Positions 1 through 64,000 of a stretch of DNA of 64,000 nucleotides are shown piece after piece. The notes under the pieces were generated by a model that saw only the letters and a program-made list of their open reading frames with translations, had not been told where the DNA came from and made no database searches. Origin of the DNA: Actinopolymorpha alba DSM 45243 (GTDB lineage: Bacteria > Actinomycetota > Actinomycetes > Propionibacteriales > Actinopolymorphaceae); contig NZ_KB892743.1 in NCBI RefSeq assembly GCF_000373925.1, positions 1 to 64,000 of the forward strand, read 5' to 3'. The number at the start of each line of letters is the position of its first letter. Position 1 is the first letter of the stretch. A program made the translations under genes and the position numbers.

Positions 1-140
1 GACGCGAACGCCTCGTCGTCATACCAGCAGCCCAACTCGTCACGAACCCGCATCGCCAACGCACCCCGCGGAAAGGCCGCCCGAGCGACCCGGGCAGTAT
101 CGGCCGGCACCTCCGGCCACGGCTGCGGCTTCATCGACAT
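1..140 (-). CDS. IS1182-family transposase, N-terminal fragment
   Basis: Reading the minus strand from ATG at 140 gives MSMKPQPWPEVPADTARVA, then a segment with AFPRG and MRVRDELG, and continues out of the window. The 'PxPEVPxxTxxVArAAFP' opening followed by 'lRDELG' is the characteristic start of the large IS1182/DDE transposases common in actinobacteria. Only 46 residues are visible, so the catalytic DDE residues cannot be checked. A second in-frame ATG two codons downstream is an equally possible start. It would catalyse cut-and-paste movement of the element. The family call rests on remembered family features and is fairly secure. Confidence 0.65.
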   Translation of the reverse strand, partial: MSMKPQPWPEVPADTARVARAAFPRGALAMRVRDELGCWYDDEAFA

Positions 141-255
141 GACCACCCCATTCTGCGGCCGGGAACAAACACCAGAAAACCGACCGGAAACGATCATGAC
201 CGGGTCAAGATCAACAAGCACGCACACCACACGGCGTGTCCCGAATAAGCCAACA

Positions 256-292
256 GGGTCCTCTTAGCCGAAAAACCTCTGACAACCCGGGG
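256..292 (-). repeat. IS end sequence, also found in the mini-element at 52399-52450
   Basis: The reverse complement of 256-292 aligns with 52398-52432 over about 36 positions, with roughly six differences and one 1-base indel. The shared blocks are GGGTTGTCA, AGG and TCGGCTAAG followed by GGACC. It lies just outside the transposase fragment, where a terminal inverted repeat is expected. Confidence 0.55.
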
Positions 293-295
293 CTC

Positions 296-311
296 CGGTC
301 CGACCGGACCG
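296..311. terminator. Short palindrome after eccC, possible terminator
   Basis: CGGTCCG and CGGACCG form a 7-bp inverted repeat with only 2 bp between them, 31 bp beyond the eccC stop. No T-tract is seen. It may be a terminator for eccC or simply a GC-rich palindrome. Confidence 0.25.
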
Positions 312-341
312 TCCTGCCAAGCCGCGCCTTCAGCAGGCGGC

Positions 342-3300
342 CTACTCGTCGGGCTTGGCGATGTAGGCGGTTTGGATGAGCCTGGTGCCGAGCCGGCGAC
401 TGACGAGGGTGCCGCGACCGGGTGGGAGCGGCGCGCCGCGTACCCCGCCCCAGATCTGACCTTCGTCCCTGGTGCCCGACATGATCAGGGCGGGGTTGCC
501 GCTGTCGCGCATGCGCTGGACGACCGGGTCGTACAACGCCCGGCCCGCACCACCGAACCCGCGCGCGATGACCACGTGTAGGCCGATGTCCTGTGCCTGG
601 CTCACCAGGTCGGCGATCGGGGCGAGCGGGTTGCCCGACGAGGTCGCGACGAGTTCGTAGTCGTCGACGATCAGGTACAGGTCGGATCCCGTCCACCAGC
701 TGCGGTTCTTGAGCTGCTCGGGGGTCACGTCTGGGCCGGGCAGTCGCTTGCGCAACGCGGCTCCGACGTCCTTCATCAACTTCGTCGCCGCGTCTGACGA
801 GGGGGCGTACCCGATCCTGTGCTCGGTAGTGACCGATTCCAGCAGCGAACGCCGGTAGTCGAGGAAGATGAGCCGCGCCTCCTCCGGGGTCTTCCGGGCG
901 ACGATGCCCTTGGCGATGACCTCGAGCAGGTTGGACTTACCGCACTCGGTGGCGCCGAACACCATCAGGTGCGGCTCCTCCTCGAGGTTGAGGTAGATCG
1001 GTGCCAGCTCGTCCTCGTCGATGCCGATGGGAATGCCCGGGCGTACGTCGGCGCCGGGCTGGGGCAGCGTTTCGAACGGCAGCTCCTCCGGGAGCAGGCG
1101 CACGGGTGGCGCGCTCGGCCCACGCCAGGACTGGGCCACCGCCCCGGTCATGGCCTTGACGCCATCGGCGAGATCTTCGGCGCTCTCCACACCGTCGATG
1201 CGCGGCAACGCACCAAGGAAGTGGAGCTTGTCAGGTGAGAGTCCCCGACCGGGCCGGTTGACCGGGACGTTGACCGCGGCCCGCCGGTCGATCTCGGAGT
1301 CGTAGGGGTCACCGACCCTGAGCTCGAGCTTGGTCTGGATGAGGTCCTTGATCGCCATCCGGAACTCTGACCACTTGTTGGCGGTCGCCACCACGTGGAT
1401 ACCGAAACCGAGACCACGCGCGGCGAGTTGGGTGATCGCGGTTTCGACGGCCTCGTGGTCGGAACGGATCGTGCCCCAGCCGTCGATCACGAGGAAGACG
1501 TCGGAGGCGAACCGGTCGGGCTGGATCCGCCCCTGCCGGCGCATCCGGCGATACGTCGCGATCGAGTCGACCCCGGTCTCGGTGAAGGTACGTTCCCGCT
1601 GGTCGAGCAGCGTGGTCATCTCGCCGACCGTCCGCCGGATGCCGTCCGCGTCGAGTCGGGTCGCCACGCCACCGACGTGCGGGAGACCGAGCAGGCCGGG
1701 GAGCGTGCCGCCACCGAAGTCGAGGCAGTAGAACTGCACCTCGTCGGGGCGATGCGTCAGGGAGTACGACGAGATCAACGCACGCAGCAAGGTGCTCTTG
1801 CCGCTCTGTGGCCCGCCGACGATACCGACGTGACCACCCGCTCCCGACAGGTCGAGCCACATCGGGTCGCGGCGCTGGTAGTAGGGCTTGTCGACCAGTG
1901 CGACCGGAGCCTGGAGGGTGCCGCGCCGGTCCCACCGCACCGTGAGCCCGTGCTCCTCGGTGACCTCGAGCGGACCGGGCATGAGCTCGTCGAGGGTGGG
2001 TGGGTCCTCCAGCGGAGGCAGCCAGACCTGGTGCGCCGCCCGGCCCATCTGCTGGAGTTGTTCGACCACCAGGTTGAGGAGCACCTTCGGCTCGCGGCCG
2101 TCCTGGCTGGTCACGACGGGTGCGGCCTCGGGCTCCGCCTCCGCGGGGATCTCCACGATGGTGGGCTCGACGTAGTCGGTCGTGTAGGCGGTGATCTGCG
2201 GGACCCACTGCTTCTCGCCCGGCTTCGGCGGCTTCTTCTTGCTGCCGCCGGCGTTCAGGCTCGGGGGCTGGTAGATGCCACCGACGTACGCCGCCTTGAA
2301 CCGCACCAGCCCTTCGGTGCCGACCTTGAGGTAACCACCACCCGGCTCGCGTGGCAGCTCGTAGGCGTCGGGAACGCCAAGGACGACCCGGCTCTCGCCG
2401 GCAGAGAAGGTCCGGAGACCGATGCGGTAGGACAGGTGGGTGTCGAGGCCGCGGAGCTTGCCCTCCTCCAGGCGCTGGGAGGCGAGCAGCAGGTGGACAC
2501 CGAGGCTTCGGCCGAGCCGACCGATCATCACGAAGAGTTCGATGAACTCCGGCTTCGCCGACAGCAGCTCACTGAACTCGTCGACCACGATCCACAGCGT
2601 CGGCAGCGGCTCGAGCGGCTTGCCCTTGGCACGGTCCTCCTCGTAGTCGCGCAGCGATCCGTAGTTGCCCGCGTCGCGGAGGAGTTCCTGGCGGCGGTTC
2701 ATCTCGCCGGCGAGCGCGTCCTGCATCCGGTCGACCAGGATCAGCTCGTCCTCGAGGTTGGTGATGACCGCCGACACGTGCGGCAGGCTGTCGAGCCCGA
2801 GGAACGTCGCGCCACCCTTGAAGTCGACGAGGACCAGGTTGAGCGCGTCAGGCGAGTGGGTGACGGTCAGGCCGAGCACGAACGTACGCAGGACCTCGCT
2901 CTTGCCGGAACCCGTGGCGCCGATCACCAGACCGTGCGGGCCCATGCCGCCCTGCGCCGACTCCTTGATGTCGAGATCGACCGGCTCGCCGTCGGGTGTG
3001 AGCCCGAACGGCACTCGGAGCCGCTCGCGGCGCGGGCGTGGCCTCCAGATGACTTCCGGGTCGAGGGTGTAGGCGTCGGCGATGCCGAGCAGGCTCATGA
3101 GCTCCAGCTCGTACTGCGGCTTCTCCTCGACCTCCGCCTCTGCCGCCTCCTCGATCGCGCCGGACGCTCCCGACACCGCGGAACGGAGCGGGGCCAACTG
3201 ACGGGCGAACGACTCGGACTGGGAGACGGTGACCTCGTCGGGCCGGCCGAGCAGCGTGCTCTGGTCCGTACCGTCCCGGTCGGCGGTCACGTGGAAGATC

Positions 3301-4406
3301 TCGTCAGAGGTCACCCTGAGCCGCATGACGCCGTCACCGAAGCGGCGGATGGCGTTGCCGGTCAGGTCGATGACGGTCACTCCCTGCGGCGGAGCACCGA
3401 GGAGCTTCGAGTCGTAGCTCGCGTGGCCACCGTCGACGACCACCACGATGTGTGGCTGGTCAGTGAGTGGGTTGCCGGTGGGCGCGAAGAAGGGTCGGTT
3501 GGCGATCTGGTCGGCGAGCAGGCGTTCGACCTCTGACAGCGAGGACGCGACGAGCCGGACCTGGCCGGCGCCGTCGGTGCTCGTCGGGTGCAGCGCGTGG
3601 GGAAGCCACTTGACCCAGTCCCACTCGGCCCGGCGGTCGGGCGCGACGCACGTGGCGACGAGGAGTTCGTGTGGGGCGTGGAACGCCACCAGATGGGCGA
3701 GCATCGCCCGGGTCAGTGCGCGTACGGCGTCGGAGTCGCCATCGACGCGGACGTGCGCGAAGGCACGCAGCGACACCGCGATGGGAACCTCGGGAACCGT
3801 GCGGTAGGTCTGGATGAACCTGCGCAGCGCGCCCGCCGCGACGGGCTCGAGGTCCTCGACCGGCTTCGTCTCGGGCGCGATCAGCCTCAGCACGAACCGC
3901 TGCGCGCCCTTGGCCAGGCGTACGTGACCGAAGTCCTTGTCGGCTGGCCGACGTTCCCACAACCGTCGGCTGAGCGGCAGGATCCACAGGCTGTCAGGAT
4001 CGGGATAGCGCCACTCGAGAGCCTCCCGCTGGCGGTTTGCGGCCGTGCGTACGCGGCGGCGGAGCTGGCCGAGGTAGCGCAGGTAGTCGCGCCGGCCGCC
4101 GTCGATCTGGTGCTTGCGCTCGGCGTTCTTTCCGCCGCTGCCGAGCTGGCTGATGTACATGCCCACCATGGACACGGCCATCGTGCCGCTCATGATCAGC
4201 CGCATGCTGTTGTTGCCGGTGCCGCTGGACATCATGAACGCCATCACGGCACCGCCGCCGAGCATGGGCAGGATGCCGAACATCTTCTGCATCGCCCCGC
4301 CCGGCGTGACCTCCGGCATCTCCGGGGGCGCCTCGAAGAGCACCTCGCCCTTCGGCATCGCCGGCGGTGGCCTCCGGCCGGTGCGGCGGTAGAGCACGGT
4401 GCTCAC
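342..4406 (-). CDS. eccC: Type VII secretion protein EccC (three-domain FtsK/SpoIIIE ATPase)
   Basis: This is the motor ATPase of the ESX/type VII apparatus, membrane-anchored, which recruits WXG100 substrates and powers export. The start is GTG 4406, giving 1354 residues opening VSTVLYRRTGRR; GAGGAGG lies about 7 bases upstream, so longer reading frames were not used. Two membrane segments follow near residues 30-85 (FGILPMLGGGAVMAFMM region). Three ATPase domains are visible: Walker A GATGSGKSE near residue 494 with Walker B LWIVVDEF; GGPQSGKST near 863 with LVIDGWG; and GATECGKSN near 1150 with LIVDDYE. Domain 2 has Gly in place of the usual acidic residue after the Walker B Asp, consistent with the weak downstream ATPases known in this family. 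The single-chain form is as in Actinobacteria outside EccCa/EccCb splits. It is divergent from eccD. Confidence 0.95.
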   Translation of the reverse strand: MSTVLYRRTGRRPPPAMPKGEVLFEAPPEMPEVTPGGAMQKMFGILPMLGGGAVMAFMMSSGTGNNSMRLIMSGTMAVSMVGMYISQLGSGGKNAERKHQIDGGRRDYLRYLGQLRRRVRTAANRQREALEWRYPDPDSLWILPLSRRLWERRPADKDFGHVRLAKGAQRFVLRLIAPETKPVEDLEPVAAGALRRFIQTYRTVPEVPIAVSLRAFAHVRVDGDSDAVRALTRAMLAHLVAFHAPHELLVATCVAPDRRAEWDWVKWLPHALHPTSTDGAGQVRLVASSLSEVERLLADQIANRPFFAPTGNPLTDQPHIVVVVDGGHASYDSKLLGAPPQGVTVIDLTGNAIRRFGDGVMRLRVTSDEIFHVTADRDGTDQSTLLGRPDEVTVSQSESFARQLAPLRSAVSGASGAIEEAAEAEVEEKPQYELELMSLLGIADAYTLDPEVIWRPRPRRERLRVPFGLTPDGEPVDLDIKESAQGGMGPHGLVIGATGSGKSEVLRTFVLGLTVTHSPDALNLVLVDFKGGATFLGLDSLPHVSAVITNLEDELILVDRMQDALAGEMNRRQELLRDAGNYGSLRDYEEDRAKGKPLEPLPTLWIVVDEFSELLSAKPEFIELFVMIGRLGRSLGVHLLLASQRLEEGKLRGLDTHLSYRIGLRTFSAGESRVVLGVPDAYELPREPGGGYLKVGTEGLVRFKAAYVGGIYQPPSLNAGGSKKKPPKPGEKQWVPQITAYTTDYVEPTIVEIPAEAEPEAAPVVTSQDGREPKVLLNLVVEQLQQMGRAAHQVWLPPLEDPPTLDELMPGPLEVTEEHGLTVRWDRRGTLQAPVALVDKPYYQRRDPMWLDLSGAGGHVGIVGGPQSGKSTLLRALISSYSLTHRPDEVQFYCLDFGGGTLPGLLGLPHVGGVATRLDADGIRRTVGEMTTLLDQRERTFTETGVDSIATYRRMRRQGRIQPDRFASDVFLVIDGWGTIRSDHEAVETAITQLAARGLGFGIHVVATANKWSEFRMAIKDLIQTKLELRVGDPYDSEIDRRAAVNVPVNRPGRGLSPDKLHFLGALPRIDGVESAEDLADGVKAMTGAVAQSWRGPSAPPVRLLPEELPFETLPQPGADVRPGIPIGIDEDELAPIYLNLEEEPHLMVFGATECGKSNLLEVIAKGIVARKTPEEARLIFLDYRRSLLESVTTEHRIGYAPSSDAATKLMKDVGAALRKRLPGPDVTPEQLKNRSWWTGSDLYLIVDDYELVATSSGNPLAPIADLVSQAQDIGLHVVIARGFGGAGRALYDPVVQRMRDSGNPALIMSGTRDEGQIWGGVRGAPLPPGRGTLVSRRLGTRLIQTAYIAKPDE

Positions 4407-4561
4407 GGGCGGCCTCCTCGAGAGCCAGAGTTTGGTCCGGTCCGGCTTCCGGTGTGTTTGAAGAAATGCTAACGATGTACCGAGCGCGCCAGTTGGCGCG
4501 GAAGTGGGTAATCTCCGGGTTCGTCTCATCAGGCTGCCCGAGTTGGAAGAGGAGAGCAACC
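4407..4561. promoter_or_regulatory. Divergent eccC/eccD promoter region
   Basis: This 155-bp gap separates the outward-facing starts of eccC (4406) and eccD (4562) and is locally less GC-rich around 4455-4485. It contains a good ribosome binding site for each gene (GAGGAGG for eccC, GAAGAGGAG for eccD). No confident -35/-10 pair was identified. Confidence 0.4.
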
Positions 4562-5956
4562 GTGGACGCGAACAGCGGGGTCGAGCTCTGCCGCGTCACC
4601 GTCGTCGCGCCACGTACCCGGATGGATCTCGCGCTGCCGACTGACACCCCCCTCGCCGACCTCCTACCGACGCTGCTCAGGTACGCCGGGGAGAATCCTG
4701 ACGACCCGGCGTTCCTGCGTGGCGGCTGGGTCCTGCAGCGCCTGGGCGAGTCGGCGTTCGATCCCTCCCTGCGCCTGTCAGGGCTCGGCATCAAGGACGG
4801 CGACGTCCTGCACCTGCGCCACCGCGAGTCGGCCATACCGGAGTTCGCCTTCGATGACGTCGCCGACGCGATCGCGGTGGCGACCCGTGAACGCCGCTCG
4901 GCCTGGCAACCCTCCGACGCCCGCTTGGCGGCCCTCGTGGTCGCGGGTACGTTCTTCGTGCTCGGCGCGCTGGTCGTCCTCCTCAGCGGCCCGTCGTGGG
5001 TCCTGCCGACGGTGGTGGCGCTGGTCGGCTCGGTCGGGTTCGTGGCCGGTGGCATGGCCATGTCGCGTGCCTTCAGCCAGGCACGGGTCGGTGCGCTGCT
5101 CGGTGCCGCCGGAGTGGGGTACGCCGCGATCGGAGGTCTGGTCGCGCTCGGCGGGGACAAGCCACTCAGCGAGTTCGGAGCCGCTCAGCTTCTGATGGCG
5201 TTCGCGCTCGCTCTGGTGATGGCCGTGGTGGCGGGGTTCGCCATCGTCGCCAACTGGGATGGGTTCTTCGGAGCCGCGACAGCTGCCCTGATGGGGATCC
5301 TCGCCTGCGTCGCGATCCTCGTCTTCTCGGCCAGCGCCGCCGCGGCGGCCGCCGTCGCGGTCGCCGTCGCCCTGGCCGCGGTGCCGTTCCTTCCCACGCT
5401 GTGTGGACGCCTTGCCCAGCTCCCGATCCCGCAGCTGCCAACGAGTTCGGAGGACCTCCGCCGGCAGACCGACGTACTCCCTGGTCCCACCGTGCTCCAG
5501 CAGGCAATCACCGCCGACAAGCTGGTCGCTGCCCTGATCGCGTCGACCACGGCCGTGGGCATGGTGGGGAGCATCTTCCTGACGCAGGAGCCGGGGTGGT
5601 TCGGTCCCGCGCTGACCGGTGTCACGTCCCTCGCGCTCTACCTTCGCTCCCGCCACTTCCGCGGGCGCACCCACCGGCTGTGGCTGATCTGCGGCGGCGT
5701 CGTGACCACCGCGCTGCTGGCGTACCGTCTCGCGGTCACCGACGAAGGTGGGCTGATGCTGCTCGCCGTCGGCATCCCGTGCCTGGCCGTGGCGGCAGGG
5801 CTCGGCGCGTGGGCGGTCAGCATGCCCGGTCGCCGGCTCTCGCCGTACTGGGGGCGTTCGGCGGACCTCTTCGAGGTGTTCGTCCTGCTGTCGGTCGTGC
5901 CATTGGCGCTCGGCGCGGTCGGTGTCTACACCGCCATCCTCGAGCTGTTCGGCTAG
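4562..5956 (+). CDS. eccD: Type VII secretion integral membrane protein EccD
   Basis: EccD forms the multi-spanning channel core of the ESX membrane complex. The chosen GTG start at 4562 (VDANSGVELCRVTVVAP) has GAGGAG about 8 bases upstream and gives 464 residues. Residues 1 to about 85 form the cytosolic ubiquitin-like (YukD-type) domain, including LALPTDTPLADLLP and GIKDGDVLHLR. The rest consists of about eleven hydrophobic helices, beginning LAALVVAGTFFVLGALVVLL, with a charged cytosolic stretch (QLPTSSEDLRRQTDVLPGP) between helices six and seven, as usual for the family. Length and layout match EccD. It ends facing the minus-strand pair 6209-8157, with a palindromic repeat in the gap. Confidence 0.93.
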   Translation: MDANSGVELCRVTVVAPRTRMDLALPTDTPLADLLPTLLRYAGENPDDPAFLRGGWVLQRLGESAFDPSLRLSGLGIKDGDVLHLRHRESAIPEFAFDDVADAIAVATRERRSAWQPSDARLAALVVAGTFFVLGALVVLLSGPSWVLPTVVALVGSVGFVAGGMAMSRAFSQARVGALLGAAGVGYAAIGGLVALGGDKPLSEFGAAQLLMAFALALVMAVVAGFAIVANWDGFFGAATAALMGILACVAILVFSASAAAAAAVAVAVALAAVPFLPTLCGRLAQLPIPQLPTSSEDLRRQTDVLPGPTVLQQAITADKLVAALIASTTAVGMVGSIFLTQEPGWFGPALTGVTSLALYLRSRHFRGRTHRLWLICGGVVTTALLAYRLAVTDEGGLMLLAVGIPCLAVAAGLGAWAVSMPGRRLSPYWGRSADLFEVFVLLSVVPLALGAVGVYTAILELFG

Positions 5957-6044
5957 CACGCGGACGATCCTTGAAGGGGCAGCCTCATGTCTCACGTACC
6001 GGACGGCTTGCGGGCTGGTCGCGACACTGCCGCGTGAAGACCCA

Positions 6045-6137
6045 AATGATCACGTATACGTGGTCAATGCATGCCTTGCATGGCATCGACACCTTGCGAG
6101 GCGGGCAATGACCACGTATACGTGGTCATTGCCCGCC
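6045..6137. repeat. Double-palindrome dispersed element, copy 1
   Basis: Two palindromes centred on GTATAC (centres about 6056/6057 and 6118/6119) are joined by a spacer containing TGCCTTGCATGGCATCGA. The right palindrome is perfect over 38 bp (6100-6137) and contains TGACCACGTATACGTGGTCA. A homologous copy with the same order of parts lies at 63340-63433. It sits between the converging 3' ends of eccD and the gene at 6209, so it may act as a bidirectional terminator; its inserted, repeated nature points to a REP- or MITE-like sequence. Confidence 0.8.
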
Positions 6138-6208
6138 CCAACCGGAGGGGACTTGGGACTCCGCCAGGTCTGGCTGGGGTACTACGTACGGCCCACGGAG
6201 ATGCCCGC

Positions 6209-6874
6209 TCAGCTGCCGAAGAGCCGCTGCTCCATGGTGCTGAGGCCGAGCTGACCGAAAGCGAGCTGGCCGGCGGCCGCGACCGCGACCACGCCCGGAG
6301 GCATCTGCGTGAGCCAGCCGGCGCGGTCCTTGGCGAGGCCGAAGCCGCGCCTGGCCACGTCGGCGGCGGCCGCGTCGAGCTGCTGCGTGATGAGCAGGTC
6401 GTACGACCGCATGCGGGCCTCGTCAGAGGGCTGGAGCCCAGACTGCACGCACACGAAGGTCTGCCAGTCACCCTGCTCCCATCGGGGCAGGGCGTTGTGG
6501 TCGCGGGTCGCGTCGACGACGAGGGAGGGCCGGGCGAGGGTGCCGGTCGCGGTGACCCGGGCGCCGGTGGGCAGAACCGTCAGCCACGAGGGTCCGCGTG
6601 GCACGGCGGAGACCAGCCGCCCCCACGCCGCGACGGCATCTGTCACCACCGTCACGTGGGCACCGACCGCGAGGGCGCGGTAGGCGATGAGTTGGGCCAG
6701 CTGGCCCGCGGAGATCACACACAGCCGCACCGGATCGCTGCGGAAGAGGCGTACGACCAGGGCCCCCGCCTGCCCCGAACCAAGGACGAGTCCCGCCGCG
6801 GGCAACGTGAGGCTCGCATCGCCGAGGTTGTCTGCGTTGAACTCGTGGGCCTGCACCGTGGGGAAGTAGCTCAT
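6209..6874 (-). CDS. Type VII locus-associated protein of unknown function
   Basis: This 221-aa protein starts MSYFPTVQAHEFNADNLGD. Its ATG overlaps the eccE stop by 4 bp, so it is translationally coupled to eccE. It shows no signal peptide or clear membrane helix. The middle has alternating beta-strand/helix character (LVVRLFRSDPVRLCVISAG, HVTVVTDAV, SLVVDATRD), like a small Rossmann-type cytosolic fold. A hydrophobic stretch (MPPGVVAVAAAGQLAFGQLG) lies near the C-terminus. I do not recognise a named family. Its place directly after eccE inside an ESX locus suggests an accessory or regulatory part of the apparatus; that is inference from context only. Confidence 0.75.
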   Translation of the reverse strand: MSYFPTVQAHEFNADNLGDASLTLPAAGLVLGSGQAGALVVRLFRSDPVRLCVISAGQLAQLIAYRALAVGAHVTVVTDAVAAWGRLVSAVPRGPSWLTVLPTGARVTATGTLARPSLVVDATRDHNALPRWEQGDWQTFVCVQSGLQPSDEARMRSYDLLITQQLDAAAADVARRGFGLAKDRAGWLTQMPPGVVAVAAAGQLAFGQLGLSTMEQRLFGS

Positions 6875-8157
6875 GGTGCCCCACCTCCCAACGGAATCGT
6901 GGCGAGCACGCCGGGAAGTTGCTCGCCGTCAAGCCGGGCCACGTTAAGGCGGGACCGGCCGGCGGACTTCGTCAGCTGGCGGAACGCCGCCCGCGCCGCC
7001 TTGGGGCTGTCGCCCGTCACGCGGACGAACGACGAGCAGCGCACGGTGTTCTGGGCCGACCAGGTGAACGACAGGGACGCCGTGGCCGACAGCACAGGCA
7101 GCCCAGCCATGGCGGAGAGGACGGACGACAGCGAGGGGATGCCGGCCGACGGCCAGGAGCGCACCCAACCGGCCACGTGGGCCAGGCCGTCGCAGGTCCA
7201 GCCGCGCCAGTTCTCCGTCGTACGGCGTTCGCGCCGGGACGCCGGCACATGCTGCGGGTCGACGCTCAGAGTGAGCGTCAGCACCTCCCGCAGCTGGCTC
7301 TCGTCGAGCGGCCGGCACGGCAACCCAGAGGAGGACAGCACCTTGGTCGACCAGCCGACACAGGTGCGCAGTGCCCGACGGACCGCATCAGAGTCCTCGC
7401 CGCCGAGCGTCACCGAGGTGCCGCCGCGGGCCGGCTCGAGCCGCAGGGCGATCCACCAGGTGACCACGGAGGGGGCCGCACCGTCGCTGATCTCCTGGTA
7501 GGAGGCGCCGAGCTGTGCGCCGTACGGCCCCAGCAGGGGCGACGGCGCAGGCAGAGTGCGCACGATGAGCTGGGCCGATGCCAGGCGGATGCCTTCGGCC
7601 TCACCAACGCTGGCGAGGGCGCGCAGTGGGATGTTGACCGGGTCGGCTGAGGCGATGAGGTCCTCCCGGTCGGCTCCGAGGAGCACGACGAACGCCGACC
7701 CGTCGTACGCGACTCCCACCGGACGCTCCCCGCGACGGCCGGCGACCGACGCCAACTCGAACGCCGGCACCCATTCGCGGATCGGCCCGAGCGCAGGGTC
7801 GTGCGGCGGCGCGGCGGTGGCTCGGGAGTTGCGGCTGCGATAGGCCAGCCAGACCCGGAGCCAGCGCCACAGCGGACGGCCGTTCCACCACAGGACAGTG
7901 AGGACCGCGACCACGAGGAGCACGGACGCGCCGACGAGGAGAAGCCAGCCGCCGTAGGCGATGCCAGCGACGACGAGCCCGAGGGCGACCTGCCAGGCGA
8001 CGAGCGTGCCCAGGGAGATCGGACCCAGGTGGCGGCCTGGATAGGCCCGGACCATGCGGCCCCGGCGGGTGGAACGGGAGCTGGAGCGGTCGACTTGACG
8101 GCGTTCGGATGCCGAACGCCGGGACGCACTTCTCGGCTTCTCTCTGACGGCGGACAC
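6871..8157 (-). CDS. eccE: Type VII secretion protein EccE
   Basis: EccE is the peripheral-flank component of the ESX inner-membrane complex. The GTG start at 8157 follows GGGAGGAGGG, giving 428 residues. A basic Arg/Ser-rich N-terminus (about residues 1-42) precedes two adjacent membrane helices around residues 47-92 (LGTLVAWQVALGLVVAG and LLLVGASVLLVVAVL). A large soluble domain follows with the family-like REWVPAFELASVAGRRGERPV and VGWSTKVLSSSGLPCRPLDE segments. It is divergent from eccB and coupled to the downstream unknown gene by a 4-bp overlap. Presence of EccE separates this locus from ESX-4-like systems, which usually lack it. Confidence 0.87.
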   Translation of the reverse strand: MSAVREKPRSASRRSASERRQVDRSSSRSTRRGRMVRAYPGRHLGPISLGTLVAWQVALGLVVAGIAYGGWLLLVGASVLLVVAVLTVLWWNGRPLWRWLRVWLAYRSRNSRATAAPPHDPALGPIREWVPAFELASVAGRRGERPVGVAYDGSAFVVLLGADREDLIASADPVNIPLRALASVGEAEGIRLASAQLIVRTLPAPSPLLGPYGAQLGASYQEISDGAAPSVVTWWIALRLEPARGGTSVTLGGEDSDAVRRALRTCVGWSTKVLSSSGLPCRPLDESQLREVLTLTLSVDPQHVPASRRERRTTENWRGWTCDGLAHVAGWVRSWPSAGIPSLSSVLSAMAGLPVLSATASLSFTWSAQNTVRCSSFVRVTGDSPKAARAAFRQLTKSAGRSRLNVARLDGEQLPGVLATIPLGGGAP

Positions 8158-8347
8158 CGACCCTCCTCCCGTTGACCACGGACGTGCCTACGCGATGATG
8201 CGCGAGGTCGCAGGTAACGCCGCGGGCCCGGCACCGGCTCGCCGGCATATCGTAGTGACGCGGACCGGTTTACGCCGATACCGGCAGGACCATACGGTGC
8301 GTTACAGACGCCCGTCATCATCCAGATCGCACCGACGAGGGACGACC
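8158..8347. promoter_or_regulatory. Divergent eccE/eccB promoter region
   Basis: This 190-bp gap lies between divergent starts. It contains strong ribosome binding sites at both ends (GGGAGGAGGG for eccE, GAGGGACG for eccB). I could not assign promoter boxes with confidence. The upstream in-frame extension of eccB through this gap lacks a ribosome binding site and was not used. Confidence 0.4.
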
Positions 8348-9883
8348 ATGCAAACCCGACGCGACCAACTGCAGGCGTACCGGTATCTCGTCCGCCGGGT
8401 CCTCGCGTCCCTGCTCGGCAGCGATCCGGAGGCGATCGAGCAGCCGATGCGCAGGGTCTCGACCTCGACGTTCGCCGGCATCATGGTCGGCGTCGTCGCG
8501 TGTGCGGGGGTCGCGCTCTACGGCTGGCTGGCCGACACCAACTCCACCAAGTGGAAGAACGAAGCCAACGCGCTCATCGTCGTCAAGGAAACCAACGCGG
8601 CGTACCTCTACCTCTCCAAGACCCAGCTCGCCGCCAGCGGCCAGCAGAACCCTCAGCAGCCGCAGGTGCCTGGCCAGACATCGCCGGAGAAGGACATGGT
8701 GCTGGTGCCGGTGCGCAACTACACCTCGGCGCGGCTCATCCTCAAGGGCGAGCCCAAGGTGGTCCGGGTGGCCCGGCACTCCCTCGACGGCATCCCACGC
8801 GGACCGGAGATCGGCATCCCGCTCGCGCCCAATTCGCTTCCCAGCAAGGAGAACGTCACCTCCACCCCGTGGACGATCTGCTCCACCGCCCGTACGGTCG
8901 ACGACGCGACCAGGCTCGAGGTCGACCTCCTCATCGGTACGCCAGAAGCCACTGTCAAGGGCACTCCCGTCGGCGACCAGGCGCTTCTGGTGTCGGCCCC
9001 CAACAAGGCGATCTACCTTGTCTGGAAGGGCAAGCGTCTCAAGGTCCACCCCGGTGACCTGCCCAGCCTGCAGATGTCGGCGTCGGCCGCGACTCCCGTC
9101 GGCAACGCCTGGCTCGCCGCGCTCGAGGAGGGCCAGCCCCTACGCGCGCCGATCATCCCCAACCGCAAGACGCGGAGCCAGGTCAGCGTGGGCGGCCAGG
9201 CCACCACGATCGGTCAGGTGTTCCACACCCCGAGCCCGGACTCCTACTACGTGATGCTGAACGACGGGCTCACGCGGATCTCCCAGGTGCAGGCGTTCCT
9301 CCTTCTCGGCAGTGGTACGGCACTGGAGAACGGCCGGGTGCAGAGCTCGCCCACCGAGGTCGCCATCGGTATCGCCAACCGCGCGACCTCTCCCTCCACA
9401 CCGAGTCTGACGGTCCGCGATCTACCCGACGCCACACCCAAACTCGTCGACCTCGGCGGAACCACCAGCGCTCCGGTGTGCCTGTGGCTCAAGGACGGGC
9501 AGGACGCGCTGACCGTCACCACCGGCGGCAAACTTCCCGACACCGTCACCAGCACGGACGCCGGCGCGACCGGCGAGGGTACGCCCGCGTCCACGGGGGT
9601 CGCCGCCGACCGGGTTGTCGTGCAGCCAGGCAAGGTGGCGGTCGTGGGTCTCGTGCCAGCACCGGGGGTGAAGCCGGAGGGCTACTACCTCATCACCGAG
9701 GACGGCGTGAAGTTCCCGGTCCCGAACACCGAGACGCTGGGCTGGCTCGGCTACGGCGGGGCGGATCCGGTCCAGGTGCCCTCGACCCTGCTGCGCCTGA
9801 TCCCGCAGGGGCCGGCCCTGACCGAGCAGTCCGCCTACCGCTCGGCGCCGTTCAACCCCACGAGCCCGGGGTCCGGCGGCTGA
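8348..9883 (+). CDS. eccB: Type VII secretion protein EccB
   Basis: EccB is the single-pass component whose large extracytoplasmic domain caps the ESX complex. The ATG at 8348 gives 511 residues and the signature start MQTRRDQLQAYRYLVRRVL, preceded by GAGGGA. A membrane helix lies at about residues 41-61 (FAGIMVGVVACAGVALYGWL). The remainder is the repeat-rich periplasmic-type domain with motifs such as RNYTSARLILKGEPKVVR, WTICSTAR and a C-terminal GLVPAPGVKPEGYYLITEDG. Length matches family members. It is followed after 271 bp by the WXG100 pair. Confidence 0.94.
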   Translation: MQTRRDQLQAYRYLVRRVLASLLGSDPEAIEQPMRRVSTSTFAGIMVGVVACAGVALYGWLADTNSTKWKNEANALIVVKETNAAYLYLSKTQLAASGQQNPQQPQVPGQTSPEKDMVLVPVRNYTSARLILKGEPKVVRVARHSLDGIPRGPEIGIPLAPNSLPSKENVTSTPWTICSTARTVDDATRLEVDLLIGTPEATVKGTPVGDQALLVSAPNKAIYLVWKGKRLKVHPGDLPSLQMSASAATPVGNAWLAALEEGQPLRAPIIPNRKTRSQVSVGGQATTIGQVFHTPSPDSYYVMLNDGLTRISQVQAFLLLGSGTALENGRVQSSPTEVAIGIANRATSPSTPSLTVRDLPDATPKLVDLGGTTSAPVCLWLKDGQDALTVTTGGKLPDTVTSTDAGATGEGTPASTGVAADRVVVQPGKVAVVGLVPAPGVKPEGYYLITEDGVKFPVPNTETLGWLGYGGADPVQVPSTLLRLIPQGPALTEQSAYRSAPFNPTSPGSGG

Positions 9884-9928
9884 CACCAGGTGCCGGCCGC
9901 GCGGCAGACGGCAAGGATCTTCGGCTGG

Positions 9929-9937
9929 TTATCCACA
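9929..9937 (+). other. Single DnaA-box match in the eccB-esx gap
   Basis: TTATCCACA, a perfect DnaA-box consensus, lies in the 271-bp gap (9884-10154) between eccB and the first WXG100 gene. It stands alone, so a replication role is unlikely; regulation by DnaA or chance is possible. Nothing else in this gap was identified with confidence. Confidence 0.3.
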
Positions 9938-10154
9938 GGGCTGGGGGTACCCACTCACACGGACCGACCATTTCGAGCTAGCGTGTTCTTCGCGTTGGGT
10001 GCCAAACCCGTAAAACGACCTCCAACCGTCGTGTTCGGCACACGGGGGACCAGGTCGCCGTTATCACCAGGCACCTTGACAGGAAGGCGAGCGCTTCGGC
10101 GTTCGACGACGACAGCACGCCCGGGAAGGCCGGGGTCTACCGGAGGAGGTAGGT

Positions 10155-10469
10155 GTGGGAGCTCAGCAAGACAGAGCCGCGATGGGGGAAGCGACCCAGC
10201 GGGTCAACGATGCCTTCGACGTCATTATTGGCATCAAGGGCAAGCTGCGCGAGTACAGGACCGAGGCGAGCGCGCAGTGGGAAGGCAACGCCTCGGCGTC
10301 CTTCGGCCGTGTGATGGACACCTTCGACGAGAAGTTCCAGGTCGTCGGCGACGCTCTCAACGACCTCAACGAGAAGCTCGGCGCCGCGCGTCGCAGCTAC
10401 GAGGCGACCGAAGAGCAGCAGCAAGAGGGCGTCAGCAAGATCGAAAACCTGTTGGGCGGCCTGACCTGA
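10155..10469 (+). CDS. WXG100-family type VII substrate (EsxB/CFP-10-like)
   Basis: This 104-aa helical-hairpin protein is the usual ESX substrate size. The start is GTG 10155 behind GGAGGAGG. The hairpin turn carries the WXG motif (QWEGNAS, near residue 38). The second helix is followed by SYEATEEQ, fitting the YxxxD/E secretion signal that EccC domain 3 recognises, which marks the CFP-10-like partner. It is expected to dimerise with the product of 10516-10809, 46 bp downstream, and be exported as a pair by the adjacent apparatus. Confidence 0.92.
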
Positions 10470-10515
10470 GCGTCGACCACATCACACGAAGACTCGCACG
10501 GGAGGTTTGACATCC

Positions 10516-10809
10516 ATGAGTGACCTGACCAGGTGGAATAGCCAGGCGCTGATCGACCTGCAGACCAACCTTCGACTCGCCTACCGCGGTGTCGAGGACG
10601 AGACCAACGACCTCGAGTCGTCCCTCGAAGGCAAGCTGGCGGAGTGGGAGGGCGACGCCAAGCAGGCCTATTGGGACGCCAAGGCGCAGTGGGAGCAGGC
10701 GATCGCCGAACTCAACCAGGTGCTTGACCAGCTCGGCGCCGCGATCGGCAACGTCCACGAAAACTACACCAGCACCGAGAAGGCAAACGAAAGCATCTTT
10801 CGCGATTAG
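10516..10809 (+). CDS. WXG100-family type VII substrate (EsxA/ESAT-6-like)
   Basis: This 97-aa protein starts [16 protein letters not shown] at ATG 10516 with GGAGG about 10 bases upstream; a TTG at 10507 is possible but too close to that site. It has two amphipathic helices with the turn AEWEGDAK (WXG) near residue 46, and ENYTSTEK near the C-terminus, which also satisfies YxxxE. It is the second member of the substrate pair and ends just before a strong hairpin. Both partners carry a YxxxE-like motif, so which is the signal-bearing one is not settled by sequence alone. Confidence 0.92.
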
Positions 10810-10864
10810 CAGGATCGCATCGGCCCGTGACAATCGGCCGTTCCGGTCTGCCTCTCGTTGCCAG

Positions 10865-10899
10865 GGATCCCGGTTACCTCGTCGAGGTGGCCGGGATCC
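10865..10899. terminator. Strong hairpin terminator after the esx pair
   Basis: GGATCCCGG and CCGGGATCC form a 9-bp perfect outer stem, and ACCTC/GAGGT continue as an inner stem with a GTC loop. It lies between the converging ends of the WXG100 operon and the gene at 10957, so it probably serves both. The following sequence TCTGTCAG is only mildly T-rich. Confidence 0.75.
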
Positions 10900-10956
10900 T
10901 CTGTCAGATCCGGTGTCGCGCGCCAGATCCAGAGGTGCGCGACGCCGCCCTACGTT

Positions 10957-11967
10957 TCAGATGAGATCCAGGCGCCACCACTGACCCACGAGGTCGTGGC
11001 CAAAGCTGTGGTGCGGTTCGACTTTCTCCAGAGTGAAGCCCGCACGTTCGTAGATCCGCCGGGCATCGGCCAGGACGTCGTTCGTCCAGAGCACCATCTG
11101 CCGGTAGCCACTGCGGCGAGCGAAGCGGATGCACTCCTCGACCAGCCGCGAGCCGATGCCCAGACCGCGTACGGACGGCTCGACGAGCAGCAGCCGAAGC
11201 TGGGCGACCTCATCGTCTTTCCGTACGCACAGCACGGCGCCGGCGCGGTCACCGTTGACCTCGGCGACCCAGCCGGATTCGCGAACTGGGTCGTGGTGGT
11301 CGATGTAGTCGGCGATGATGCGGGCCACCAGGGCTTCGTAGGTTTCGTCCCAGCCGTACTCCTCCGTGTAGACCACCGCGTTGCGGTGGACCACCCAGCC
11401 GAGATCGCCTGGGCGCAGGGGGCGTAGGACGAACGCCGGCGCGCGTGGCGCGTCCTCGAGGATGCCGCGGATCAGCCGCATGGCCGACACGAGGCGGCCC
11501 TGGTCCTCCTCGCTGAGGCCGCCCAGCAGGGTATGGATGTCGTCGGAGGCGCGGTCGTTCAGGAGCCCGAACTCCTGCTGCCCTTGCTTCGTCAGCGTGA
11601 CCACCTGGCGGCGCGCATCGATGGGTGAGCGTTGGCGCTCCAGCAGACCGTCGCCTTCGAAGCGGGCCAGGATCCGGCTCAGGTAACTCGCGTCAAGGCC
11701 GAGGTGTCCGCGCAGGCTCGTCACCTCGCAGGCGGGGTGGTGAGCGAGTTCGAAGAGCACTCGCGCCTCGGTGAGTGAGTATCCGGTGCGCAGGTGTCCT
11801 TCCCCGAGGGCGCCGATCTGGGCTGTGTAGAAGCGGTTGAAGGCGCGTACCTCCGCTGTCGGGTCGGCGACGTCGGGTGCCGCCGTGGCCGCCGCGCCGG
11901 TCGACGAGTTGGCCGCCTGGTCAGGCCGGGTTTTTGGTCTCGAGGTCGGATGCATCGTGGCCGCCAT
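10957..11967 (-). CDS. MarR-type regulator fused to GNAT acetyltransferase
   Basis: This is a 336-aa bifunctional protein. About residues 40-165 form a MarR-like winged helix (GYSLTEARVLFELAHHP, then LGLDASYLSRILARFEGDGL and a wing with RSPIDARRQVVTLT). About residues 178-336 form a GNAT domain with the acetyl-CoA loop VRGLGIGSRLVEECI and the C-terminal strand YRQMVLWTND with YERAGF. Such fusions are a known actinobacterial family and probably couple ligand acetylation to gene control. Start ATG 11967 or the ATG at 11955. An inverted repeat just upstream (11975-11996) could be its autoregulatory operator. Confidence 0.87.
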   Translation of the reverse strand: MAATMHPTSRPKTRPDQAANSSTGAAATAAPDVADPTAEVRAFNRFYTAQIGALGEGHLRTGYSLTEARVLFELAHHPACEVTSLRGHLGLDASYLSRILARFEGDGLLERQRSPIDARRQVVTLTKQGQQEFGLLNDRASDDIHTLLGGLSEEDQGRLVSAMRLIRGILEDAPRAPAFVLRPLRPGDLGWVVHRNAVVYTEEYGWDETYEALVARIIADYIDHHDPVRESGWVAEVNGDRAGAVLCVRKDDEVAQLRLLLVEPSVRGLGIGSRLVEECIRFARRSGYRQMVLWTNDVLADARRIYERAGFTLEKVEPHHSFGHDLVGQWWRLDLI

Positions 11968-11974
11968 CCAATAG

Positions 11975-11996
11975 TTGTTGGACTCTGTCCACTAAT
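11975..11996. promoter_or_regulatory. Candidate MarR operator
   Basis: TTGGAC-TCT-GTCCA forms an imperfect inverted repeat in an AT-richer patch directly upstream of the MarR-GNAT gene. Spacing and location suit autoregulation; binding is inferred. Confidence 0.35.
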
Positions 11997-12123
11997 TTTG
12001 CGCGTCGTCGCCACCAGCACAAGTCGAACTGGCGGTTCGTTGAAAAGGACGCGCAAAGAGGCAGCGCAGCCCGCGCGACGCGGCGCCAGCCCCAAATGCG
12101 GGACGGCCCTATCCGCGCGACCT

Positions 12124-13029
12124 CTAAGCCGAAGGCTTGGCGACAGGGGTCGCGGGGCTGACCGTCACCTGCCGGCCGGCTCGACGGACGACCAGCGCGA
12201 CCCACACCGCCGCAGCGGCAAGGAGCAGCGCGCCGCTGCCGAGGATCACGTAACCGAACGCGATCTGGCCCGGATCGGTGCTCGTGTGGAGTCCGAACGC
12301 GACGAGAACGGCGGCCAGCCCCACGCCGGCAAGCAGCCAGCAGGGCAGACCCAGCCTGGTCGGAACCGGAGGTTGGGCGCGCCGGGCTCGCACCACCCAG
12401 ATCGCCGTCAGTGCGATCGACGCCAGCGTCGCAACGCTGGCCGTGAGGAGGAGGATCAGGTTGATCGTGTCGCTCTGCGTTGCCGCCTCGCGGGTCACGG
12501 AGGTCGGAGCACTCGCCAGGTCGGCGAAGATCCCGCGGCGAGGCACCAGGGCGAACACGCCGTACGCCGCGATCAGGACGGCTTCGATCGCGAGGACCAC
12601 GAACAGGACCCGCGCGATCGCCCGTGGATAGACGGCCGGCTGCTGGGGTGGCTGGGCCGGCACCGCGGTCGCGCCAGCGGTCGCGCCAGCGGTCGCACCG
12701 GCGGTGGGCGCCGCGCCCGGCCAGTTGGTCTGGCCAGCTTGGCCAGTGTGTTGAGGCGGCGTCTGCCAGGGAGCGGCGTTCTGCGAACCCGACCACGGCG
12801 GCGCTTCCTGCGGCGCCGGAGCCGGTCGAGACCACGACGGCAGGATCTGCGCTGGCTTTCCGGACCCGGCGGGTTCGGTCGGCTGTCCGGGTCCCGGCGG
12901 CTGTCCCGGCCCCGGTGTGCTCCCTGCCGCTGGGTTCGCGGCTGGCTGGTCGCCGGACAGCGCGACCCCGCACCGAGGACACGTTCGAGGACTGTCCGAG
13001 TTGTCAAAGCCGCAACGTGGACAGCGCAT
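12124..13029 (-). CDS. Zinc-ribbon membrane protein, function unknown
   Basis: This 301-aa protein opens with a zinc ribbon (MRCPRCGFDNSD then RTCPRCG, i.e. CxxC-x(11)-CxxC). A Pro/Gly/Gln/Ala-rich linker spans about residues 25-130, including the short repeat GATAGATAGAT. The C-terminal half has four hydrophobic helices (VLFVVLAIEAVLIAAYGVFAL; ILLLTASVATLASIALTAIWVV; CWLLAGVGLAAVLVAFGL; VILGSGALLLAAAAVWVALVV). The architecture is common in actinobacterial membrane proteins of unknown function. It is divergent from the gene at 13211. The cytosolic ribbon may bind protein or nucleic acid; no specific role can be given. Confidence 0.8.
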   Translation of the reverse strand: MRCPRCGFDNSDSPRTCPRCGVALSGDQPAANPAAGSTPGPGQPPGPGQPTEPAGSGKPAQILPSWSRPAPAPQEAPPWSGSQNAAPWQTPPQHTGQAGQTNWPGAAPTAGATAGATAGATAVPAQPPQQPAVYPRAIARVLFVVLAIEAVLIAAYGVFALVPRRGIFADLASAPTSVTREAATQSDTINLILLLTASVATLASIALTAIWVVRARRAQPPVPTRLGLPCWLLAGVGLAAVLVAFGLHTSTDPGQIAFGYVILGSGALLLAAAAVWVALVVRRAGRQVTVSPATPVAKPSA

Positions 13030-13210
13030 CTGCGAAAGCCTCGTTCATCAGGGTGCCTACACGGGAACGCGCGCGAGCCTATCGTTTCTGGGGCTCCCGG
13101 TGTCGCAATGGATCGCCGTGGCGGCCACCCCGCGACTCTCTGGGTATCTCATGCCCGCTGCCAACGAAATGAGACTCGGCTGCTCGTTCCGTCGTCGTAG
13201 ATTCGTCTCC

Positions 13211-14038
13211 GTGATCGTTAAGGCTCGGCGCGGCGTCCGTCTCGGTGTGCCCGTCGGCCAGGCCCTCCTCGAGGTCCCCACGCCGCCGCCCGCACTGGGA
13301 ACCGCGTTCCCACCGCGCCGGCTGCATTTGCGTGGGCGATCTGTGTTCGAGCTCAGTATGTGGTGTGGCACCTGCCCCGCGTTGTTCCAACGCGTCGGGG
13401 AGCCTCTCTCAGAGGACGTCGACGTAGCACATACGCGGCTGACAGCTGGACTCTCCACAGTCGACGACGCGGTCCTAATGGCATACGACCGGGTCCTGCC
13501 AGCTTCGACGTACACAATTCTGCTCCTCGACGTCGAGCCGCGGCTTGTGACGCCCGGGGATGACGCGGACTACTTTTCGCACGAGCAGGTCTCTACGTGG
13601 GGAATCGACCCGGCCGTCGGCGCACCGGAGGATCCCGGGACGCCCTACTACCGAACCTTCGAGACGAGCGTGAGCCGCGAGGCTCACCTGTACGAGACAG
13701 TCGTGCCGATGGTCCCGCCGACGTGGAACGACACGGACCGCGTCGCCTCGTACGAAGCCGACGCGGGCGTTGACGGCGCGACAGCGGTCGCGTACTCGCT
13801 GCTCGACGTTTGCCAGCCGGCGATGGTCGAAGGGGAGGACTACTACGCCCATTGGCTCCTGACCCACTTCCTCCTCGACGGCCACCACAAGGTTGACGCA
13901 GCCGCGCGGAAGGGGCGGCCGGTCCGTCTCCTCAGCCTGATCGACGAGGAGTCCAGCATCGCCACGCGGGAAGACAACGACCTTCTGGTGGCGGCGCGTG
14001 GCAGAGCACGAAGCCCCCGGATCGCAGGAGAGTCATGA
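13211..14038 (+). CDS. Conserved hypothetical protein
   Basis: I take GTG 13211 (VIVKARRGVRLGVPVGQALL) as start, giving about 275 residues, because GC-rich third positions and sensible protein begin there; no strong ribosome binding site marks it, and an ATG at 13168 is possible. No membrane helix is evident. Features include a CxxC in MWCGTCPALFQRV, ADYFSHEQVSTWGIDP and PGTPYYRTFETSVSREAHLYE. I cannot assign a family. The stop overlaps the start of a 34-aa gene by ATGA, and further short genes and an ECF sigma factor follow in the same direction. Confidence 0.65.
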   Translation: MIVKARRGVRLGVPVGQALLEVPTPPPALGTAFPPRRLHLRGRSVFELSMWCGTCPALFQRVGEPLSEDVDVAHTRLTAGLSTVDDAVLMAYDRVLPASTYTILLLDVEPRLVTPGDDADYFSHEQVSTWGIDPAVGAPEDPGTPYYRTFETSVSREAHLYETVVPMVPPTWNDTDRVASYEADAGVDGATAVAYSLLDVCQPAMVEGEDYYAHWLLTHFLLDGHHKVDAAARKGRPVRLLSLIDEESSIATREDNDLLVAARGRARSPRIAGES

Positions 14039-14139
14039 ACGACACAGTGGACGATCTCCTGACGTCTACGGGACTGATCGACCGGACCCGGTGGCACATC
14101 CGCAATGCCTCTGGGCATGATCCGTGCCCAGAGGGCTGA
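14035..14139 (+). CDS. Small overlapping gene, 34 aa, unknown
   Basis: ATG 14035 overlaps the preceding stop (ATGA) and has GCAGGAG a few bases upstream. The peptide opens MNDTVDDLLTSTGLIDRTRW and ends PCPEG. The next gene begins one base after this stop. The tight coupling on both sides supports translation. It contains no recognisable domain. Confidence 0.45.
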   Translation: MNDTVDDLLTSTGLIDRTRWHIRNASGHDPCPEG

Positions 14140-14140
14140 C

Positions 14141-14635
14141 ATGCATGCCGTGTTCCTTCAGGCGTTCCGCGACGGCAATGCAGCCGAGATGGACACCGAA
14201 CGCGTCGAGGCGGTGCTCGCGGCATACGTCCAGGACCGGGACGGGTCGTTCGTCCGCCTGGCGACGGAAGACGGCGAGGCGGACTGCTACGGGCTCGGCG
14301 AGGGACCGCTCATGGTCAACCACGCGAGCGGGGAGCGGATCTGGGACGTCCTCGTCGAGGCGGCTCGCGCGGCAAACCTCGCCGTCATGCCCGTCGACGC
14401 GCCCGGGTGCGTGACCGACGAAGCCATGGTTGGGCACCTCCCCGAGGAGCTGCGCGACGACGTCCCGAGTCGTCTCCTCCGGCGCAGACCTCGTCGCGGC
14501 CATCACCGGAGGTGCTGCGGGGTGTCGAACGTCATGAGCGGATCCGCCGGGCCTCGGTCGCATTCGACGCCACCGTGGACGAGATCGCCGTTCGGCGGAG
14601 AGGGTTTGACACAGCCGGGCGGGAACTCGACATGA
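14141..14635 (+). CDS. Hypothetical protein with a likely frameshift near 14465
   Basis: Starting at ATG 14141 (MHAVFLQAFRDGNAAEMD) the product is acidic and well behaved to about residue 108 (HLPEELRDDV). After that the frame becomes Arg/Pro-rich and unlike a folded protein. Removing one C from the CCC at about 14462-14464 restores a natural continuation RVVSSGADLVAAITGGAAG, with a stop at 14535-14537. This suggests a real frameshift or a base-calling error. Read literally, the frame runs to 14635, just before the sigma gene. Function unknown; the first 108 residues include GEGPLMVNHASGERIWDVLV. It is coupled to the upstream 34-aa gene. Confidence 0.5.
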   Translation: MHAVFLQAFRDGNAAEMDTERVEAVLAAYVQDRDGSFVRLATEDGEADCYGLGEGPLMVNHASGERIWDVLVEAARAANLAVMPVDAPGCVTDEAMVGHLPEELRDDVPSRLLRRRPRRGHHRRCCGVSNVMSGSAGPRSHSTPPWTRSPFGGEGLTQPGGNST

Positions 14636-14641
14636 GGGGGC

Positions 14642-15217
14642 ATGAGCATCGACAACACGGGCCCGCCGGCGCGGGAGCGACGGTTTACTGCCCTCTTCTC
14701 GGCGACCTATCCGGCGGTTCTGCGTTTTGCTGAGCGTCGGGTCCATTCGAGCCACGCCGAGGACATCGCAGCCGAGGTGTTTGTTGTGGCCTGGCGCCGT
14801 CTCGAGGACGTCCCGACCCAGGTGGACGACGCACGCGCCTGGCTGTTCGGCGTCGCCCGCCTGACCTTGATGGCCAGCATCCGGGGCGAGCGGAGACGAC
14901 AGGCGCTGGCCGTCCGCATCTCCCAGGACCCGACGGCTCACGGCCAGGTCGGGGTGCTCGACCCCGACCTGGTTGCCCGGCGAGTTGATCTGGCCCGGGC
15001 GTGGTCTCGATTGTCGGCGGTACATCAGGAGGCGCTGGCCCTGACCGTGTGGGACGGGCTGGACGCGCCCCGGGCCGCCCGGGTTCTGGGCATCTCTCCG
15101 GTCGCCTACCGCCTGCGCCTGAGCCGTGCCCGCAGGGCCCTGCGCGCCCATACCAAGGCCCTGCCCCAGACCTCCACCCTGGCCGCCACCGCCACGCCCC
15201 GAGGGAGCTCGACATGA
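14642..15217 (+). CDS. ECF-type RNA polymerase sigma factor
   Basis: This 191-aa sigma-70 family protein starts at ATG 14642 behind GAGGGGG. Region 2 is at about residues 15-85 (FTALFSATYPAVLRFAERR and DIAAEVFVVAWRRLEDVP, with RAWLFGVARL). Region 4 is at about 120-175 (LSAVHQEALALTVWDGLD and AARVLGISPVAYRLRLSRAR, the HTH). It overlaps the downstream gene by ATGA, the usual arrangement for a sigma factor and its membrane-bound partner. It directs RNA polymerase to a regulon that probably includes its own operon; no promoter motif pair was confirmed. Confidence 0.92.
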   Translation: MSIDNTGPPARERRFTALFSATYPAVLRFAERRVHSSHAEDIAAEVFVVAWRRLEDVPTQVDDARAWLFGVARLTLMASIRGERRRQALAVRISQDPTAHGQVGVLDPDLVARRVDLARAWSRLSAVHQEALALTVWDGLDAPRAARVLGISPVAYRLRLSRARRALRAHTKALPQTSTLAATATPRGSST

Positions 15218-16128
15218 ACACCACCAAGACCACACTCACCGACCGCCAGCTCGACCAGACCCTTGCTGGCCTCGACGCGGCCGTGACAAGCCCCGACCTC
15301 GCCACCGGCTCTGACGCGAAGGCGCAGACTGTGCTGCGTCGAGCACTCTCCGCGGCTGACGACCAGATGCTCGTCCCGAAGGTGACGCCCTCGCAGCCCC
15401 GAAGGCGGCTAACGGCGGCACGACGAGCAGCCGTGTTCGGCGGCGTCGCAGCCACCATCACCGTCGCTTCCGTCGCCGCCCCGCACTTGTTCGGCGGCGG
15501 TCAGGCATTGGCCTGGTCTGCGACGCCGCAAGCCCTGTCCACCAGCGCAGCCCGCCAGGCCGAGAAGGCGTGCGTCAAAGACGTCCTCGACGACCCCACG
15601 CCCGTCAAGGACGTGGACAAGTCGAGGATGCGTCCGGTGATCACCGAAGCGCGCGGTTCCTTGGTCCTGGTCTACCTGACCGATCGCGCGCCGAGCCCGA
15701 GCGAGTCGACGTGCTACGTGCGCGACGGGTCGGTCGTGAGCACGTCTGGCAGCCTCGCGACTCCGCAGTCCCCCCCAGCGCCAGCCGTGGCGCCGAAGTC
15801 GGTGCTCGTCGCACTGGGAGAGGTGACGAGCACGTCCTCGGGCAGCATCCGAGGCGTCCACGGGCGCGTTGGCGCCGACGTCGTCAGGGTCGTCTTCGAC
15901 ACCGTGGCCAAGGGGCCGGTGACCGCGACCGTCCGAGAGGGACACGTCGCCGCCTGGTGGCCCGACGCCCCAACGACCGAACAACAGGAGAACGCGGCGA
16001 CCGCACCGGAGATCCGCGGCGCCACCCTGACGCTGCGCGACGGGTCGACCCGGCAGGTCAGCGTCGAGGAACTCACGGGCCGTACAACTCAGGAGCTGAC
16101 TCGGCCTGACTCGAGCGGATCCAACTAG
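15214..16128 (+). CDS. Single-pass membrane protein coupled to the sigma factor (putative anti-sigma or sensor partner)
   Basis: This 304-aa product starts at ATG 15214, overlapping the sigma stop. The N-terminal 65 residues are cytosolic (DRQLDQTLAGLDAAVTSPD). One membrane helix follows at about residues 70-90 (AAVFGGVAATITVASVAAP), then an extracytoplasmic domain with Ser/Pro-rich stretches. There is no HxxxCxxC zinc anti-sigma motif, so it is not a ZAS-type anti-sigma factor. Context and topology suggest it controls the sigma factor or is its main target. It is followed by a hairpin terminator. Confidence 0.75.
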   Translation: MNTTKTTLTDRQLDQTLAGLDAAVTSPDLATGSDAKAQTVLRRALSAADDQMLVPKVTPSQPRRRLTAARRAAVFGGVAATITVASVAAPHLFGGGQALAWSATPQALSTSAARQAEKACVKDVLDDPTPVKDVDKSRMRPVITEARGSLVLVYLTDRAPSPSESTCYVRDGSVVSTSGSLATPQSPPAPAVAPKSVLVALGEVTSTSSGSIRGVHGRVGADVVRVVFDTVAKGPVTATVREGHVAAWWPDAPTTEQQENAATAPEIRGATLTLRDGSTRQVSVEELTGRTTQELTRPDSSGSN

Positions 16129-16136
16129 GGCGCACC

Positions 16137-16163
16137 GTCCCGGCGCTGTACGGGCGCCGGGAC
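16137..16163. terminator. Bidirectional hairpin terminator
   Basis: GTCCCGGCGC and GCGCCGGGAC form a perfect 10-bp stem with a 7-base loop, between the converging 3' ends at 16128 and 16165. Confidence 0.8.
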
Positions 16164-16164
16164 G

Positions 16165-17358
16165 TCAGGCCCGCTGGGAACGTAGGAACGAACCAAAGTG
16201 CGGGACGGTGAACGCGACCGAGCCGCGCTCCGCGGCGTACACGAGTCCCTTCTTGATCAGGCCGTCCCGGGCCGGCGACAGGCTCTGTGGCTTGCGGCCC
16301 AGCCGGACCGCGACCTCCGACGTCGGGATCGGGCGGTCCGCGAGTTCGGCACCGAGCTCGGCCATCGCCCGCATGTACTCCCGCTCGGCCGGCGTCGCAC
16401 GTTCGTACCGCGAACCGAAGAAACCGACGGCCAGCTCCGCCTCGGCCTCCGGTGCGGCCACCTTGACGTCGTCGGCGCTGATCGGGCTCCTCGGCGCGAC
16501 ATCCCAGGTCGCCTTGCCGAACGCCTGGACGAAGTACGGATAGCCGTCCGTCACCTCGTGCAGCGCGTCCAGAGCGGAGGGTTCGAACTCCACGTCCTCC
16601 GTCCCGGCGGGCACGGTCAATGCTCGGTCGGCGTCGTCCCGCTCGAGCCGGTCGACCGACACGTAGCGGAACAGCCGTTCGGCGTACGACTTGGCGGCGG
16701 ACAGCGTGGTCGGCAGGTGGGGGAGTCCCGCGCCCACGACGATGAACGGCACCGCCCGCTGGCTGATCTCGTGGCAGGCTCCACACAGCGCGGAGAGGTC
16801 GGCCGGCGGAACGTCCTGCATCTCGTCGATGAAGATCGCCGCACCCACGCCCAGATCGCCGGCTACCTCGGCGGCGGCTGCGAAGAGTTCGGTGAGGTCG
16901 AGTTCGAGGTCACCCGAGTCGGCTCGGCCGCGGATCGCGGGCACGTCGTACGGAGGCCGCCAGCGCATGCCCTTGCGGTCCTTGAGGGAGCTCTCGAGCG
17001 CGAACGCCTTGAGAACGCCGAGGAACTCCTCGACGCGTTCGGGATCTCGATGGCGGGGCGCGAGTTCCCGGCTCGCGGCGTGCAGGGCCTGCGCGATCGG
17101 CAGCCGGATCGAGCGGTCGGGACGCGCCTCGACCTTGCCGGTTCCCCAGGCGCGGGACAGCGCGAGCGACCGGAGCGCGTTGAGTAGGACGGTCTTGCCG
17201 ACACCACGCAGGCCGGAGAGCACCATGCTGCGTTCGGGGCGGCCGGCGGCGACGCGTTCGAGGACGACGCCGAACTGCCGGACCTCCCGATCGCGGCCGG
17301 CGAGCTCCGGTGGGCGCTGGCCGGCTCCTGGAGCGTAAGGGTTCCGCACCGGGTCCAT
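16165..17358 (-). CDS. AAA+ ATP-binding protein with C-terminal winged helix
   Basis: This 397-aa protein (MDPVRNPYAPGAGQRPP) has Walker A GLRGVGKT at residues 49-56 and Walker B AIFIDEMQD near residue 177. A sensor-like strand AVPFIVVGAGLPHLP follows. The C-terminal 90 residues (PIPTSEVAVRLGRKPQSLSP and RDGLIKKGLVY) look like a winged-helix DNA-binding domain. The layout resembles Orc1/Cdc6-like or transposon-type AAA ATPases found as stand-alone genes in actinobacteria. It is probably cytosolic, nucleic-acid-associated and ATP-dependent, with unknown target. Its upstream region carries a helically phased series of CTAG motifs that may be an operator. Convergent with the sigma operon. Confidence 0.8.
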   Translation of the reverse strand: MDPVRNPYAPGAGQRPPELAGRDREVRQFGVVLERVAAGRPERSMVLSGLRGVGKTVLLNALRSLALSRAWGTGKVEARPDRSIRLPIAQALHAASRELAPRHRDPERVEEFLGVLKAFALESSLKDRKGMRWRPPYDVPAIRGRADSGDLELDLTELFAAAAEVAGDLGVGAAIFIDEMQDVPPADLSALCGACHEISQRAVPFIVVGAGLPHLPTTLSAAKSYAERLFRYVSVDRLERDDADRALTVPAGTEDVEFEPSALDALHEVTDGYPYFVQAFGKATWDVAPRSPISADDVKVAAPEAEAELAVGFFGSRYERATPAEREYMRAMAELGAELADRPIPTSEVAVRLGRKPQSLSPARDGLIKKGLVYAAERGSVAFTVPHFGSFLRSQRA

Positions 17359-17379
17359 GATCGGACTGTATGCGGTCGT

Positions 17380-17545
17380 CTAGCGCGGATCCTAGATTTG
17401 CCTAGAAGCGGCTAGCGGCGTGTCGTGACCAACGGTGGACGGCGTCCCGCCAGTCGGCCAGCGGAGCCACGAGGCACGCGACACGATCGGGCCGTATCGG
17501 CCTCTCTAGCGAAATCCCTAGAGTTAGGTAGATGCGGCTAGCTAG
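17380..17545. promoter_or_regulatory. CTAG-rich operator-like region upstream of the AAA gene
   Basis: Eight CTAG tetramers occur in 166 bp, at 17380, 17392, 17402, 17412, 17506, 17518, 17538 and 17542. The first four are 12, 10 and 10 bp apart, about one helical turn each. CTAG is normally scarce in GC-rich genomes. The hexamers CCTAGA and GCTAGC predominate. The position, between the AAA gene start (17358) and the next gene, fits its control region. Confidence 0.5.
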
Positions 17546-17595
17546 GGCGAGCGAACTCCGCCCACCCACGCACGGAGGCAAGGAGCTGAGCTGCG

Positions 17596-18057
17596 TCAGT
17601 CCAGGCAGAACTCGTTGCCTTCGGGGTCGGTCATCACGATGAAGCCCGCGCTCATCGGAGGCGCAGGCTCGTGGCGACGTACCCGCGCCGCTCCCAGCGC
17701 GACGAGCCGGTCGCACTCGGCCTCCAGCGCCGCCATCCGTTCCTCTCCCTGCAGTCCGGGGGCCGCGCGGACGTCGAGGTGAACGCGGTTCTTGGCTTTC
17801 TTGTCCTCCGGCACCTGCTGGAAGAACAGCCGTGGGCCGTGCCTGTCGGGGTCCTCGATGGCCGATCTCGTGTTGCGCTGCTCCTCCGGTACGCCGACCC
17901 GCGCGAGGAAGTCGTCCCACGCGGCCAGCGGGTCGGCGTCCTCGGGCAGGTCGACTCCGGGCGGGCCGGGGTGGACGTAGCCCAGTACGTCGCGCCAGAA
18001 GGACGACAGCGCCCGCGGGTCGTGGGCGTCGAAGGTGACCTGGAGGTGGCGGCTCAT
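17596..18057 (-). CDS. VOC-family (glyoxalase-like) protein
   Basis: This 153-aa protein starts at ATG 18057 (MSRHLQVTFDAHDPRALSSF), overlapping the upstream gene's stop by 4 bp. The betaalphabetabetabeta pattern of the vicinal oxygen chelate fold is visible, with PRLFFQQVPEDKKAKNRVHL and the closing FIVMTDPEGNEFCLD. It belongs to the small actinobacterial VOC group whose substrate is unknown. The candidate metal ligands are His in the first strand, His in VHLDV and Glu in EGNEF. It is encoded with a DinB-like protein, and a divergent WYL regulator may control both. Confidence 0.87.
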   Translation of the reverse strand: MSRHLQVTFDAHDPRALSSFWRDVLGYVHPGPPGVDLPEDADPLAAWDDFLARVGVPEEQRNTRSAIEDPDRHGPRLFFQQVPEDKKAKNRVHLDVRAAPGLQGEERMAALEAECDRLVALGAARVRRHEPAPPMSAGFIVMTDPEGNEFCLD

Positions 18058-18656
18058 CGGGTTGCTCCGTTCGTAGCGGCCTTCGTGTGCTGGTAGAGCG
18101 GGTGCAGGTAGAGGTCGCGCAGCAGGCAGACCTCGGACAGGTGGTGGATCAGCTCTCGGTGGATGTGCAGCACCAGATCGGCCATGGACACCTCGGGGAA
18201 GGGCTCCTTCGCACCGACCGGGACCCGCAGCGCGGCCTCGTCGAGGCCACGCACCCCGGCCAGCCAGACGTCGAGCTGGGCCTCGAGCTGCTCGAGCGCG
18301 GTGGCCGCGCTGCCGGCGTACTCCCAGGTCTCGTACGACGCCGCCGGCGCGCCGAAGTGCGACGCGTTGCGCGCGGCGAGCACGCCGACGATGACGTGAC
18401 CGAGTCGCCAGGCGATCGTGGTGAAGGCCGCGGGGACCGGCTCGGGAAAGGCGTAGTCGATCGTGAAGTCCCCGGCACCGAACAGCACGGGCGCCGTCGA
18501 GCTGCCGCGCGGCCGCACGCTCCAGGCGTCTGGCACTGGCGACCAGAAGTACTCGTCGTCGGTGAGGCCGTCGAGCCGGGCTCGGAGCTGATGGTTCCAG
18601 TGGAACTCCCACTGCTCGCGCAGCGTCCGGTTCCAGTCGAGTTCGTCTGCATCCAT
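18054..18656 (-). CDS. DinB-family four-helix protein
   Basis: This 200-aa protein (MDADELDWNRTLREQWEFHW) has the DinB/YfiT-like four-helix layout: an opening helix with RLDGLTDDEYFWSP, then TIAWRLGHVIVGVLAARN and a late helix DLVLHIHRELIHHLSEVCLLRDL. Histidines in these three places could form the metal triad typical of the family, which includes thiol-transferase and metalloenzyme members. It overlaps the VOC gene by ATGA. The divergent gene at 18719 begins 62 bp away. Substrate unknown. Confidence 0.85.
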   Translation of the reverse strand: MDADELDWNRTLREQWEFHWNHQLRARLDGLTDDEYFWSPVPDAWSVRPRGSSTAPVLFGAGDFTIDYAFPEPVPAAFTTIAWRLGHVIVGVLAARNASHFGAPAASYETWEYAGSAATALEQLEAQLDVWLAGVRGLDEAALRVPVGAKEPFPEVSMADLVLHIHRELIHHLSEVCLLRDLYLHPLYQHTKAATNGATR

Positions 18657-18718
18657 GGAGCCACCCTGACACCCCTGGCGGACAGGATCGGTCCGCTATC
18701 TGTGGCAGGGTCGGCGAC

Positions 18719-19717
18719 ATGGGTGTGGCAAGCGGTGACGAGCGGGGTACGACAGAGCGGGTGCTCACCCTGCTCGGGCTGCTGCAGCAGCGCCGGGTCT
18801 GGACCGGCCCCGAGCTCGCCGACCGGCTCGGGGTCACGCCGCGCACGGTACGGCGTGATGTCGAGCGGCTGCGCACGCTCGGCTATCCGGTGCATGCCAG
18901 CCAGGGTGTTGGCGGCGGCTACCAGCTCGGCCCGGGGCAGGACCTGCCGCCGCTGCTGCTCGACGACGAGGAGGCCATCGCCACCGCGGTCTCACTGCTC
19001 GCCGGCGCGGGTGGCGGCGTCGCCAGCGCCGGCGACGCCGCACTCCGGGCGCTGACCAAGCTCGACCAGGTGCTGCCCACCCGGCTGCGGCACGAGCTGC
19101 GCGCGCTCTCCGGCTCGGTGGAGTCCTTCGGCGGAGGCCGCACGCCGGTCGACCCGGACGTGCTCATGACGCTGGCCAGAGCCTGCCGCGACGAGAAAGA
19201 AGCCGGCTTCGACTACCCGTCCGAGAGCGAAGTGCGACGGCGCCGGGTCGAGCCCTACCGCCTGGTCGCCTCCGACCGGCGCTGGTACCTCCTCGCCTAC
19301 GACCTCGATCGCGACGACTGGCGCAGCTTCCGCGTCGACCGGATGACCGATGTGTCTGCACGGACCTGGCGCTTCCGCCCGCGCGCGGCGCCCGACGCGG
19401 CGACGTACGTGCAGGAGGGTGTGGCAAGTCGCGTCTACCCGCACCAGGCGCGTTTCCTCGTACACGCCTCGGCCGACACCGTACGCGCGCAGATTCCGGC
19501 GTCGGCGGCCGTCGTACGACGGCGAGGGAGCGAGCTCTGCGAGGTGCTCAGTGGCGCCGGCAGCCTCGACTTCGTGCTCATGCACGTGCTCCTGCTGGGG
19601 CACGACTTCGAGGTGCTCGACCCTCCGGAGCTCGGGATGCGGTGTCGCGCGCTGGCGGAGAGACTGCTGTCGGCCGGTGCAACGATCTCACCGGTGCCGG
19701 ACATGGAAGAGTCATGA
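18719..19717 (+). CDS. HTH/WYL-domain transcriptional regulator (YafY-like)
   Basis: This 332-aa regulator starts at ATG 18719. The N-terminal winged helix is at about residues 12-65 (LLQQRRVWTGPELADRLGVT and RTVRRDVERLRTLGYPVHAS). A WYL domain is at about residues 140-215 (YRLVASDRRWYLLAYDLDR and WRSFRVDRMTDV), and a C-terminal WCX-type region follows. WYL proteins sense small ligands or nucleic acid. The divergent placement, 62 bp from the DinB-VOC operon, suggests local control of that pair. Confidence 0.9.
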   Translation: MGVASGDERGTTERVLTLLGLLQQRRVWTGPELADRLGVTPRTVRRDVERLRTLGYPVHASQGVGGGYQLGPGQDLPPLLLDDEEAIATAVSLLAGAGGGVASAGDAALRALTKLDQVLPTRLRHELRALSGSVESFGGGRTPVDPDVLMTLARACRDEKEAGFDYPSESEVRRRRVEPYRLVASDRRWYLLAYDLDRDDWRSFRVDRMTDVSARTWRFRPRAAPDAATYVQEGVASRVYPHQARFLVHASADTVRAQIPASAAVVRRRGSELCEVLSGAGSLDFVLMHVLLLGHDFEVLDPPELGMRCRALAERLLSAGATISPVPDMEES

Positions 19718-19814
19718 GCCGCTACATCTACCACCGACCGCACAGCGGAGCAGGCGGTCGGCAGCCCGCATCACGTCTCCGGACCGGCGTCACGACCGTT
19801 CAGGACTTCTACAC

Positions 19815-21209
19815 CTAGCGGTGGGCGCGAGACCGGTCGGATTCCCCAGTGGCAGCGGCCGATTCGTCCTCAGGACCCCCCACCGGATCCGGGCATCGCT
19901 GTCCAGCGTCCAGCCAGGGCAGCGCGCAACCGCCCACCAACATCACCAGGGCGCTCGCGGTGAGCGTTACAGTGAAGAGGTTGTTCGCCATCCCCTGCGA
20001 GACGAAGGCCAGCATCGCCACACCGATGCCCAGCGGCTCCATGCGCCTCTCACCGGACGCTCGTGCCACCGCTCGGGCCCGCCGGATCACCGCGATCGCC
20101 ACGGCGACGAGCGCAAGGTTGAGCACCACGGCCCCCAGGAGGCCGAGCACGCCGTTCTCCGCACCCGCGAGCAGGACTGTGTTGTGGGCGTTGTTACCGG
20201 CGACCCCGAACGGCGTCGCCCGGTAGCGCTCCGGGTCGGCCGCGGTGAACCTCGCCTGCTCACCCGGCCCGACGCCAGCGATCGGATGGTCGACGAACAC
20301 GCGGATGGCCGAGACGTACAACGCCATCCGGTCGGTGCTGTCGCTGGTGAACCGCTCGAACGCCGGCGTGAAGAAGAGCAGCCCGGCGAGCACCACCCCG
20401 CCGACGGCCAACCACCGCACCCGCCCGCGCAGCGCGATCAACACCACACAGGCGAGTAGCGTCACCGCGAGCGAGCTGCGGGTGTAGGTCAGAACGAGCG
20501 CCGCCAGCTGTACGACGACCGCCAGCGCCCAGCCCACCCGCAGCCGCCGGGAGGCGGCGTCCAGCGCGATCCCGAGCGTGACGGGGACGGAGAGGACGAG
20601 GAGGGCCCCGAGGAAGTTCGGCGACAGGTCGAGCGTGCCGGTCACCCGCCCCGGGATCTCCCCGACCAGGGTGGTGTTGCCCTGCGCCTCCTGCAGGCCG
20701 AAGCCGCCCGGCAGCCCGACGAAGTAGGCCAACAGGCTGACCACCGACTCGAAGGTCCCGACCGCTGCCAGGCCGCGTGCCACCACTTCGCGGGTGCGGG
20801 CAGAGGGCACCTGCGCCACGACGACGAGCACCATGGCGACGTACAACAGGATCCGGCCGGGTCCACGGACGAGCAGGTCGGCGGTGTCCGTAAGGCTTTC
20901 ACCGTTCACGAACGCCGACACTGTGGCGCCGGCGGCGAGCAGGCCCGCACCGACCGCGAGCGCCCGGCCGTACGGCACCTTGTCGAGCGTGCCGCGAGCG
21001 AGCGCGTGCGGCAGGAGGAGCACGAGTCCGAGCACGAACAACACGTCGTCGGCGCCGATCCCGAACGCCGCGGCCTGGTGCGGAGGAACGACGGTCAGGA
21101 CGGCGATCAGCAGCCCGAGCGACGGCGGCCAACTCCGCAGCCTCGGGACGAACCACCACAGGCCCAGCGCCCCCAGCGCGGCGGCCGCCGCGAAGGCGAA
21201 GGACGTCAC
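19815..21209 (-). CDS. O-antigen ligase-like polysaccharide polymerase/ligase
   Basis: This 464-aa membrane protein has about 10-12 helices. It starts at GTG 21209, which overlaps the preceding stop by GTGA. The family signature lies near residues 300-350: the large outer loop with VFVDHPIAGVGPGEQARF and NNAHNTVLLAGAENGVLG, matching Wzy/WaaL-type proteins (PF04932). It would join lipid-linked repeat units or ligate glycans at the outer membrane leaflet. It is last in a minus-strand operon with a glycosyltransferase and a beta-helix-like secreted protein. Confidence 0.88.
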   Translation of the reverse strand: MTSFAFAAAAALGALGLWWFVPRLRSWPPSLGLLIAVLTVVPPHQAAAFGIGADDVLFVLGLVLLLPHALARGTLDKVPYGRALAVGAGLLAAGATVSAFVNGESLTDTADLLVRGPGRILLYVAMVLVVVAQVPSARTREVVARGLAAVGTFESVVSLLAYFVGLPGGFGLQEAQGNTTLVGEIPGRVTGTLDLSPNFLGALLVLSVPVTLGIALDAASRRLRVGWALAVVVQLAALVLTYTRSSLAVTLLACVVLIALRGRVRWLAVGGVVLAGLLFFTPAFERFTSDSTDRMALYVSAIRVFVDHPIAGVGPGEQARFTAADPERYRATPFGVAGNNAHNTVLLAGAENGVLGLLGAVVLNLALVAVAIAVIRRARAVARASGERRMEPLGIGVAMLAFVSQGMANNLFTVTLTASALVMLVGGCALPWLDAGQRCPDPVGGPEDESAAATGESDRSRAHR

Positions 21210-22024
21210 CGGCCCGCCTCTTCGGCCTCGGGGTCAACGCCGGGCATCCGGTCACCATCGAGCACGTTGCGCCGCACCATGTGGTCCACCTCGACGTCGA
21301 CCGCACCCTCTTCCACGCGGACGGCGTGGACGGCCCCAACCACCATGAAGTCCTTGATGCGTACGTGCCGCGACTTCCCCGACAGGCAGATCCCGTCGCC
21401 GTCCTTGACGATGACGCGGTACTCGTTGGGGTCAGCCGTTCTGGTGCGGACGTAGACCCGGCCGTCCTGCCACCAGGCCGCTTCGCCCTCGGAGACCGGC
21501 GGCCGGTGGCGGTACCCGAACAGCGCGAGCTCACCGATCTTGACGAAGCCCAGATCGGGGTCCCCGAAGAGCTGGATCCGGCCCGGCCACGGCATGCTCC
21601 AGGTCTGCAGTCCAGCGGTTTCGGCACCCGGCGTCCACGGACCCTTGGCCTCGGCATTAGTCGTGAGGACCGCCGGATACAGCGTGTTGGTGTAGACGTT
21701 GCGCCGGATGGTGATCGGCTTGTCAGGCGTCCCGACCACGGTGAGGCAGTTCGTGCCGGTGCCCGGATAGACGTCGCGGCTGCCGTACCCCGTGATGAGG
21801 ATGTCGGTGCCCGGCGCGGCTCGGCGCACCGCCTCGGTCAGGGTGGCGAGCGGCTCCTCAGGCACCCGACCGTCGTTGTCGTCGACACCGATCCGGCGGT
21901 CGACGTACAACGTCGCCGGCATGGAGGCGCTCGCCGGCGGGATCACCAGGTCGACCAGCACGCTCACCGCGAGGACGCCGGCCGCCGCGGCGGCGAGGGT
22001 GAGGAGGGTACGCCGGGTCAGCAC
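21206..22024 (-). CDS. Secreted parallel beta-helix-like protein
   Basis: This 272-aa protein has an N-terminal membrane or signal segment (LLTLAAAAAGVLAVSVLVDLV) after two arginines, then ATLYVDRRIGVDDNDGR and PLATLTEAVRRAAPGTDILI, typical of the opening of DUF1565/pectate-lyase-type right-handed beta-helices. It is shorter than most complete members, ending soon after ICLSGKSRHVRIKDFMVVGAV. It may be a truncated or minimal polysaccharide-binding or -cleaving protein. It overlaps its neighbours by 4 and 7 bp, so it belongs to the polysaccharide operon. Confidence 0.75.
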   Translation of the reverse strand: MLTRRTLLTLAAAAAGVLAVSVLVDLVIPPASASMPATLYVDRRIGVDDNDGRVPEEPLATLTEAVRRAAPGTDILITGYGSRDVYPGTGTNCLTVVGTPDKPITIRRNVYTNTLYPAVLTTNAEAKGPWTPGAETAGLQTWSMPWPGRIQLFGDPDLGFVKIGELALFGYRHRPPVSEGEAAWWQDGRVYVRTRTADPNEYRVIVKDGDGICLSGKSRHVRIKDFMVVGAVHAVRVEEGAVDVEVDHMVRRNVLDGDRMPGVDPEAEEAGR

Positions 22025-23181
22025 GCCGCCACCGACCCACCGTCCGTATGACCTGACTGCCCTGAACGATCTGAGGCACCGGAACGACCTGAACCCAGCA
22101 GCGCGGTATACCGCTCGACGGTCCGCGCCGCGGCGGCGTCCACGTCGTGCTGCCGGGCTGTCTCGTCACCTGCCGCGACGAGCGCCGCCCGCCGGGCCGG
22201 ATCGCGGACGGCGGCCCGGGCGCGGGACAGCGCCGAGGCCAGCTCAGCGGGGTCTTCGGGTGGGCAGGTGAAGCCGTTGACGCCGTCGGTCACGGATTCG
22301 GCCAGTCCACCGATACCGGAGACGACGGGGACGCAGCCGGCCGCCATCGCTTCGAGCGGCGCAAGGCCGAGCGCCTCCTCGCGCGAGGGGACGACGAGGA
22401 CCTCGGCCGCCGCCATCTCGCGGGTCACGGCGTCCTGGGGAAGCGCCCCCACGAAATCCAGGGCGACGCCCAACTCGCTGGCCAGCAGCTCCAGCACCGC
22501 CCGCTCGGGGCCGTCTCCGACAACGCGTAGTCGGGGGACTTCCTCACCACGCCGGGCCAACTCCGCCACGGCGCGGATGAGGACGTCCAAACCCTTACGC
22601 GGAATGAGGTTGGCGACGAACAGCACGGCATAGGGCCGGTCACCCGCACCCTCGGAGTCGTTCCGCGCGGCGGCGAAGTCGGCGTACCGGATGCCGGGCG
22701 ACACCAACGTCACGCGCTCAGGGGGTACGCCGAGCCGATCCTCGACCTCCGCCACGAGGTAGCGGCTGTTGGCGACGACGAGGGCGGCACGGTCGAAGAC
22801 GGATCGGCACAGGGCGCGGTCGACCCGCGAGCGGTCGGGCAGCCGGAGCACGTCGCTGCCGTGGGCGAACAACACCAGCGGAGCCCGGAGGCGAGCGGCG
22901 AGCGGCCAGGCGAACGCGCCGGTCGGATAGGCGATGTGCGCCTCGACGATCGTGTCGGCGGAATCGCGCACTCCCGAGAGGGCACTGCGCGCGACACCGG
23001 CGAGCAGGCTGGCGTACCGCAGCGGCGCCGACGGATGGTCCTCGACCGCGACCACTGTGACGTCGTGACCGAGACGGAGCAGTGCATCCACCCGGTTGGC
23101 TACGAACGAACCCCAGGCCGGACGGCGTTCACTCGGCCACAGGTTCGAGACGACGACGACGCGCAGGCGAGGACTCCTCAC
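22018..23181 (-). CDS. GT4-family glycosyltransferase
   Basis: This 387-aa GT-B enzyme starts at GTG 23181. The N-terminal domain shows RLRVVVVSNLWPSERRPAWG and the acceptor region APLVLFAHGSDVLRLP. The C-terminal donor domain shows VLFVANLIPRKGLDVLIRAV and the E-x7-E motif in EEALGLAPLEAMAAG, which binds NDP-sugar. It transfers a sugar onto a lipid-linked glycan at the cytosolic face. First gene of the minus-strand polysaccharide operon and divergent from the flippase. The Ser/Gly-rich tail after residue 365 is not conserved in the family. Confidence 0.93.
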   Translation of the reverse strand: MRSPRLRVVVVSNLWPSERRPAWGSFVANRVDALLRLGHDVTVVAVEDHPSAPLRYASLLAGVARSALSGVRDSADTIVEAHIAYPTGAFAWPLAARLRAPLVLFAHGSDVLRLPDRSRVDRALCRSVFDRAALVVANSRYLVAEVEDRLGVPPERVTLVSPGIRYADFAAARNDSEGAGDRPYAVLFVANLIPRKGLDVLIRAVAELARRGEEVPRLRVVGDGPERAVLELLASELGVALDFVGALPQDAVTREMAAAEVLVVPSREEALGLAPLEAMAAGCVPVVSGIGGLAESVTDGVNGFTCPPEDPAELASALSRARAAVRDPARRAALVAAGDETARQHDVDAAAARTVERYTALLGSGRSGASDRSGQSGHTDGGSVAAC

Positions 23182-23317
23182 TGCTCTCGCATGGCGGGGA
23201 GGCGACCCCGAACGGGGGTCACATCACACACTGTTCAGGACATAACGGTGGCGAACGATACCCTGCCAGCCTGGAGCGACGAGCCCACGGGATCGCGGGG
23301 TCCAACACTGGAGGCAG
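23182..23317. promoter_or_regulatory. Divergent promoter region of the polysaccharide cluster
   Basis: This 136-bp gap separates the GT4 operon (minus) from the flippase operon (plus). CTGGAGGCAG before 23318 is the flippase ribosome binding site. No promoter boxes were assigned. Confidence 0.4.
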
Positions 23318-24820
23318 ATGAACGCGCCGGAGCCCCGAGGCGAGACGGGCGACGTGGCGGGCGTGGCCAGCCCGGAGCGGCCGAGCCTGACCGGCCGACT
23401 GGTACGCGGCACGCTCTGGTCGATGCTCGGCATCGCCGCCCTTGGCCTCACCCGGCTGATCTACACCGCGCTTGTCGGGCGTACCAGCGACCCCAGCCGG
23501 CTCGCCGAAATCAACTCCCAGATCTCGCTGGCGTTCCTCGCGACGTTCGCGACCGCCGCTGCGACGGGTGCGGGCGCGGCGAAGTTCCTCCCGCTCACGA
23601 TGGCCCGCTCCGGTCCGGCCGCGGCCTCGGCGGTGCGCCGGACGCTCACCCGCTGGACTGTCGTGGCGACGTGCGCCGTGGTGGTGCTCATCGGTGTTCT
23701 CGGTCGCTGGCTGCTGCCGGATGCGGCGCTGCCCGACCTCGTCTGGGTGTGCGCGCTCACCGCGGCGTACGGCGCGTACTCCTACAGCAAGTCGGTGTTG
23801 TACGGCTACCACCTGCCCGGGCGGTACGCCGTGCTCGAGGTCTTCTCCGACGCCGCCATCCTTGTCCTGGCATTGGCGGCCATCTGGTGGCTACCCGACC
23901 TGCTGCTCGCGCCGCTCGTCATCGGGTACGCCGCGTTCGCCGTCGCGGCGGCCCGGTCCACGCCGCGCGACCGACCTGGTCCGATGCCAGAACTCGGCCG
24001 GGAACTCCCCGGCTTCGTCGCCTACACCGCGCTTGGCATCGCCGCCGGCCAGGGGTTCTTCCAGGTCTCGATGGTGGTTGCGCGGCACGCGGCGAGCGGC
24101 CAGGACGCCGGCGCCTATGCCGCGGCGATGAGCCTCATCACTCCGGCGTTCTTCCTGCCGCGCGCGATGGCGCTCGCCTTCTTTCCCGCAGCGGCGGAGG
24201 CGGTCGGGCGTGACGACACGCCGGCGCTCGCCCGGCACACCGACGTGGTGACCCGGCTGCTCGCCCTCACGATGCTCCCTGCGTTCGCACTGGCCGCGAT
24301 GCTGGGAGGCTTGGCGCTGCGGTTGGTCTTCGGGCCGGCGTACGCGGGGGGCGGCGCGGTCTTCGCGGTCCTCGTCCTCGCGGTCTTCCTCTACGTCGTG
24401 GCGGTGCCGTCGGTCAACGTCCTCTCCGCGCACGAACTCGCCCTGGCCCGGATCCCACCGCTGGCCTCGACTGTCGGTGTGGTCGCGGGCACGGTCGTCT
24501 GGTTGACGCTCGGCAGCCGGCTCGGCGCGGTGGGCGTCGCCGCGGGATACCTTGCCGGCATGCTCATCCAGGCCGGCGTTCCGCTGGTCGTCGCGTTCCA
24601 CCGGCTGGGCCTCTGGTCCCCCGCGCGGTTCGCGAGGTACGCGCTGAGTCTCGGCGCCGGGATCGCCCTTGCCGCGTTGGCCGTCCTGGATTCCCGGCCG
24701 TGGGTCGTCGCGGGATGCGTGGTTGGCTTCTGCGTGGTGTTCGGGTTGCTGCTCGGCGGCGAGGTGCGCAAGGTCGCGCGGGCGTTGCCGGAATTCCGGA
24801 AGGCGGTGACCCGGCCGTGA
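23318..24820 (+). CDS. Polysaccharide flippase (MOP/Wzx-like)
   Basis: This 500-aa protein has about 12-14 membrane helices and starts at ATG 23318 behind GGAGG. The MOP-family first helix region GTLWSMLGIAALGLTRLIYT and the AARHAASGQDAGAYAAAMSL-like central motif (here VVARHAASGQDAGAYA) are clear. It would flip lipid-linked oligosaccharide across the membrane for the ligase encoded at 19815. It is followed by WecG-like and acyltransferase genes on the same strand. Confidence 0.9.
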   Translation: MNAPEPRGETGDVAGVASPERPSLTGRLVRGTLWSMLGIAALGLTRLIYTALVGRTSDPSRLAEINSQISLAFLATFATAAATGAGAAKFLPLTMARSGPAAASAVRRTLTRWTVVATCAVVVLIGVLGRWLLPDAALPDLVWVCALTAAYGAYSYSKSVLYGYHLPGRYAVLEVFSDAAILVLALAAIWWLPDLLLAPLVIGYAAFAVAAARSTPRDRPGPMPELGRELPGFVAYTALGIAAGQGFFQVSMVVARHAASGQDAGAYAAAMSLITPAFFLPRAMALAFFPAAAEAVGRDDTPALARHTDVVTRLLALTMLPAFALAAMLGGLALRLVFGPAYAGGGAVFAVLVLAVFLYVVAVPSVNVLSAHELALARIPPLASTVGVVAGTVVWLTLGSRLGAVGVAAGYLAGMLIQAGVPLVVAFHRLGLWSPARFARYALSLGAGIALAALAVLDSRPWVVAGCVVGFCVVFGLLLGGEVRKVARALPEFRKAVTRP

Positions 24821-24935
24821 GGCGCGCGATTTGGGAGACACGCCCTAGTTGGGCACCCGCAGTCGACGGGTGAATCCCGGGACTGGCATGCTGGTGCGAC
24901 ATTTCGGCGGTGGGGGGCCCGGTCCGGGAGGGATA

Positions 24936-25745
24936 GTGACGACACCGCGGCAGACCCGCGCCGACGATCACACCGTAGCCACCGACTGGGTCGAATCCCG
25001 GCGCGCCCGCATCTGTGGCGTACCCGTTCACGTCCTCACCATGGAGGAGTCGGTCGAGGCCGCCTGTGAACTCATCCAGACCGGCGAGCCACACCAACAT
25101 GTCGCCATCAACGCGGCGAAGGTCGTCGCCGCCCGGCGCGATCCCGTACTCCGGGACATCATCGAGTCCTGCACGATCGCGAACGCCGACGGTCAGTCCG
25201 TCGTCTGGGCCAGCCGGCTCCTCGGGCCCCGCCTGCCCGAACGCGTCGCCGGCATCGACTTCATGCTCCGCATGTGGGAGGTCTCGGCCCGGAAGGGCTA
25301 CCGCGTCTACCTTCTCGGCGCCAAGCCGGCGACGGTTCTCAAGGCCGCGGAGGCCGCGCGCACGCAGGGCGTCGACATCGTGGGTGCCCGCAGCGGGTAC
25401 TGGAAGCCGGAAGAGGAGCAGGACGTCGTCGCGGAGGTCGCGCGTACCCGACCGGACCTCCTCTTTGTCGGTCTGCCGACGCCGCGCAAGGAGAAGTTCC
25501 TCCACCGGCACCTGTCAACGCTTCGTACGCCGCTCGCTGTCGGGGTTGGCGGTTCGTTCGACGTCGTTGCCGGCGAGGTGAGCCGGGCGCCGCTCTGGAT
25601 GCAGAAGTGGGGCCTGGAGTGGGTGCACCGGATGCGGCAGGAGCCGCGCCGGCTGCTGCGCCGCTACGTCCTCGGGAACGTCGAGTTCGTCGCGCTCGTG
25701 CTGCGGGAGGCGTTCGCGAAACTCCGGCGTTCCTCTTCCTCCTGA
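24936..25745 (+). CDS. WecG/TagA/CpsF-family glycosyltransferase
   Basis: This 269-aa enzyme starts at GTG 24936 with GGGAGG upstream; a longer frame to 24849 was rejected. Family motifs are visible: ICGVPVHVLTMEESVEAACE, HVAINAAKVVAARRDPVL, the DGQSVVWASRLLG loop, ERVAGIDFM, VYLLGAKPATVLKAAE, PDLLFVGLPTPRKEKFL and GGSFDVVAGEVSRAP. It adds ManNAc, ManNAcA or another sugar to undecaprenyl-linked acceptors. It is an early step in the surface polymer made by this cluster. Confidence 0.93.
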   Translation: MTTPRQTRADDHTVATDWVESRRARICGVPVHVLTMEESVEAACELIQTGEPHQHVAINAAKVVAARRDPVLRDIIESCTIANADGQSVVWASRLLGPRLPERVAGIDFMLRMWEVSARKGYRVYLLGAKPATVLKAAEAARTQGVDIVGARSGYWKPEEEQDVVAEVARTRPDLLFVGLPTPRKEKFLHRHLSTLRTPLAVGVGGSFDVVAGEVSRAPLWMQKWGLEWVHRMRQEPRRLLRRYVLGNVEFVALVLREAFAKLRRSSSS

Positions 25746-25750
25746 GATCC

Positions 25751-26995
25751 ATGACGCCCGCGGCCCCCGAACCCCTGGCAGCGCAGGCCCTCAAGGCTCA
25801 CCCGAGCGAAACCCACCCAAGTCAAAGCCCAAGCCACACCCAGCCGCGCGAAACCCGGCCGACCGCGACCCGGCGTACTCCTGGCGACGTCCCCTGGATT
25901 TCCTGGGCGCGCATCGTCGCGATCGTGGGCGTGGTCGCGATCCACGTCTGCTCGCACCTCATCCTGGAGTGGGGCGAGATCAGCGCGAAGCTCTGGCATT
26001 TCGGCAACCTGCTGGAGTCCGCGAGCAGGTTCAGCGTGCCGGTGTTCGTGATGGTGTCGGGTGCGACGTTGCTGGCACCGCGGCCTGGCGAGACGCTCCG
26101 CGACTTCTACCTGCGTCGAGCCTCGCGCATCGCGATTCCGCTCGTGGTCTGGACCTGCTTCTTCCTGGTCCTCGACGCGTGGAGCCACGGCCGGGAGGTC
26201 ACGGCGTACACCTTCGTGCAGGGATTCTTGTGGGGGCGGCCGTATTACCACCTGTATTTCCTGTACGTCGTCGCCGGGCTCTACCTCATCACGCCGTTCC
26301 TCCGGGTGTTCGTGGCTAACGCCGACCGGCGGCTTCTCGTCGCGGCCAGCGCCATCTGCATCGGCCTCGCGAGCGCCGACAAGGTGCAGCACACCTTCAT
26401 GGGCGGTGGCGGCTTCAACGCGTTCACCTACTTCATTCCGTTCATCGGCTACTACCTCGCTGGCTACGTCGTTGCGACCACGCGGCTGCCGGCGCCCCGG
26501 AAGGTCGTCGCGCTCTGGTCGGCCGGGATCTTTGTCGCCGCCGTCCTCGTCACCCACATGGGCACCTGGTGGCTGATGGCGCAGACCGGCGTCCAACGTG
26601 GCCGCCTGCTGTATGAGTACTACTCACCACCGACCATCGCCGCCGCGCTCGCGATGACGCTCCTCCTACGGGCGGTCTTCGGTGACCGTGCGGGCGCCGG
26701 CATCTGGCTGGCTGCGTGGAATCCGGCCTCCACGAGCTTCGCCCGTCGGGCCCGCCCCCACCGCCAGGGCCGCGTCGACGCTCCGGGCGTGCGTAGGGTG
26801 GCCGACCTGACGCTCGGGGTGTTCCTGCTTCACCCGATCCCGCTCGAGCTGCTGGTCCGGCGGAACCAGCCGGTCTTCTCCTCGGCGTACGTCGACATGG
26901 CCTTCCACGTAGGCGTCATCGTGGCGCTGCTGGTGGGCTGTGCGCTGGTCACCCTCGTCGTACGCCAGATCCCACTCCTTCGCCGCCTCGTCTAG
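25751..26995 (+). CDS. Membrane acyltransferase (acyltransferase 3-like)
   Basis: This 414-aa protein starts at ATG 25751, 5 bp after the WecG stop, with a Pro/Ser/Thr-rich N-terminal 45 residues. About ten helices follow. The first contains the catalytic-type histidine in VAIHVCSHL. Further motifs are RFSVPVFVMVSGATLL, LRRASRIAIPLVVWTCFF, YYHLYFLYVVAGLYLITPFL and LTLGVFLLHPIPLELL. Family members O-acetylate or otherwise acylate surface glycans. An Arg-rich loop (ARRARPHRQGR) sits before the last helices. Confidence 0.9.
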   Translation: MTPAAPEPLAAQALKAHPSETHPSQSPSHTQPRETRPTATRRTPGDVPWISWARIVAIVGVVAIHVCSHLILEWGEISAKLWHFGNLLESASRFSVPVFVMVSGATLLAPRPGETLRDFYLRRASRIAIPLVVWTCFFLVLDAWSHGREVTAYTFVQGFLWGRPYYHLYFLYVVAGLYLITPFLRVFVANADRRLLVAASAICIGLASADKVQHTFMGGGGFNAFTYFIPFIGYYLAGYVVATTRLPAPRKVVALWSAGIFVAAVLVTHMGTWWLMAQTGVQRGRLLYEYYSPPTIAAALAMTLLLRAVFGDRAGAGIWLAAWNPASTSFARRARPHRQGRVDAPGVRRVADLTLGVFLLHPIPLELLVRRNQPVFSSAYVDMAFHVGVIVALLVGCALVTLVVRQIPLLRRLV

Positions 26996-27168
26996 AGCGG
27001 CGCCCGGGGCCGGGGAGCCGGAAGGGAGCTTCGACAGTCGGCCATCCGTACACTGCCGCGCAGCCATGGCGTCGCGTACGGTAGTCGGGACACAAGAGTG
27101 ATCGAGACCATGGCAGCCGAAACGCCCGCGGACACCTGTGCCCGGGCCTGCCCGTCGGGGAGCGACCG

Positions 27169-27801
27169 ATGGACAACCGGTACGTCCGGATCGCGGCGGT
27201 GACAGCCGCGGTCCTTGCTGTTTTCGCGGTTGCCGCACTGCTCGTCACGACCTATCGGAACGCCAGCAACGCCCAGAGTGCCGACCCGCAGGCGACCTCG
27301 ACCCCGGTCGACGGCACGCCCGCTCCCGCCGGGCCAACCACGCCTGCGCCGACCACCGCGTCGCCGGGAAGCACGGGGCACGACGAGGAGCAGTACGTAC
27401 CAGACGCCAAGACCAAGGCCGCTCTCGCCGACGTCACAGTGCGGTTCCTCAACGAGTGGAAGCGGTCCGGCTCCACCGAGGAGCGTGAGCAGCGCCTGCG
27501 GCCGTACGCCACCGAGTGGCTCGCCAGCCGGCTCGCCAACGTCGATCCGGCCGAGCTACCCACCGCACGCATTGACGGACGGCCCCAGATCGTTGCGGCC
27601 ACGCCGTACGCCGCGGGCACCAGCACCCGACTCAGCGACGGCCTCCAGATCCGCTGCAACCTCGTCCTCGACACCACCGGCTGGCGGGTCGCGGAGGTGC
27701 TCCCCGACACGGACGCATCGACCCCAACGCCGCCGGCACCTACGTCAGCGAGCCCGTCCCCCAGTGGGTCGACACCCGCGGCTGGGGACGGGGCACCCTG
27801 A
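27169..27801 (+). CDS. Membrane-anchored protein of the T4SS-like cluster
   Basis: This 210-aa protein starts at ATG 27169. It has an N-terminal membrane anchor (IAAVTAAVLAVFAVAALLVTT), then a Thr/Pro/Ala-rich spacer to about residue 70 and a compact domain with VTVRFLNEWKR, RLRPYATEWLASRLANVD and IRCNLVLDTTGWRVAEVLP. That pattern resembles the NTF2-like extracytoplasmic domains of TcpC/VirB8-type conjugation proteins, although it is too short for a confident match. The stop overlaps the next ATG by one base. It begins the plus-strand operon of the T4SS-like region. Confidence 0.75.
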   Translation: MDNRYVRIAAVTAAVLAVFAVAALLVTTYRNASNAQSADPQATSTPVDGTPAPAGPTTPAPTTASPGSTGHDEEQYVPDAKTKAALADVTVRFLNEWKRSGSTEEREQRLRPYATEWLASRLANVDPAELPTARIDGRPQIVAATPYAAGTSTRLSDGLQIRCNLVLDTTGWRVAEVLPDTDASTPTPPAPTSASPSPSGSTPAAGDGAP

Positions 27802-29387
27802 TGGCCGCACCGATCGTCGTCGCGGCGAAGTCGGCCGGCCAGAAGCTGGCCAGAGCCGCCGCCCGGCGGGTGGGCCGAAACACCGCCAACACCGTCGTAC
27901 GCCGGGGCACCGGTGGCCGCGCCGGCCTACCACCCAACCGGCGCCGGACCACGTACGTCGTGCTCGGGATGGCGGTGGCGTTCATCCCCGTGCTGCTGAT
28001 CGGCATGGCGGGGTCGATGACGCTCGCGTTGTTCGCGCCGCTCGGGTCCGAGGAGTCCACCACCGGCGAACCCTGCGGACCCACCGGACTCACTCAGAGC
28101 GTTCGCGCCGCTGCGGACACCAGCCAACTCGACTCCGAGCAACAGGAGAACGCCGCCGCCATCATCGAGGCCGGGCGGGCGGCGAAGGTCCCGGAGTACG
28201 GCTGGGTGGTCGGCCTCGCCACCGCGCTGCAGGAGTCCACGCTGCGCAACATCCCCTACGGCGACCGCGACTCGGTCGGGCTCTTCCAGCAGCGGGCCGC
28301 ATGGGGTTCGTTCGAGGACCGCATGGATCCCCGGACCTCCGCGACGATGTTCTACACCGGCGGGCAGCAAGGTCAGCCCGGGCTGCTCGACATCACCGGC
28401 TGGGAATCCATGACGGTCACGGACGCCGCGCAGGCGGTCCAGCGGTCGGCGTACCCCAACGCCTACGCCGACGACGAACCCCTCGCCCGCGCGATCGTGG
28501 CGGAGTACACCGGTGGCAGCACCGACCCCCGAGACTGCGGGTTCCCGCCCGGCATGCAGTGCCCGCCGACGCCGTGGCCACAGGTCGAGCAGGGCCTCAC
28601 CCCTGACGCGATCGTGGTGCTGCGGTGCACCTACCAGAAGTTCCCGCAGTTCGAGCAGTTCTATGGCGTGGGACAGCGACCGACAGGCGGTGACGGCGAC
28701 CACGCCAACGGCCGCGCAGTGGACGCGATGCTGCCGTTCGACGACTACAAGACCCAGGCGGCCAAGGCTTACGGCTGGACGGTCGCGAACTGGCTCGTCA
28801 ACAACCGCTCCATGCTCGGCGTCAAATACATCATCTTCGACAAGAAGATCTGGTCGGTCGCGCGGCAGAACGAAGGCTGGCGCGATTATGACCACTACTC
28901 CGGATGTACGAGCGACACCTGCCTGCACTACGACCACGTCCACGTGTCGGTCTACGGCGACGCGGCCCGCCTCCCCGACACCGGCGACTGGGTTCTGCCG
29001 GTGCCTCCCGGGAGTTACAACCTGACGGCGCGGTTCGGCGACTGTGGCCGGCGCTGGGAGGACTGCCACACCGGCCTGGACTTCGCGGCGAGTGAGGGTA
29101 CGCCGGTGCGGGCGGCCGCCGCGGGCACGGTCGTCTTCGCCGGGCGCGCCGGACCGTACGGCAACCTGGTCAAGATCGACCACGGCAGCGGCGTCGTCAC
29201 TTCGTACGCTCACCTGCGGGCCTTCGCTCCTGGCGTCGAGGGCGCGACTGTCATCGCTGGCCAGATGATTGGCGAGGTTGGCACGACCGGCAACAGCACG
29301 GGGCCGCACCTGCACTTCGAGGTCCGGGTCGCCGGCCGACTGCAGGATCCCGAACTCTGGTTGTCTGGACACGGCGTCCCGCCCTAA
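27801..29387 (+). CDS. Multi-domain peptidoglycan hydrolase (lytic transglycosylase-like, ARB_07466-like, M23 peptidase)
   Basis: This 528-aa exported enzyme has a basic N-terminus and a membrane helix at about residues 50-78. About residues 110-240 look like a lysozyme/SLT-type fold, with candidate catalytic Glu in ATALQESTLRN and GLFQQRAAW. About residues 265-390 resemble the ARB_07466-like (M15-related) domain, with HANGRAVDAM and HYDHVHVSVYG. The C-terminal 130 residues are an M23 endopeptidase with HTGLDF, HLRAF and HLHFEV zinc and catalytic motifs. Such enzymes open the cell wall for secretion machines, in the role of VirB1/TcpG. The three-domain combination is unusual. Confidence 0.87.
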   Translation: MAAPIVVAAKSAGQKLARAAARRVGRNTANTVVRRGTGGRAGLPPNRRRTTYVVLGMAVAFIPVLLIGMAGSMTLALFAPLGSEESTTGEPCGPTGLTQSVRAAADTSQLDSEQQENAAAIIEAGRAAKVPEYGWVVGLATALQESTLRNIPYGDRDSVGLFQQRAAWGSFEDRMDPRTSATMFYTGGQQGQPGLLDITGWESMTVTDAAQAVQRSAYPNAYADDEPLARAIVAEYTGGSTDPRDCGFPPGMQCPPTPWPQVEQGLTPDAIVVLRCTYQKFPQFEQFYGVGQRPTGGDGDHANGRAVDAMLPFDDYKTQAAKAYGWTVANWLVNNRSMLGVKYIIFDKKIWSVARQNEGWRDYDHYSGCTSDTCLHYDHVHVSVYGDAARLPDTGDWVLPVPPGSYNLTARFGDCGRRWEDCHTGLDFAASEGTPVRAAAAGTVVFAGRAGPYGNLVKIDHGSGVVTSYAHLRAFAPGVEGATVIAGQMIGEVGTTGNSTGPHLHFEVRVAGRLQDPELWLSGHGVPP

Positions 29388-29529
29388 CAGGGGTTTACCG
29401 TGGCCGCGGCCGTGGCTGGTTGCACATCTACGCCGAGCAACTACTGTTCGCGATGTGCTCGTGAACGCGGGTGCGCACGTGCGCGACCGTCCCACCCGGG
29501 CACGCAGGCAGCAGAAAGGGCGATACGAC

Positions 29530-30009
29530 GTGACCATGACCCCGGACCCCGGGTCACCTGAAGGAGGTTCCAACGGAGACGCCAACGGGGCTTCCAACGG
29601 AGGTACGGACGACGGTGCCGATCTGCCACTTGAGCCGGCGGTCGCGTTCGGGGTCGAAGGTTATGACCCTGATGATCCGTGGAATGCCGTCCTTTGTGTC
29701 GAGAGCGAAAACGCGGTGACGGTTCTACCGTTGACGCCGAGGAGCCTGGACTATCTCGTCGCCACCCTGGGCGAGGTCCGGGACACACAGCGACTGGCGC
29801 TGGGAGTGGATCCCACCGGAGAGGCCGAGCCGGCGCCAGACGAACGGTCCGGCACGTTGCAGCAGGTTGCCCGTGCCGCCCGGCTGGCAACGGGCAGCGC
29901 GCCGGTTGCCCGACTGTGGAACACCTCGACGCAGGGCCGGCTGATCATCATCGGAGGTGCCGCGTTGTTCGTCGCCCTCGGGATCGTCGCGTCCGTGCTC
30001 ACTCGATAG
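29530..30009 (+). CDS. C-terminally anchored small membrane protein
   Basis: I take GTG 29530 (VTMTPDPGSPEGGS) as start, with AAAGGG upstream, giving 159 residues; ATG 29536 is nearly equivalent. An acidic Gly/Asn/Asp-rich opening is followed by a small domain (PDDPWNAVLCVESENAVTVL and LDYLVATLGEVRDTQRLAL). A single C-terminal membrane helix (LIIIGGAALFVALGIVASVL) ends three residues before the stop. The tail-anchored topology puts the body in the cytosol. Unknown family; it lies between the hydrolase and the MinD-like ATPase, so it may be a cytosolic docking factor of the complex. Confidence 0.65.
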   Translation: MTMTPDPGSPEGGSNGDANGASNGGTDDGADLPLEPAVAFGVEGYDPDDPWNAVLCVESENAVTVLPLTPRSLDYLVATLGEVRDTQRLALGVDPTGEAEPAPDERSGTLQQVARAARLATGSAPVARLWNTSTQGRLIIIGGAALFVALGIVASVLTR

Positions 30010-30040
30010 CGTTCGAAGCCCCACCGCCAGGGAGTCAGTT

Positions 30041-32080
30041 GTGAATGACCAGCAGCCCCACAACACCGAAACGTCGACCACCGGCGCTTCCGGGGGCGAC
30101 GGCCGCGAGGAGCCGTTCGGCATGTCCGATGCCGGGTCTGAGAACGACGACCGGTCGTACGACGTGCACATCGGTGTGGGACGCCCCTATCCACGTCTGC
30201 AGGGCCACGGGAGCGAACCTCGAATGACGCAACCCACGCCATCGCCTGATCCGTCGGCGCCAGCGCCCGCTGACGTACGCGCCGACGAGGCTGCTCCGGA
30301 ATCCGATCCGGCGCCCTCCGAATCGGGAGCCGCTGACGCTGACGCCGACGCGCATCAGGCGGAGACAGGACACGAAACGGCCGCCGGGCAGGAATCCGTC
30401 GGCGAGGTGGAGTCGAATACCCAGCGGACGATCCGCGACTTCGCCGAGCTTTCCGGATGGTCGACCGGCCCGGTGTCGGGCCCGGCGTCCGACCCGGCGG
30501 CAGGACGTTCCTCCAGTGCCCCGCCAGGAGTGGGTTCGTCCTCCACAACGCCTGGCTCGAGGGAAACCGCGCCAGGTAATGCCGGGAGCTCGCCAGCCAC
30601 ACCGCCCGCACCACCGTCGTACTGGACGCCGCGTCCCACCGAGACCCCGGCGTCACCGCAGGCCCGGCGCAGGGGGACCGAGGGTTCGTCGGCGTACGAC
30701 CGGGCGGGTTCGTCGGGGCAGCCCACGACGCCCGCGCACGGTGGGACGTCTCAGCAGTCTGGTACGCCGGCACAGATGCCCGCTGGCGTAGAAGGTCAGC
30801 GGACGTCCGGCGACCATGGACGGTCACAGCAGCGGCAGGCGCAGCCGGGGTACGCGAATCCGGCCGACCAGCCGACCGAGGCGGCGTACGGTCAACACCC
30901 GCACGGCCGGCAGACACAGAGCCAGGCGCAGGGGCAGAGTCAGGGGCAGGCGCCGGCGGCCCCTATCCCGTCCGCGCAGAGCTACTCACAAACACCGACG
31001 CCGCAGGCCCCGGCGCCTTACCCCCAGAGCCAGGCGGCGCACGGAGCGCAGCAAGGTCAGTCGTCCCGACCGGTCCAGGGCAGTTCGTCGAGGCCGCCGG
31101 TCCCGCAGCGCCTGGCCATGGGAGCAGGGCTCGACGACGAGGACGACGAGTTCATCGAGGATCTCGCCACCCAGCAACGCAGGCCAGTGCCGCGCCACGG
31201 TTGGCAGGGTGCGCTCTACCGGATCAGCCGGATCAACCTTGGTCCGGGCAGGCGGGACCGCGAAGAAATCGAGCTTCGTCAACGCCTGAACCGCCAGCTC
31301 CGGCGTACCCGCGGCTACTGCGGTTACATCGGCATCGCCTCCGAGAAGGGCGGCGTCGGCAAAACCACCCTCGCCGCACTGCTCGCCGCCGAACTCGCCG
31401 AGGGGCGTCGCGAATCCGTCGGGGTCGCAGACCTCAACCCCGACCTGGGTACGCTGCCCGATCGTCTTGGCGTACGCCCCCATCACTCCATCCGCGACCT
31501 CCTCGCGCACGTTGAGGAAATCCCGTGGCGCTATCACGTCCATGACTTCATGGAGAAGGTGCCCGAGATGAACGTCCGGGTGCTCGCGGCCTCCACGGAC
31601 CGCAAGATCCGGCACCAGCTCAGCGTCTCGGATGTCGAACTCCTCGCCGAACTGTTCGCGCCGTTCTTCTCGTTCGCGATCCTCGACAACGGCACACACA
31701 TCACCCACGAGGCGATGCTGGGGACCCTCCGGATCGCGCACGGCATGGTGCTGGTCACCGACAACACCAAGGACGGGGCCAACCTCGCTCGCAAGACGCT
31801 GCAGTTCCTTACTGACAACGGTTTCCCGGAGACGCGCCGCCGGATCGTGCTGGCTGTAGTCGCCAAGGAAACCGCGAGCCCGGTGAAGGTGCGCGCCATC
31901 GAGCGGGCGTTCCAGGACCACGTGCGCGCGCTGGTCGTCGTCCCGTACGACCCGGCACTCGACGGCGGCGGCAAGATCCCGTTCCGGGACCCGAATGCCA
32001 TCCACAAGCTCCTGCGCCCTCAGACACGGGAAGCGGTACGCGGGCTCGCCGCGATCCTCATCGACGACCTCGTCTCCTGA
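30041..32080 (+). CDS. EspI/MinD-like ATPase with long disordered N-terminus
   Basis: This 679-aa protein starts at GTG 30041 behind GGAG. About residues 1-370 are Ser/Pro/Gln/Thr/Ala-rich and low-complexity. The C-terminal 250 residues form a ParA/MinD-type ATPase with a deviant Walker A (SEKGGVGKTTLAALLAAEL, near residue 436), VGVADLNPDLGTLPDRLG, AILDNGTHITHEAML and MVLVTDNTKDGANLARKT. The layout matches mycobacterial EspI and related ATPases accompanying ESX or conjugation loci. It probably positions or regulates the secretion machine through ATP-dependent dimerisation. The upstream 28-codon extension lacks a ribosome binding site and was not used. Confidence 0.87.
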   Translation: MNDQQPHNTETSTTGASGGDGREEPFGMSDAGSENDDRSYDVHIGVGRPYPRLQGHGSEPRMTQPTPSPDPSAPAPADVRADEAAPESDPAPSESGAADADADAHQAETGHETAAGQESVGEVESNTQRTIRDFAELSGWSTGPVSGPASDPAAGRSSSAPPGVGSSSTTPGSRETAPGNAGSSPATPPAPPSYWTPRPTETPASPQARRRGTEGSSAYDRAGSSGQPTTPAHGGTSQQSGTPAQMPAGVEGQRTSGDHGRSQQRQAQPGYANPADQPTEAAYGQHPHGRQTQSQAQGQSQGQAPAAPIPSAQSYSQTPTPQAPAPYPQSQAAHGAQQGQSSRPVQGSSSRPPVPQRLAMGAGLDDEDDEFIEDLATQQRRPVPRHGWQGALYRISRINLGPGRRDREEIELRQRLNRQLRRTRGYCGYIGIASEKGGVGKTTLAALLAAELAEGRRESVGVADLNPDLGTLPDRLGVRPHHSIRDLLAHVEEIPWRYHVHDFMEKVPEMNVRVLAASTDRKIRHQLSVSDVELLAELFAPFFSFAILDNGTHITHEAMLGTLRIAHGMVLVTDNTKDGANLARKTLQFLTDNGFPETRRRIVLAVVAKETASPVKVRAIERAFQDHVRALVVVPYDPALDGGGKIPFRDPNAIHKLLRPQTREAVRGLAAILIDDLVS

Positions 32081-32138
32081 GAATTGTTGATCCGTACAGT
32101 TCTTCTCGATCCTCTCTGGTGAGGAGGCGGCATCGCTG

Positions 32139-33707
32139 ATGCGGATCCGCCGGCCAACCCCCGGGCCAGGCAGGGCCGTGGGGATTGACCTCGGCACCAC
32201 GTATTCCGCGGTGGCGAGAGTCAACGAATTCGGCAAGCCCGCGATCCTGCCCAACCGCGACGGAGAGAACATCACGCCGTCGGTGGTGTTCTTCGCTGGC
32301 GAGCAGCCGATCATCGGGACGATGGCGAAGCGGTCCGCGGTGACGTCGCCGCTGGACGTCGTACAGTTCGTCAAGCGGTCGATGGGAGATCCGACCTGGC
32401 GGTTCGAAACCGAGGCGGGCACCGCGTACCGGCCGGAGGAGATCTCGGCGCTGATCCTCAAGCGGCTCAAGGAGGACGCCGCCCGTACGCTCAACGCGGA
32501 CGTCACTGACGCGGTCATCACCGTGCCGGCGTACTTCGACGACGGACCACGGCGCGCCACCATTGACGCGGGAACGATCGCCGGCCTGAATGTGCTGCGC
32601 GTCCTCAACGAGCCCACCGCGGCCGCCCTGGCGTACGGCATCGACGGCATCGACGGCACGGCATCCGAAACCATCTTGGTCTACGACCTGGGCGGCGGAA
32701 CCTTCGACGTGACGGCGATGTGGATCCATGCGGACGAGTTCAGGGTGTTGGCCACCCATGGCGACCGCAACCTCGGTGGCTTCGACTTCGACAACGCCTT
32801 GATGCGGCTCCTGGACGAGCGTTTCGTCGCCGCGGGTGGGCCGAGCCTGCTGGATGTCGACGAATGGGAAGCTGGCCTGCGCGAGCGAGCCGAGGTTGCC
32901 AAGCACACCTTGACGACGGTTGACCGGACGCGGGTTGCCTTGTCCGCGGGGGGATTCTCGACTGTGGTGCCGGTGACGCGGGCGGAGCTCGAGGACGTGA
33001 CCTCGGCGCTGCTGAGCCGGACCCGCGACATCGCCGAGCAGGTTGTCGAGGAGGCCGGGCTCACCTGGACGTCAGTCGACCGGATTCTGCTGGCAGGCGG
33101 TGCGACGAGGATGCCGATGGTACGCCGGATGCTGGCGACGGTTTCGGGTGTGAAACCTGATGGTTCGGCGAACCCTGACGAGATCGTCGCCTTGGGCGCC
33201 GCCATCCAAGCTCACCTGCTGACAACGGAGGACGACTCGCCCTCTGCCATCCGTGCGAGGGGTACGCCAGCGATGCGCCGCCCCGTCATCCACGACGTCA
33301 CCTCCCACGGCCTCGGCAAGCTGCTCTACGAACCTGGCACTGACAGGCTGGTAAACAGCGTCATCGTCCCGAGAAATACGGAGGTTCCAGCCAAAGGATC
33401 ATTGGTTTCCTACACGCGCTATGAAAACCAAGATCGCCTGAGGAGCAGGATCACCCAGGGAGACGATAAAGATCCCGCCACCGTACAAACGATCGGCTCA
33501 GAGACATTTCCCATAACCAAATATCCAAAAGGCGCTCCGTTCGAGACCTATCTTGCCTACGACGCTGACCAGACAGTCTTCGTGGAAGTGAAGGACCTCA
33601 CCGCCGACAAGCTCGTCGGGACGTTTGAGATTCATAACGTGGCCAACATGCAGGAGGAGGAAATCAGGAACGCGGCCGAGCGCATCAGACTCGTATCGCC
33701 GGACTGA
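32139..33707 (+). CDS. Hsp70/DnaK-like chaperone lacking the usual lid
   Basis: This 522-aa protein starts at ATG 32139. A complete nucleotide-binding domain (about residues 12-375) shows GIDLGTTYSAVARV, VITVPAYFDDGPRRAT, NEPTAAALAYGID, VYDLGGGTFDVTAM and LLAGGATRMPMVRRML. The remaining 140 residues contain HDVTSHGLGKLLYEPGTDRL and VIVPRNTEVPAKGS, like a DnaK substrate-binding beta domain. There is no helical lid or EEVD-like end; DnaK is about 100 residues longer. The last 370 bp are visibly less GC-rich than the rest. No GrpE or DnaJ gene lies nearby. It is likely a dedicated chaperone for the secretion-like cluster. Confidence 0.9.
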   Translation: MRIRRPTPGPGRAVGIDLGTTYSAVARVNEFGKPAILPNRDGENITPSVVFFAGEQPIIGTMAKRSAVTSPLDVVQFVKRSMGDPTWRFETEAGTAYRPEEISALILKRLKEDAARTLNADVTDAVITVPAYFDDGPRRATIDAGTIAGLNVLRVLNEPTAAALAYGIDGIDGTASETILVYDLGGGTFDVTAMWIHADEFRVLATHGDRNLGGFDFDNALMRLLDERFVAAGGPSLLDVDEWEAGLRERAEVAKHTLTTVDRTRVALSAGGFSTVVPVTRAELEDVTSALLSRTRDIAEQVVEEAGLTWTSVDRILLAGGATRMPMVRRMLATVSGVKPDGSANPDEIVALGAAIQAHLLTTEDDSPSAIRARGTPAMRRPVIHDVTSHGLGKLLYEPGTDRLVNSVIVPRNTEVPAKGSLVSYTRYENQDRLRSRITQGDDKDPATVQTIGSETFPITKYPKGAPFETYLAYDADQTVFVEVKDLTADKLVGTFEIHNVANMQEEEIRNAAERIRLVSPD

Positions 33708-33723
33708 TTGAGCTTTCCCTTCT

Positions 33724-34845
33724 TCAATGATTGGCACTCGGAAGTTTCGTCGAGACCGCACGACCGATCCGATCCATTCGCCTCTCGTCAAGGCGCAACC
33801 GCTGCGAGCGAGCCCAGTCGCTCAGCCGCTCACCCCTTGCCAGCACCGCTTTGGAGGAACCTCCCTCTCCGGTGCCCCCGTGAATGAGGGCGAGTTCGAT
33901 CAGGCCGCCAGCTAGCTCGGTCTCATCCCAGAAGACAACGAGTCCGTTCACATCTTCCGGGTCGACGCCGAGGAGGTTAGTAATATCGCGGACCGCCTCC
34001 GCGATCGGACGTAGGCGGACGGCGAGCATTTTCACGTCGCCATCGAGTGCGTAGGCTTCGTCGTGCGTGCTTCCAGCCTGACCAAGAGAGACCAGCTCAA
34101 CCCTCCCCTCCCAGTGTCTGGTCGCCACCACAAACACACCCGCAGGCCCCACCACGAGGTCCTCGATCTGTCGACCGTCCGGGAGCACGCGGGGGCCAAA
34201 CTGCTGCCAGCCTGCGCCGAGGTCGGCCAGGGCCTCCTGAGTTCGGTGCACGCCCCGGATGTGGGCCGCGCCGTCCGAGGTTGACGTCGACGTCTTGTCC
34301 GGGGAACGTCCGCTGCGTCGATCGCGGTGAGCACACCACGCGACGACCCCCATCGCAAGGCACAGTCCCATGATCGGCACCACCGCAGGCGCGAGATACG
34401 CCACCACACTCGCGCCGACAAGCACAGCATGCGCAAAAAGAACCGTTACCGCCGCGTTCCTGCGGCTGTTCTTGATCCCAAGCCAGCTTGCAACGACGAC
34501 AACACTGCCGAACAGCCAGAACGCCAAACCAAGCTGGACAGGAGAGACCGACTCGATACGGTTGCCAACCCAACGGGTCGTCGCAGACGTGAGAACGAAC
34601 ATCACCGCAAGAGACGCCGCCGCAGCAGCAGCGGCCGGGCTACGCCGCCACCACAAGGCAAACCCGAGCAATACCAGGGCACCAACCACAATGACCGTCG
34701 CGGCGTCATCCCGTAAGGCGAGTACGAGCAACGCGAGGGCAACGATCCCGGCGGCTCCTACTCCCAGGAGCCTCCAGCGTCCACGTCTGCGGTTGTCTCC
34801 CGGACCAGACGAAATCCCACGCTCACGAATCGTCAACATCATCAT
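33724..34845 (-). CDS. Membrane protein with NERD-like domain
   Basis: This 373-aa protein starts at ATG 34845, overlapping the upstream stop by one base. About six membrane helices occupy residues 25-165. A cytosolic domain follows at about 200-370. RTQEALADLGAGWQQFGPRV, LPDGRQIEDLVVGPAGVFVV and ATRHWEGRVELVSLG match the start of NERD (nuclease-related) domains, where D..VVGP..GVF..E/K forms the catalytic-type core. The later GLVVFWDETELAGG strand fits a restriction-endonuclease-like fold. It might be a membrane-associated nuclease or a structural domain. Last gene of the minus-strand arm, 16 bp from the Hsp70 end. Confidence 0.78.
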   Translation of the reverse strand: MMMLTIRERGISSGPGDNRRRGRWRLLGVGAAGIVALALLVLALRDDAATVIVVGALVLLGFALWWRRSPAAAAAAASLAVMFVLTSATTRWVGNRIESVSPVQLGLAFWLFGSVVVVASWLGIKNSRRNAAVTVLFAHAVLVGASVVAYLAPAVVPIMGLCLAMGVVAWCAHRDRRSGRSPDKTSTSTSDGAAHIRGVHRTQEALADLGAGWQQFGPRVLPDGRQIEDLVVGPAGVFVVATRHWEGRVELVSLGQAGSTHDEAYALDGDVKMLAVRLRPIAEAVRDITNLLGVDPEDVNGLVVFWDETELAGGLIELALIHGGTGEGGSSKAVLARGERLSDWARSQRLRLDERRMDRIGRAVSTKLPSANH

Positions 34846-37139
34846 CAGGGAGGCGGAGGACCAGCATCATCGTCCTCACCAGTGGGCTTTCGCTCGGTTA
34901 GGACCCTCTGGCGTTCTCGGATGCGCCTCATCTCGGCGTCGCGGCCGATGCGCTCGCGGGCGGCGTAGGCGGCGAACTGTGCGTCATGACCGATGCGGGT
35001 ACGGCTGACGGCGCCCGTCTTGCTGCCTCGTACCATTCCGCTCACCGTCCCGGCAACCATGCCGGCGCCCGTTCGGCCCGCCTGCCTGGCCTCCCGGTAA
35101 CCCGCCGTCATCCCGGCGCCAGCCCCAGCCGCCAGGCCAGTCGCGATCCTCCCGGTCGACCGCATGCCGCTGGTAAGGCCCGAGTCTGACACCGCCACGC
35201 CCGAGTGGGATGTCTCCTGGACGATCTGCGGCGCGATTGCACCGCTCCGCAGGGCGGTCAGGAGTTTCCAGATCGCGGCCGCGGCGACCAACATCAGGAA
35301 GATCTTGATGACCGTGCCGCCTTCTGCGACCTGCAGAACGTTCAGAACGGCGAGCAGAAGCGCCAGCACCAGGCCGAACACGCAACGCAGGAAGACCGCC
35401 TGCACCATGATGCCCGCCACCATCCGGACGATTCGCCGGGCGGGTGGGAAGGCCGCGATCGCTCCCACGACCGGAATGAAGATCCAGGCCATCAGGAAGA
35501 CCGCGTGCCAGAAAATGGTGAGGAGCGCGAGAATCCCCACGAAGACGAACGCAATAAGGTTCACGAAGAGCGCGGCGATCGCGGTCGCCATCCGGCCCGT
35601 CGGCTGCGTACCCCGCCAGAACTCGTAGTTAGGTGAGTAGTTCTGCGCGACCTTGTACTGCACGCCTTTCCACAGGAAGTAGTGCTGCCCAGTGTCGATC
35701 GCTTTGCCGTCCGCCTCGTCGAGCGTTTCGTTCCGGGACAGCGCCTGCGCGATCACCTGCTGCACCGCGAGGTTGATCTTCGCTTCTGACTGGCCCGGTG
35801 CGGCTGGGCGGTTGACGCAGCGGTACTCGATGCTCTCGGGACCCTGTGGTCGTTGGTACTCGGGCGGCTGGCCGTTCGGGCAGTAGTCCTTGCCGCCGAA
35901 CTTCAGGTCGTCCACCTTGAGCTGCCGGTCCGTACCAAACTGCCCGTTGACCCACGGCTGGAACAGCAGGATCTCGTAGAGCGTGCAGGACGAGATTCGC
36001 TTGCCGAGGTTGTAGGTCAGGGCCCGCTGCGGGTCGTCGGGCGCGGGCTTGAGGTTCGGCGTTCCCACCTGCTGTGGCGTCGGCACCGTCGGCAGATAGC
36101 ACGGGCTCGACGCATCGCGGTTGCGGTTGATGATCGCCAGATCCATCACCGCGGAATTGAACTCCGAGGTGTACTTGTCGACCGCACTCGTGACTTTGAC
36201 GTAGTTGTTTCCGGCGAGGATCGCGGCGATCGCCACCACAATCAGGGCTGAGCTGATAACGCCGGCATAGGTCTCGCGGGCGTCGGCGCGTCGATGGATC
36301 CTGGTCAACACCCAGACCCCGGTCACCGCGACCGCCACTGCGACGGCTGGCACCCCCACCATGGTGTTCAGGTTGCTCAGCAGACTCTGCTGTGCATCGT
36401 AGAACGCCGAAAAGGGCGCCTCGTTGCTGGCGAGCTGCTTCACCCCGATGGTGAGGCCGCCGAAGAAGCCACCCACCGAGAAGATCATCTGCGCGATGTT
36501 GGTCGCAGACGCGTCCATGATCGAACATTGCTTCTCGAAGTTCTCTTCGGGCTTGTCGGCGTTGAACTTCGTGGGGTCGTTCTTGACATCCTCCTTCAGA
36601 TTCTTCGGCGTGTACGACCACAGGAGTCCACGCGGCCCGGCGACCTCGAGCAGGGTGTGATCCGAAGGGTTCGTCTGACGACCGCGTTTCGCCTTGTCCG
36701 GATCGGCGTCCGGCTCCACGTCCTCCTTGGCGATGATGGGAATCCAGGCGGTCATGCCCGCGCCGCCGTGCTCCGGACCGGCGTTCGAGATTTCGCCGCT
36801 ACCGAAGGGACAGTCCCATGGCGCCGCCTGCGCGGGTGAGACGGCCAGCGAGACGCCGAGCAGGGTGCCCGCGAGTACACCGACCGCGGCCAGCGCACGG
36901 CCGAGTCGGCGGATGCGCGGCCGCCACACCCGATGGAGGGAGTGCCGCCGGCGCGGAGGAGCCGCCGCGGTCGCGGGTACGGCAAGGAGGAATTCGACCT
37001 CGCGGTCTTGTCCCAGCCGCCTGCGCGGTCGGTGTGTGGCTCCGGCCCCGCGCGGGCTTCGCCCGCCTGGGCCCACCCCCACCATGTGGATCCGGCCCCC
37101 ACGGGCTTCGCCCGCAGGGCCCACCCCCACCTCGCTCAC
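34845..37139 (-). CDS. VirB6/TrbL-like conjugation-type membrane protein
   Basis: Up to 764 aa. The first 60-odd residues (GVGPAGEARGGRIHMVG and so on) derive from repeat elements at 37038-37128, so the true start is uncertain; ATG 37085 or a GTG near 36919, just before a signal-peptide-like stretch ending SPAQA, are alternatives. An outer domain includes PWDCPFGSGEISNAGPEHGG. About eight hydrophobic segments follow, clustered as in VirB6/TrbL polytopic proteins (VGVPAVAVAVAVTGVWVLT; LLTIFWHAVFLMAWIFIP). The C-terminus is charged with Gly/Arg repeats. It would form the inner-membrane channel with VirB4. It overlaps the VirB4-like gene by 4 bp. Confidence 0.78.
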   Translation of the reverse strand: MSEVGVGPAGEARGGRIHMVGVGPGGRSPRGAGATHRPRRRLGQDREVEFLLAVPATAAAPPRRRHSLHRVWRPRIRRLGRALAAVGVLAGTLLGVSLAVSPAQAAPWDCPFGSGEISNAGPEHGGAGMTAWIPIIAKEDVEPDADPDKAKRGRQTNPSDHTLLEVAGPRGLLWSYTPKNLKEDVKNDPTKFNADKPEENFEKQCSIMDASATNIAQMIFSVGGFFGGLTIGVKQLASNEAPFSAFYDAQQSLLSNLNTMVGVPAVAVAVAVTGVWVLTRIHRRADARETYAGVISSALIVVAIAAILAGNNYVKVTSAVDKYTSEFNSAVMDLAIINRNRDASSPCYLPTVPTPQQVGTPNLKPAPDDPQRALTYNLGKRISSCTLYEILLFQPWVNGQFGTDRQLKVDDLKFGGKDYCPNGQPPEYQRPQGPESIEYRCVNRPAAPGQSEAKINLAVQQVIAQALSRNETLDEADGKAIDTGQHYFLWKGVQYKVAQNYSPNYEFWRGTQPTGRMATAIAALFVNLIAFVFVGILALLTIFWHAVFLMAWIFIPVVGAIAAFPPARRIVRMVAGIMVQAVFLRCVFGLVLALLLAVLNVLQVAEGGTVIKIFLMLVAAAAIWKLLTALRSGAIAPQIVQETSHSGVAVSDSGLTSGMRSTGRIATGLAAGAGAGMTAGYREARQAGRTGAGMVAGTVSGMVRGSKTGAVSRTRIGHDAQFAAYAARERIGRDAEMRRIRERQRVLTERKPTGEDDDAGPPPP
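37038..37128. repeat. REP-like hairpin elements, tandem copies a and b
   Basis: Copy b (37082-37128) is 47 bp, beginning CCATGTGGATCCGG and containing the hairpin CGGGCTTCGCCCG; it is identical to 40137-40183. Copy a (37038-37080) is a diverged neighbour with the same hairpin core and the shared end GGGCCCACCCCC. Both lie at the junction of the VirB4-like and VirB6-like genes and extend the open reading frame. Confidence 0.85.
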
Positions 37140-40123
37140 ACGGAGATCCCTTCGTCGGCTCGCACATCGTCTTGGGCAAAGTCGTCGTCCGTCGCCGGCG
37201 AGGTCGGGGTCGGTGTCGTGGTCGCCGATACGCCATCCACCAGTGTCGACGCCTCTTCGACAATCCGCCAGTCATCGACGTCGGCAGATGGGTCGATCGC
37301 CTTGAACCGCGCCTCCAGATGGGGGTTGCTCTGGATCGCCGCCGCGAACTCGAAGAACGCCCGGTCCACCTCCACGCTCGCGAGCTCGGAATCGACGTCC
37401 CGCATCACGCACTCGCCGTCCCGCAGCGACTTCAGCGTCTCGATCATCGGCCGGTCATCGGTCAGGCGGTTCAGGAGCGGCAACGTCTGTGCGGTATCCG
37501 CGTCAGAGTGGTGCCGGAACGCGAACACCGTGTGGATCTGGTTGGTCCCCGCCGCCTTCGCGTCCACGTCTTCGGACTCGATGCGGGCCAGGTCACCGGC
37601 CTGCTGGGTGATGAGGACGACCCCGATGTTGAACGCCCGACCCTGCTTGAGGACGAAGCTGATGAGGTCGCGGCCTTCGCCGGTGCTGGCGACGCTGTAC
37701 GCCTCGTCGACGAACAGCATTTGCGGACGCCAACCCTTCGCCGTATCGCGTTCGGTCGTCTCTTCCAGCATCTGGAAGCCGAGCCGGGTCACCAGGTAGA
37801 TGATGCCGCGGGCGATGTTGGCCGAGGAGCTGTTGCCGTGCGCCCGGGGAAGCCCGCGCAGCGTGATGATGGTGCGGCGCTTGCCGCTGTCATCTACCGC
37901 GACCGTCGACTCGCGGGCGAACGCCACCCGGGCATAGGGGTTCTTCCGCAGGTCCTCGAGCACCGCCGCCGCGAACCGCAGGTCGCGTACCTCCGTATCG
38001 GCGACCCCGGCGTCCCGCACGCGTTCGAACTCGTCGACCACCATCTGCAGGACGTTCCACGTCGTTGGCCGCGGCACGTTTCGCTCGACGTCCTCACGGG
38101 TCGCCTCCGGGTGTGCCGAACGGAACGCCGCCACCTCCCGGTCGTACTCGTTCACCATCACCGAGAACGCCTCGACGACATACCCACTGATCCGGCTCCA
38201 CGCCACCTCGCCGAGGAAGATCTCCAGCATCGCCTGCGCGTGCATCCGGCCCTCGGTCACGGTCGCCGACGTGAGCAGCGGATCGAGGTTGCCGGCCCGA
38301 CCGCGGAGCGGGTCGATGATCTCGGTGTCCCGCCAGTACGCCTCGTTGATCGGCTGGAACGGACACCCAGCTTCCCCCAGGCAGCCGTCGGCCGCGTGTC
38401 GCATGAACTCCGAATCGAGCACCTGCGACCCGAACGCCAGGTAGTAGGCCATCCGGGCGGCATCGATCTTCGGGTCGATGAAGACGCAGCGTACGCCGGC
38501 CTCGGATTCGTAGTGGAACATCTTGAGCGCGAGAGTGGTCTTGCCGCCGCCAGACGCACCGACGATGACGACGCCCGCGCCGTTCTCCCGAGCGATCGCG
38601 GAGTGCGCGGAATAGTGGACGGGGTAGTGACCGTCGCGGGTACGCCCGACAAGGATGCCCTGCCAGCCCTTGGCGATACCGTCCCGGCCCACGACGGCGC
38701 GGTCACCGACCTGGGTCGCCGTCGTCAGCAGTGCGACTCCGAGTTGGTCCAGCTCCTGCAACCGACGGAACGGCGCGATCCGGCCGATCGGCGACTTGTC
38801 ACCGTCACCAGGAAGCACGTTGTAGAGAAGGCGGTACTGCAACCGCTTCGGGCGGAGGATGGTGGCGTCGAGCGCCTTGGCGAAGAGGCGTTCGATCCGC
38901 TTGCGGCGGTTCTCCAACTCCTCGGGCGTCGGCGCCGAAAGGCCGAGGAGCAGCTGCGACTCCATGCCGGGGAACGGCCGGCTGTCCTGCTCGTCGACCA
39001 GGTGGTTGGCGCGCTCGACCTGCTCAACCAGCAGGGAGTCGATGCGGGCGCTGGCCCGATCCATGTCGCGCGCCTCGTCCTCGAGGTTGTCGCGGATCTT
39101 CTTACCGCGGTCGCGGAGCTCCTCCGGTGGCAGCAGGATCCCCCGCCACGACACGACCACCGGGAAGTCGAGACGCTTGAGGATCCGACCCCAGGCGCGG
39201 GACTTCGCGAACCTGATCGCGTCTGGCCAGCCGGTCGCCACGAGCGTGGTGAGGTAGGTCTTCTGGTCCTCGCCGGTGTCGTCGTCGATGACGTTCACCT
39301 CGAGGCGGCTCTTGTGGTTGGGCGCCCGGAAGTCCGCCGCGAGCTCGAACTCGTGCGCGCCCCACGGTCGGCGGTCGATCGCCTGCTCGTCAGGGATCGG
39401 CAGGTGCCCGAAGAGGCAGGTGCGGATGATGCGTACCAGATCCCGCCGCAGCATGGGCTGGACGCCGATTCCGGAGTCGACCGCGACGGCGTACACCTCG
39501 TCGGCCCGCTCGTGCCACTCGGCGATGACCGCAGGATCGAAGTACTCGTCGTGAACGCCGGTCGCCTGGTCAGCGATCGCCGCGACCGCCGCCGAGCCGC
39601 CGCCACGGCTGTCACCGAGCTGACCGATACGCATCAGGAAGACGACGTCGTACTGCGCGCCGAGGCGATCCTGGGTGATCGCCCGGCCGGATTCGCGCCT
39701 GATCAGCTTGCGGTAGTTGTCGGTGGGTTTCCACGCGCGTTCGAGCAGGTCGAGGGTCCAGCCACGCAGGTCGGGACGGCGCGGTACGAGCATCACCTGG
39801 AACTGCGGCCGATGGAACTCCCGCGCCACCTGGTGCAGCAGGTTGGGTAGCTTCAGCGCCTCGGGAACGAGGTCGTCGCTGGTGATGTGCTCGTCGGTCG
39901 TCGTCGTGATGAAGAAGCCGGTCCAGACAGACCTGCCCCACACGAAGATGATGTCGTCGCCGTAGCGGTACGGCAGGCGTTCGCGTTCGGCCCGGGGCTC
40001 GCGGGCTGGTTTGTTCTGGGTGGGCTTGTCGTCCCCGCCGCCGGCGTTGAAGACGAAGATCGCGATCGCGCCGATACCGACGACGCCCAAGGCGATGAGC
40101 GGCAGGAGATACAGCGGGTTCAT
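37136..40123 (-). CDS. VirB4-like conjugation/secretion ATPase
   Basis: This 995-aa protein starts at ATG 40123 with GGAGGAG upstream. An N-terminal membrane helix (YLLPLIALGVVGIGAIAIFVF) precedes a charged linker and the N-domain (RLPYRYGDDIIFVWGRSVWT onward, to about residue 480). The motor domain has Walker A VIVGASGGGKTTLAL near residue 518 and Walker B QMLFVDEAYS near residue 800, followed by VVLITQQAGDLA and TVFAFRHHSDADTAQ, typical of VirB4/TraC ATPases. It powers assembly or transport of T4SS-type machines. The membrane anchor is a feature of Gram-positive or actinobacterial forms. It overlaps both neighbours by 4 bp. Confidence 0.9.
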   Translation of the reverse strand: MNPLYLLPLIALGVVGIGAIAIFVFNAGGGDDKPTQNKPAREPRAERERLPYRYGDDIIFVWGRSVWTGFFITTTTDEHITSDDLVPEALKLPNLLHQVAREFHRPQFQVMLVPRRPDLRGWTLDLLERAWKPTDNYRKLIRRESGRAITQDRLGAQYDVVFLMRIGQLGDSRGGGSAAVAAIADQATGVHDEYFDPAVIAEWHERADEVYAVAVDSGIGVQPMLRRDLVRIIRTCLFGHLPIPDEQAIDRRPWGAHEFELAADFRAPNHKSRLEVNVIDDDTGEDQKTYLTTLVATGWPDAIRFAKSRAWGRILKRLDFPVVVSWRGILLPPEELRDRGKKIRDNLEDEARDMDRASARIDSLLVEQVERANHLVDEQDSRPFPGMESQLLLGLSAPTPEELENRRKRIERLFAKALDATILRPKRLQYRLLYNVLPGDGDKSPIGRIAPFRRLQELDQLGVALLTTATQVGDRAVVGRDGIAKGWQGILVGRTRDGHYPVHYSAHSAIARENGAGVVIVGASGGGKTTLALKMFHYESEAGVRCVFIDPKIDAARMAYYLAFGSQVLDSEFMRHAADGCLGEAGCPFQPINEAYWRDTEIIDPLRGRAGNLDPLLTSATVTEGRMHAQAMLEIFLGEVAWSRISGYVVEAFSVMVNEYDREVAAFRSAHPEATREDVERNVPRPTTWNVLQMVVDEFERVRDAGVADTEVRDLRFAAAVLEDLRKNPYARVAFARESTVAVDDSGKRRTIITLRGLPRAHGNSSSANIARGIIYLVTRLGFQMLEETTERDTAKGWRPQMLFVDEAYSVASTGEGRDLISFVLKQGRAFNIGVVLITQQAGDLARIESEDVDAKAAGTNQIHTVFAFRHHSDADTAQTLPLLNRLTDDRPMIETLKSLRDGECVMRDVDSELASVEVDRAFFEFAAAIQSNPHLEARFKAIDPSADVDDWRIVEEASTLVDGVSATTTPTPTSPATDDDFAQDDVRADEGISV

Positions 40124-40716
40124 GCGACCGACTCCTCCATGTGGATCCGGCCCCCACGGGCTTCGCCCGCAGGGCCCACCCCCGCCTCACACTCGGGTAC
40201 GTCCCCGGCGTACGGAGGTGCGGTGTCACCGGACTGGCGGCGGATCAGCCGGTCCGCGCGTCCGGCCCGCGCCTCGGCCAACGCGCGGTGCCAGCGGGGG
40301 TGCACCGGATGCCAGAGGATGACCCGCCAGTGCACCATCTCTGGTTCCACGTCCGCCGCGAGGCCGTGGATTCGCCGAGGCTGCAGGAAGAGGTAGTCGG
40401 CGGCCACCAGGAGGTTCTGCTCCGTCGTCAGTCCGTTGCGCCAGCGTCGCGGCCACAACGAGTAGATGGCGATGGCGATGGTCAGACAGCCGAGGATCGT
40501 CCAGAGGTTGAGCGCGATCGCGGGCAGCACGGGCGCTGCCGCCATGACGCCGCCGAGCAGGCCGAGGAACACCACACCCGCGATGACCAGGGCCCGCAGG
40601 TCGATCCCGCCGATGATCGTCAGCGGGACGCCCTCGGCGAGGTTCCACAGCTTCTTACGCCGCCGCTCGAGGTCGGTGTGATCGAAGGCGACGTACCGCC
40701 CCGAAGGCTCGGCCAT
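40120..40716 (-). CDS. PrgI/TcpE-like small membrane protein of the T4SS-like operon
   Basis: This 198-aa protein starts at ATG 40716 behind GGGGAGG. After a short cytosolic opening (FDHTDLERRRKKLWNLAEGV) come two adjacent membrane helices (LRALVIAGVVFLGLLGGVMAA and ALNLWTILGCLTIAIAIYSLW). The cytosolic tail includes NLLVAADYLFLQPRRIHG. Size and position before a VirB4-like gene fit PrgI/TcpE proteins. The last 21 residues (GVGPAGEARGGRIHM then EESVA) are encoded by an inserted REP-like element, so the native C-terminus probably ended earlier. Confidence 0.75.
   Translation of the reverse strand: MAEPSGRYVAFDHTDLERRRKKLWNLAEGVPLTIIGGIDLRALVIAGVVFLGLLGGVMAAAPVLPAIALNLWTILGCLTIAIAIYSLWPRRWRNGLTTEQNLLVAADYLFLQPRRIHGLAADVEPEMVHWRVILWHPVHPRWHRALAEARAGRADRLIRRQSGDTAPPYAGDVPECEAGVGPAGEARGGRIHMEESVA
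40137..40183. repeat. REP-like hairpin element, copy c, inside a coding end
   Basis: 47 bp, identical to 37082-37128, with hairpin CGGGCTTCGCCCG. It lies in frame within the 3' end of the PrgI-like gene, immediately before the ribosome binding site and start of the VirB4-like gene. Confidence 0.85.
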
Positions 40717-40778
40717 TCGTTACCTCCCCATTTACGAGTTGGCCCTCGCGGACAACCGTGCGGCGAACTGCGTACGCG

Positions 40779-41054
40779 TCACTGGCCGCCGACCTGCTTG
40801 CCGATCGCACTGAGCAGCGCGGCGATACCCGATGCACCTCCGATGAGCAGCGCGGCGAACGCGACGACACCCATGTTCTGGATGGCCTCGCGGAAGTTGT
40901 CGCCGCGACGGATCGCGAACATGACCTTGAATCCGATGATGATGATCGCCACGGTGAGCGCGCCGACCGCGACTCCGGCCAGCAAGCTCTGGATCCGGCC
41001 GAAAAACGCGTCGAGTTGCGACCCACCGGACGCCACGATCACGAGGTCGCCCAT
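40779..41054 (-). CDS. VirB2/TrbC-like small membrane protein
   Basis: This 91-aa protein starts at ATG 41054 behind GGGAG. It has two hydrophobic helices (LLAGVAVGALTVAIIIIGFKV and MGVVAFAALLIGGASGIAALL) separated by a short polar loop (FAIRRGDNFREAI). There is no cleavable signal. This is the size and topology of VirB2/TrbC pilin-like or Gram-positive counterpart proteins, and the operon context supports it. It could be a channel subunit. Confidence 0.75.
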   Translation of the reverse strand: MGDLVIVASGGSQLDAFFGRIQSLLAGVAVGALTVAIIIIGFKVMFAIRRGDNFREAIQNMGVVAFAALLIGGASGIAALLSAIGKQVGGQ

Positions 41055-41142
41055 CTCCCACTACCTTCCTCAGTTATTTCTCAATCACGGGGCGCGAGCA
41101 CTGTAATGAACACTGCGGGGCTCTTGTCGTAGAAATCCGGTG

Positions 41143-42981
41143 TCAGCCCCCCTTCAAATCGGGGACGCCGCCCCGCACGTCCCTGACCGCCCACTCCTGG
41201 CTGGGGCTTGACGCCTGCGTCGTCTTCACCAGCTGCAGGCGGTACGCACGGGTCTCGACGGCGCCGCTGCCCGAGCCGGGGCTGCGCCAGTTGACCCACA
41301 CCCAGGCTTCGGTCACCATTCCGGTCTTCCAGGTGTACGGCCCGCCCGACGTGTCCACGCCCTTGGGCAGGAAGACGCGAACCTCCCTGATCGTGGGCTC
41401 CGTCACGGTGCCACCCAGCCCGGTGGTGGTCCGGCTGGTCGCGTCCGGCGTCACGAAACGTTGGAGCGCGGGAGCGTTCGAGGCGCCCCACGCGGCGAAG
41501 AACTGCTGGAAGAACTCCCCCTCGGTCAACGCGTCACCGAGGCCACCGTCGACGTTCGCGGGTGCCTTCGGCTCGGGCGCCGCGGCGAGGTTGGGCTGCG
41601 GCATCTCCCCGAGGTCTCCGACGATGCGCATACCGTCGGCCGAGGACAGGTTCGCGACGTACACCGGCACCGCGACGATCCGACTGCCGGCGCTCGTCAG
41701 AGCCCGTACGGTCATCATGCGGGACTTACCGGCGTACCCGGGGACGTTGATCGGCTCGGACTCGCCGGTCCAGCTGGTGTCGACGACGGTCTGGGCGCCG
41801 GTGCCGTTCCAGCCGCAGGTGGGGTCGGTACCAGTCGAGACGTACTTCTCCAGCTGCGCCTCCCGCTGGTTGTTGGCGCCCGGGGTCGCATCGTGCGTGA
41901 GGCAGATCCGGGCGTAGTCCGCTGCGAACCTCCCCGCCTGCTCGAGCGGGAACTCCGTCAACCGGAAGCGGGCGATGTCTGCGCTGCTCAGCTGGTACGT
42001 GTTGTCCTTTCTGATCCCGTAGCCCAGAGAGAACGCGAGGTACGCCACGATCCCGACCACGACCAGGCACGCGGAGAGGACGAGGGTCACCCTTACGGCG
42101 GCGTGGGCACCACGACCGCCGGAGAACCGGCCGCCAGGAGCGGGTACGTCGAAAGTGCCAGGTTGGCGGGCGTTCTTGGCAGCCGCGTTCTTCCTGGACT
42201 GGCGCCTCGACTGACGCTTGGACTGGTTGGACTGCTGGTTGGAGCGGGCGTCCCTGCGCTCCTCGCGGCCTTTCGGCGGGCGAGCACTTCCGCGGCCACC
42301 TCGCGGGCCTCGGGCTTCCGTACCTCGAGCATCGTCGTTATCTGTGAGCCGACCCACGGAGGGCGTTGCCGGCCGGCGTTCGGCTGCCTGGCGATCGGCC
42401 GCCCGACGTTCGGCGGCCCGACGTTCGGCGGCTTGGCTCGTCGCTGGTCGGCTCGACCCGCGAGACGTCTGCCGACCCGGCACGCCGGAACCGGCTGGCG
42501 TGAACTCGTCGTCCTGTTCCTCTTCGGAGGGCGGATATCCATGCCGAGATTGAAATCCCGGTTCGGCTGGACTGGCGTCTGGGACCGGGTCCGAGTCCGG
42601 CTCCTGCCCAGGCCAGAAGCTGTCTGGTTCGGCGTGCTCGACCGGAGGGTATGCGGGGGCGGGTGGCTGGCTGAGGTCGCCGTTCACTGAAGGACGTCGA
42701 ACCTCGAGGTCCTGGTCGACGGGCTGGGGGGCCGGGACCGGCGGCGCTTCCGGGCGTCCGAACCGATGGCCGAACTCAGGCGTACCCGTGTCCGTCACGC
42801 TGTCGTCAACCGGCGCGCGGTCGGGGTCCTGCGGGGGTACGTCCTCGTACGGTGCCGGCACACCTTCGTCAGGAGACGCCGAAGTCGAGGGCGCGTCGGG
42901 TTCCTCGGCCTGCGAGGTCCGTCGCTGCCAGGAGAAACGCATCCGGGACAGCGGTGTGGGGGGTTCGTTCGGCTCTGTCAT
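41143..42981 (-). CDS. TcpC/VirB8-like conjugation-type protein
   Basis: I use ATG 42981 (MTEPNEPPTPLSRMRFSWQR); the upstream in-frame extension is Cys/Lys-rich and lacks a ribosome binding site. The 612-aa product has a highly charged disordered region to about residue 290, including an Arg/Ala/Glu-repeat stretch (AAERRAAERRAADRQAAE). One membrane helix follows near residues 298-322, then two tandem NTF2-like domains (SADIARFRLTEFPLEQAGRF onward, and LTEGEFFQQFFAAWGASNAP onward), as in TcpC of pCW3. It would be the bitopic core scaffold. First gene of the minus-strand T4SS-like operon. Confidence 0.82.
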   Translation of the reverse strand: MTEPNEPPTPLSRMRFSWQRRTSQAEEPDAPSTSASPDEGVPAPYEDVPPQDPDRAPVDDSVTDTGTPEFGHRFGRPEAPPVPAPQPVDQDLEVRRPSVNGDLSQPPAPAYPPVEHAEPDSFWPGQEPDSDPVPDASPAEPGFQSRHGYPPSEEEQDDEFTPAGSGVPGRQTSRGSSRPATSQAAERRAAERRAADRQAAERRPATPSVGRLTDNDDARGTEARGPRGGRGSARPPKGREERRDARSNQQSNQSKRQSRRQSRKNAAAKNARQPGTFDVPAPGGRFSGGRGAHAAVRVTLVLSACLVVVGIVAYLAFSLGYGIRKDNTYQLSSADIARFRLTEFPLEQAGRFAADYARICLTHDATPGANNQREAQLEKYVSTGTDPTCGWNGTGAQTVVDTSWTGESEPINVPGYAGKSRMMTVRALTSAGSRIVAVPVYVANLSSADGMRIVGDLGEMPQPNLAAAPEPKAPANVDGGLGDALTEGEFFQQFFAAWGASNAPALQRFVTPDATSRTTTGLGGTVTEPTIREVRVFLPKGVDTSGGPYTWKTGMVTEAWVWVNWRSPGSGSGAVETRAYRLQLVKTTQASSPSQEWAVRDVRGGVPDLKGG

Positions 42982-43533
42982 GACCCTACTGTTCTCGGCT
43001 GCTTGCCCGTCGTAGTCACGATAAGCGCGAAGACCTCCCCTGTGCGTCTTAGGACAGACAGATATGGACTTGCCGCACTCGACCTGACTCAACCACCGCG
43101 AGAGTACGGCCGCAAGCTGACACCAACCACCCCTCGCTACTCAACTCCCCCAAGGCTCCGTACGGCCATGATAAGCGGCTAAACGGACAAAATGATCACT
43201 GGTGGGCCCCGGCGTGTGGCCCGGTCCTGCAGGCGAGTCAGGTGGGGTGGCGAGGGCTGGTGCTGCCTTGCTCACAGCGCCCCGGCGTTGGCTTGCCCGA
43301 CTGGTCGATTGGTCTGGCTGTTGGGACCTGCATGATCGCTGGCTGCTGATCCAATTCGTCCGCGGAAGACAGCGGCGCACCTACCCTCCCGCAGGCGCGC
43401 CCCGCCGGGAACGACTGATGGGCTTGCCGACCGAGCCAGACAATCGACGCGAACCTTCACCTATCCACAGGAGACAGGCCTGTGGATGACGATCTACTCG
43501 GATGGTGGCAATCCGGTTACGATCCCCGGCACG
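42982..43533. other. 552-bp gap between divergent operons
   Basis: This gap separates the TcpC-like gene from the lower-GC lipoprotein gene and must hold both promoters. AT-richer patches occur near 43045-43065 and 43165-43195. A possible reading frame at 43202-43489 (plus) is Trp/Arg/Pro-rich, lacks a ribosome binding site and was not accepted. It contains the paired DnaA-box-like inverted repeat at 43463-43487. Nothing else was identified. Confidence 0.4.
43463..43487. promoter_or_regulatory. Inverted pair of DnaA-box-like sites
   Basis: ATCCACAGG and CCTGTGGAT form a perfect 9-bp inverted repeat with a 7-bp spacer. Extended, the two arms read CTATCCACA and TCATCCACA, each close to the DnaA box TTATCCACA. 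It lies 47 bp before the lipoprotein start chosen here. Confidence 0.4.
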
Positions 43534-44124
43534 ATGACAGCCATGACGACATCACACCTGCGCCGCCTCGCCGTCGCCGCCGCGGCATCCGGCGCGCTCG
43601 CAGTCACCGCCGCATGCACCGGCAACCCCGAGCCACGAACCACCTCCACAGCGACATCGAGTACGACACCCACCGCCAGCGCAACCCCGTCCCCGACAAC
43701 CCCGACACCGACCCCCACCCCCACCCAAGACCTCGAAGCCCAACTCCTAAGTGCGACGAACAGGTTCTACAGCGAGATCAGCAAGGCCTATCAAACATTG
43801 GATATAAGACCCGTAGAGGCACTCTTAACACCCGGATCCGATGCCGCAAGTGGATATACCGATTACATCAAGGACGCCAAGTCAAAGGGACACAGTTTTC
43901 GAAAAGTCCCGAACTACAGGGTCAGCTCTTTTACTCTCGCGTCAGCGAACGTCAACGACAACACCAGGGAGGCAGTTTTCACTCAATACGCAAGCGGCCT
44001 GACCGAGGTCGACCAGGGCGGACAAGTGGTTACATCTTTAGAGTCAGAGTCAGGTAAGACCCGTATCGTCTTTATGAAAGTAGGGGATCAGTGGCTAGTG
44101 GAGAGGCAAGACATCATCTCGTAA
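43534..44124 (+). CDS. Putative lipoprotein, lower GC
   Basis: Start ATG 43534 or 43543; about 196 aa. A signal peptide (HLRRLAVAAAASGALAVTAA) ends at a lipobox-type cysteine followed by TGN. A Thr/Pro/Ser-rich spacer follows, then a domain of about 130 residues (LLSATNRFYSEISKAYQTLD and VFMKVGDQWLVERQDIIS) like small NTF2-type secreted domains. From about 43740 onward the codons are visibly more AT-rich than the surroundings, suggesting acquisition. The stop overlaps the next gene. It is anchored outside the membrane beside the T4SS-like operon; role unknown. Confidence 0.72.
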   Translation: MTAMTTSHLRRLAVAAAASGALAVTAACTGNPEPRTTSTATSSTTPTASATPSPTTPTPTPTPTQDLEAQLLSATNRFYSEISKAYQTLDIRPVEALLTPGSDAASGYTDYIKDAKSKGHSFRKVPNYRVSSFTLASANVNDNTREAVFTQYASGLTEVDQGGQVVTSLESESGKTRIVFMKVGDQWLVERQDIIS

Positions 44125-44993
44125 ACGCTCAACACGGCATAGCCATCGCATTGTTGATTTTGATAACACTCGTTTCCGCGATGCTCGATGCGACTGATGC
44201 TTTCGCTGCCACTCAGTCGGGTTGTCAGCGCTGTGGACCAAAGCCACCCCCCACTCCATCCCCTCCCGATGGAAGGGAAGGGAGGTTCGTTGGCGCCGCC
44301 CTCTTTACTAGGGACGGAGATGTACTTTCCGCGCCAGGGGGTAGCCGAGATTGCGCCGACTGTGAATGGCTTGTGATGGAGATGTGCTCGCAGGGGAAAG
44401 GTGATGGCGGCTGGGGTTGTAGGCAACGCCAAGATTACTGTCAGCAGACAGGACAAGTTGGCAGCCCCTTCAGCGTGTGGCTTATCGAGCCGAGCGGGAA
44501 CTCAACCTTCGTCCGCTACGTGTGTATCGGTGACCCTGAGGACATCCTCACGGTTGAGGATGTAGGCGAAGAGATCAAGAAGCAATGGGTTGCGTACGTG
44601 CCGGAGCAAAAGCCGACGATGCAGCCGCCAAATGGTAAGGCTCTCGTGAACCTGCCAGCTATCTTCCACTCGGGCCAGCCAAAGGAGATGCCAGAGACCT
44701 CTGCCGACGTTTTCAACTTCACGGTGAACGTTAAGGCGAGGGGGGAGTGGGCCTGGGAGTTCGCGCCCGGGGTTACGAGGACCTTCGACGTACCGGGCAG
44801 CACCTACCCCGACGATGAGGTCTCGCACACCTACGCCCAAAGCGGCCCACAGAACGTCGTCCTCAACACCAGGTGGTGGGGCTCTTTCACAGTCGGCAAT
44901 GAAGGACCATGGGACATCGAGACACCCGCCACCCAAGGCCCCTACGAACTACCGCTCGAGGTTGTCGAGTCATCCCCGGTCCTCGGGAGATGA
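44091..44993 (+). CDS. Exported protein with PKD-like C-terminal region
   Basis: Start GTG 44091, inside the 3' end of the lipoprotein gene (34-bp overlap), with AGGGGAT upstream; 300 aa. A signal peptide (GIAIALLILITLVSAMLDAT) ends near AFAA. A Pro-rich stretch and a Cys-rich segment (residues about 85-120: CADCEW, MCSQGKG, WGCRQRQDYC) follow, suggesting disulfides. The C-terminal part (FTVNVKARGEWAWEFAPGVT; EVSHTYAQSGPQNVVL) resembles a PKD/Ig-like fold, where SHTYAQSG is the typical motif. Lower GC than its neighbours. Possibly surface-exposed cargo or accessory to the neighbouring system; this is inference. Confidence 0.72.
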   Translation: MASGEARHHLVNAQHGIAIALLILITLVSAMLDATDAFAATQSGCQRCGPKPPPTPSPPDGREGRFVGAALFTRDGDVLSAPGGSRDCADCEWLVMEMCSQGKGDGGWGCRQRQDYCQQTGQVGSPFSVWLIEPSGNSTFVRYVCIGDPEDILTVEDVGEEIKKQWVAYVPEQKPTMQPPNGKALVNLPAIFHSGQPKEMPETSADVFNFTVNVKARGEWAWEFAPGVTRTFDVPGSTYPDDEVSHTYAQSGPQNVVLNTRWWGSFTVGNEGPWDIETPATQGPYELPLEVVESSPVLGR

Positions 44994-45104
44994 CGCTCTC
45001 GCAACACGCGGAGCGGGTCGAAAACGGGTCAGAGCAGGTCCAACGAACGACCCAGCGTGCCGTGGCTCAAAGCCAGTTTCCGTTGTACGGGCCACGGCCG
45101 CATC

Positions 45105-45144
45105 CGGGTTCGGGTTCGGGTTCGGGTTCGGGTTCGGGTTCGGG
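45105..45144. repeat. CGGGTT hexamer tandem repeat
   Basis: About 6.7 perfect tandem copies of CGGGTT lie in the 190-bp gap between 44993 and the csaB stop at 45184. It is out of any accepted gene. A weak hairpin (GTCATC/GATGAC, 44969-44994) overlaps the preceding stop codon and may be a terminator. Confidence 0.9.
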
Positions 45145-45183
45145 ACCGCACGAAAACACGGACAGCGCATCCACCCGCCCGCC

Positions 45184-46221
45184 TCACACGCCAAGGAGGC
45201 GAGCAATCTCCCGCGCCGGGCGCTGCGACTCCGCGCGCAGGACCTCCAGCCGATCCAGGTACGCCTGATCCGGACCCTCCAGCGCCTTGCGGACCTCCGC
45301 CACCAACGCATCGTGGTCAACCGGCCCAGGCAAGGTAGCCGCCACCGGCTGCCCGACCTGCGTTGCGAACGCCGCGACCTTTGGGTCATACGACAATGCC
45401 ACGAATGGACGTCCAGCTGCCGCAGCGGTAATCAACGCATGCAGCCGCATCCCCAGAACAGCTCGCGAGCCCACCACCGCGTTCAGCACGACGCGGTGTC
45501 CCTTCGCCGGATCGACCACGGGTAAACCCACAGACGCCGCAAGCTCACGGGTGAGCTGACCATCCTGCCCCGCGTGAAACGGCACCAGCACGATCTCGAT
45601 ATCCCGCGCCAGCTCCGCCAGTGCCGACCTCAAGACCGGCAACCACTCCGCCGACCCCGCCCACGGACGCAAAGCAACAGCCAAACGCGCCGACGGCTGC
45701 ACCGACTGGACCAGCGACAGGTCCACGCCGAGCACCGGATCAGGCACCAGCTCCAGCTCACGAATCCCCAGCTTCGCGGCCAGCGCCATCGACTCGACGT
45801 CTCGGAACGCGATGTAGCTTGCCGACCGCAACGCGGCCCGCGCCAAACGCCGATTGAACCACCGGCGGAGCGGCCCCAAACCCTGCGCATAAACAAAGAC
45901 CGGCTTCCCCGCCGCCCGCGCCGCCAGCATCACGCCGCCATAGAAGGCCACCGGACGAGCGCTCGTCACATCCTGCAGGAGGCTCCCGCCACCCGCGACC
46001 AGGCCGTCAGCCGACCGCACCGCCCGCAGCACCTCCGCGAAGTCGGACCGGGGTACGGCGGGCAGACGATGCGCGGCCATGGTGTGGTCAGGGTCGCCGG
46101 AGATGACGACGAACTCCGCCGACGGCCCCAACGCCGACCGCAACGCCGCCACCTCGGCCGCCAACAACGCTTCGTCTCCGGCATTGCCGAACCCGAAGTA
46201 CCCCAACAGCGCAAGCTTCAC
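45184..46221 (-). CDS. csaB: Polysaccharide pyruvyl transferase CsaB
   Basis: This 345-aa enzyme (MKLALLGYFGFGNAGDEALL) carries the family hallmarks: GNAGDEAL near the start, VAGGGSLLQDVTS near residue 75, VYAQGLGPLRRWFNRRLAR, and the C-terminal VLGMRLHALITAAAAGRPFVALSYDPK. CsaB adds ketal-linked pyruvate to cell-wall polysaccharide, often as an attachment site for surface-layer proteins. It overlaps the upstream DUF5693-like gene by 4 bp, an association seen in many Gram-positives. Third gene of a three-gene operon. Confidence 0.92.
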   Translation of the reverse strand: MKLALLGYFGFGNAGDEALLAAEVAALRSALGPSAEFVVISGDPDHTMAAHRLPAVPRSDFAEVLRAVRSADGLVAGGGSLLQDVTSARPVAFYGGVMLAARAAGKPVFVYAQGLGPLRRWFNRRLARAALRSASYIAFRDVESMALAAKLGIRELELVPDPVLGVDLSLVQSVQPSARLAVALRPWAGSAEWLPVLRSALAELARDIEIVLVPFHAGQDGQLTRELAASVGLPVVDPAKGHRVVLNAVVGSRAVLGMRLHALITAAAAGRPFVALSYDPKVAAFATQVGQPVAATLPGPVDHDALVAEVRKALEGPDQAYLDRLEVLRAESQRPAREIARLLGV

Positions 46222-48302
46222 CCGGGCACCTCCACGCGTTCCGTCTCAGTTGTCGAAGGTGCCCGCCGCCGAGCAGGCACCCGGCGCGACACGAACCCGA
46301 TCAGCCAGACCGCGCCGCATCCCAGCACCAAGCCGATCACCATGGCGTACGCCGACCGGAGCAGCGCCACCGGGAGCGGGGTATGGAAGTGCGCGAACGT
46401 GTCGACCATCGACGCGGTGCCGATCGCGGCGACGGCCGCCCAAAGCCAGCGCACGCGTCCCGACGAGGCGACCGCGACCACCAGCGCGGGCAGTCCGAGC
46501 AGTGCTTCCTTGAACCGCGGCCTTACATACAACGCCTCGTCGAGGGTGTCCCGCAACCAGAGCTCGTACCCCGGCGCGATACCGGAGTTGCCCGACCGAA
46601 CCAGGTAATAGCCCGCGACCGCGAGAACCACCGCCCCGGCCACGAGATGCCAGGGCCGCACCAGGCGCCCCACCCGCACCACGCCGCCCACAAGTCCAGG
46701 GAGGCCCAGCGGCCGAGCACCCACTGCCGGCGCTCCACGAGAACCCATCGAAGCAAAGCGCGACGCCCACAGCGAAGCGACGAGAACGCATCCCACGATG
46801 GCCGGCGGCCCTACCAGCAGAGCCTTCACCCCGAGGAACGGCACGAGTCCGGCCATGAAGACGCTCCGGCTCCCGAGCGCCGCCACCACCAACCCAGTGG
46901 CCAGAGCAACACCCATGCCGAAGACATACGACGTAACGAGCAACCGGCGCCGCGCCGGGCCAGCCGGACGCGCGTCTCCAACCGCCACCAGAACCGCCAG
47001 GGACGCACCCGCGATCGCAACTGCCAGCGTCAGCAGCTGCCACAGGACCAGCCGCCCCGTCGCCAGCGCAGCCACCGCGAGCAGAACAGCCCCGCCAACA
47101 CCAACCCAGACCGCCCGCCGAGACACCACCCAGCGACCCCAGCGCCGACCGGCGAGCGCCGGAAGCGGCGTACCAACAAGCCATCCACCCGCGACCGCCA
47201 GCAGCAGGATCGCCGCCACCGCCACGGCAGCCCGCTCGAGCGGCCCCGGCTCCACGGCCGGCAACGGGACCGGCGGCCCCACGCGGAGCCCACCGGGTAG
47301 GTCACTGGTCAACCGAGGCGCCAGCCCGCGCACCCGTTCCAGGGGCAGCTCCGCGTCGGGATCTTCCGCCGGAGAACGCAGGACCAGCAGCCGGACGCCG
47401 CGTTCCTTCTCCGCCCGATGGCTGCGTACGACCAGCGCGTCGTCCTGGTCAGCTGGCGTGATCGCCATGATGTGGGCGCGTACGACGTGACCGGGCAGGC
47501 GTGCGCCGTAGGACTCCGCACCCGGCAGCGTTCCCAGGTCGGGAAGCGCCAGGTGGAAGCCGCGCTCGGAAAGGTAGGACGCGAACGCCACCCGGTCAGC
47601 CGGCCTGGTCAGGAACGGCAGCGGGCCGAGCGCCAGCACGACACGCGCACCAGTGACGTCCGCCGCCCGGATGATCTCGGCCTCGAGCCAGCCGCGCCCG
47701 GCCACGACCCGGGCGGGCAGGGCCAGCACCACGCGGTAGCCCGCCGAGGTGAGCGCCGCCAACCGGGCCTGGTCGTACCCCACGGCGATGTCGCTGAGGT
47801 CCCGCATCCCGTCCACGCGGACGAACGGCACGGGCCCGTCGGTCGAGGGCAGCGATGCGGTTGTTACGCGCGCACCGAAGCGAGCCCGGAGTACACCGGC
47901 GAGATCCGCGAAGACACCACCCGGATCACCCGGCCGTCCCTTGAGGACGCTGGCCTTGCCTCGCCCAGCCAGGGCCGGCGGAACGGCGCCGGTGCCGGCG
48001 AGCAGACCGACATCCATCACGACGACGTCCCCGCGGGCGAGGTACTCCCGCACGGACCGCATGCCCACGACGACCGTCCCGACCCCGGCCGCGGTGAGCT
48101 CCCTGGCGGTGACGCCTGCCGGCGCGGTCCCTGCCCGGGTCCACGCCTCGACGGCGGAGTCGACGACGGCGAGATCCACGGTGTGCGTACGACGTTCGGC
48201 GGAAGCCCGGACCGCCAAGGCCGGCGCCGCGAGCACGACGGCCAGCACGCAGGCAATGACGACCCGCCGCCGCCCAGCCATCCAGACACCGAGCGACCTC
48301 AT
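46218..48302 (-). CDS. DUF5693-family membrane protein
   Basis: This 694-aa protein starts at ATG 48302. A signal or first helix (VVIACVLAVVLAAPALAV) is followed by an outer domain to about residue 370 resembling a TIM-barrel-like fold (VDSAVEAWTRAGTAPAGVTA; DLSDIAVGYDQARLAALTSA; RVVLALGPLPFL). About nine to ten membrane helices then fill the C-terminal half. This architecture and its place next to csaB match DUF5693. Family function is unproven; the context suggests a role in synthesis or export of the pyruvylated wall polymer. Four-bp overlaps on both sides. Confidence 0.85.
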   Translation of the reverse strand: MRSLGVWMAGRRRVVIACVLAVVLAAPALAVRASAERRTHTVDLAVVDSAVEAWTRAGTAPAGVTARELTAAGVGTVVVGMRSVREYLARGDVVVMDVGLLAGTGAVPPALAGRGKASVLKGRPGDPGGVFADLAGVLRARFGARVTTASLPSTDGPVPFVRVDGMRDLSDIAVGYDQARLAALTSAGYRVVLALPARVVAGRGWLEAEIIRAADVTGARVVLALGPLPFLTRPADRVAFASYLSERGFHLALPDLGTLPGAESYGARLPGHVVRAHIMAITPADQDDALVVRSHRAEKERGVRLLVLRSPAEDPDAELPLERVRGLAPRLTSDLPGGLRVGPPVPLPAVEPGPLERAAVAVAAILLLAVAGGWLVGTPLPALAGRRWGRWVVSRRAVWVGVGGAVLLAVAALATGRLVLWQLLTLAVAIAGASLAVLVAVGDARPAGPARRRLLVTSYVFGMGVALATGLVVAALGSRSVFMAGLVPFLGVKALLVGPPAIVGCVLVASLWASRFASMGSRGAPAVGARPLGLPGLVGGVVRVGRLVRPWHLVAGAVVLAVAGYYLVRSGNSGIAPGYELWLRDTLDEALYVRPRFKEALLGLPALVVAVASSGRVRWLWAAVAAIGTASMVDTFAHFHTPLPVALLRSAYAMVIGLVLGCGAVWLIGFVSRRVPARRRAPSTTETERVEVPG

Positions 48303-49771
48303 GCCGAGCCCCCCGGAGACTGGGGGTGGGAGGGCGCTTGGGGGCGCGTCGCCGGCGGATGAGAGGACGCGGAACGACGAGCCAGCCGGCCACGAGCCAA
48401 CCGACCACCGACGAGCCGCACCAGGTCCACGACGTCCGCGGGTCCGGGCAGCAGCGCCAGCAGCCGGCCACCGGTCACCCGCCGGTAGCAGCCCAGCAGC
48501 ACCACCGCCGTACCCGCGTACGCGACGAACGACGCCAGCGCCGCCCCCTCGATGCCGAGCAGCGGGATGAGCACGAGATCGGCGACCACAGTGAGGCCGG
48601 CACCCACGCCCGTACCCATCGACACCAGGCCCGGCCGCCCCCGTCCCTTGAGGTCAGCGGCCAGGATCCGGGACAGCGCGAGCGGCAGCATCGCGGCCAG
48701 AAGGAGCAGCAGCGCGGTGGTCCCGCGCCGGTAGACCGCACCGAAGAACCACCCGAGGACGAGCGGCGACACCACCGCCAGCGCGGCGGCGATCCCGAGC
48801 GTGGCCAGGAGAGTCAATCGGCTGGTGCGTTCGGTGGTCGCGGTGGCTCGCGGATCGGCCTGCGCGGCGACGTGGGGGAACAGCATGGACGACGCCGCCG
48901 TCGACGCCTGGCCGACGACCTCGGACACCCTGGTCGCGACGAAGTAGATGCCGGCGAGGTCGAGGCGAAGGAGTGCCGGCACGAGCAGGAGGTCGAGCCG
49001 CAGGTTGAGGAACGTGAGGACGTTGCCGACCTGACCGGCCAGCCCGAGCCGGAGCGCCTCACGGGAGAACGTCCGATCGAACCTCGGCCGCAGTGACCCG
49101 ACCACCCGGCGTACGGCCACGAGCGCAGCCAGCGCCGGGACGGCCACCCCGAGACCGGTCGCGAGGACATACCCCTCGGCGGTCCGGGACACCACGCCCA
49201 GGACGGCGGCGGTGAGGCCGAGGGTGGCAAGGCTGCGCAGGACGTCGGCGAGGATGTAGGCCCGCCGGCGCTCGAGGCCGAGCAGGAGTGACCCGGCGAC
49301 TTCGTACCCGATCGTGGCAACGGCGATCAGCCCGGCAGCAACGAACAACCCCGGCGCCGGCTGGTCAAGGACGACAGCCCCCACGACCGGCGCCGCGATC
49401 CCAGTGATCAAGGCCGACCCGCCGAGCGCGCCGACAGCGAGCATGAGGATGTACGACACCACCGCGGGACGCTGGTCACACCGCCGGCCGAGGAAGTAGA
49501 TGGCGGCGATGTTGAGGCCGCCGTTCGCCATGATCGCGACCGCCCAGCCGACGGTGAGACCGACACCCGCCGCGCCGAGGGCGGCGGGGTCAAGAAGCCT
49601 GGCAGCGACCACCCCGGCGACGAACGTCGCGACCACGGACGCGAGCCGCGCACCGGTGAGCGCGACCATCGCCGAGCCGAGGGAACCCTCGCTGCGCTCG
49701 GTCACACGCTCGCCGAGCCGCTCGGCCTCCGGCACGGCGTACCCCTTCCAGACTTGTCGGTGACGGCTCAT
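48299..49771 (-). CDS. Polysaccharide flippase (MOP/Wzx-like), second copy
   Basis: This 490-aa protein starts at ATG 49771 with GGAGGG upstream; the frame extending to 50116 overlaps the DNA glycosylase and was rejected. Typical MOP helices are visible: ALTGARLASVVATFVAGVVA, NGGLNIAAIYFLGRR, YEVAGSLLLGLERRRAYI and RVSEVVGQASTAASSMLFPH. It is the second flippase in the window (the other at 23318), but with little resemblance in detail. First gene of the flippase-DUF5693-CsaB operon. The C-terminal 40 residues are Arg/Ser/Pro-rich. Confidence 0.9.
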   Translation of the reverse strand: MSRHRQVWKGYAVPEAERLGERVTERSEGSLGSAMVALTGARLASVVATFVAGVVAARLLDPAALGAAGVGLTVGWAVAIMANGGLNIAAIYFLGRRCDQRPAVVSYILMLAVGALGGSALITGIAAPVVGAVVLDQPAPGLFVAAGLIAVATIGYEVAGSLLLGLERRRAYILADVLRSLATLGLTAAVLGVVSRTAEGYVLATGLGVAVPALAALVAVRRVVGSLRPRFDRTFSREALRLGLAGQVGNVLTFLNLRLDLLLVPALLRLDLAGIYFVATRVSEVVGQASTAASSMLFPHVAAQADPRATATTERTSRLTLLATLGIAAALAVVSPLVLGWFFGAVYRRGTTALLLLLAAMLPLALSRILAADLKGRGRPGLVSMGTGVGAGLTVVADLVLIPLLGIEGAALASFVAYAGTAVVLLGCYRRVTGGRLLALLPGPADVVDLVRLVGGRLARGRLARRSASSHPPATRPQAPSHPQSPGGSA

Positions 49772-49922
49772 CGACCGCCCTCCGCGACTGAACGCGGCAG
49801 CCGTCGGTGAGACACCTCCGGCGGGGCGGCCGGACCCACAATGCCGCAGGGCACCCTCAACCGGCGAATGGGGCATATGCGGACGCCGCAGTCGCGGCCG
49901 ACGCGCGCGGCCGCGCGACCTC

Positions 49923-50801
49923 TTACTTGAGCAGCCGCGACAGCCGGCGGTCTGCGAGCGGCTTGCCGCCGGTCTGGCAGGTCGGGCAGTACTGCAGGCT
50001 CGAGTCCGCGAAGGACACCTCCCGCACCGTGTCACCGCAGACGGGGCACGGCTGGCCGGTCCTGCCGTGGACCGCGAGGTTGGTCTTCTTCTCCGACTTG
50101 AGGTCCTTGGCGGCAAGGCCCCGGGAGCGTTCGGCCGCGTCGGTCAGGACCTCCTGGATGACGGTGTGCAGCGTCGTGCTCTCCGCATCGCTCAGACCGC
50201 TGGCCGGCTTGAACGGCGAGAGCCGGGCGGCGTGGAGGATCTCGTCGGAGTAGGCATTGCCGATCCCGGCGATCCGGGCCTGGTCGGTGAGGATGCCCTT
50301 GATCTGCGCCCGGCCGGCGGCTCGCAGGATCTCGCGGAGCCGGTCGACGGTGAAGTCGGCGCCGAGCGGGTCGGGGCCGAGCCGCGCCACGCCAGGCACC
50401 TCAGACGAATCGGCTACGACGTAGCACGCGAGCCGCTTCTGGGTGCCCGCCTCGGTGAGGTCGAAGCCGACACCGTCCCCCAGGTGGACGCGGAGCGCGA
50501 GCGGACCCTTTCCGGGCCGCGGCGGCTTCTCGGCGAGCGAGGTGCTCCAGCGCAACCAGCCGGCGCGGGCCAAGTGGACGAGGAAGTGAAGATCAGCGGC
50601 GCCGTCCCCGGTCATCGTGAGGTCGAGGAACTTTCCGTGCCGCCCGACAGCCGCGATCGTGCGGCCGGTCAGCGCCTGGATGGGTGGTTGGAACGTCTTG
50701 AGCGCGCTGATGGCCATGACGTCCACGCGTTCGACGGTGCGGCCGACGGCCTCCGTACGCAGGAACCCGGCCAATGCTTCGACCTCGGGCAGCTCAGGCA
50801 T
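49923..50801 (-). CDS. Fpg/Nei-family DNA glycosylase/AP lyase
   Basis: This 292-aa repair enzyme begins MPELPEVEALAGFLRTEAVG, where Pro2 is the catalytic nucleophile and Glu3 its partner after Met removal. The helix-two-turn-helix is at about residues 165-195 (IKGILTDQARIAGIGNAYSD). A C-terminal zinc finger is CPVCGDTVREVSFADSSLQ, then CPTC. It excises oxidised bases and cleaves the resulting abasic site. The insertion and lysine-rich region (AAKDLKSEKKTNLAVHGR) place it nearer actinobacterial Fpg-like paralogues than the canonical MutM. It stands alone, divergent from 50944. Confidence 0.93.
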   Translation of the reverse strand: MPELPEVEALAGFLRTEAVGRTVERVDVMAISALKTFQPPIQALTGRTIAAVGRHGKFLDLTMTGDGAADLHFLVHLARAGWLRWSTSLAEKPPRPGKGPLALRVHLGDGVGFDLTEAGTQKRLACYVVADSSEVPGVARLGPDPLGADFTVDRLREILRAAGRAQIKGILTDQARIAGIGNAYSDEILHAARLSPFKPASGLSDAESTTLHTVIQEVLTDAAERSRGLAAKDLKSEKKTNLAVHGRTGQPCPVCGDTVREVSFADSSLQYCPTCQTGGKPLADRRLSRLLK

Positions 50802-50943
50802 GCGCCTATCCTCCCCCGCGAACCCACCTAGCGGAAGGATGGCGGAACGGGCGCCGGCAGGAGACGGGTCGATACCCGGTCAGACACCGTCAATGCTGAG
50901 GAAACCTGTTCGGATCCTTGATCTTCGGGGCATGATCGGTGGT

Positions 50944-51282
50944 ATGTCCGACGTCACCACGCTGCCGGTCCACGGCGAGGTGTTCCTCGATGCGAGGGGT
51001 GACGACCGTTCGCTGCGGGTCAACTGGCACCGCCAGGGGGGTCCCGACGGCATCGTCGTGCTCTCCCTCTGGAGGGAGGGCACCTGCGTGGGGACGTTCC
51101 GCCTCCGCGCCCGCGATGTGCCGCTCCTGATCGACGTACTCGCCCGCGGCGTCCAGCCGTTCGCCACCCACGGCGCGCACGCGGACTATGGCGCCCACGC
51201 GGACTACAGCACTCACGCGGACTACAGCGCGCCGGCATACGGCCCACCGAACACCGCCGGCGCCGACAACCTCAGCGCCTGA
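50944..51282 (+). CDS. Small protein with C-terminal HADY repeats
   Basis: Start ATG 50944 (MSDVTTLPVHGEVFLDARGD) or ATG 50932; 112 aa. The first 80 residues look like a compact beta-rich domain (LRVNWHRQGGPDGIVVLSLW, GTFRLRARDVPLLIDVL). The tail holds AHADYG, AHADYS and THADYS, encoded by three 18-bp repeats. Its last 61 bp overlap the convergent aat gene on the other strand. No known family is recognised; the head resembles small actinobacterial proteins of unknown function. Confidence 0.7.
   Translation: MSDVTTLPVHGEVFLDARGDDRSLRVNWHRQGGPDGIVVLSLWREGTCVGTFRLRARDVPLLIDVLARGVQPFATHGAHADYGAHADYSTHADYSAPAYGPPNTAGADNLSA
51175..51228 (+). repeat. Three 18-bp coding tandem repeats (HADY)
   Basis: Units 51175-51192, 51193-51210 and 51211-51228 share CACGCGGACTA and encode xHADYx. 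They occur only in this gene. Confidence 0.9.
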
Positions 51283-51914
51283 TCCAGCATCCGGAGGTAC
51301 TCCTCCCGCGACACCTCGACCGCACCAAGCGACGCCAGGTGGGGCGTGCGCCACTGCAGGTCGAGCAACCGGCGGTCGGCGTCATCGGCGGCGAGCAACT
51401 CGACCAGCCCGACGAGCGCGACCTTCGACCCGTCCCGCTCCCGGTGGAACATCGACTCGCCGGCGAAGAGCCCGCCGATCGCAACGCCGTAGAGTCCACC
51501 GGCGAGCTGGCCCTCGGGTGTCCAGGCCTCGACCGAATGGGCCCAGCCAAGCTCGTGGAGGCGTTCGTACGCCGCGATGATCTCGGGCGTGATCCAGCCG
51601 CCCGGCCGCTTGGGGTCGGCGCAGGCGCGGATCACCTCGTCGAAGACCGTGTCGACCCGGATCGTGAACCGCCGGCACGCCTGCCGCAGCGACCGCGAGA
51701 CGCGGATGCCGTCGATGGGCAGGATGCCGCGCCGCAGGGGTGACCACCACGGCATCGGTCCGGTCCGCCGGAGCGGCATCGGGAAGATGCCCTGACGGTA
51801 CGCGGCGATGAGAGTGGTGGGTTCGAGGTCGGCGCCGTGGCCCACCAGGTCCCCGTGGCCCGCGAGTAGGGGCGACGGGAACTCCCATCGGGTCGGCGGC
51901 ATGTCGGTCGGCAC
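51222..51914 (-). CDS. aat: Leucyl/phenylalanyl-tRNA-protein transferase
   Basis: This enzyme transfers Leu or Phe from tRNA to N-terminal Arg/Lys of proteins (the N-degron pathway feeding ClpAP/ClpS). Start GTG 51914 (VPTDMPPTRWEF) or ATG 51902; 230 aa, normal length. Conserved blocks are IAAYRQGIFPMPL, WWSPLRRGILPIDGIRVSRS, ITPEIIAAYERLHELGWAHS, EAWTPEGQLAGGLYGVAIGG and FAGESMFHRERDGSKVALVG. The frame extending to 51977 lacks homologous content. The 3' end overlaps the HADY gene, so transcription is convergent. Confidence 0.94.
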   Translation of the reverse strand: MPTDMPPTRWEFPSPLLAGHGDLVGHGADLEPTTLIAAYRQGIFPMPLRRTGPMPWWSPLRRGILPIDGIRVSRSLRQACRRFTIRVDTVFDEVIRACADPKRPGGWITPEIIAAYERLHELGWAHSVEAWTPEGQLAGGLYGVAIGGLFAGESMFHRERDGSKVALVGLVELLAADDADRRLLDLQWRTPHLASLGAVEVSREEYLRMLDQALRLSAPAVFGGPYAGAL

Positions 51915-52110
51915 AGAAACCAATCCTGCCGGAGCGCTCAGACAAACGGGGGCGCTGCGGCCGCCGCGCCGCTGCACTTTGAGGCTTGTTCAAAAGCCCG
52001 TGCCGGATGGCTTGCTGCGCCCTGGTCCGAGCGGAGGCCGACGTGTGGGGCTTGGCGCCGATGTGGTGGCCGGGGCAATCCATGCTCGCTTCGGCATGAG
52101 TGCGTGCGCT

Positions 52111-52161
52111 ACTTGTCCGAAGGTTCTCCGCGTGGGAGGGGTGTCGATCCTTCGGACAAGT
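52111..52161. repeat. 13-bp perfect inverted repeat hairpin
   Basis: ACTTGTCCGAAGG (52111-52123) and CCTTCGGACAAGT (52149-52161) are perfect complements around a 25-base loop. Confidence 0.8.
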
Positions 52162-52398
52162 CTGCGATCCCTCACCACGGCGGCCTGTTGTCTCGCGTAC
52201 CAGACGGCTTGCGGTGTATCTCAGCATCCGAGCCGACTGGGTGTACGCGATGTGAGACAGCGCGGACCTCGCGTGGCAAGTCGTCACCAGGCAAGGCAAA
52301 TTGAGCGTGCTTCGTGGGGAAATGCCGCGTGAGGTCCCGCCCGTCTCAAATGGCCTACACCTGATCGTTCCAAATACTGAGAAACCGGGCGGCAAGCC

Positions 52399-52450
52399 CG
52401 GGTTGTCATAGGAATGTCGGCTAAGGGACCGAGAAACCTATGACAACCCG
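52399..52450. mobile_element. 52-bp mini-element with IS1182-like ends
   Basis: CGGGTTGTCATAGG (52399-52412) and CCTATGACAACCCG (52437-52450) are 14-bp perfect inverted repeats with a 24-base centre. The left half plus centre aligns with the IS end at 256-292, including TCGGCTAAG followed by GGACC. This suggests a miniature derivative made of little more than the two IS ends. Confidence 0.6.
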
Positions 52451-52537
52451 ACCAGTCCAAAGGGCTTGTCTCGTACCGTGGGCAGACCTGAAGACGCCCT
52501 CGCCTCCACATCGTCGCCAAGCCCACGTCGGCCGCCG

Positions 52538-52575
52538 CTCGGGCCAGGCACAGCAACTCGGGCCAGGCACAGCAA
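52538..52575 (+). repeat. 19-bp tandem duplication
   Basis: CTCGGGCCAGGCACAGCAA occurs twice in direct tandem (52538-52556 and 52557-52575) inside the right arm of the large inverted repeat. The left arm has only one version, so this is a local duplication. Confidence 0.9.
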
Positions 52576-52786
52576 ACTGTCGGGCGCGACCGGGTTTTGG
52601 ATAGGCCTCAGCCTCCGTGCGTGAAGGTCAGTGCGCCGGTGGTCGTACTCGCCGGCCGAGCCCGAGCCCGAACGACTCTCGGCGGCGGCCACCAAAGCCA
52701 CGATCCGGACAGCCAGGCTCGAACGGTCCGGGAAAGACGTATGGTTCGTGACAGATCCCCGGCGCCAGATGGGACAGGTGTCGACT

Positions 52787-53467
52787 ATGCCAGTAGGAAA
52801 GATGGTGGCGCGCGGCCTCGCACCGATGGTCCGCCAGATGGCTCCGCGAGCGGCCGCTGGTCTCTTCCGGTCCGTTCTCGACGCCGCGATCGACGGCCGC
52901 GGACGCTTCCCCGGCGCGATCGCCGTGGCCGACCGCCACCTCTCCCGGGCGGACGGTAACCACGTCATGGCGGCGAACGACATCGTGGAGCAGCATGTCC
53001 GGCTGGCCGGCGCCCAGGGGTTCGTCACGAGCCTCGGCGGTTTCGCCGTCATGGCGGTCGCCCTCCCGGCCAACGTCACGGGTCTCGCCGTCCTGCAGTC
53101 CCGGATGGTCGCGGCGATCGCGCACCTCCGGGCGTACGACCTGTCCGATCCGCGCGTCCGCACCGCCGTCACCGCCTGCCTGCTCGGCGAGGATGCGATC
53201 GACGAGCTCATCACGAAAGGCGCCCTGCCTGCCACGCCGCTGGCCATCGCGACCGCCCCGGTCCATGACCCCACCCTTGACAACCGCGTCGCCGCCGAAC
53301 TCGGGACAATCCTCACCGCGCGGGTCGGCGGCAAGCGTCTCGGTCTCACCGTGAGCCGCCGGATTCCGCTGGTGGGTGGCGGCGTCGGTGCTGTCGTGGA
53401 CGCCGTGTCGACGTACCGTGTAGGCCGGTACGCGCAGGGTGAATTGCCCCCTCGTCGTTCGGTATAA
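52787..53467 (+). CDS. EcsC-family protein
   Basis: I use ATG 52787 (MPVGKMVARGLAPMVRQMAP), with GGACAGGTG upstream, giving 226 aa; ATG 52769 is an alternative. EcsC-type features are the helical N-terminus, AAIDGRGRFPGAIAVADRHL, GGFAVMAVALPANVTGLAVL (a hydrophobic helical hairpin), MVAAIAHLRAYDLSDPRVRT and the Gly-rich IPLVGGGVGAVVDAVSTYRV near the end. EcsC proteins are membrane-associated and of unclear function. It is monocistronic beside the repeat-rich region. Confidence 0.85.
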   Translation: MPVGKMVARGLAPMVRQMAPRAAAGLFRSVLDAAIDGRGRFPGAIAVADRHLSRADGNHVMAANDIVEQHVRLAGAQGFVTSLGGFAVMAVALPANVTGLAVLQSRMVAAIAHLRAYDLSDPRVRTAVTACLLGEDAIDELITKGALPATPLAIATAPVHDPTLDNRVAAELGTILTARVGGKRLGLTVSRRIPLVGGGVGAVVDAVSTYRVGRYAQGELPPRRSV

Positions 53468-53547
53468 CGACGTTCGTTCGGCATCTCGAACAAGTCCGGT
53501 ATTGGCAAGCGCCTTCCCTCAAGGGCATCCGGCGCCTTACGCTGCCG

Positions 53548-53560
53548 CAACGTTTCGTTG
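53548..53560. promoter_or_regulatory. Inverted repeat upstream of the sugar ABC operon
   Basis: CAACG-TTT-CGTTG lies about 100 bp before the solute-binding protein start. Carbohydrate ABC operons of this type are often controlled by LacI- or GntR-type repressors binding such sites; no such regulator is in the window. Confidence 0.35.
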
Positions 53561-53660
53561 ACGGCACGTCAGTCACGAGCGCGCACGCGCTTGCTCGGAG
53601 CTCACCCACTCCGGCCGGCACGCTTCCCCGACCCGCAGAGCGAATGAAACGAGGTGAACC

Positions 53661-54938
53661 ATGGCGCCCACCCGACGCGCGTTTCTTGCGGCGGCCTCTG
53701 GACTCCTCGGTACCGCACTCCTCGGCACCTCTGGGTGCGGCCGAGGGTCTTATCTGACTCCCGAAGGCACCCTGAGTCTGTGGTACTGGAATCGATCGAT
53801 CAGTGACACTCTTCTCGGCAAGGCTCCCAAGGCGGTAGGCGTCCCTTTCGTCCCGCAGAAGATTGGCAGCGACTACAAGTCGAAGTTCCTGACCAGCCTC
53901 GCCGGGCGCGCGTACGTTCCCGACATCGTGGGCCTCAACGACGACGTCGCGACGTACTTCCCGAACTCCGATGAGTTCATCGACCTCTACGAACTGGGCG
54001 CAAAGGACGTCGAGTCGGAATATCTCCAATGGAAGTGGGCCCGAGGCGTCACACCCGAGGGCAGGATGATCGGCTTCCCGATGGACACCGGTCCGACCGC
54101 CCTCTTCTACCGTCCAGACCTCTTCGAACAGGCGGGACTGCCGACCGAGCCCGACGAGGTGGCGGCGAAGCTGGACACCTGGGAGGCCTACCTCGAGGCC
54201 GGCTCCCAACTGGTGGAAGCGTTGCCGAAAACCAAGATGCTTCCCAACATCCCTTCGACGGTCTACACCCAGGCCCTCGCCCAGCAGGCCACCCGCTACC
54301 TGGACGAAAAGAACAAGTTCATCGGCGACGGGCCGCAGGTCAAGCAGGCGTGGGACCTCGCTGTCGAAGCGAACCGAAGGAAGCTCAGCGCCAACGCCGA
54401 CGACTGGTCGACCGACTGGAACGCCGCCATGTCGACCGGTCGGATCGCCACCTTCGTCGGAGCCGTGTGGGCGGGTCAGATCCTTTCCGACGGCGCCAAC
54501 GACACGAAGGGCAAGTGGCGGGTCTGCCGCGCGCCCGGCGGAGCTGGGAATGCCGGCGGATCCTTCCTCGGCATCACGAAGTACTGCCGGGACCCGGAAG
54601 CCGCGTTCAAGGTGATCAGCTGGCTGCAGTCGCCGGAGAACCAACTCGTCTACGGCCTGAACGAGATGAAGCTCTACCCTGCGGCGATCTCCTCTATTGA
54701 GGACCCGCGTGGTCAGCACAAGGACCCGTTCTTTGGCGGGCAGGTCAGCAACGATGTCTTCGCGACTTCCGCCAAGGAGGTCAAACCGGTCTATCTCAGT
54801 CCGTACGACAACGTGATCAACCCGGCGTTCATCAGCGAACTCACCAACGTCTGGAGTGCCGGCAAGAACCCGGATGCGGCCTGGAATGACGCCCTCACCG
54901 AAGTCAACCGGCAACTCTCGCACCTGGGGTTGATCTGA
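53661..54938 (+). CDS. Carbohydrate ABC transporter solute-binding lipoprotein
   Basis: This 425-aa family-1 extracellular solute-binding protein starts at ATG 53661 behind ACGAGGTGAA. The signal APTRRAFLAAASGLLGTALL has a twin-arginine motif and ends in a lipobox (LLGTSGC), so it is likely exported folded and lipid-anchored. Mature-domain motifs include TLSLWYWNRSIS, VPDIVGLNDDVATYF, GFPMDTGPTALFYRPDLFE, GGSFLGITKYCRDPEAAFKV and NVWSAGKNPDAAWNDALTEV. It delivers an oligosaccharide to the two permeases encoded next. No ATPase gene follows; a shared MsiK-type ATPase is usual for actinobacteria. Confidence 0.93.
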   Translation: MAPTRRAFLAAASGLLGTALLGTSGCGRGSYLTPEGTLSLWYWNRSISDTLLGKAPKAVGVPFVPQKIGSDYKSKFLTSLAGRAYVPDIVGLNDDVATYFPNSDEFIDLYELGAKDVESEYLQWKWARGVTPEGRMIGFPMDTGPTALFYRPDLFEQAGLPTEPDEVAAKLDTWEAYLEAGSQLVEALPKTKMLPNIPSTVYTQALAQQATRYLDEKNKFIGDGPQVKQAWDLAVEANRRKLSANADDWSTDWNAAMSTGRIATFVGAVWAGQILSDGANDTKGKWRVCRAPGGAGNAGGSFLGITKYCRDPEAAFKVISWLQSPENQLVYGLNEMKLYPAAISSIEDPRGQHKDPFFGGQVSNDVFATSAKEVKPVYLSPYDNVINPAFISELTNVWSAGKNPDAAWNDALTEVNRQLSHLGLI

Positions 54939-54939
54939 C

Positions 54940-55908
54940 ATGGCCACGACATCTATCGCCGCCAACGCCGGAAAAGACCCCGGAGCAGCCGCTCGCGCGG
55001 CCACCGGGCGCAAGCGTTCCGAGTACTTCTCGCTCTATCTGGCGATCTCGCCGTTCTATATCCTCTTTGCGGTCTTCGGGCTCTTCCCGATCCTGTTCTC
55101 GGCTTACCTGTCGTTCCAGAGCTGGAACGGCATCGGCGATATGAAGTTCGTCGGGTTCGCTCAGTATCAGTTCATGCTCTCCGACCAGTTCTTCTGGAAG
55201 TCGATCGTCAACACCTTCCAGATCTGGTTCATCTCGACGATCCCGATGCTGTTCTTCGCGCTCGTCATCGCTTTCATGCTGAACCAGCAGATGCTCCGGG
55301 GTAGGAGCGCCTACCGGATCGCCTACTTCATTCCCAACGTGACCTCAATCGTGGCGATCGCGATCATTTTCGGGTCAATCTTCAGCAATCAGTTCGGCCT
55401 GATCAACGCCGGTCTGCAGGCGATCGGGGCGGACTCGATCGAGTGGTTGAACACTCCGTGGGGAATCAAGATCGCCATCGCCGCCATGGTGATCTGGCGC
55501 TGGACCGGATACAACGCCATCATCTACCTGGCCGGCCTGCAGGCGATCCCCACTGAGCTCTACGAAGCCGCGCGAGTTGACGGTGCGAGTTGGGTGCAGG
55601 TGTTCTTCCGGATCACCATTCCGATGCTCCGGCCGATCATCCTCTTCACGGTGATCACCTCGACGATCGGCGGTATGCAGCTCTTCGCCGAGCCGCAGGT
55701 GCTGGTCGGTAACAGCGGCGGTCCAGGCAACGAGGGCCAGACGATGGTGCTCTACCTCTACGAGCAGGCGTTCATCAAGAATCAGTTCGGCTACGGAGCC
55801 GCGATCGGGTGGGGGCTCTTCGTCATCATGATCCTCTTCTCGCTCATCAACTGGCGGCTCGTCCAGGGCGCGGGCACCCGCGGTCTTCGGAGAGGAGCGC
55901 GCGCATGA
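54940..55908 (+). CDS. Carbohydrate ABC transporter permease (MalF/UgpA type)
   Basis: This 322-aa permease starts at ATG 54940, one base after the binding-protein stop. Six to seven membrane helices are seen (YLAISPFYILFAVFGLFPIL; FISTIPMLFFALVIAFML). The cytosolic EAA loop reads YEAARVDGASWVQVFFRITI and docks the ATPase. Its start is coupled to the binding protein and its stop overlaps the second permease by ATGA. Confidence 0.95.
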   Translation: MATTSIAANAGKDPGAAARAATGRKRSEYFSLYLAISPFYILFAVFGLFPILFSAYLSFQSWNGIGDMKFVGFAQYQFMLSDQFFWKSIVNTFQIWFISTIPMLFFALVIAFMLNQQMLRGRSAYRIAYFIPNVTSIVAIAIIFGSIFSNQFGLINAGLQAIGADSIEWLNTPWGIKIAIAAMVIWRWTGYNAIIYLAGLQAIPTELYEAARVDGASWVQVFFRITIPMLRPIILFTVITSTIGGMQLFAEPQVLVGNSGGPGNEGQTMVLYLYEQAFIKNQFGYGAAIGWGLFVIMILFSLINWRLVQGAGTRGLRRGARA

Positions 55909-56741
55909 ACCCCGTGACCGCGCAGCGCATCAGAAGCACCATCACCCATCTCCTGCTCCTGGCAGGCGTCGCCATCTCGATCTTCCCGTTCTACTGGATG
56001 TTCGTGATGGCGAGCCGGACGACGACGGATGTCTTCAAGTACCCTCCGGAGCTCCTTCCAGGGACACATCTGCTGGAGAACATCCGGAAGATCTTCGACA
56101 ACATCGACATGGTGGGCTCGACGTTCAACACGCTCGTGGTCGCGCTCGCGACGACCGTGCTCGTGTTGTTCTTCGACTCGATCGCGGCGTTCGCGTTCGC
56201 GAAGTACGAGTTCCCGGGGAAGAACATCCTGTTCGTCGTCCTGCTGGCGACATTCATGATTCCGTCGCAGCTGTCGACGGTGCCGTCGTTCATCGTGATG
56301 GCGAACCTTGGCTGGGTTGGCTCCCTGTGGGCACTCATCATTCCCGGTGCGGTGAACGCGTTCGGCATCTTCCTGCTCCGGCAGTACGCACAGGGCGCGA
56401 TCCCGTCTGATCTACTGGACGCGGCCCGCATCGATGGTTGCAACTTCTGGCAGCAGTACCGCAATGTCGCGTTGCCGCTGCTCCGGCCGGCACTGGCGTT
56501 CCTTGGAATCTTCACGTTCATCGGCACCTGGAACGATTACCTCTGGCCGCTGGTCGTGCTGATCGATCCCGAGAAGGTGACGCTCCAGGTGGCGCTGTCG
56601 CAGATGAAGGGCCTCTTCACCACGGACTACAGCATGGTGATGGCCGGGACACTGCTCGCCGTGATCCCGCTGATCATCGTGTTCTTCATCGGTGCCCGGC
56701 AGTTCCTGTCCGACCTCGCGGCGGGAGCGCTCAAGCAGTAG
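55905..56741 (+). CDS. Carbohydrate ABC transporter permease (MalG/UgpE type)
   Basis: This 278-aa permease starts at ATG 55905, overlapping the first permease's stop and preceded by AGAGGAG. It has six membrane helices beginning THLLLLAGVAISIFPFYWMF and an EAA loop DAARIDGCNFWQQYRNVALP. It forms the heterodimeric channel with the preceding permease. It is followed by a hairpin terminator shared with the convergent response-regulator gene. Confidence 0.95.
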   Translation: MNPVTAQRIRSTITHLLLLAGVAISIFPFYWMFVMASRTTTDVFKYPPELLPGTHLLENIRKIFDNIDMVGSTFNTLVVALATTVLVLFFDSIAAFAFAKYEFPGKNILFVVLLATFMIPSQLSTVPSFIVMANLGWVGSLWALIIPGAVNAFGIFLLRQYAQGAIPSDLLDAARIDGCNFWQQYRNVALPLLRPALAFLGIFTFIGTWNDYLWPLVVLIDPEKVTLQVALSQMKGLFTTDYSMVMAGTLLAVIPLIIVFFIGARQFLSDLAAGALKQ

Positions 56742-56786
56742 GGCACAGCATCGAACACCAGCGGCGACCTCCCGTCGCCGTCCGGC

Positions 56787-56822
56787 CTGGGCTGGCGTGA
56801 GACCTACCTCGCGCCAGCCCAG
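56787..56822. terminator. Bidirectional hairpin terminator
   Basis: CTGGGCTGGCG and CGCCAGCCCAG form an 11-bp perfect stem with a 14-base loop between converging genes ending at 56741 and 56840. A smaller stem GGCGAC/GTCGCC lies just before it. Confidence 0.8.
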
Positions 56823-56839
56823 CTGTCGTTGAAAGAGCC

Positions 56840-57505
56840 TCAGCTCAGCCAGCCGGGACGCACCAGGCCGGCTTCGTACGCGTACACCACCAGCTGGGCC
56901 CGGTCACGTGCGCCGAGCTTGATCATCGCGCGGCTCACGTGGGTTTTGGCGGTCGCAGGGCTCACGACCAACCGCCCGGCGATCTCGACGTTCGACAGTC
57001 CCTCGGCGACCAGGGCAAGGACCTCCCGCTCGCGTTCGGTCAGGGCGCCGAGGTCTGGTAGGCCGACCGGTGCCTTCGACCGGCTCGCGAACTCCGCGAT
57101 CAGCCGTCGGGTGACCCCGGGAGACAACAGCGCGTCCCCGGAGGCCACCGACCGCACGCCCCGCAGCAGCTCCACCGGCTCGGTGTCCTTGACCAGGAAG
57201 CCGCTCGCACCTGTCCGCAACGCCTCGAAAAGGTACTCGTCCAGGTCGAACGTCGTCAGTATCACCACGTGGACCTCCGCCAGCTCGGGGTCGGTGACCA
57301 GCTGGCGGGTCGCCTCCAAGCCGTCCACGCCAGGCATCCGGATGTCCATGAGGACCACGTCGGGCCGCAGCGACCTGGTCACGGCCACCGCCTCGGCCCC
57401 GTCACCCGCCTCGCCGACCACCTCGATGTCGGGCTCGGCGTCCAGCAGAGAACGAAACCCGGCGCGTACCAGCGCCTGGTCGTCGGCGAGTACGACGCGG
57501 ATCAT
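56840..57505 (-). CDS. NarL/LuxR-family response regulator
   Basis: This 221-aa regulator (MIRVVLADDQALVRAGFRSL) has a receiver domain with acidic pocket Asp8-Asp9, the phosphoacceptor Asp54 in VVLMDIRMPG, Thr in VVILTTFD and Lys in GFLVKDTEP. The C-terminal LuxR-type HTH is LTEREREVLALVAEGLSNVE, then RLVVSPATAKTHVSRAMIKL. Its start overlaps the kinase stop by 4 bp, making a classical actinobacterial two-component pair. Targets unknown. Confidence 0.95.
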   Translation of the reverse strand: MIRVVLADDQALVRAGFRSLLDAEPDIEVVGEAGDGAEAVAVTRSLRPDVVLMDIRMPGVDGLEATRQLVTDPELAEVHVVILTTFDLDEYLFEALRTGASGFLVKDTEPVELLRGVRSVASGDALLSPGVTRRLIAEFASRSKAPVGLPDLGALTEREREVLALVAEGLSNVEIAGRLVVSPATAKTHVSRAMIKLGARDRAQLVVYAYEAGLVRPGWLS

Positions 57506-58686
57506 GCGGTTGCCTCCATCGGAAGTTCGGCCCGGACCCTGAAGCCTCCACCGGGCTCGGGACCCGCCACCAGGCGTCCACCCAGAGCGGTGACGCGTTC
57601 ACGCATGCCGGCCAGCCCGGTGCCGCTCCCGTTCGCACCACCCGAACCCGCAGCACTACCCGCACCAACGCCAGGCGTACCAACGCCATCGTCCGTGACG
57701 TCGACGACGAGCAACCGGTCGGCGTACGTCACCCGCACCACGGCGGTGCGAGCTCCAGCATGCCGCAGCACGTTGGTCAGGGCCTCCTGGATGATGCGGT
57801 ACGCCGCCACGTCGACGCTGGAAGGGATGGCTCGCGGCCCGCCTTCGATGCTGACCTGGACGTCAAGGCCGGCTTGACGAGTGCGCTCGACGAGCGGGGT
57901 GAGCACGCGCAGGCTGGGCGCCGGCTGCCGCGGCCCGGGCTCGTCGACCTGCCGGAGTACGCCGAGGACGGAACGCAACTCGACCAGCGCCTCCTTGCTC
58001 GCCTGCTTGATCGCGGTGAGCGCGGTGCGGGCCTGCTCGGGGTTGGCGTCCATGAGGTGCAGGGCGACACCAGCTTGGACGTTGATCAGCGAGATGTTGT
58101 GGGCGACGACGTCGTGGAGTTCACGGGCGATCCGGAGGCGTTCCTCGGTGACGCGACCGGCGGCCTCGGCGGCCTGGGCGCGGCGGGACTCCTCGAGCCG
58201 TTCGTGCCGGATCCGGAGCAGCTCCGCCCCGACCAGGATGACGAGCGTCCAGCCGGCGACGATCACCGCCTGCACCACGGTCGGGCGACCCTGCTCGCCC
58301 AGCAGCTGGCCGATCCCCAGGTGCCCGGCGTACAACCCCGCCGCCGCGAGCCAGGCCACCCGGCGATGCCCCCTACGGACCGCGTTGACGAGCGCCACGA
58401 CGAAGCTCAGGACGAACGGGCCGTAGGGGTACCCGAACAGGACATAGACCAGCGAAACCCCGGTCACCGCCAGCAGGACGGGGACGGCGTGGCGCTGGCG
58501 GAAGACCAGGGCAGCGGGGCCGAGCAGGAGAAGGGCGATCGCCACGGCGTCGACGGGTCGCCGCCAGGGCTGACCATGCGACGCGCCGAACGTGCCGACC
58601 ACCTGGATGACCGCGATCAGGGCCGGTACGCCGTAGGGCAGCCCGACGCCCGCGACCCATAGGGACCGGAACCCGCGTGTGCTCAC
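57502..58686 (-). CDS. Sensor histidine kinase (HisKA_3 type)
   Basis: This 394-aa kinase has about five to six membrane helices in residues 10-155, then a coiled linker and the dimerisation domain ERLRIARELHDVVAHNISLI, whose His is the phosphorylation site. The ATPase domain shows YRIIQEALTNVLRHAGARTA (N-box) and VVDVTDDGVGTPGVGAG, with GLAGMRERVTALGG. The Gly/Ser-rich insert in the ATP-lid region is unusually long. It lacks an extracytoplasmic sensor domain, so it probably senses through its membrane helices. Partner of the NarL-type regulator. Confidence 0.94.
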   Translation of the reverse strand: MSTRGFRSLWVAGVGLPYGVPALIAVIQVVGTFGASHGQPWRRPVDAVAIALLLLGPAALVFRQRHAVPVLLAVTGVSLVYVLFGYPYGPFVLSFVVALVNAVRRGHRRVAWLAAAGLYAGHLGIGQLLGEQGRPTVVQAVIVAGWTLVILVGAELLRIRHERLEESRRAQAAEAAGRVTEERLRIARELHDVVAHNISLINVQAGVALHLMDANPEQARTALTAIKQASKEALVELRSVLGVLRQVDEPGPRQPAPSLRVLTPLVERTRQAGLDVQVSIEGGPRAIPSSVDVAAYRIIQEALTNVLRHAGARTAVVRVTYADRLLVVDVTDDGVGTPGVGAGSAAGSGGANGSGTGLAGMRERVTALGGRLVAGPEPGGGFRVRAELPMEATA

Positions 58687-58744
58687 GAGTGCACGCTAGG
58701 CCAGGCAGGTCCGCCGGGGCATCGGTCAGGGGACGTCGACACCG

Positions 58745-59842
58745 CTACGTCGTGGGGAGTACGCCGCCATCCCGCTCAGCCGCTTCCGTGCGGAGAGAGC
58801 GCTCGAAGGCCTCGTCCTCGGCGTCCAGCAGCGCCACGAAGTCCTCCGGTGGCAGCGACCCGGGTGGCGTGCCGTCGCGGGCGGCGCGGTTGGCCAACTG
58901 GCGGGCGAGTTCGTTCGCGGGCGTGGGTACGCCGTGGAGCCGGCCCTCGAGCACGATCTCGCCGTTCAGATAGTCGGCCTCGATCGAGCCGGTCGCCCGC
59001 GCCAGGCTCTGCCACGACGAGCCACCCGTGCGCGCCTGCCCGTTGACCGGTTTCACCTGCAGGATGTCGCCGCGACGGGCGCGATCCTCCACGAACGGCA
59101 CGAACGGGATACCCGCGGCCCGCAGCACTGCCATGCCCTCGGAACGGATTCGGTCGACTGCCACCCGCCGGGCGTCACCGCGTCCGCACACCGCGTCGAT
59201 GGCGTTCCCGAGGTTGCCCAGCAGCTTGGTGTACTTCCAACGCGTGATGTCGGGTCGCGGCTCAGACACGAACGTCGCCGCACCGAACGCCGCGGCCACC
59301 TGCTCGGCGGTCCCGTCGACACCGTGGGGGTACCTACCGAGGTCGAGGATGCCGGAGACGGGCGAAGACTGCGCCTGCACCACACCCGGCGTGAGGTGCG
59401 CCGCCGGGAACATCACGTGGACGCCGTAGACGTTCGGGAACACCCGCAGGGCGGCCCGCTCGTTGGCCACGGCGTTCTGGACGCAGACGATCGGCGTCCG
59501 CGGGTCGACGACCCCGGCCAGCGCGCTGAGCGCGTCGGCCGTGCCCCCGCTCTTCATCGCGAGGAGTACGACGTCATCGGGTCGCCAGTCGATCTCCCGC
59601 GGGTGCCCGACGGCGGGGACGGGGAGCGTCTCCGCGCCCTCCGGCGACTCGACCCGGAGCCCGTCGGCGCGGATCGCCGCCAGGTGCGCGCCGCGGGCGA
59701 TCAACGTGACGGGGAAGCCGGCGGCGAAGAGGCGACCGCCGAGGACACCGCCGATCGCGCCCGCGCCGTACACGACGAAGCGACGGGCACCGGCACGAGC
59801 AGGGACGGCAGGCGGGTAACTGGCGGGGGTGATCGCGGCCAT
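58745..59842 (-). CDS. Ketopantoate reductase-like (PanE/ApbA) oxidoreductase
   Basis: Start ATG 59842 (MAAITPASYPPAVPARAGAR) gives 365 aa; an earlier alternative at 59878 overlaps little else. The NADPH-binding Rossmann motif is VVYGAGAIGGVLGGRLFAAG, followed by VTLIARGAHLAAIRADGLRV. The conserved substrate-side region shows KSGGTADALSAL, NAVANERAALRVFPNVYG and the Lys in RWKYTKLLGNLGNAIDA, with a C-terminal ATGSIEADYLNGEIVLEGRL. It is longer than E. coli PanE by a 30-residue N-terminal tail. The true substrate may differ from ketopantoate. Confidence 0.88.
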   Translation of the reverse strand: MAAITPASYPPAVPARAGARRFVVYGAGAIGGVLGGRLFAAGFPVTLIARGAHLAAIRADGLRVESPEGAETLPVPAVGHPREIDWRPDDVVLLAMKSGGTADALSALAGVVDPRTPIVCVQNAVANERAALRVFPNVYGVHVMFPAAHLTPGVVQAQSSPVSGILDLGRYPHGVDGTAEQVAAAFGAATFVSEPRPDITRWKYTKLLGNLGNAIDAVCGRGDARRVAVDRIRSEGMAVLRAAGIPFVPFVEDRARRGDILQVKPVNGQARTGGSSWQSLARATGSIEADYLNGEIVLEGRLHGVPTPANELARQLANRAARDGTPPGSLPPEDFVALLDAEDEAFERSLRTEAAERDGGVLPTT

Positions 59843-59901
59843 GGCACGAGCCTGCCAGCGGTACGTCAGGATCGCCAACCAGGCTCATCGGCCAACCAGG
59901 C

Positions 59902-61428
59902 TTACCGGATGGTCAGGATCCGGGCGGCGCCGAGCGGTCCAGTCGCGGGTAGCACGCGCACGTCGATCGGATGCCCGCCGGCAAGGCCTCGCACCTCCGC
60001 CTCGGACGGCTGCGCGCGGCCGTGCTCGAACAGCACGTACGACACCCGCCGACCAGGTGGGAGCGTCCTGGACCGGGCCTGCCAGACGCTCGCGGTGGCA
60101 CAGCCGGAGTACCACCCGAGCTCCGGTTGGTACCCCGTCACCAGCAGGCAGTCGCGCTCGCCCCGGAAGGTCTCGGCGACCTCCACCAGCGCCGCCCGGG
60201 TCCGCGTCACCTGTGCCAGCGAGCCACCGGCCAGGTAGGTGTACGTCGCGGGAAGCGTGACCAGAGCTGTCACCGCCATCCCGGCGAGGAGTGCGGGTGA
60301 CCAGCGGCCCGCCCAGCTGGCCAGCGACTGCACCCCGAGGACGAGCAGCAGGATGACCGCGAGGAACACGAACCGCGGCTCGCCGTGCGCGGTGAGCCCG
60401 AGGAGTACGAAGACCAGCCCGGCGGCCAGCCCGACAAAGACCGTCCGCCGGTCCGCGCCAGGCCGTGCCCGACCCCGCAGGATCCGCCAGCCGGCGAGCG
60501 CGGCCGCGAGCAGACCCGCCGCCATCACGACGGCACCGAGGGGTCCGGCCAGCGCCGGGAAGGTGCGGACGTAGTAGACGAGACCGTCGCCGACGTACGC
60601 CGGATTGGCGGATTCACCCGCGTCGACCAGGAGACCGAACGGCGAGCCCGTCACCCGCCCGGCGAAGAGCAGGTGCGGGACCATCCCGGCGAGAACGATG
60701 CCGGCCGCGCCAGCAAGCCACCGCCCGTACGTAAACCAGGATCTGGGACCCCACGCGACGACCGCGGCCAGCATGAGGGCGAGGAGTCCAGCCGTCGCGC
60801 CGTACCTGAGGTAGAAGGCGCCCAACGCGAACACCGCGGCCAGCACAAGGTCGCCTCCGCCGGCACGAGCGCCGCCCACTCGAGCACCACCGACTCGAGT
60901 GCCGCCGCGAGCAGACCCGCCTGACCGACCCCGCCGTTCCTGGGCGCGGGCCAGCGAGAACGCCACGCCGACGAGCATCCCCGCGGCCCCGATGTCGCCG
61001 AGGAACTCAGGAGTACGCCGGAAGAAGCCAGGTCCCGTCAGCACCAGCAGGAGGACGACCACCGCCCGGCGTGGGCTCGTCGCGGCGGCCGCCGCGACGT
61101 ACACCAGGACCAGCGTCACCAGAAGGAGCCCCAGCCCGACCAGGCGGACCGCTCCTTCGCTCGGGTGTACGGCGAGGGCGAGGTAGCCGAGCGCGGGGAG
61201 TCCGGGCGCGCGGCGGGGATCCCACTGGGCGGCCGGCGCTCCGGTGAGCCAGGACCTGGCCTTGGTGGCGTACACCGCCTCGTCGTGCCCGAGGTAGGGC
61301 AGCACGCCCTGCAGGACGGACCATCCGGCGACGGCGAGCGCGAGTACGGCCAGGACCAGGAGCCAGGGCGGGAGCCCGCGAAGCACGCGGACAACGGCCG
61401 ACGCCCGAAGAGCCCAGTCCGTCCGCAT
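59902..61428 (-). CDS. Membrane GT-C glycosyltransferase (ArnT/PMT-like)
   Basis: Start ATG 61428 (MRTDWALRASAVVRVLRG) gives 508 aa; ATG 61458 is possible but would include an operator-like palindrome. About 11 membrane helices. The first outer loop carries the catalytic-type acidic motif LGHDEAVYATKARSWLTG, typical of GT-C enzymes using polyprenyl-phosphate sugars. A Gly/Arg-repeat cytosolic loop (GGTRVGGARVGGARAGGG) is unusual. A soluble C-terminal region (CLLVTGYQPELGWYSGCATA) lies outside. It glycosylates a lipid or protein at the cell surface; acceptor unknown. Divergent from the SAM-regulated operon. Confidence 0.85.
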   Translation of the reverse strand: MRTDWALRASAVVRVLRGLPPWLLVLAVLALAVAGWSVLQGVLPYLGHDEAVYATKARSWLTGAPAAQWDPRRAPGLPALGYLALAVHPSEGAVRLVGLGLLLVTLVLVYVAAAAATSPRRAVVVLLLVLTGPGFFRRTPEFLGDIGAAGMLVGVAFSLARAQERRGRSGGSARGGTRVGGARVGGARAGGGDLVLAAVFALGAFYLRYGATAGLLALMLAAVVAWGPRSWFTYGRWLAGAAGIVLAGMVPHLLFAGRVTGSPFGLLVDAGESANPAYVGDGLVYYVRTFPALAGPLGAVVMAAGLLAAALAGWRILRGRARPGADRRTVFVGLAAGLVFVLLGLTAHGEPRFVFLAVILLLVLGVQSLASWAGRWSPALLAGMAVTALVTLPATYTYLAGGSLAQVTRTRAALVEVAETFRGERDCLLVTGYQPELGWYSGCATASVWQARSRTLPPGRRVSYVLFEHGRAQPSEAEVRGLAGGHPIDVRVLPATGPLGAARILTIR

Positions 61429-61440
61429 AACGGAAGGTGC

Positions 61441-61455
61441 TCTCAATAGTTGAGA
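61441..61455. promoter_or_regulatory. Palindrome between divergent genes
   Basis: TCTCAA-TAG-TTGAGA is a perfect inverted repeat with a 3-bp centre, 13 bp upstream of the GT-C glycosyltransferase start and about 40 bp before the riboswitch. It may be an operator. Confidence 0.4.
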
Positions 61456-61496
61456 CACAGGTGCGGGAACCTCCCTGAGCGGTTAGCGTTGCTCGC

Positions 61497-61660
61497 GGTC
61501 ATGAGCGCCAGCATGGAGCTCACCATCAGATGCCCAGGTCGCGTCCTTCGCAGACCAGCTTTCTGTGGTGATCCCGCTCCGACAGCCCCGGCTCGCTGGC
61601 CGGCAACCCTCCTCCGCGGTGGGGTGCCCCGGGTGAAGACCAGGCGGTGCCAACCGGCAT
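61497..61660 (+). promoter_or_regulatory. SAM-IV-like riboswitch with enlarged P2 loop
   Basis: Outer stem GGTC (61497-61500) pairs with GACC (61638-61641). The S-box-type core GGCCGGCAACCCTCC is at 61598-61612, followed by GCGGTGGGGTGCCCCGGG and GAAGACCAGG, which matches the actinobacterial SAM-IV consensus as I recall it. GCCAGC (61507-61512) pairs with GCTGGC (61595-61600). The enclosed loop is 82 nt, far longer than the approximately 15-20 nt of typical members; its 3' part ACAGCCCCGGCT is like the normal loop, so about 65 nt look inserted. It lies 50-70 bp before a sulfur-metabolism gene and would reduce its expression when S-adenosylmethionine is abundant. Confidence 0.85.
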
Positions 61661-61709
61661 GGCAAGCGCGGACCCCGCACGGCCTCGGGGTCCCGAGTCT
61701 GCGAGGTGT

Positions 61710-63176
61710 GTGTTGACTGCGGTGGAACTCCGGCCAGACGGCTGTTCAACCTTCCACGACTCCCTTTCCACGGCGTCCGGGTACGGATCCGCTCCCGACC
61801 ACCCGCTCGACCCCGCACGGTCGGGCTGGGGCGTCAACCCGCTTCTACCCGTGTTGGGCGCCGACCTCGCCGTTCCCCTCGTGACCGGTGAGACGCTGCC
61901 ATACGCCAACCTCGACTACGCCGCGAGTGCGCCCTGCCTGCAGGAGGTCGCGAACCACCTCGCCGAGATCCTGCCGTTCTACGCCAGCGTCCACCGCGGT
62001 GCCGGCTACTCGTCGCAGGTGAGCACCTCGGTGTACGAAGGCGCCCGGGCCCAGGTCGCGGCGTTCGTCGGCGCCCGCGACGACGACGTGGTGGTCTTCA
62101 CCCGCAACACCACCGACGCGCTCAACCTGCTGGCCGGATGCGTTCCCACGGACGATCCGTCCGGCGGCGAGGTTGTCTTCCTCGACATCGAGCACCACGC
62201 CAACCTGCTGCCCTGGCAGCGCGGCAAGCACCGCTGCGTCCTGGCCGGCACCACCCAGCGGGCCACTCTCGTCGCGCTGCGGGCCGCACTCGCCGCCCGA
62301 CCGGCCGCCCTCGTCGCGGTCACCGGCGCGTCCAACGTCACTGGTGAGGTCCTGCCGCTCGAGGGGATCGTCGCGATCGCGCACGAGCACGGCGCACGGG
62401 TGGTCCTCGACGCCGCCCAACTCGCCCCGCACCGCCGGATCGACCTGGCGTCGTCGGGCGTCGACTACGTGGCGTTCTCCGGACACAAGCTCTACGCCCC
62501 GCTCGGATCCGGCGTACTCGTCGGCCGGCGCGACTGGCTGGACGAAGCGCCGGCGTACCTTCCAGGTGGTGGCGCGGTGCGCGAGGTCGGCCTCACCCGG
62601 ACCACGTGGGCGAGCGCACCGCAACGCCATGAGGGTGGCACCCCTAACGTCCTCGGCGCCGCCGCGCTGGCCCGCGCCTGCCAGGCGCTCGCGCAGCTTC
62701 CGGACGGCGCGCTCGAGGCGCACGAGAACGCGCTACGGGACCACCTGATCAGCCGGCTCGACGTCCTTGCCGGAGTACGCCTGCACCGCATCTGGCGGGA
62801 CAGCCCGAGTTCGATCGGCGTGGTGGCGTTCAGCATCGAGGGCTTCCACCCCGGCTTCGTCGCGGCGTACCTCTCAGCGGAGCACGGCATCGGCGTCCGC
62901 GACGGGAAGTTCTGCGCCCATCCCCTGATCTCCCGGCTGGGCGCCACCGACGGCGCGCTCCGGGCCAGCTTCGGCGTAGGCAACACGCTCGCGGACGTCG
63001 ACCGGCTCGCCTCGGCTGTCGAGGAACTCCTCACGACCGGACCGCGCTGGGAGTACGCCGTCGTTGACGGTCGCTGGGCACCCACCCCGGACCTCCGCCC
63101 GATTCCGGCCTGGGCCGTGCCGTCCGAGAACGCCGCCACCGGGACGGCACCGTGCGAAGGCGAGCCGACCTGGTGA
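61710..63176 (+). CDS. Class V aminotransferase / cysteine desulfurase-like PLP enzyme
   Basis: Start GTG 61710 (VLTAVELRPDGCSTFHDSL), about 488 aa; GAGG lies close upstream, so TTG 61713 or a later GTG at 61722 is also possible. SufS/NifS-type motifs include LDYAASAPCLQEVANHLAEI, GAGYSSQVSTSVYEGARAQV, VFTRNTTDALNLLAG, ASNVTGEVLPL, VVLDAAQLAPH and the PLP-binding lysine in VAFSGHKLYAPLGSG. It probably removes sulfur from cysteine or a related compound. It is under a SAM riboswitch and followed by a cysteine-dioxygenase-like gene, so a sulfur-salvage role fits. The C-terminal 40 residues are an extra Pro-rich tail. Confidence 0.9.
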   Translation: MLTAVELRPDGCSTFHDSLSTASGYGSAPDHPLDPARSGWGVNPLLPVLGADLAVPLVTGETLPYANLDYAASAPCLQEVANHLAEILPFYASVHRGAGYSSQVSTSVYEGARAQVAAFVGARDDDVVVFTRNTTDALNLLAGCVPTDDPSGGEVVFLDIEHHANLLPWQRGKHRCVLAGTTQRATLVALRAALAARPAALVAVTGASNVTGEVLPLEGIVAIAHEHGARVVLDAAQLAPHRRIDLASSGVDYVAFSGHKLYAPLGSGVLVGRRDWLDEAPAYLPGGGAVREVGLTRTTWASAPQRHEGGTPNVLGAAALARACQALAQLPDGALEAHENALRDHLISRLDVLAGVRLHRIWRDSPSSIGVVAFSIEGFHPGFVAAYLSAEHGIGVRDGKFCAHPLISRLGATDGALRASFGVGNTLADVDRLASAVEELLTTGPRWEYAVVDGRWAPTPDLRPIPAWAVPSENAATGTAPCEGEPTW

Positions 63177-63319
63177 GCACAACCACTCAGGCGGACGCCC
63201 GCAAGGACGGGTTGACGACTCACCGGCGCCTGCCCTACCTCGAGGTCTTCTGGATCGGCCGACGTGGCAACCACTTCGACGAGTGCTGTCTCCACGCCGC
63301 TGGTCCGGATGCCGGTTGA
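63173..63319 (+). CDS. Small overlapping gene, 48 aa, unknown
   Basis: GTG 63173 overlaps the aminotransferase stop (GTGA). The peptide starts VSTTTQADARKDGLTTHRRL, has YLEVFWIGRRGNHFDECC in its middle and ends AGPDAG. The overlap and sensible composition, including adjacent cysteines, support a coupled small protein in the sulfur operon. No family recognised. If real, it may modulate the adjacent enzyme or bind sulfur species; that is inference. Confidence 0.5.
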   Translation: MSTTTQADARKDGLTTHRRLPYLEVFWIGRRGNHFDECCLHAAGPDAG

Positions 63320-63339
63320 TCGTGTCAGTCCCTCCCCGG

Positions 63340-63433
63340 AATGATCACGTAAACGTGGCTTGTGCGTGCCTCACGTGGCATCGATGCCATGCCAGGCAGG
63401 CAGGCAGGCAATGACCACGTATACGTGATCATT
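63340..63433. repeat. Double-palindrome dispersed element, copy 2
   Basis: It has the same order as 6045-6137: a GTAAAC-centred palindrome (about 63340-63358), a spacer with TGCCTCACGTGGCATCGA, four AGGC tetramers in tandem, and a second palindrome (63410-63433) centred on GTATAC with one mismatched pair. Palindrome centres are 70 bp apart here and 62 bp apart in copy 1. It lies between the 48-aa gene and the cysteine-dioxygenase-like gene, so it could split their transcripts. Confidence 0.8.
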
Positions 63434-63516
63434 CCCAGCCCACATCCGTGACGTGCCGGGCCAGCGGTTCGAGTTCCCACCAGCTTCCCTGACTCGATCC
63501 TCTGGAGAGACCCGTC

Positions 63517-64000
63517 ATGTCCACGACCACACTCACCTTCAGCGACGATCCGTTCATCGGGCCAACCACCGGCGCCGACGTTTCCTCCGCCGCCGCGCTG
63601 GTCCGCCGGCTGGCCGCCGACCCCCAGGTGTGGCGGGATCGCGTCCGCTTCGGCCGGGGCGAGGAGCGGTGGTACGCCCGCCTCGACGTGGACCCCGACC
63701 ACGAGGTCTGGCTGATCTCCTGGCTTCCAGGTCAGCGCACCGGACTCCACGACCACGGTGAAGCCCTCGGTGCGTTCGCCGTCGTACGCGGAACCCTCAC
63801 CGAGACGACCGTGCGGTCCGGACCGCTCGGCCTCGGCGATGCCGTACGGTCGAGCCGGCGGGAGTTCGCGCAAGGGGGCATCCGCGGGTTCGGCTACGAG
63901 CACGTGCACGAGGTGGCCAACCTGAGTACGGATCCGGCGGTCAGCATCCACGCCTACGCACCGGAGTTGACCGCGATGACGCAGTACGTGCTCGAGCACG
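63517..64000 (+). CDS. Cysteine dioxygenase-like cupin protein (3' end outside window)
   Basis: Start ATG 63517 (MSTTTLTFSDDPFIGPTTGA) with GGAGAG upstream; 161 codons are present before the window ends. Cupin iron-binding motif 1 is LHDHGEALGAFAVVRGTLTE, and the second motif region shows HEVANLSTDPAVSIHAYAPE, supplying the third histidine. CDO-like enzymes oxidise cysteine or other thiols with oxygen. Placement after a SAM-regulated cysteine-desulfurase-like gene supports thiol degradation. The full length and the Cys-Tyr crosslink region cannot be checked. Confidence 0.88.
   Translation, partial: MSTTTLTFSDDPFIGPTTGADVSSAAALVRRLAADPQVWRDRVRFGRGEERWYARLDVDPDHEVWLISWLPGQRTGLHDHGEALGAFAVVRGTLTETTVRSGPLGLGDAVRSSRREFAQGGIRGFGYEHVHEVANLSTDPAVSIHAYAPELTAMTQYVLEH

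Follow-up and report, generated by a model that had tools for sequence, protein, structure and literature searches.

The window (the whole stretch of 64,000 nucleotides analysed here) very probably holds a SAM-IV leader of a class V aminotransferase gene in which the short turn between helices P2a and P2b is replaced by a self-contained, conserved hairpin, P2c, making P2 a three-way junction. The locus is a real, conserved and rare structural variant of the SAM-IV class, with a complete aptamer spanning positions 61497 to ~61671. Since its relatives share the arm, and unrelated bacteria gained similar arms, we regard it as a rare variant of a known switch and not as a new kind. The features of the leader are collected in Table 1.

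The 5' half of the aptamer (61497-61512, GGTCATGAGCGCCAGC) is the sole exact match, with 0 mismatches, to GGTCAYGAGYGCCAGC within the window; the consensus searched was GGUCAUGAGYGCCAGC, for which ~0.5 matches are expected by chance even at 2 mismatches. This half is able to form all six P2a pairs. An earlier note, made from the sequence alone, had counted 82 nt between GCCAGC (61507-61512) and GCTGGC (61595-61600) and had likened the last part of this loop to the normal one. The count is exact (61513-61594), and the 3' end of the stretch is indeed the normal P2b/PK-1 hairpin AGCCCCGGCT (AGCCCCGGCTC at 61584-61594). The P2a/P2b turn proper thus amounts to 71 nt (61513-61583) versus 4-6 nt in relatives of the class, that is, some 65-67 nt extra. 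In the cryo-EM structure of SAM-IV the two helices are parted by a four-nucleotide turn (PMC6890682), and this short (~4-nt) turn, a feature of the class, is absent at the window locus. We do not regard a short turn as essential to membership of the family, since the insert leaves the core untouched and hairpins occur at this point in other SAM-IV leaders too. P1, P2a, P2b, P3, P5 and the conserved core are all present, as judged from the sequence and from the alignment with six relatives. The strands of the two predicted pseudoknots, PK-1 (CCCGG/CCGGG) and PK-2 (CCGCG/CGCGG), are complementary, and they are as invariant in all seven leaders as the bases of the SAM core.

Table 1. Features of the SAM-IV leader and the gene behind it (positions in the window).
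Feature	Position	Strand	Evidence or remark
-10-like element TAGCGT	61484-61489	+	7 nt 5' of aptamer; common to 7/7 inserted leaders
P1 5' strand GGUC	61497-61500	+	pairs with 61638-61641; exact consensus match, SAM-IV model structure
P2a 5' strand GCCAGC	61507-61512	+	pairs with 61595-61600; invariant in seven relatives
P2a/P2b turn, expanded to 71 nt (usually 4-6 nt)	61513-61583	+	
Inserted hairpin P2c	61515-61580	+	fold z -4.4 to -4.7; covariation, seven sequences
P2b hairpin AGCCCCGGCU	61584-61593	+	SAM-IV model; invariant
PK-1 loop strand CCCGG	61587-61591	+	inside P2b hairpin
P2a 3' strand GCUGGC	61595-61600	+	sequence; alignment of seven
P3 hairpin	61602-61629	+	SAM-IV model; invariant
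PK-2 partner CCGCG, P3 loop	61614-61618	+	invariant in seven
PK-1 3' strand CCGGG	61629-61633	+	complementary to 61587-61591; invariant
P1 3' strand GACC	61638-61641	+	SAM-IV model; alignment of seven
P5 hairpin	~61644-61663	+	SAM-IV model; one covarying pair (CG to UA)
PK-2 3' strand CGCGG	61667-61671	+	complementary to 61614-61618; invariant
Leader hairpin GGACCCC/GGGGUCC	61670-61693	+	in 7/7 leaders; probably part of expression platform
Shine-Dalgarno GAGG	61703-61706	+	distance to GTG/TTG start kept in relatives
Class V aminotransferase gene, TTG start	61713-63176	+	Pfam Aminotran_5, 290 bits

The inserted segment folds on itself. In the window its free energy is -32.8 kcal/mol (z -4.4 to -4.7 against shuffles), and its stem pairs GGAGC (61515-61519) with GCUCC (61576-61580), followed by UCACCA/UGGUGA above a 4-nt bulge. 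Comparison with orthologous leaders, which the earlier note had proposed as a check, found a hairpin at the same point, with its pairing kept, in six other genomes of the family. All seven leaders (G000-G006) have an insert of 64-72 nt, each forming one hairpin; these lengths (64-71 nt in the six relatives, 72 nt in the window) include the first base of P2b. The hairpins of the six relatives have z values of -2.7 to -3.7, and the window insert is ~60% identical to theirs. In a hand-fitted structural alignment of the seven sequences, four of which are close relatives (81-93% identical), 103 of 111 cells of the stem are paired and 8 of 17 stem positions carry compensatory changes, where 5000 column shuffles gave a mean of 2.7 and a maximum of 7. 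RNAalifold run on an unfitted MAFFT alignment recovers the stem too and shows 2 compensatory pairs at the stem base. The apical part of the insert varies freely among the relatives, making a sequence-specific binding element in that part less likely. An expanded variant with ~65 nt inserted in P2, as the earlier note had suggested, is thus supported by both phylogeny and covariation.

Among eight genomes sampled from the family the insert occurs in seven, of which six belong to the same genus as the window and one to a second genus; the eighth (G007, of a third genus) has a normal turn, with a four-base GCAU before P2b. Normal turns are also found in relatives of the order, tentatively labelled Kribbella-like, and in the other SAM-IV of the window's own genome. 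In this second SAM-IV (L001, G000:C49:61890-61998, minus strand) the loop reads GUUCCGGC in place of GCCCCGGC, and its PK-1 partner is altered to match (CUCCGGAAUG), possibly a compensated PK-1. Among 116 matches to the SAM-IV P2 pattern in 394 sampled genomes of the class, 115 have 5-7 nt from P2a to the P2b G, a length that counts the first P2b base. The lone exception (G422:C1:386152-386200) has a 15-nt turn in which a four-pair mini-hairpin is possible, and might be an intermediate between the normal and the expanded form. When 84,980 species were scanned for long P2 turns, 27 loci came up. Five of these (L035, L037, L045, L057 and L058) proved to have a normal turn and a chance upstream match; the other 22 are real, carry inserts of 23-78 nt and belong to seven groups at genus level: Catellatospora (8), Cellulomonas (4), Luteimicrobium (3), Streptacidiphilus (2), Arthrobacter (2), Actinopolymorpha (2) and a metagenome-assembled genome of the Mycobacteriaceae (1). 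As the scan required an exact pattern, 22 is a lower bound. The inserts of these loci fold into hairpins that stop 2-5 nt before the P2b G. Compared by eye, the hairpins of different genera seem unrelated, and the turn therefore appears to be a permissive insertion site at which arms were gained repeatedly.

The covariance model places the aptamer otherwise. The Rfam SAM-IV (RF00634) match covers 61567-61674 with 65.6 bits, well over the gathering score of 38; with the exact 5' half, this upholds the claim that core and closing stem fit SAM-IV. The 5' half of the match is misplaced: the match begins within the insert and takes GGU-----GAUCCCGCU as a weak 5' half, the 67-nt insert not being absorbed. 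Read literally, it would give an aptamer that starts at 61567 and has a normal P2 turn, leaving 61497-61512 as a 5' half that is either decayed or a duplicate. The normal-loop placement that the earlier note had named as counter-evidence does formally occur; we judge it an alignment artefact. The model's chosen 5' half lacks five conserved positions, contains non-standard pairs and is not conserved among the relatives, whereas the upstream half agrees with the consensus at every position and is kept in seven genomes, with constant spacing to the -10-like element. That element (TAnnGT, as TACTGT, TACCGT or TAGCGT) lies 7 nt from the aptamer in all seven inserted leaders. Their Rfam scores are 62-68 bits versus 113.7 bits for the normal-turn family member G007, and the window locus falls 48 bits short of the latter. 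Despite its score over the cutoff, a start at 61567 is hence very improbable. No other Rfam match was found in the region, even at E up to 1, when a nested known RNA family was sought.

The remaining readings concern the insert itself. An anti-aptamer fold, in which a decoy 5' half (GGUGAUCCCGCU) within the insert competes with the real one, could appeal to the partial 5'-half mimic revealed in the window's insert by the model placement, and to the nested minimum-energy fold of the window RNA, which disrupts P2a (-82.1 versus -73.2 kcal/mol for the constrained aptamer fold, pseudoknots being outside the calculation). The disruption, however, is due to the 5' half itself, GGTCATGAGC pairing with the 3' side of P2 in the window and also in G006, while the insert still folds on itself; the mimic, moreover, sits in sequence that is unconserved among relatives. 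The unconstrained folds of the other five leaders are partly unlike the aptamer fold; taken together, these folds speak against the reading preferred below. We consider such a decoy highly unlikely, and the alternative fold and altered ligand response suggested by the earlier note find no support in an insert that folds on itself with unconserved sequence beside an invariant core. Least probable of all is the recent insertion of a mobile or repetitive element: the sharp, single-point insertion with inverted-repeat structure would suit one, but the insert is single-copy in the genome and is shared across seven genomes from two genera, in which its sequence has diverged and its stem has undergone compensatory changes. 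Somewhat more room, though still little, is left for a functional regulatory module that, by remodelling the P2 bend into a three-way junction, alters the affinity for SAM or the kinetics of folding, or that takes a second signal by binding a protein or a second RNA. Compensatory changes that keep the stem across two genera, and similar hairpins gained at this same SAM-IV turn in several genera, point that way; against it, the apical sequence is unconserved, length and sequence differ between genera, the insert has no Rfam match, and orthologous leaders without the hairpin exist. The reading we prefer remains a SAM-IV leader with a self-contained arm. P2c (61515-61580) would take the place of the short turn and make P2 a three-way junction; most likely it is a peripheral arm, tolerated or stabilising, by which the bend that PK-1 needs between P2a and P2b is preserved. 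With the helices, the core and both pairs of pseudoknot strands intact, SAM would be expected to bind as usual, as we infer from the invariant core.

The gene at 61713 encodes a class V aminotransferase resembling cysteine desulfurases (Pfam Aminotran_5, 290 bits). Its nearest NCBIfam family is SufS, and the product falls under the cutoff of this and every other NCBIfam family; class V aminotransferase is here a common SAM-regulated enzyme that has no specific family name in the libraries searched. A cysteine dioxygenase gene follows at 63517. In the class sample, 64 of the 116 SAM-IV matches precede this same aminotransferase ortholog, so that its control by SAM-IV is common. Most inserted leaders precede this gene, yet so do those 64 of 116, and a tie between the insert and one gene, which we considered, shows no clear enrichment. 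No intrinsic terminator was found in the leader. The leader hairpin, which stands between PK-2 and the Shine-Dalgarno sequence, shares 61670-61671 with the PK-2 strand CGCGG (61667-61671), and the most probable mode of regulation is therefore at translation, in a SAM-dependent manner.

A leader peptide was also considered, with an ATG at 61513 and a frame running to a TGA at 61716, and was rejected, as that position reads AGGAG.. or GCGGG.. and not ATG in the six relatives. The insert begins with this ATG, whose frame ends at a TGA that overlaps the region of the gene's TTG start. Further upstream, the -10-like TAGCGT was not picked up by a sigma-70 consensus scan; in the normal-turn leaders of the Kribbella-like relatives such an element lies 8 nt 5' of the aptamer. 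An inverted repeat upstream of it (61441-61455, TCTCA-N5-TGAGA) resembles a transcription-factor operator, and similar TCTCAT...ATGAGA repeats occur upstream of Kribbella-like SAM-IV leaders.

Among known systems, the locus agrees with SAM-IV (RF00634; PMC6890682) in its helices, PK-1 and PK-2 strands, core and position before a sulfur-type gene, and departs from it in having 71 nt with an extra hairpin instead of the four-nucleotide turn. In SAM-I the bend comes from a six-nucleotide kink-turn in P2 (PMC6890682). Both RNAs have a P2 bend that lets the P2 loop form PK-1, with a kink-turn motif in SAM-I and a predicted junction with an extra helix here; the window RNA lacks P4 and has PK-2 and P5, as in SAM-IV. 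Many riboswitches possess variable insertions, which are stable stem-loops that leave the core undisturbed, such as the optional P3a of the TPP riboswitch, which is predicted to form a three-way junction (PMC2258182). The window locus shares with these a hairpin that folds on itself, is unconserved in sequence and sits at one specific site of an unchanged core, with a predicted three-way junction, and differs in its host (SAM-IV) and site (the P2a/P2b turn). We found no description of this insertion for SAM-IV in a literature search that lay outside the original SAM-IV papers (PMC2327355, PMC1950547).

Apart from its insert, this SAM-IV leader is an ordinary one. It identifies the P2a/P2b turn as a place in the class where insertions are permitted; the Rfam model has no description of such a site, and riboswitches of this type therefore score too low and receive a wrong 5' end. 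The repeated gain of hairpins at one bend offers a natural test of the part that the P2 turn plays in PK-1 geometry and SAM binding.
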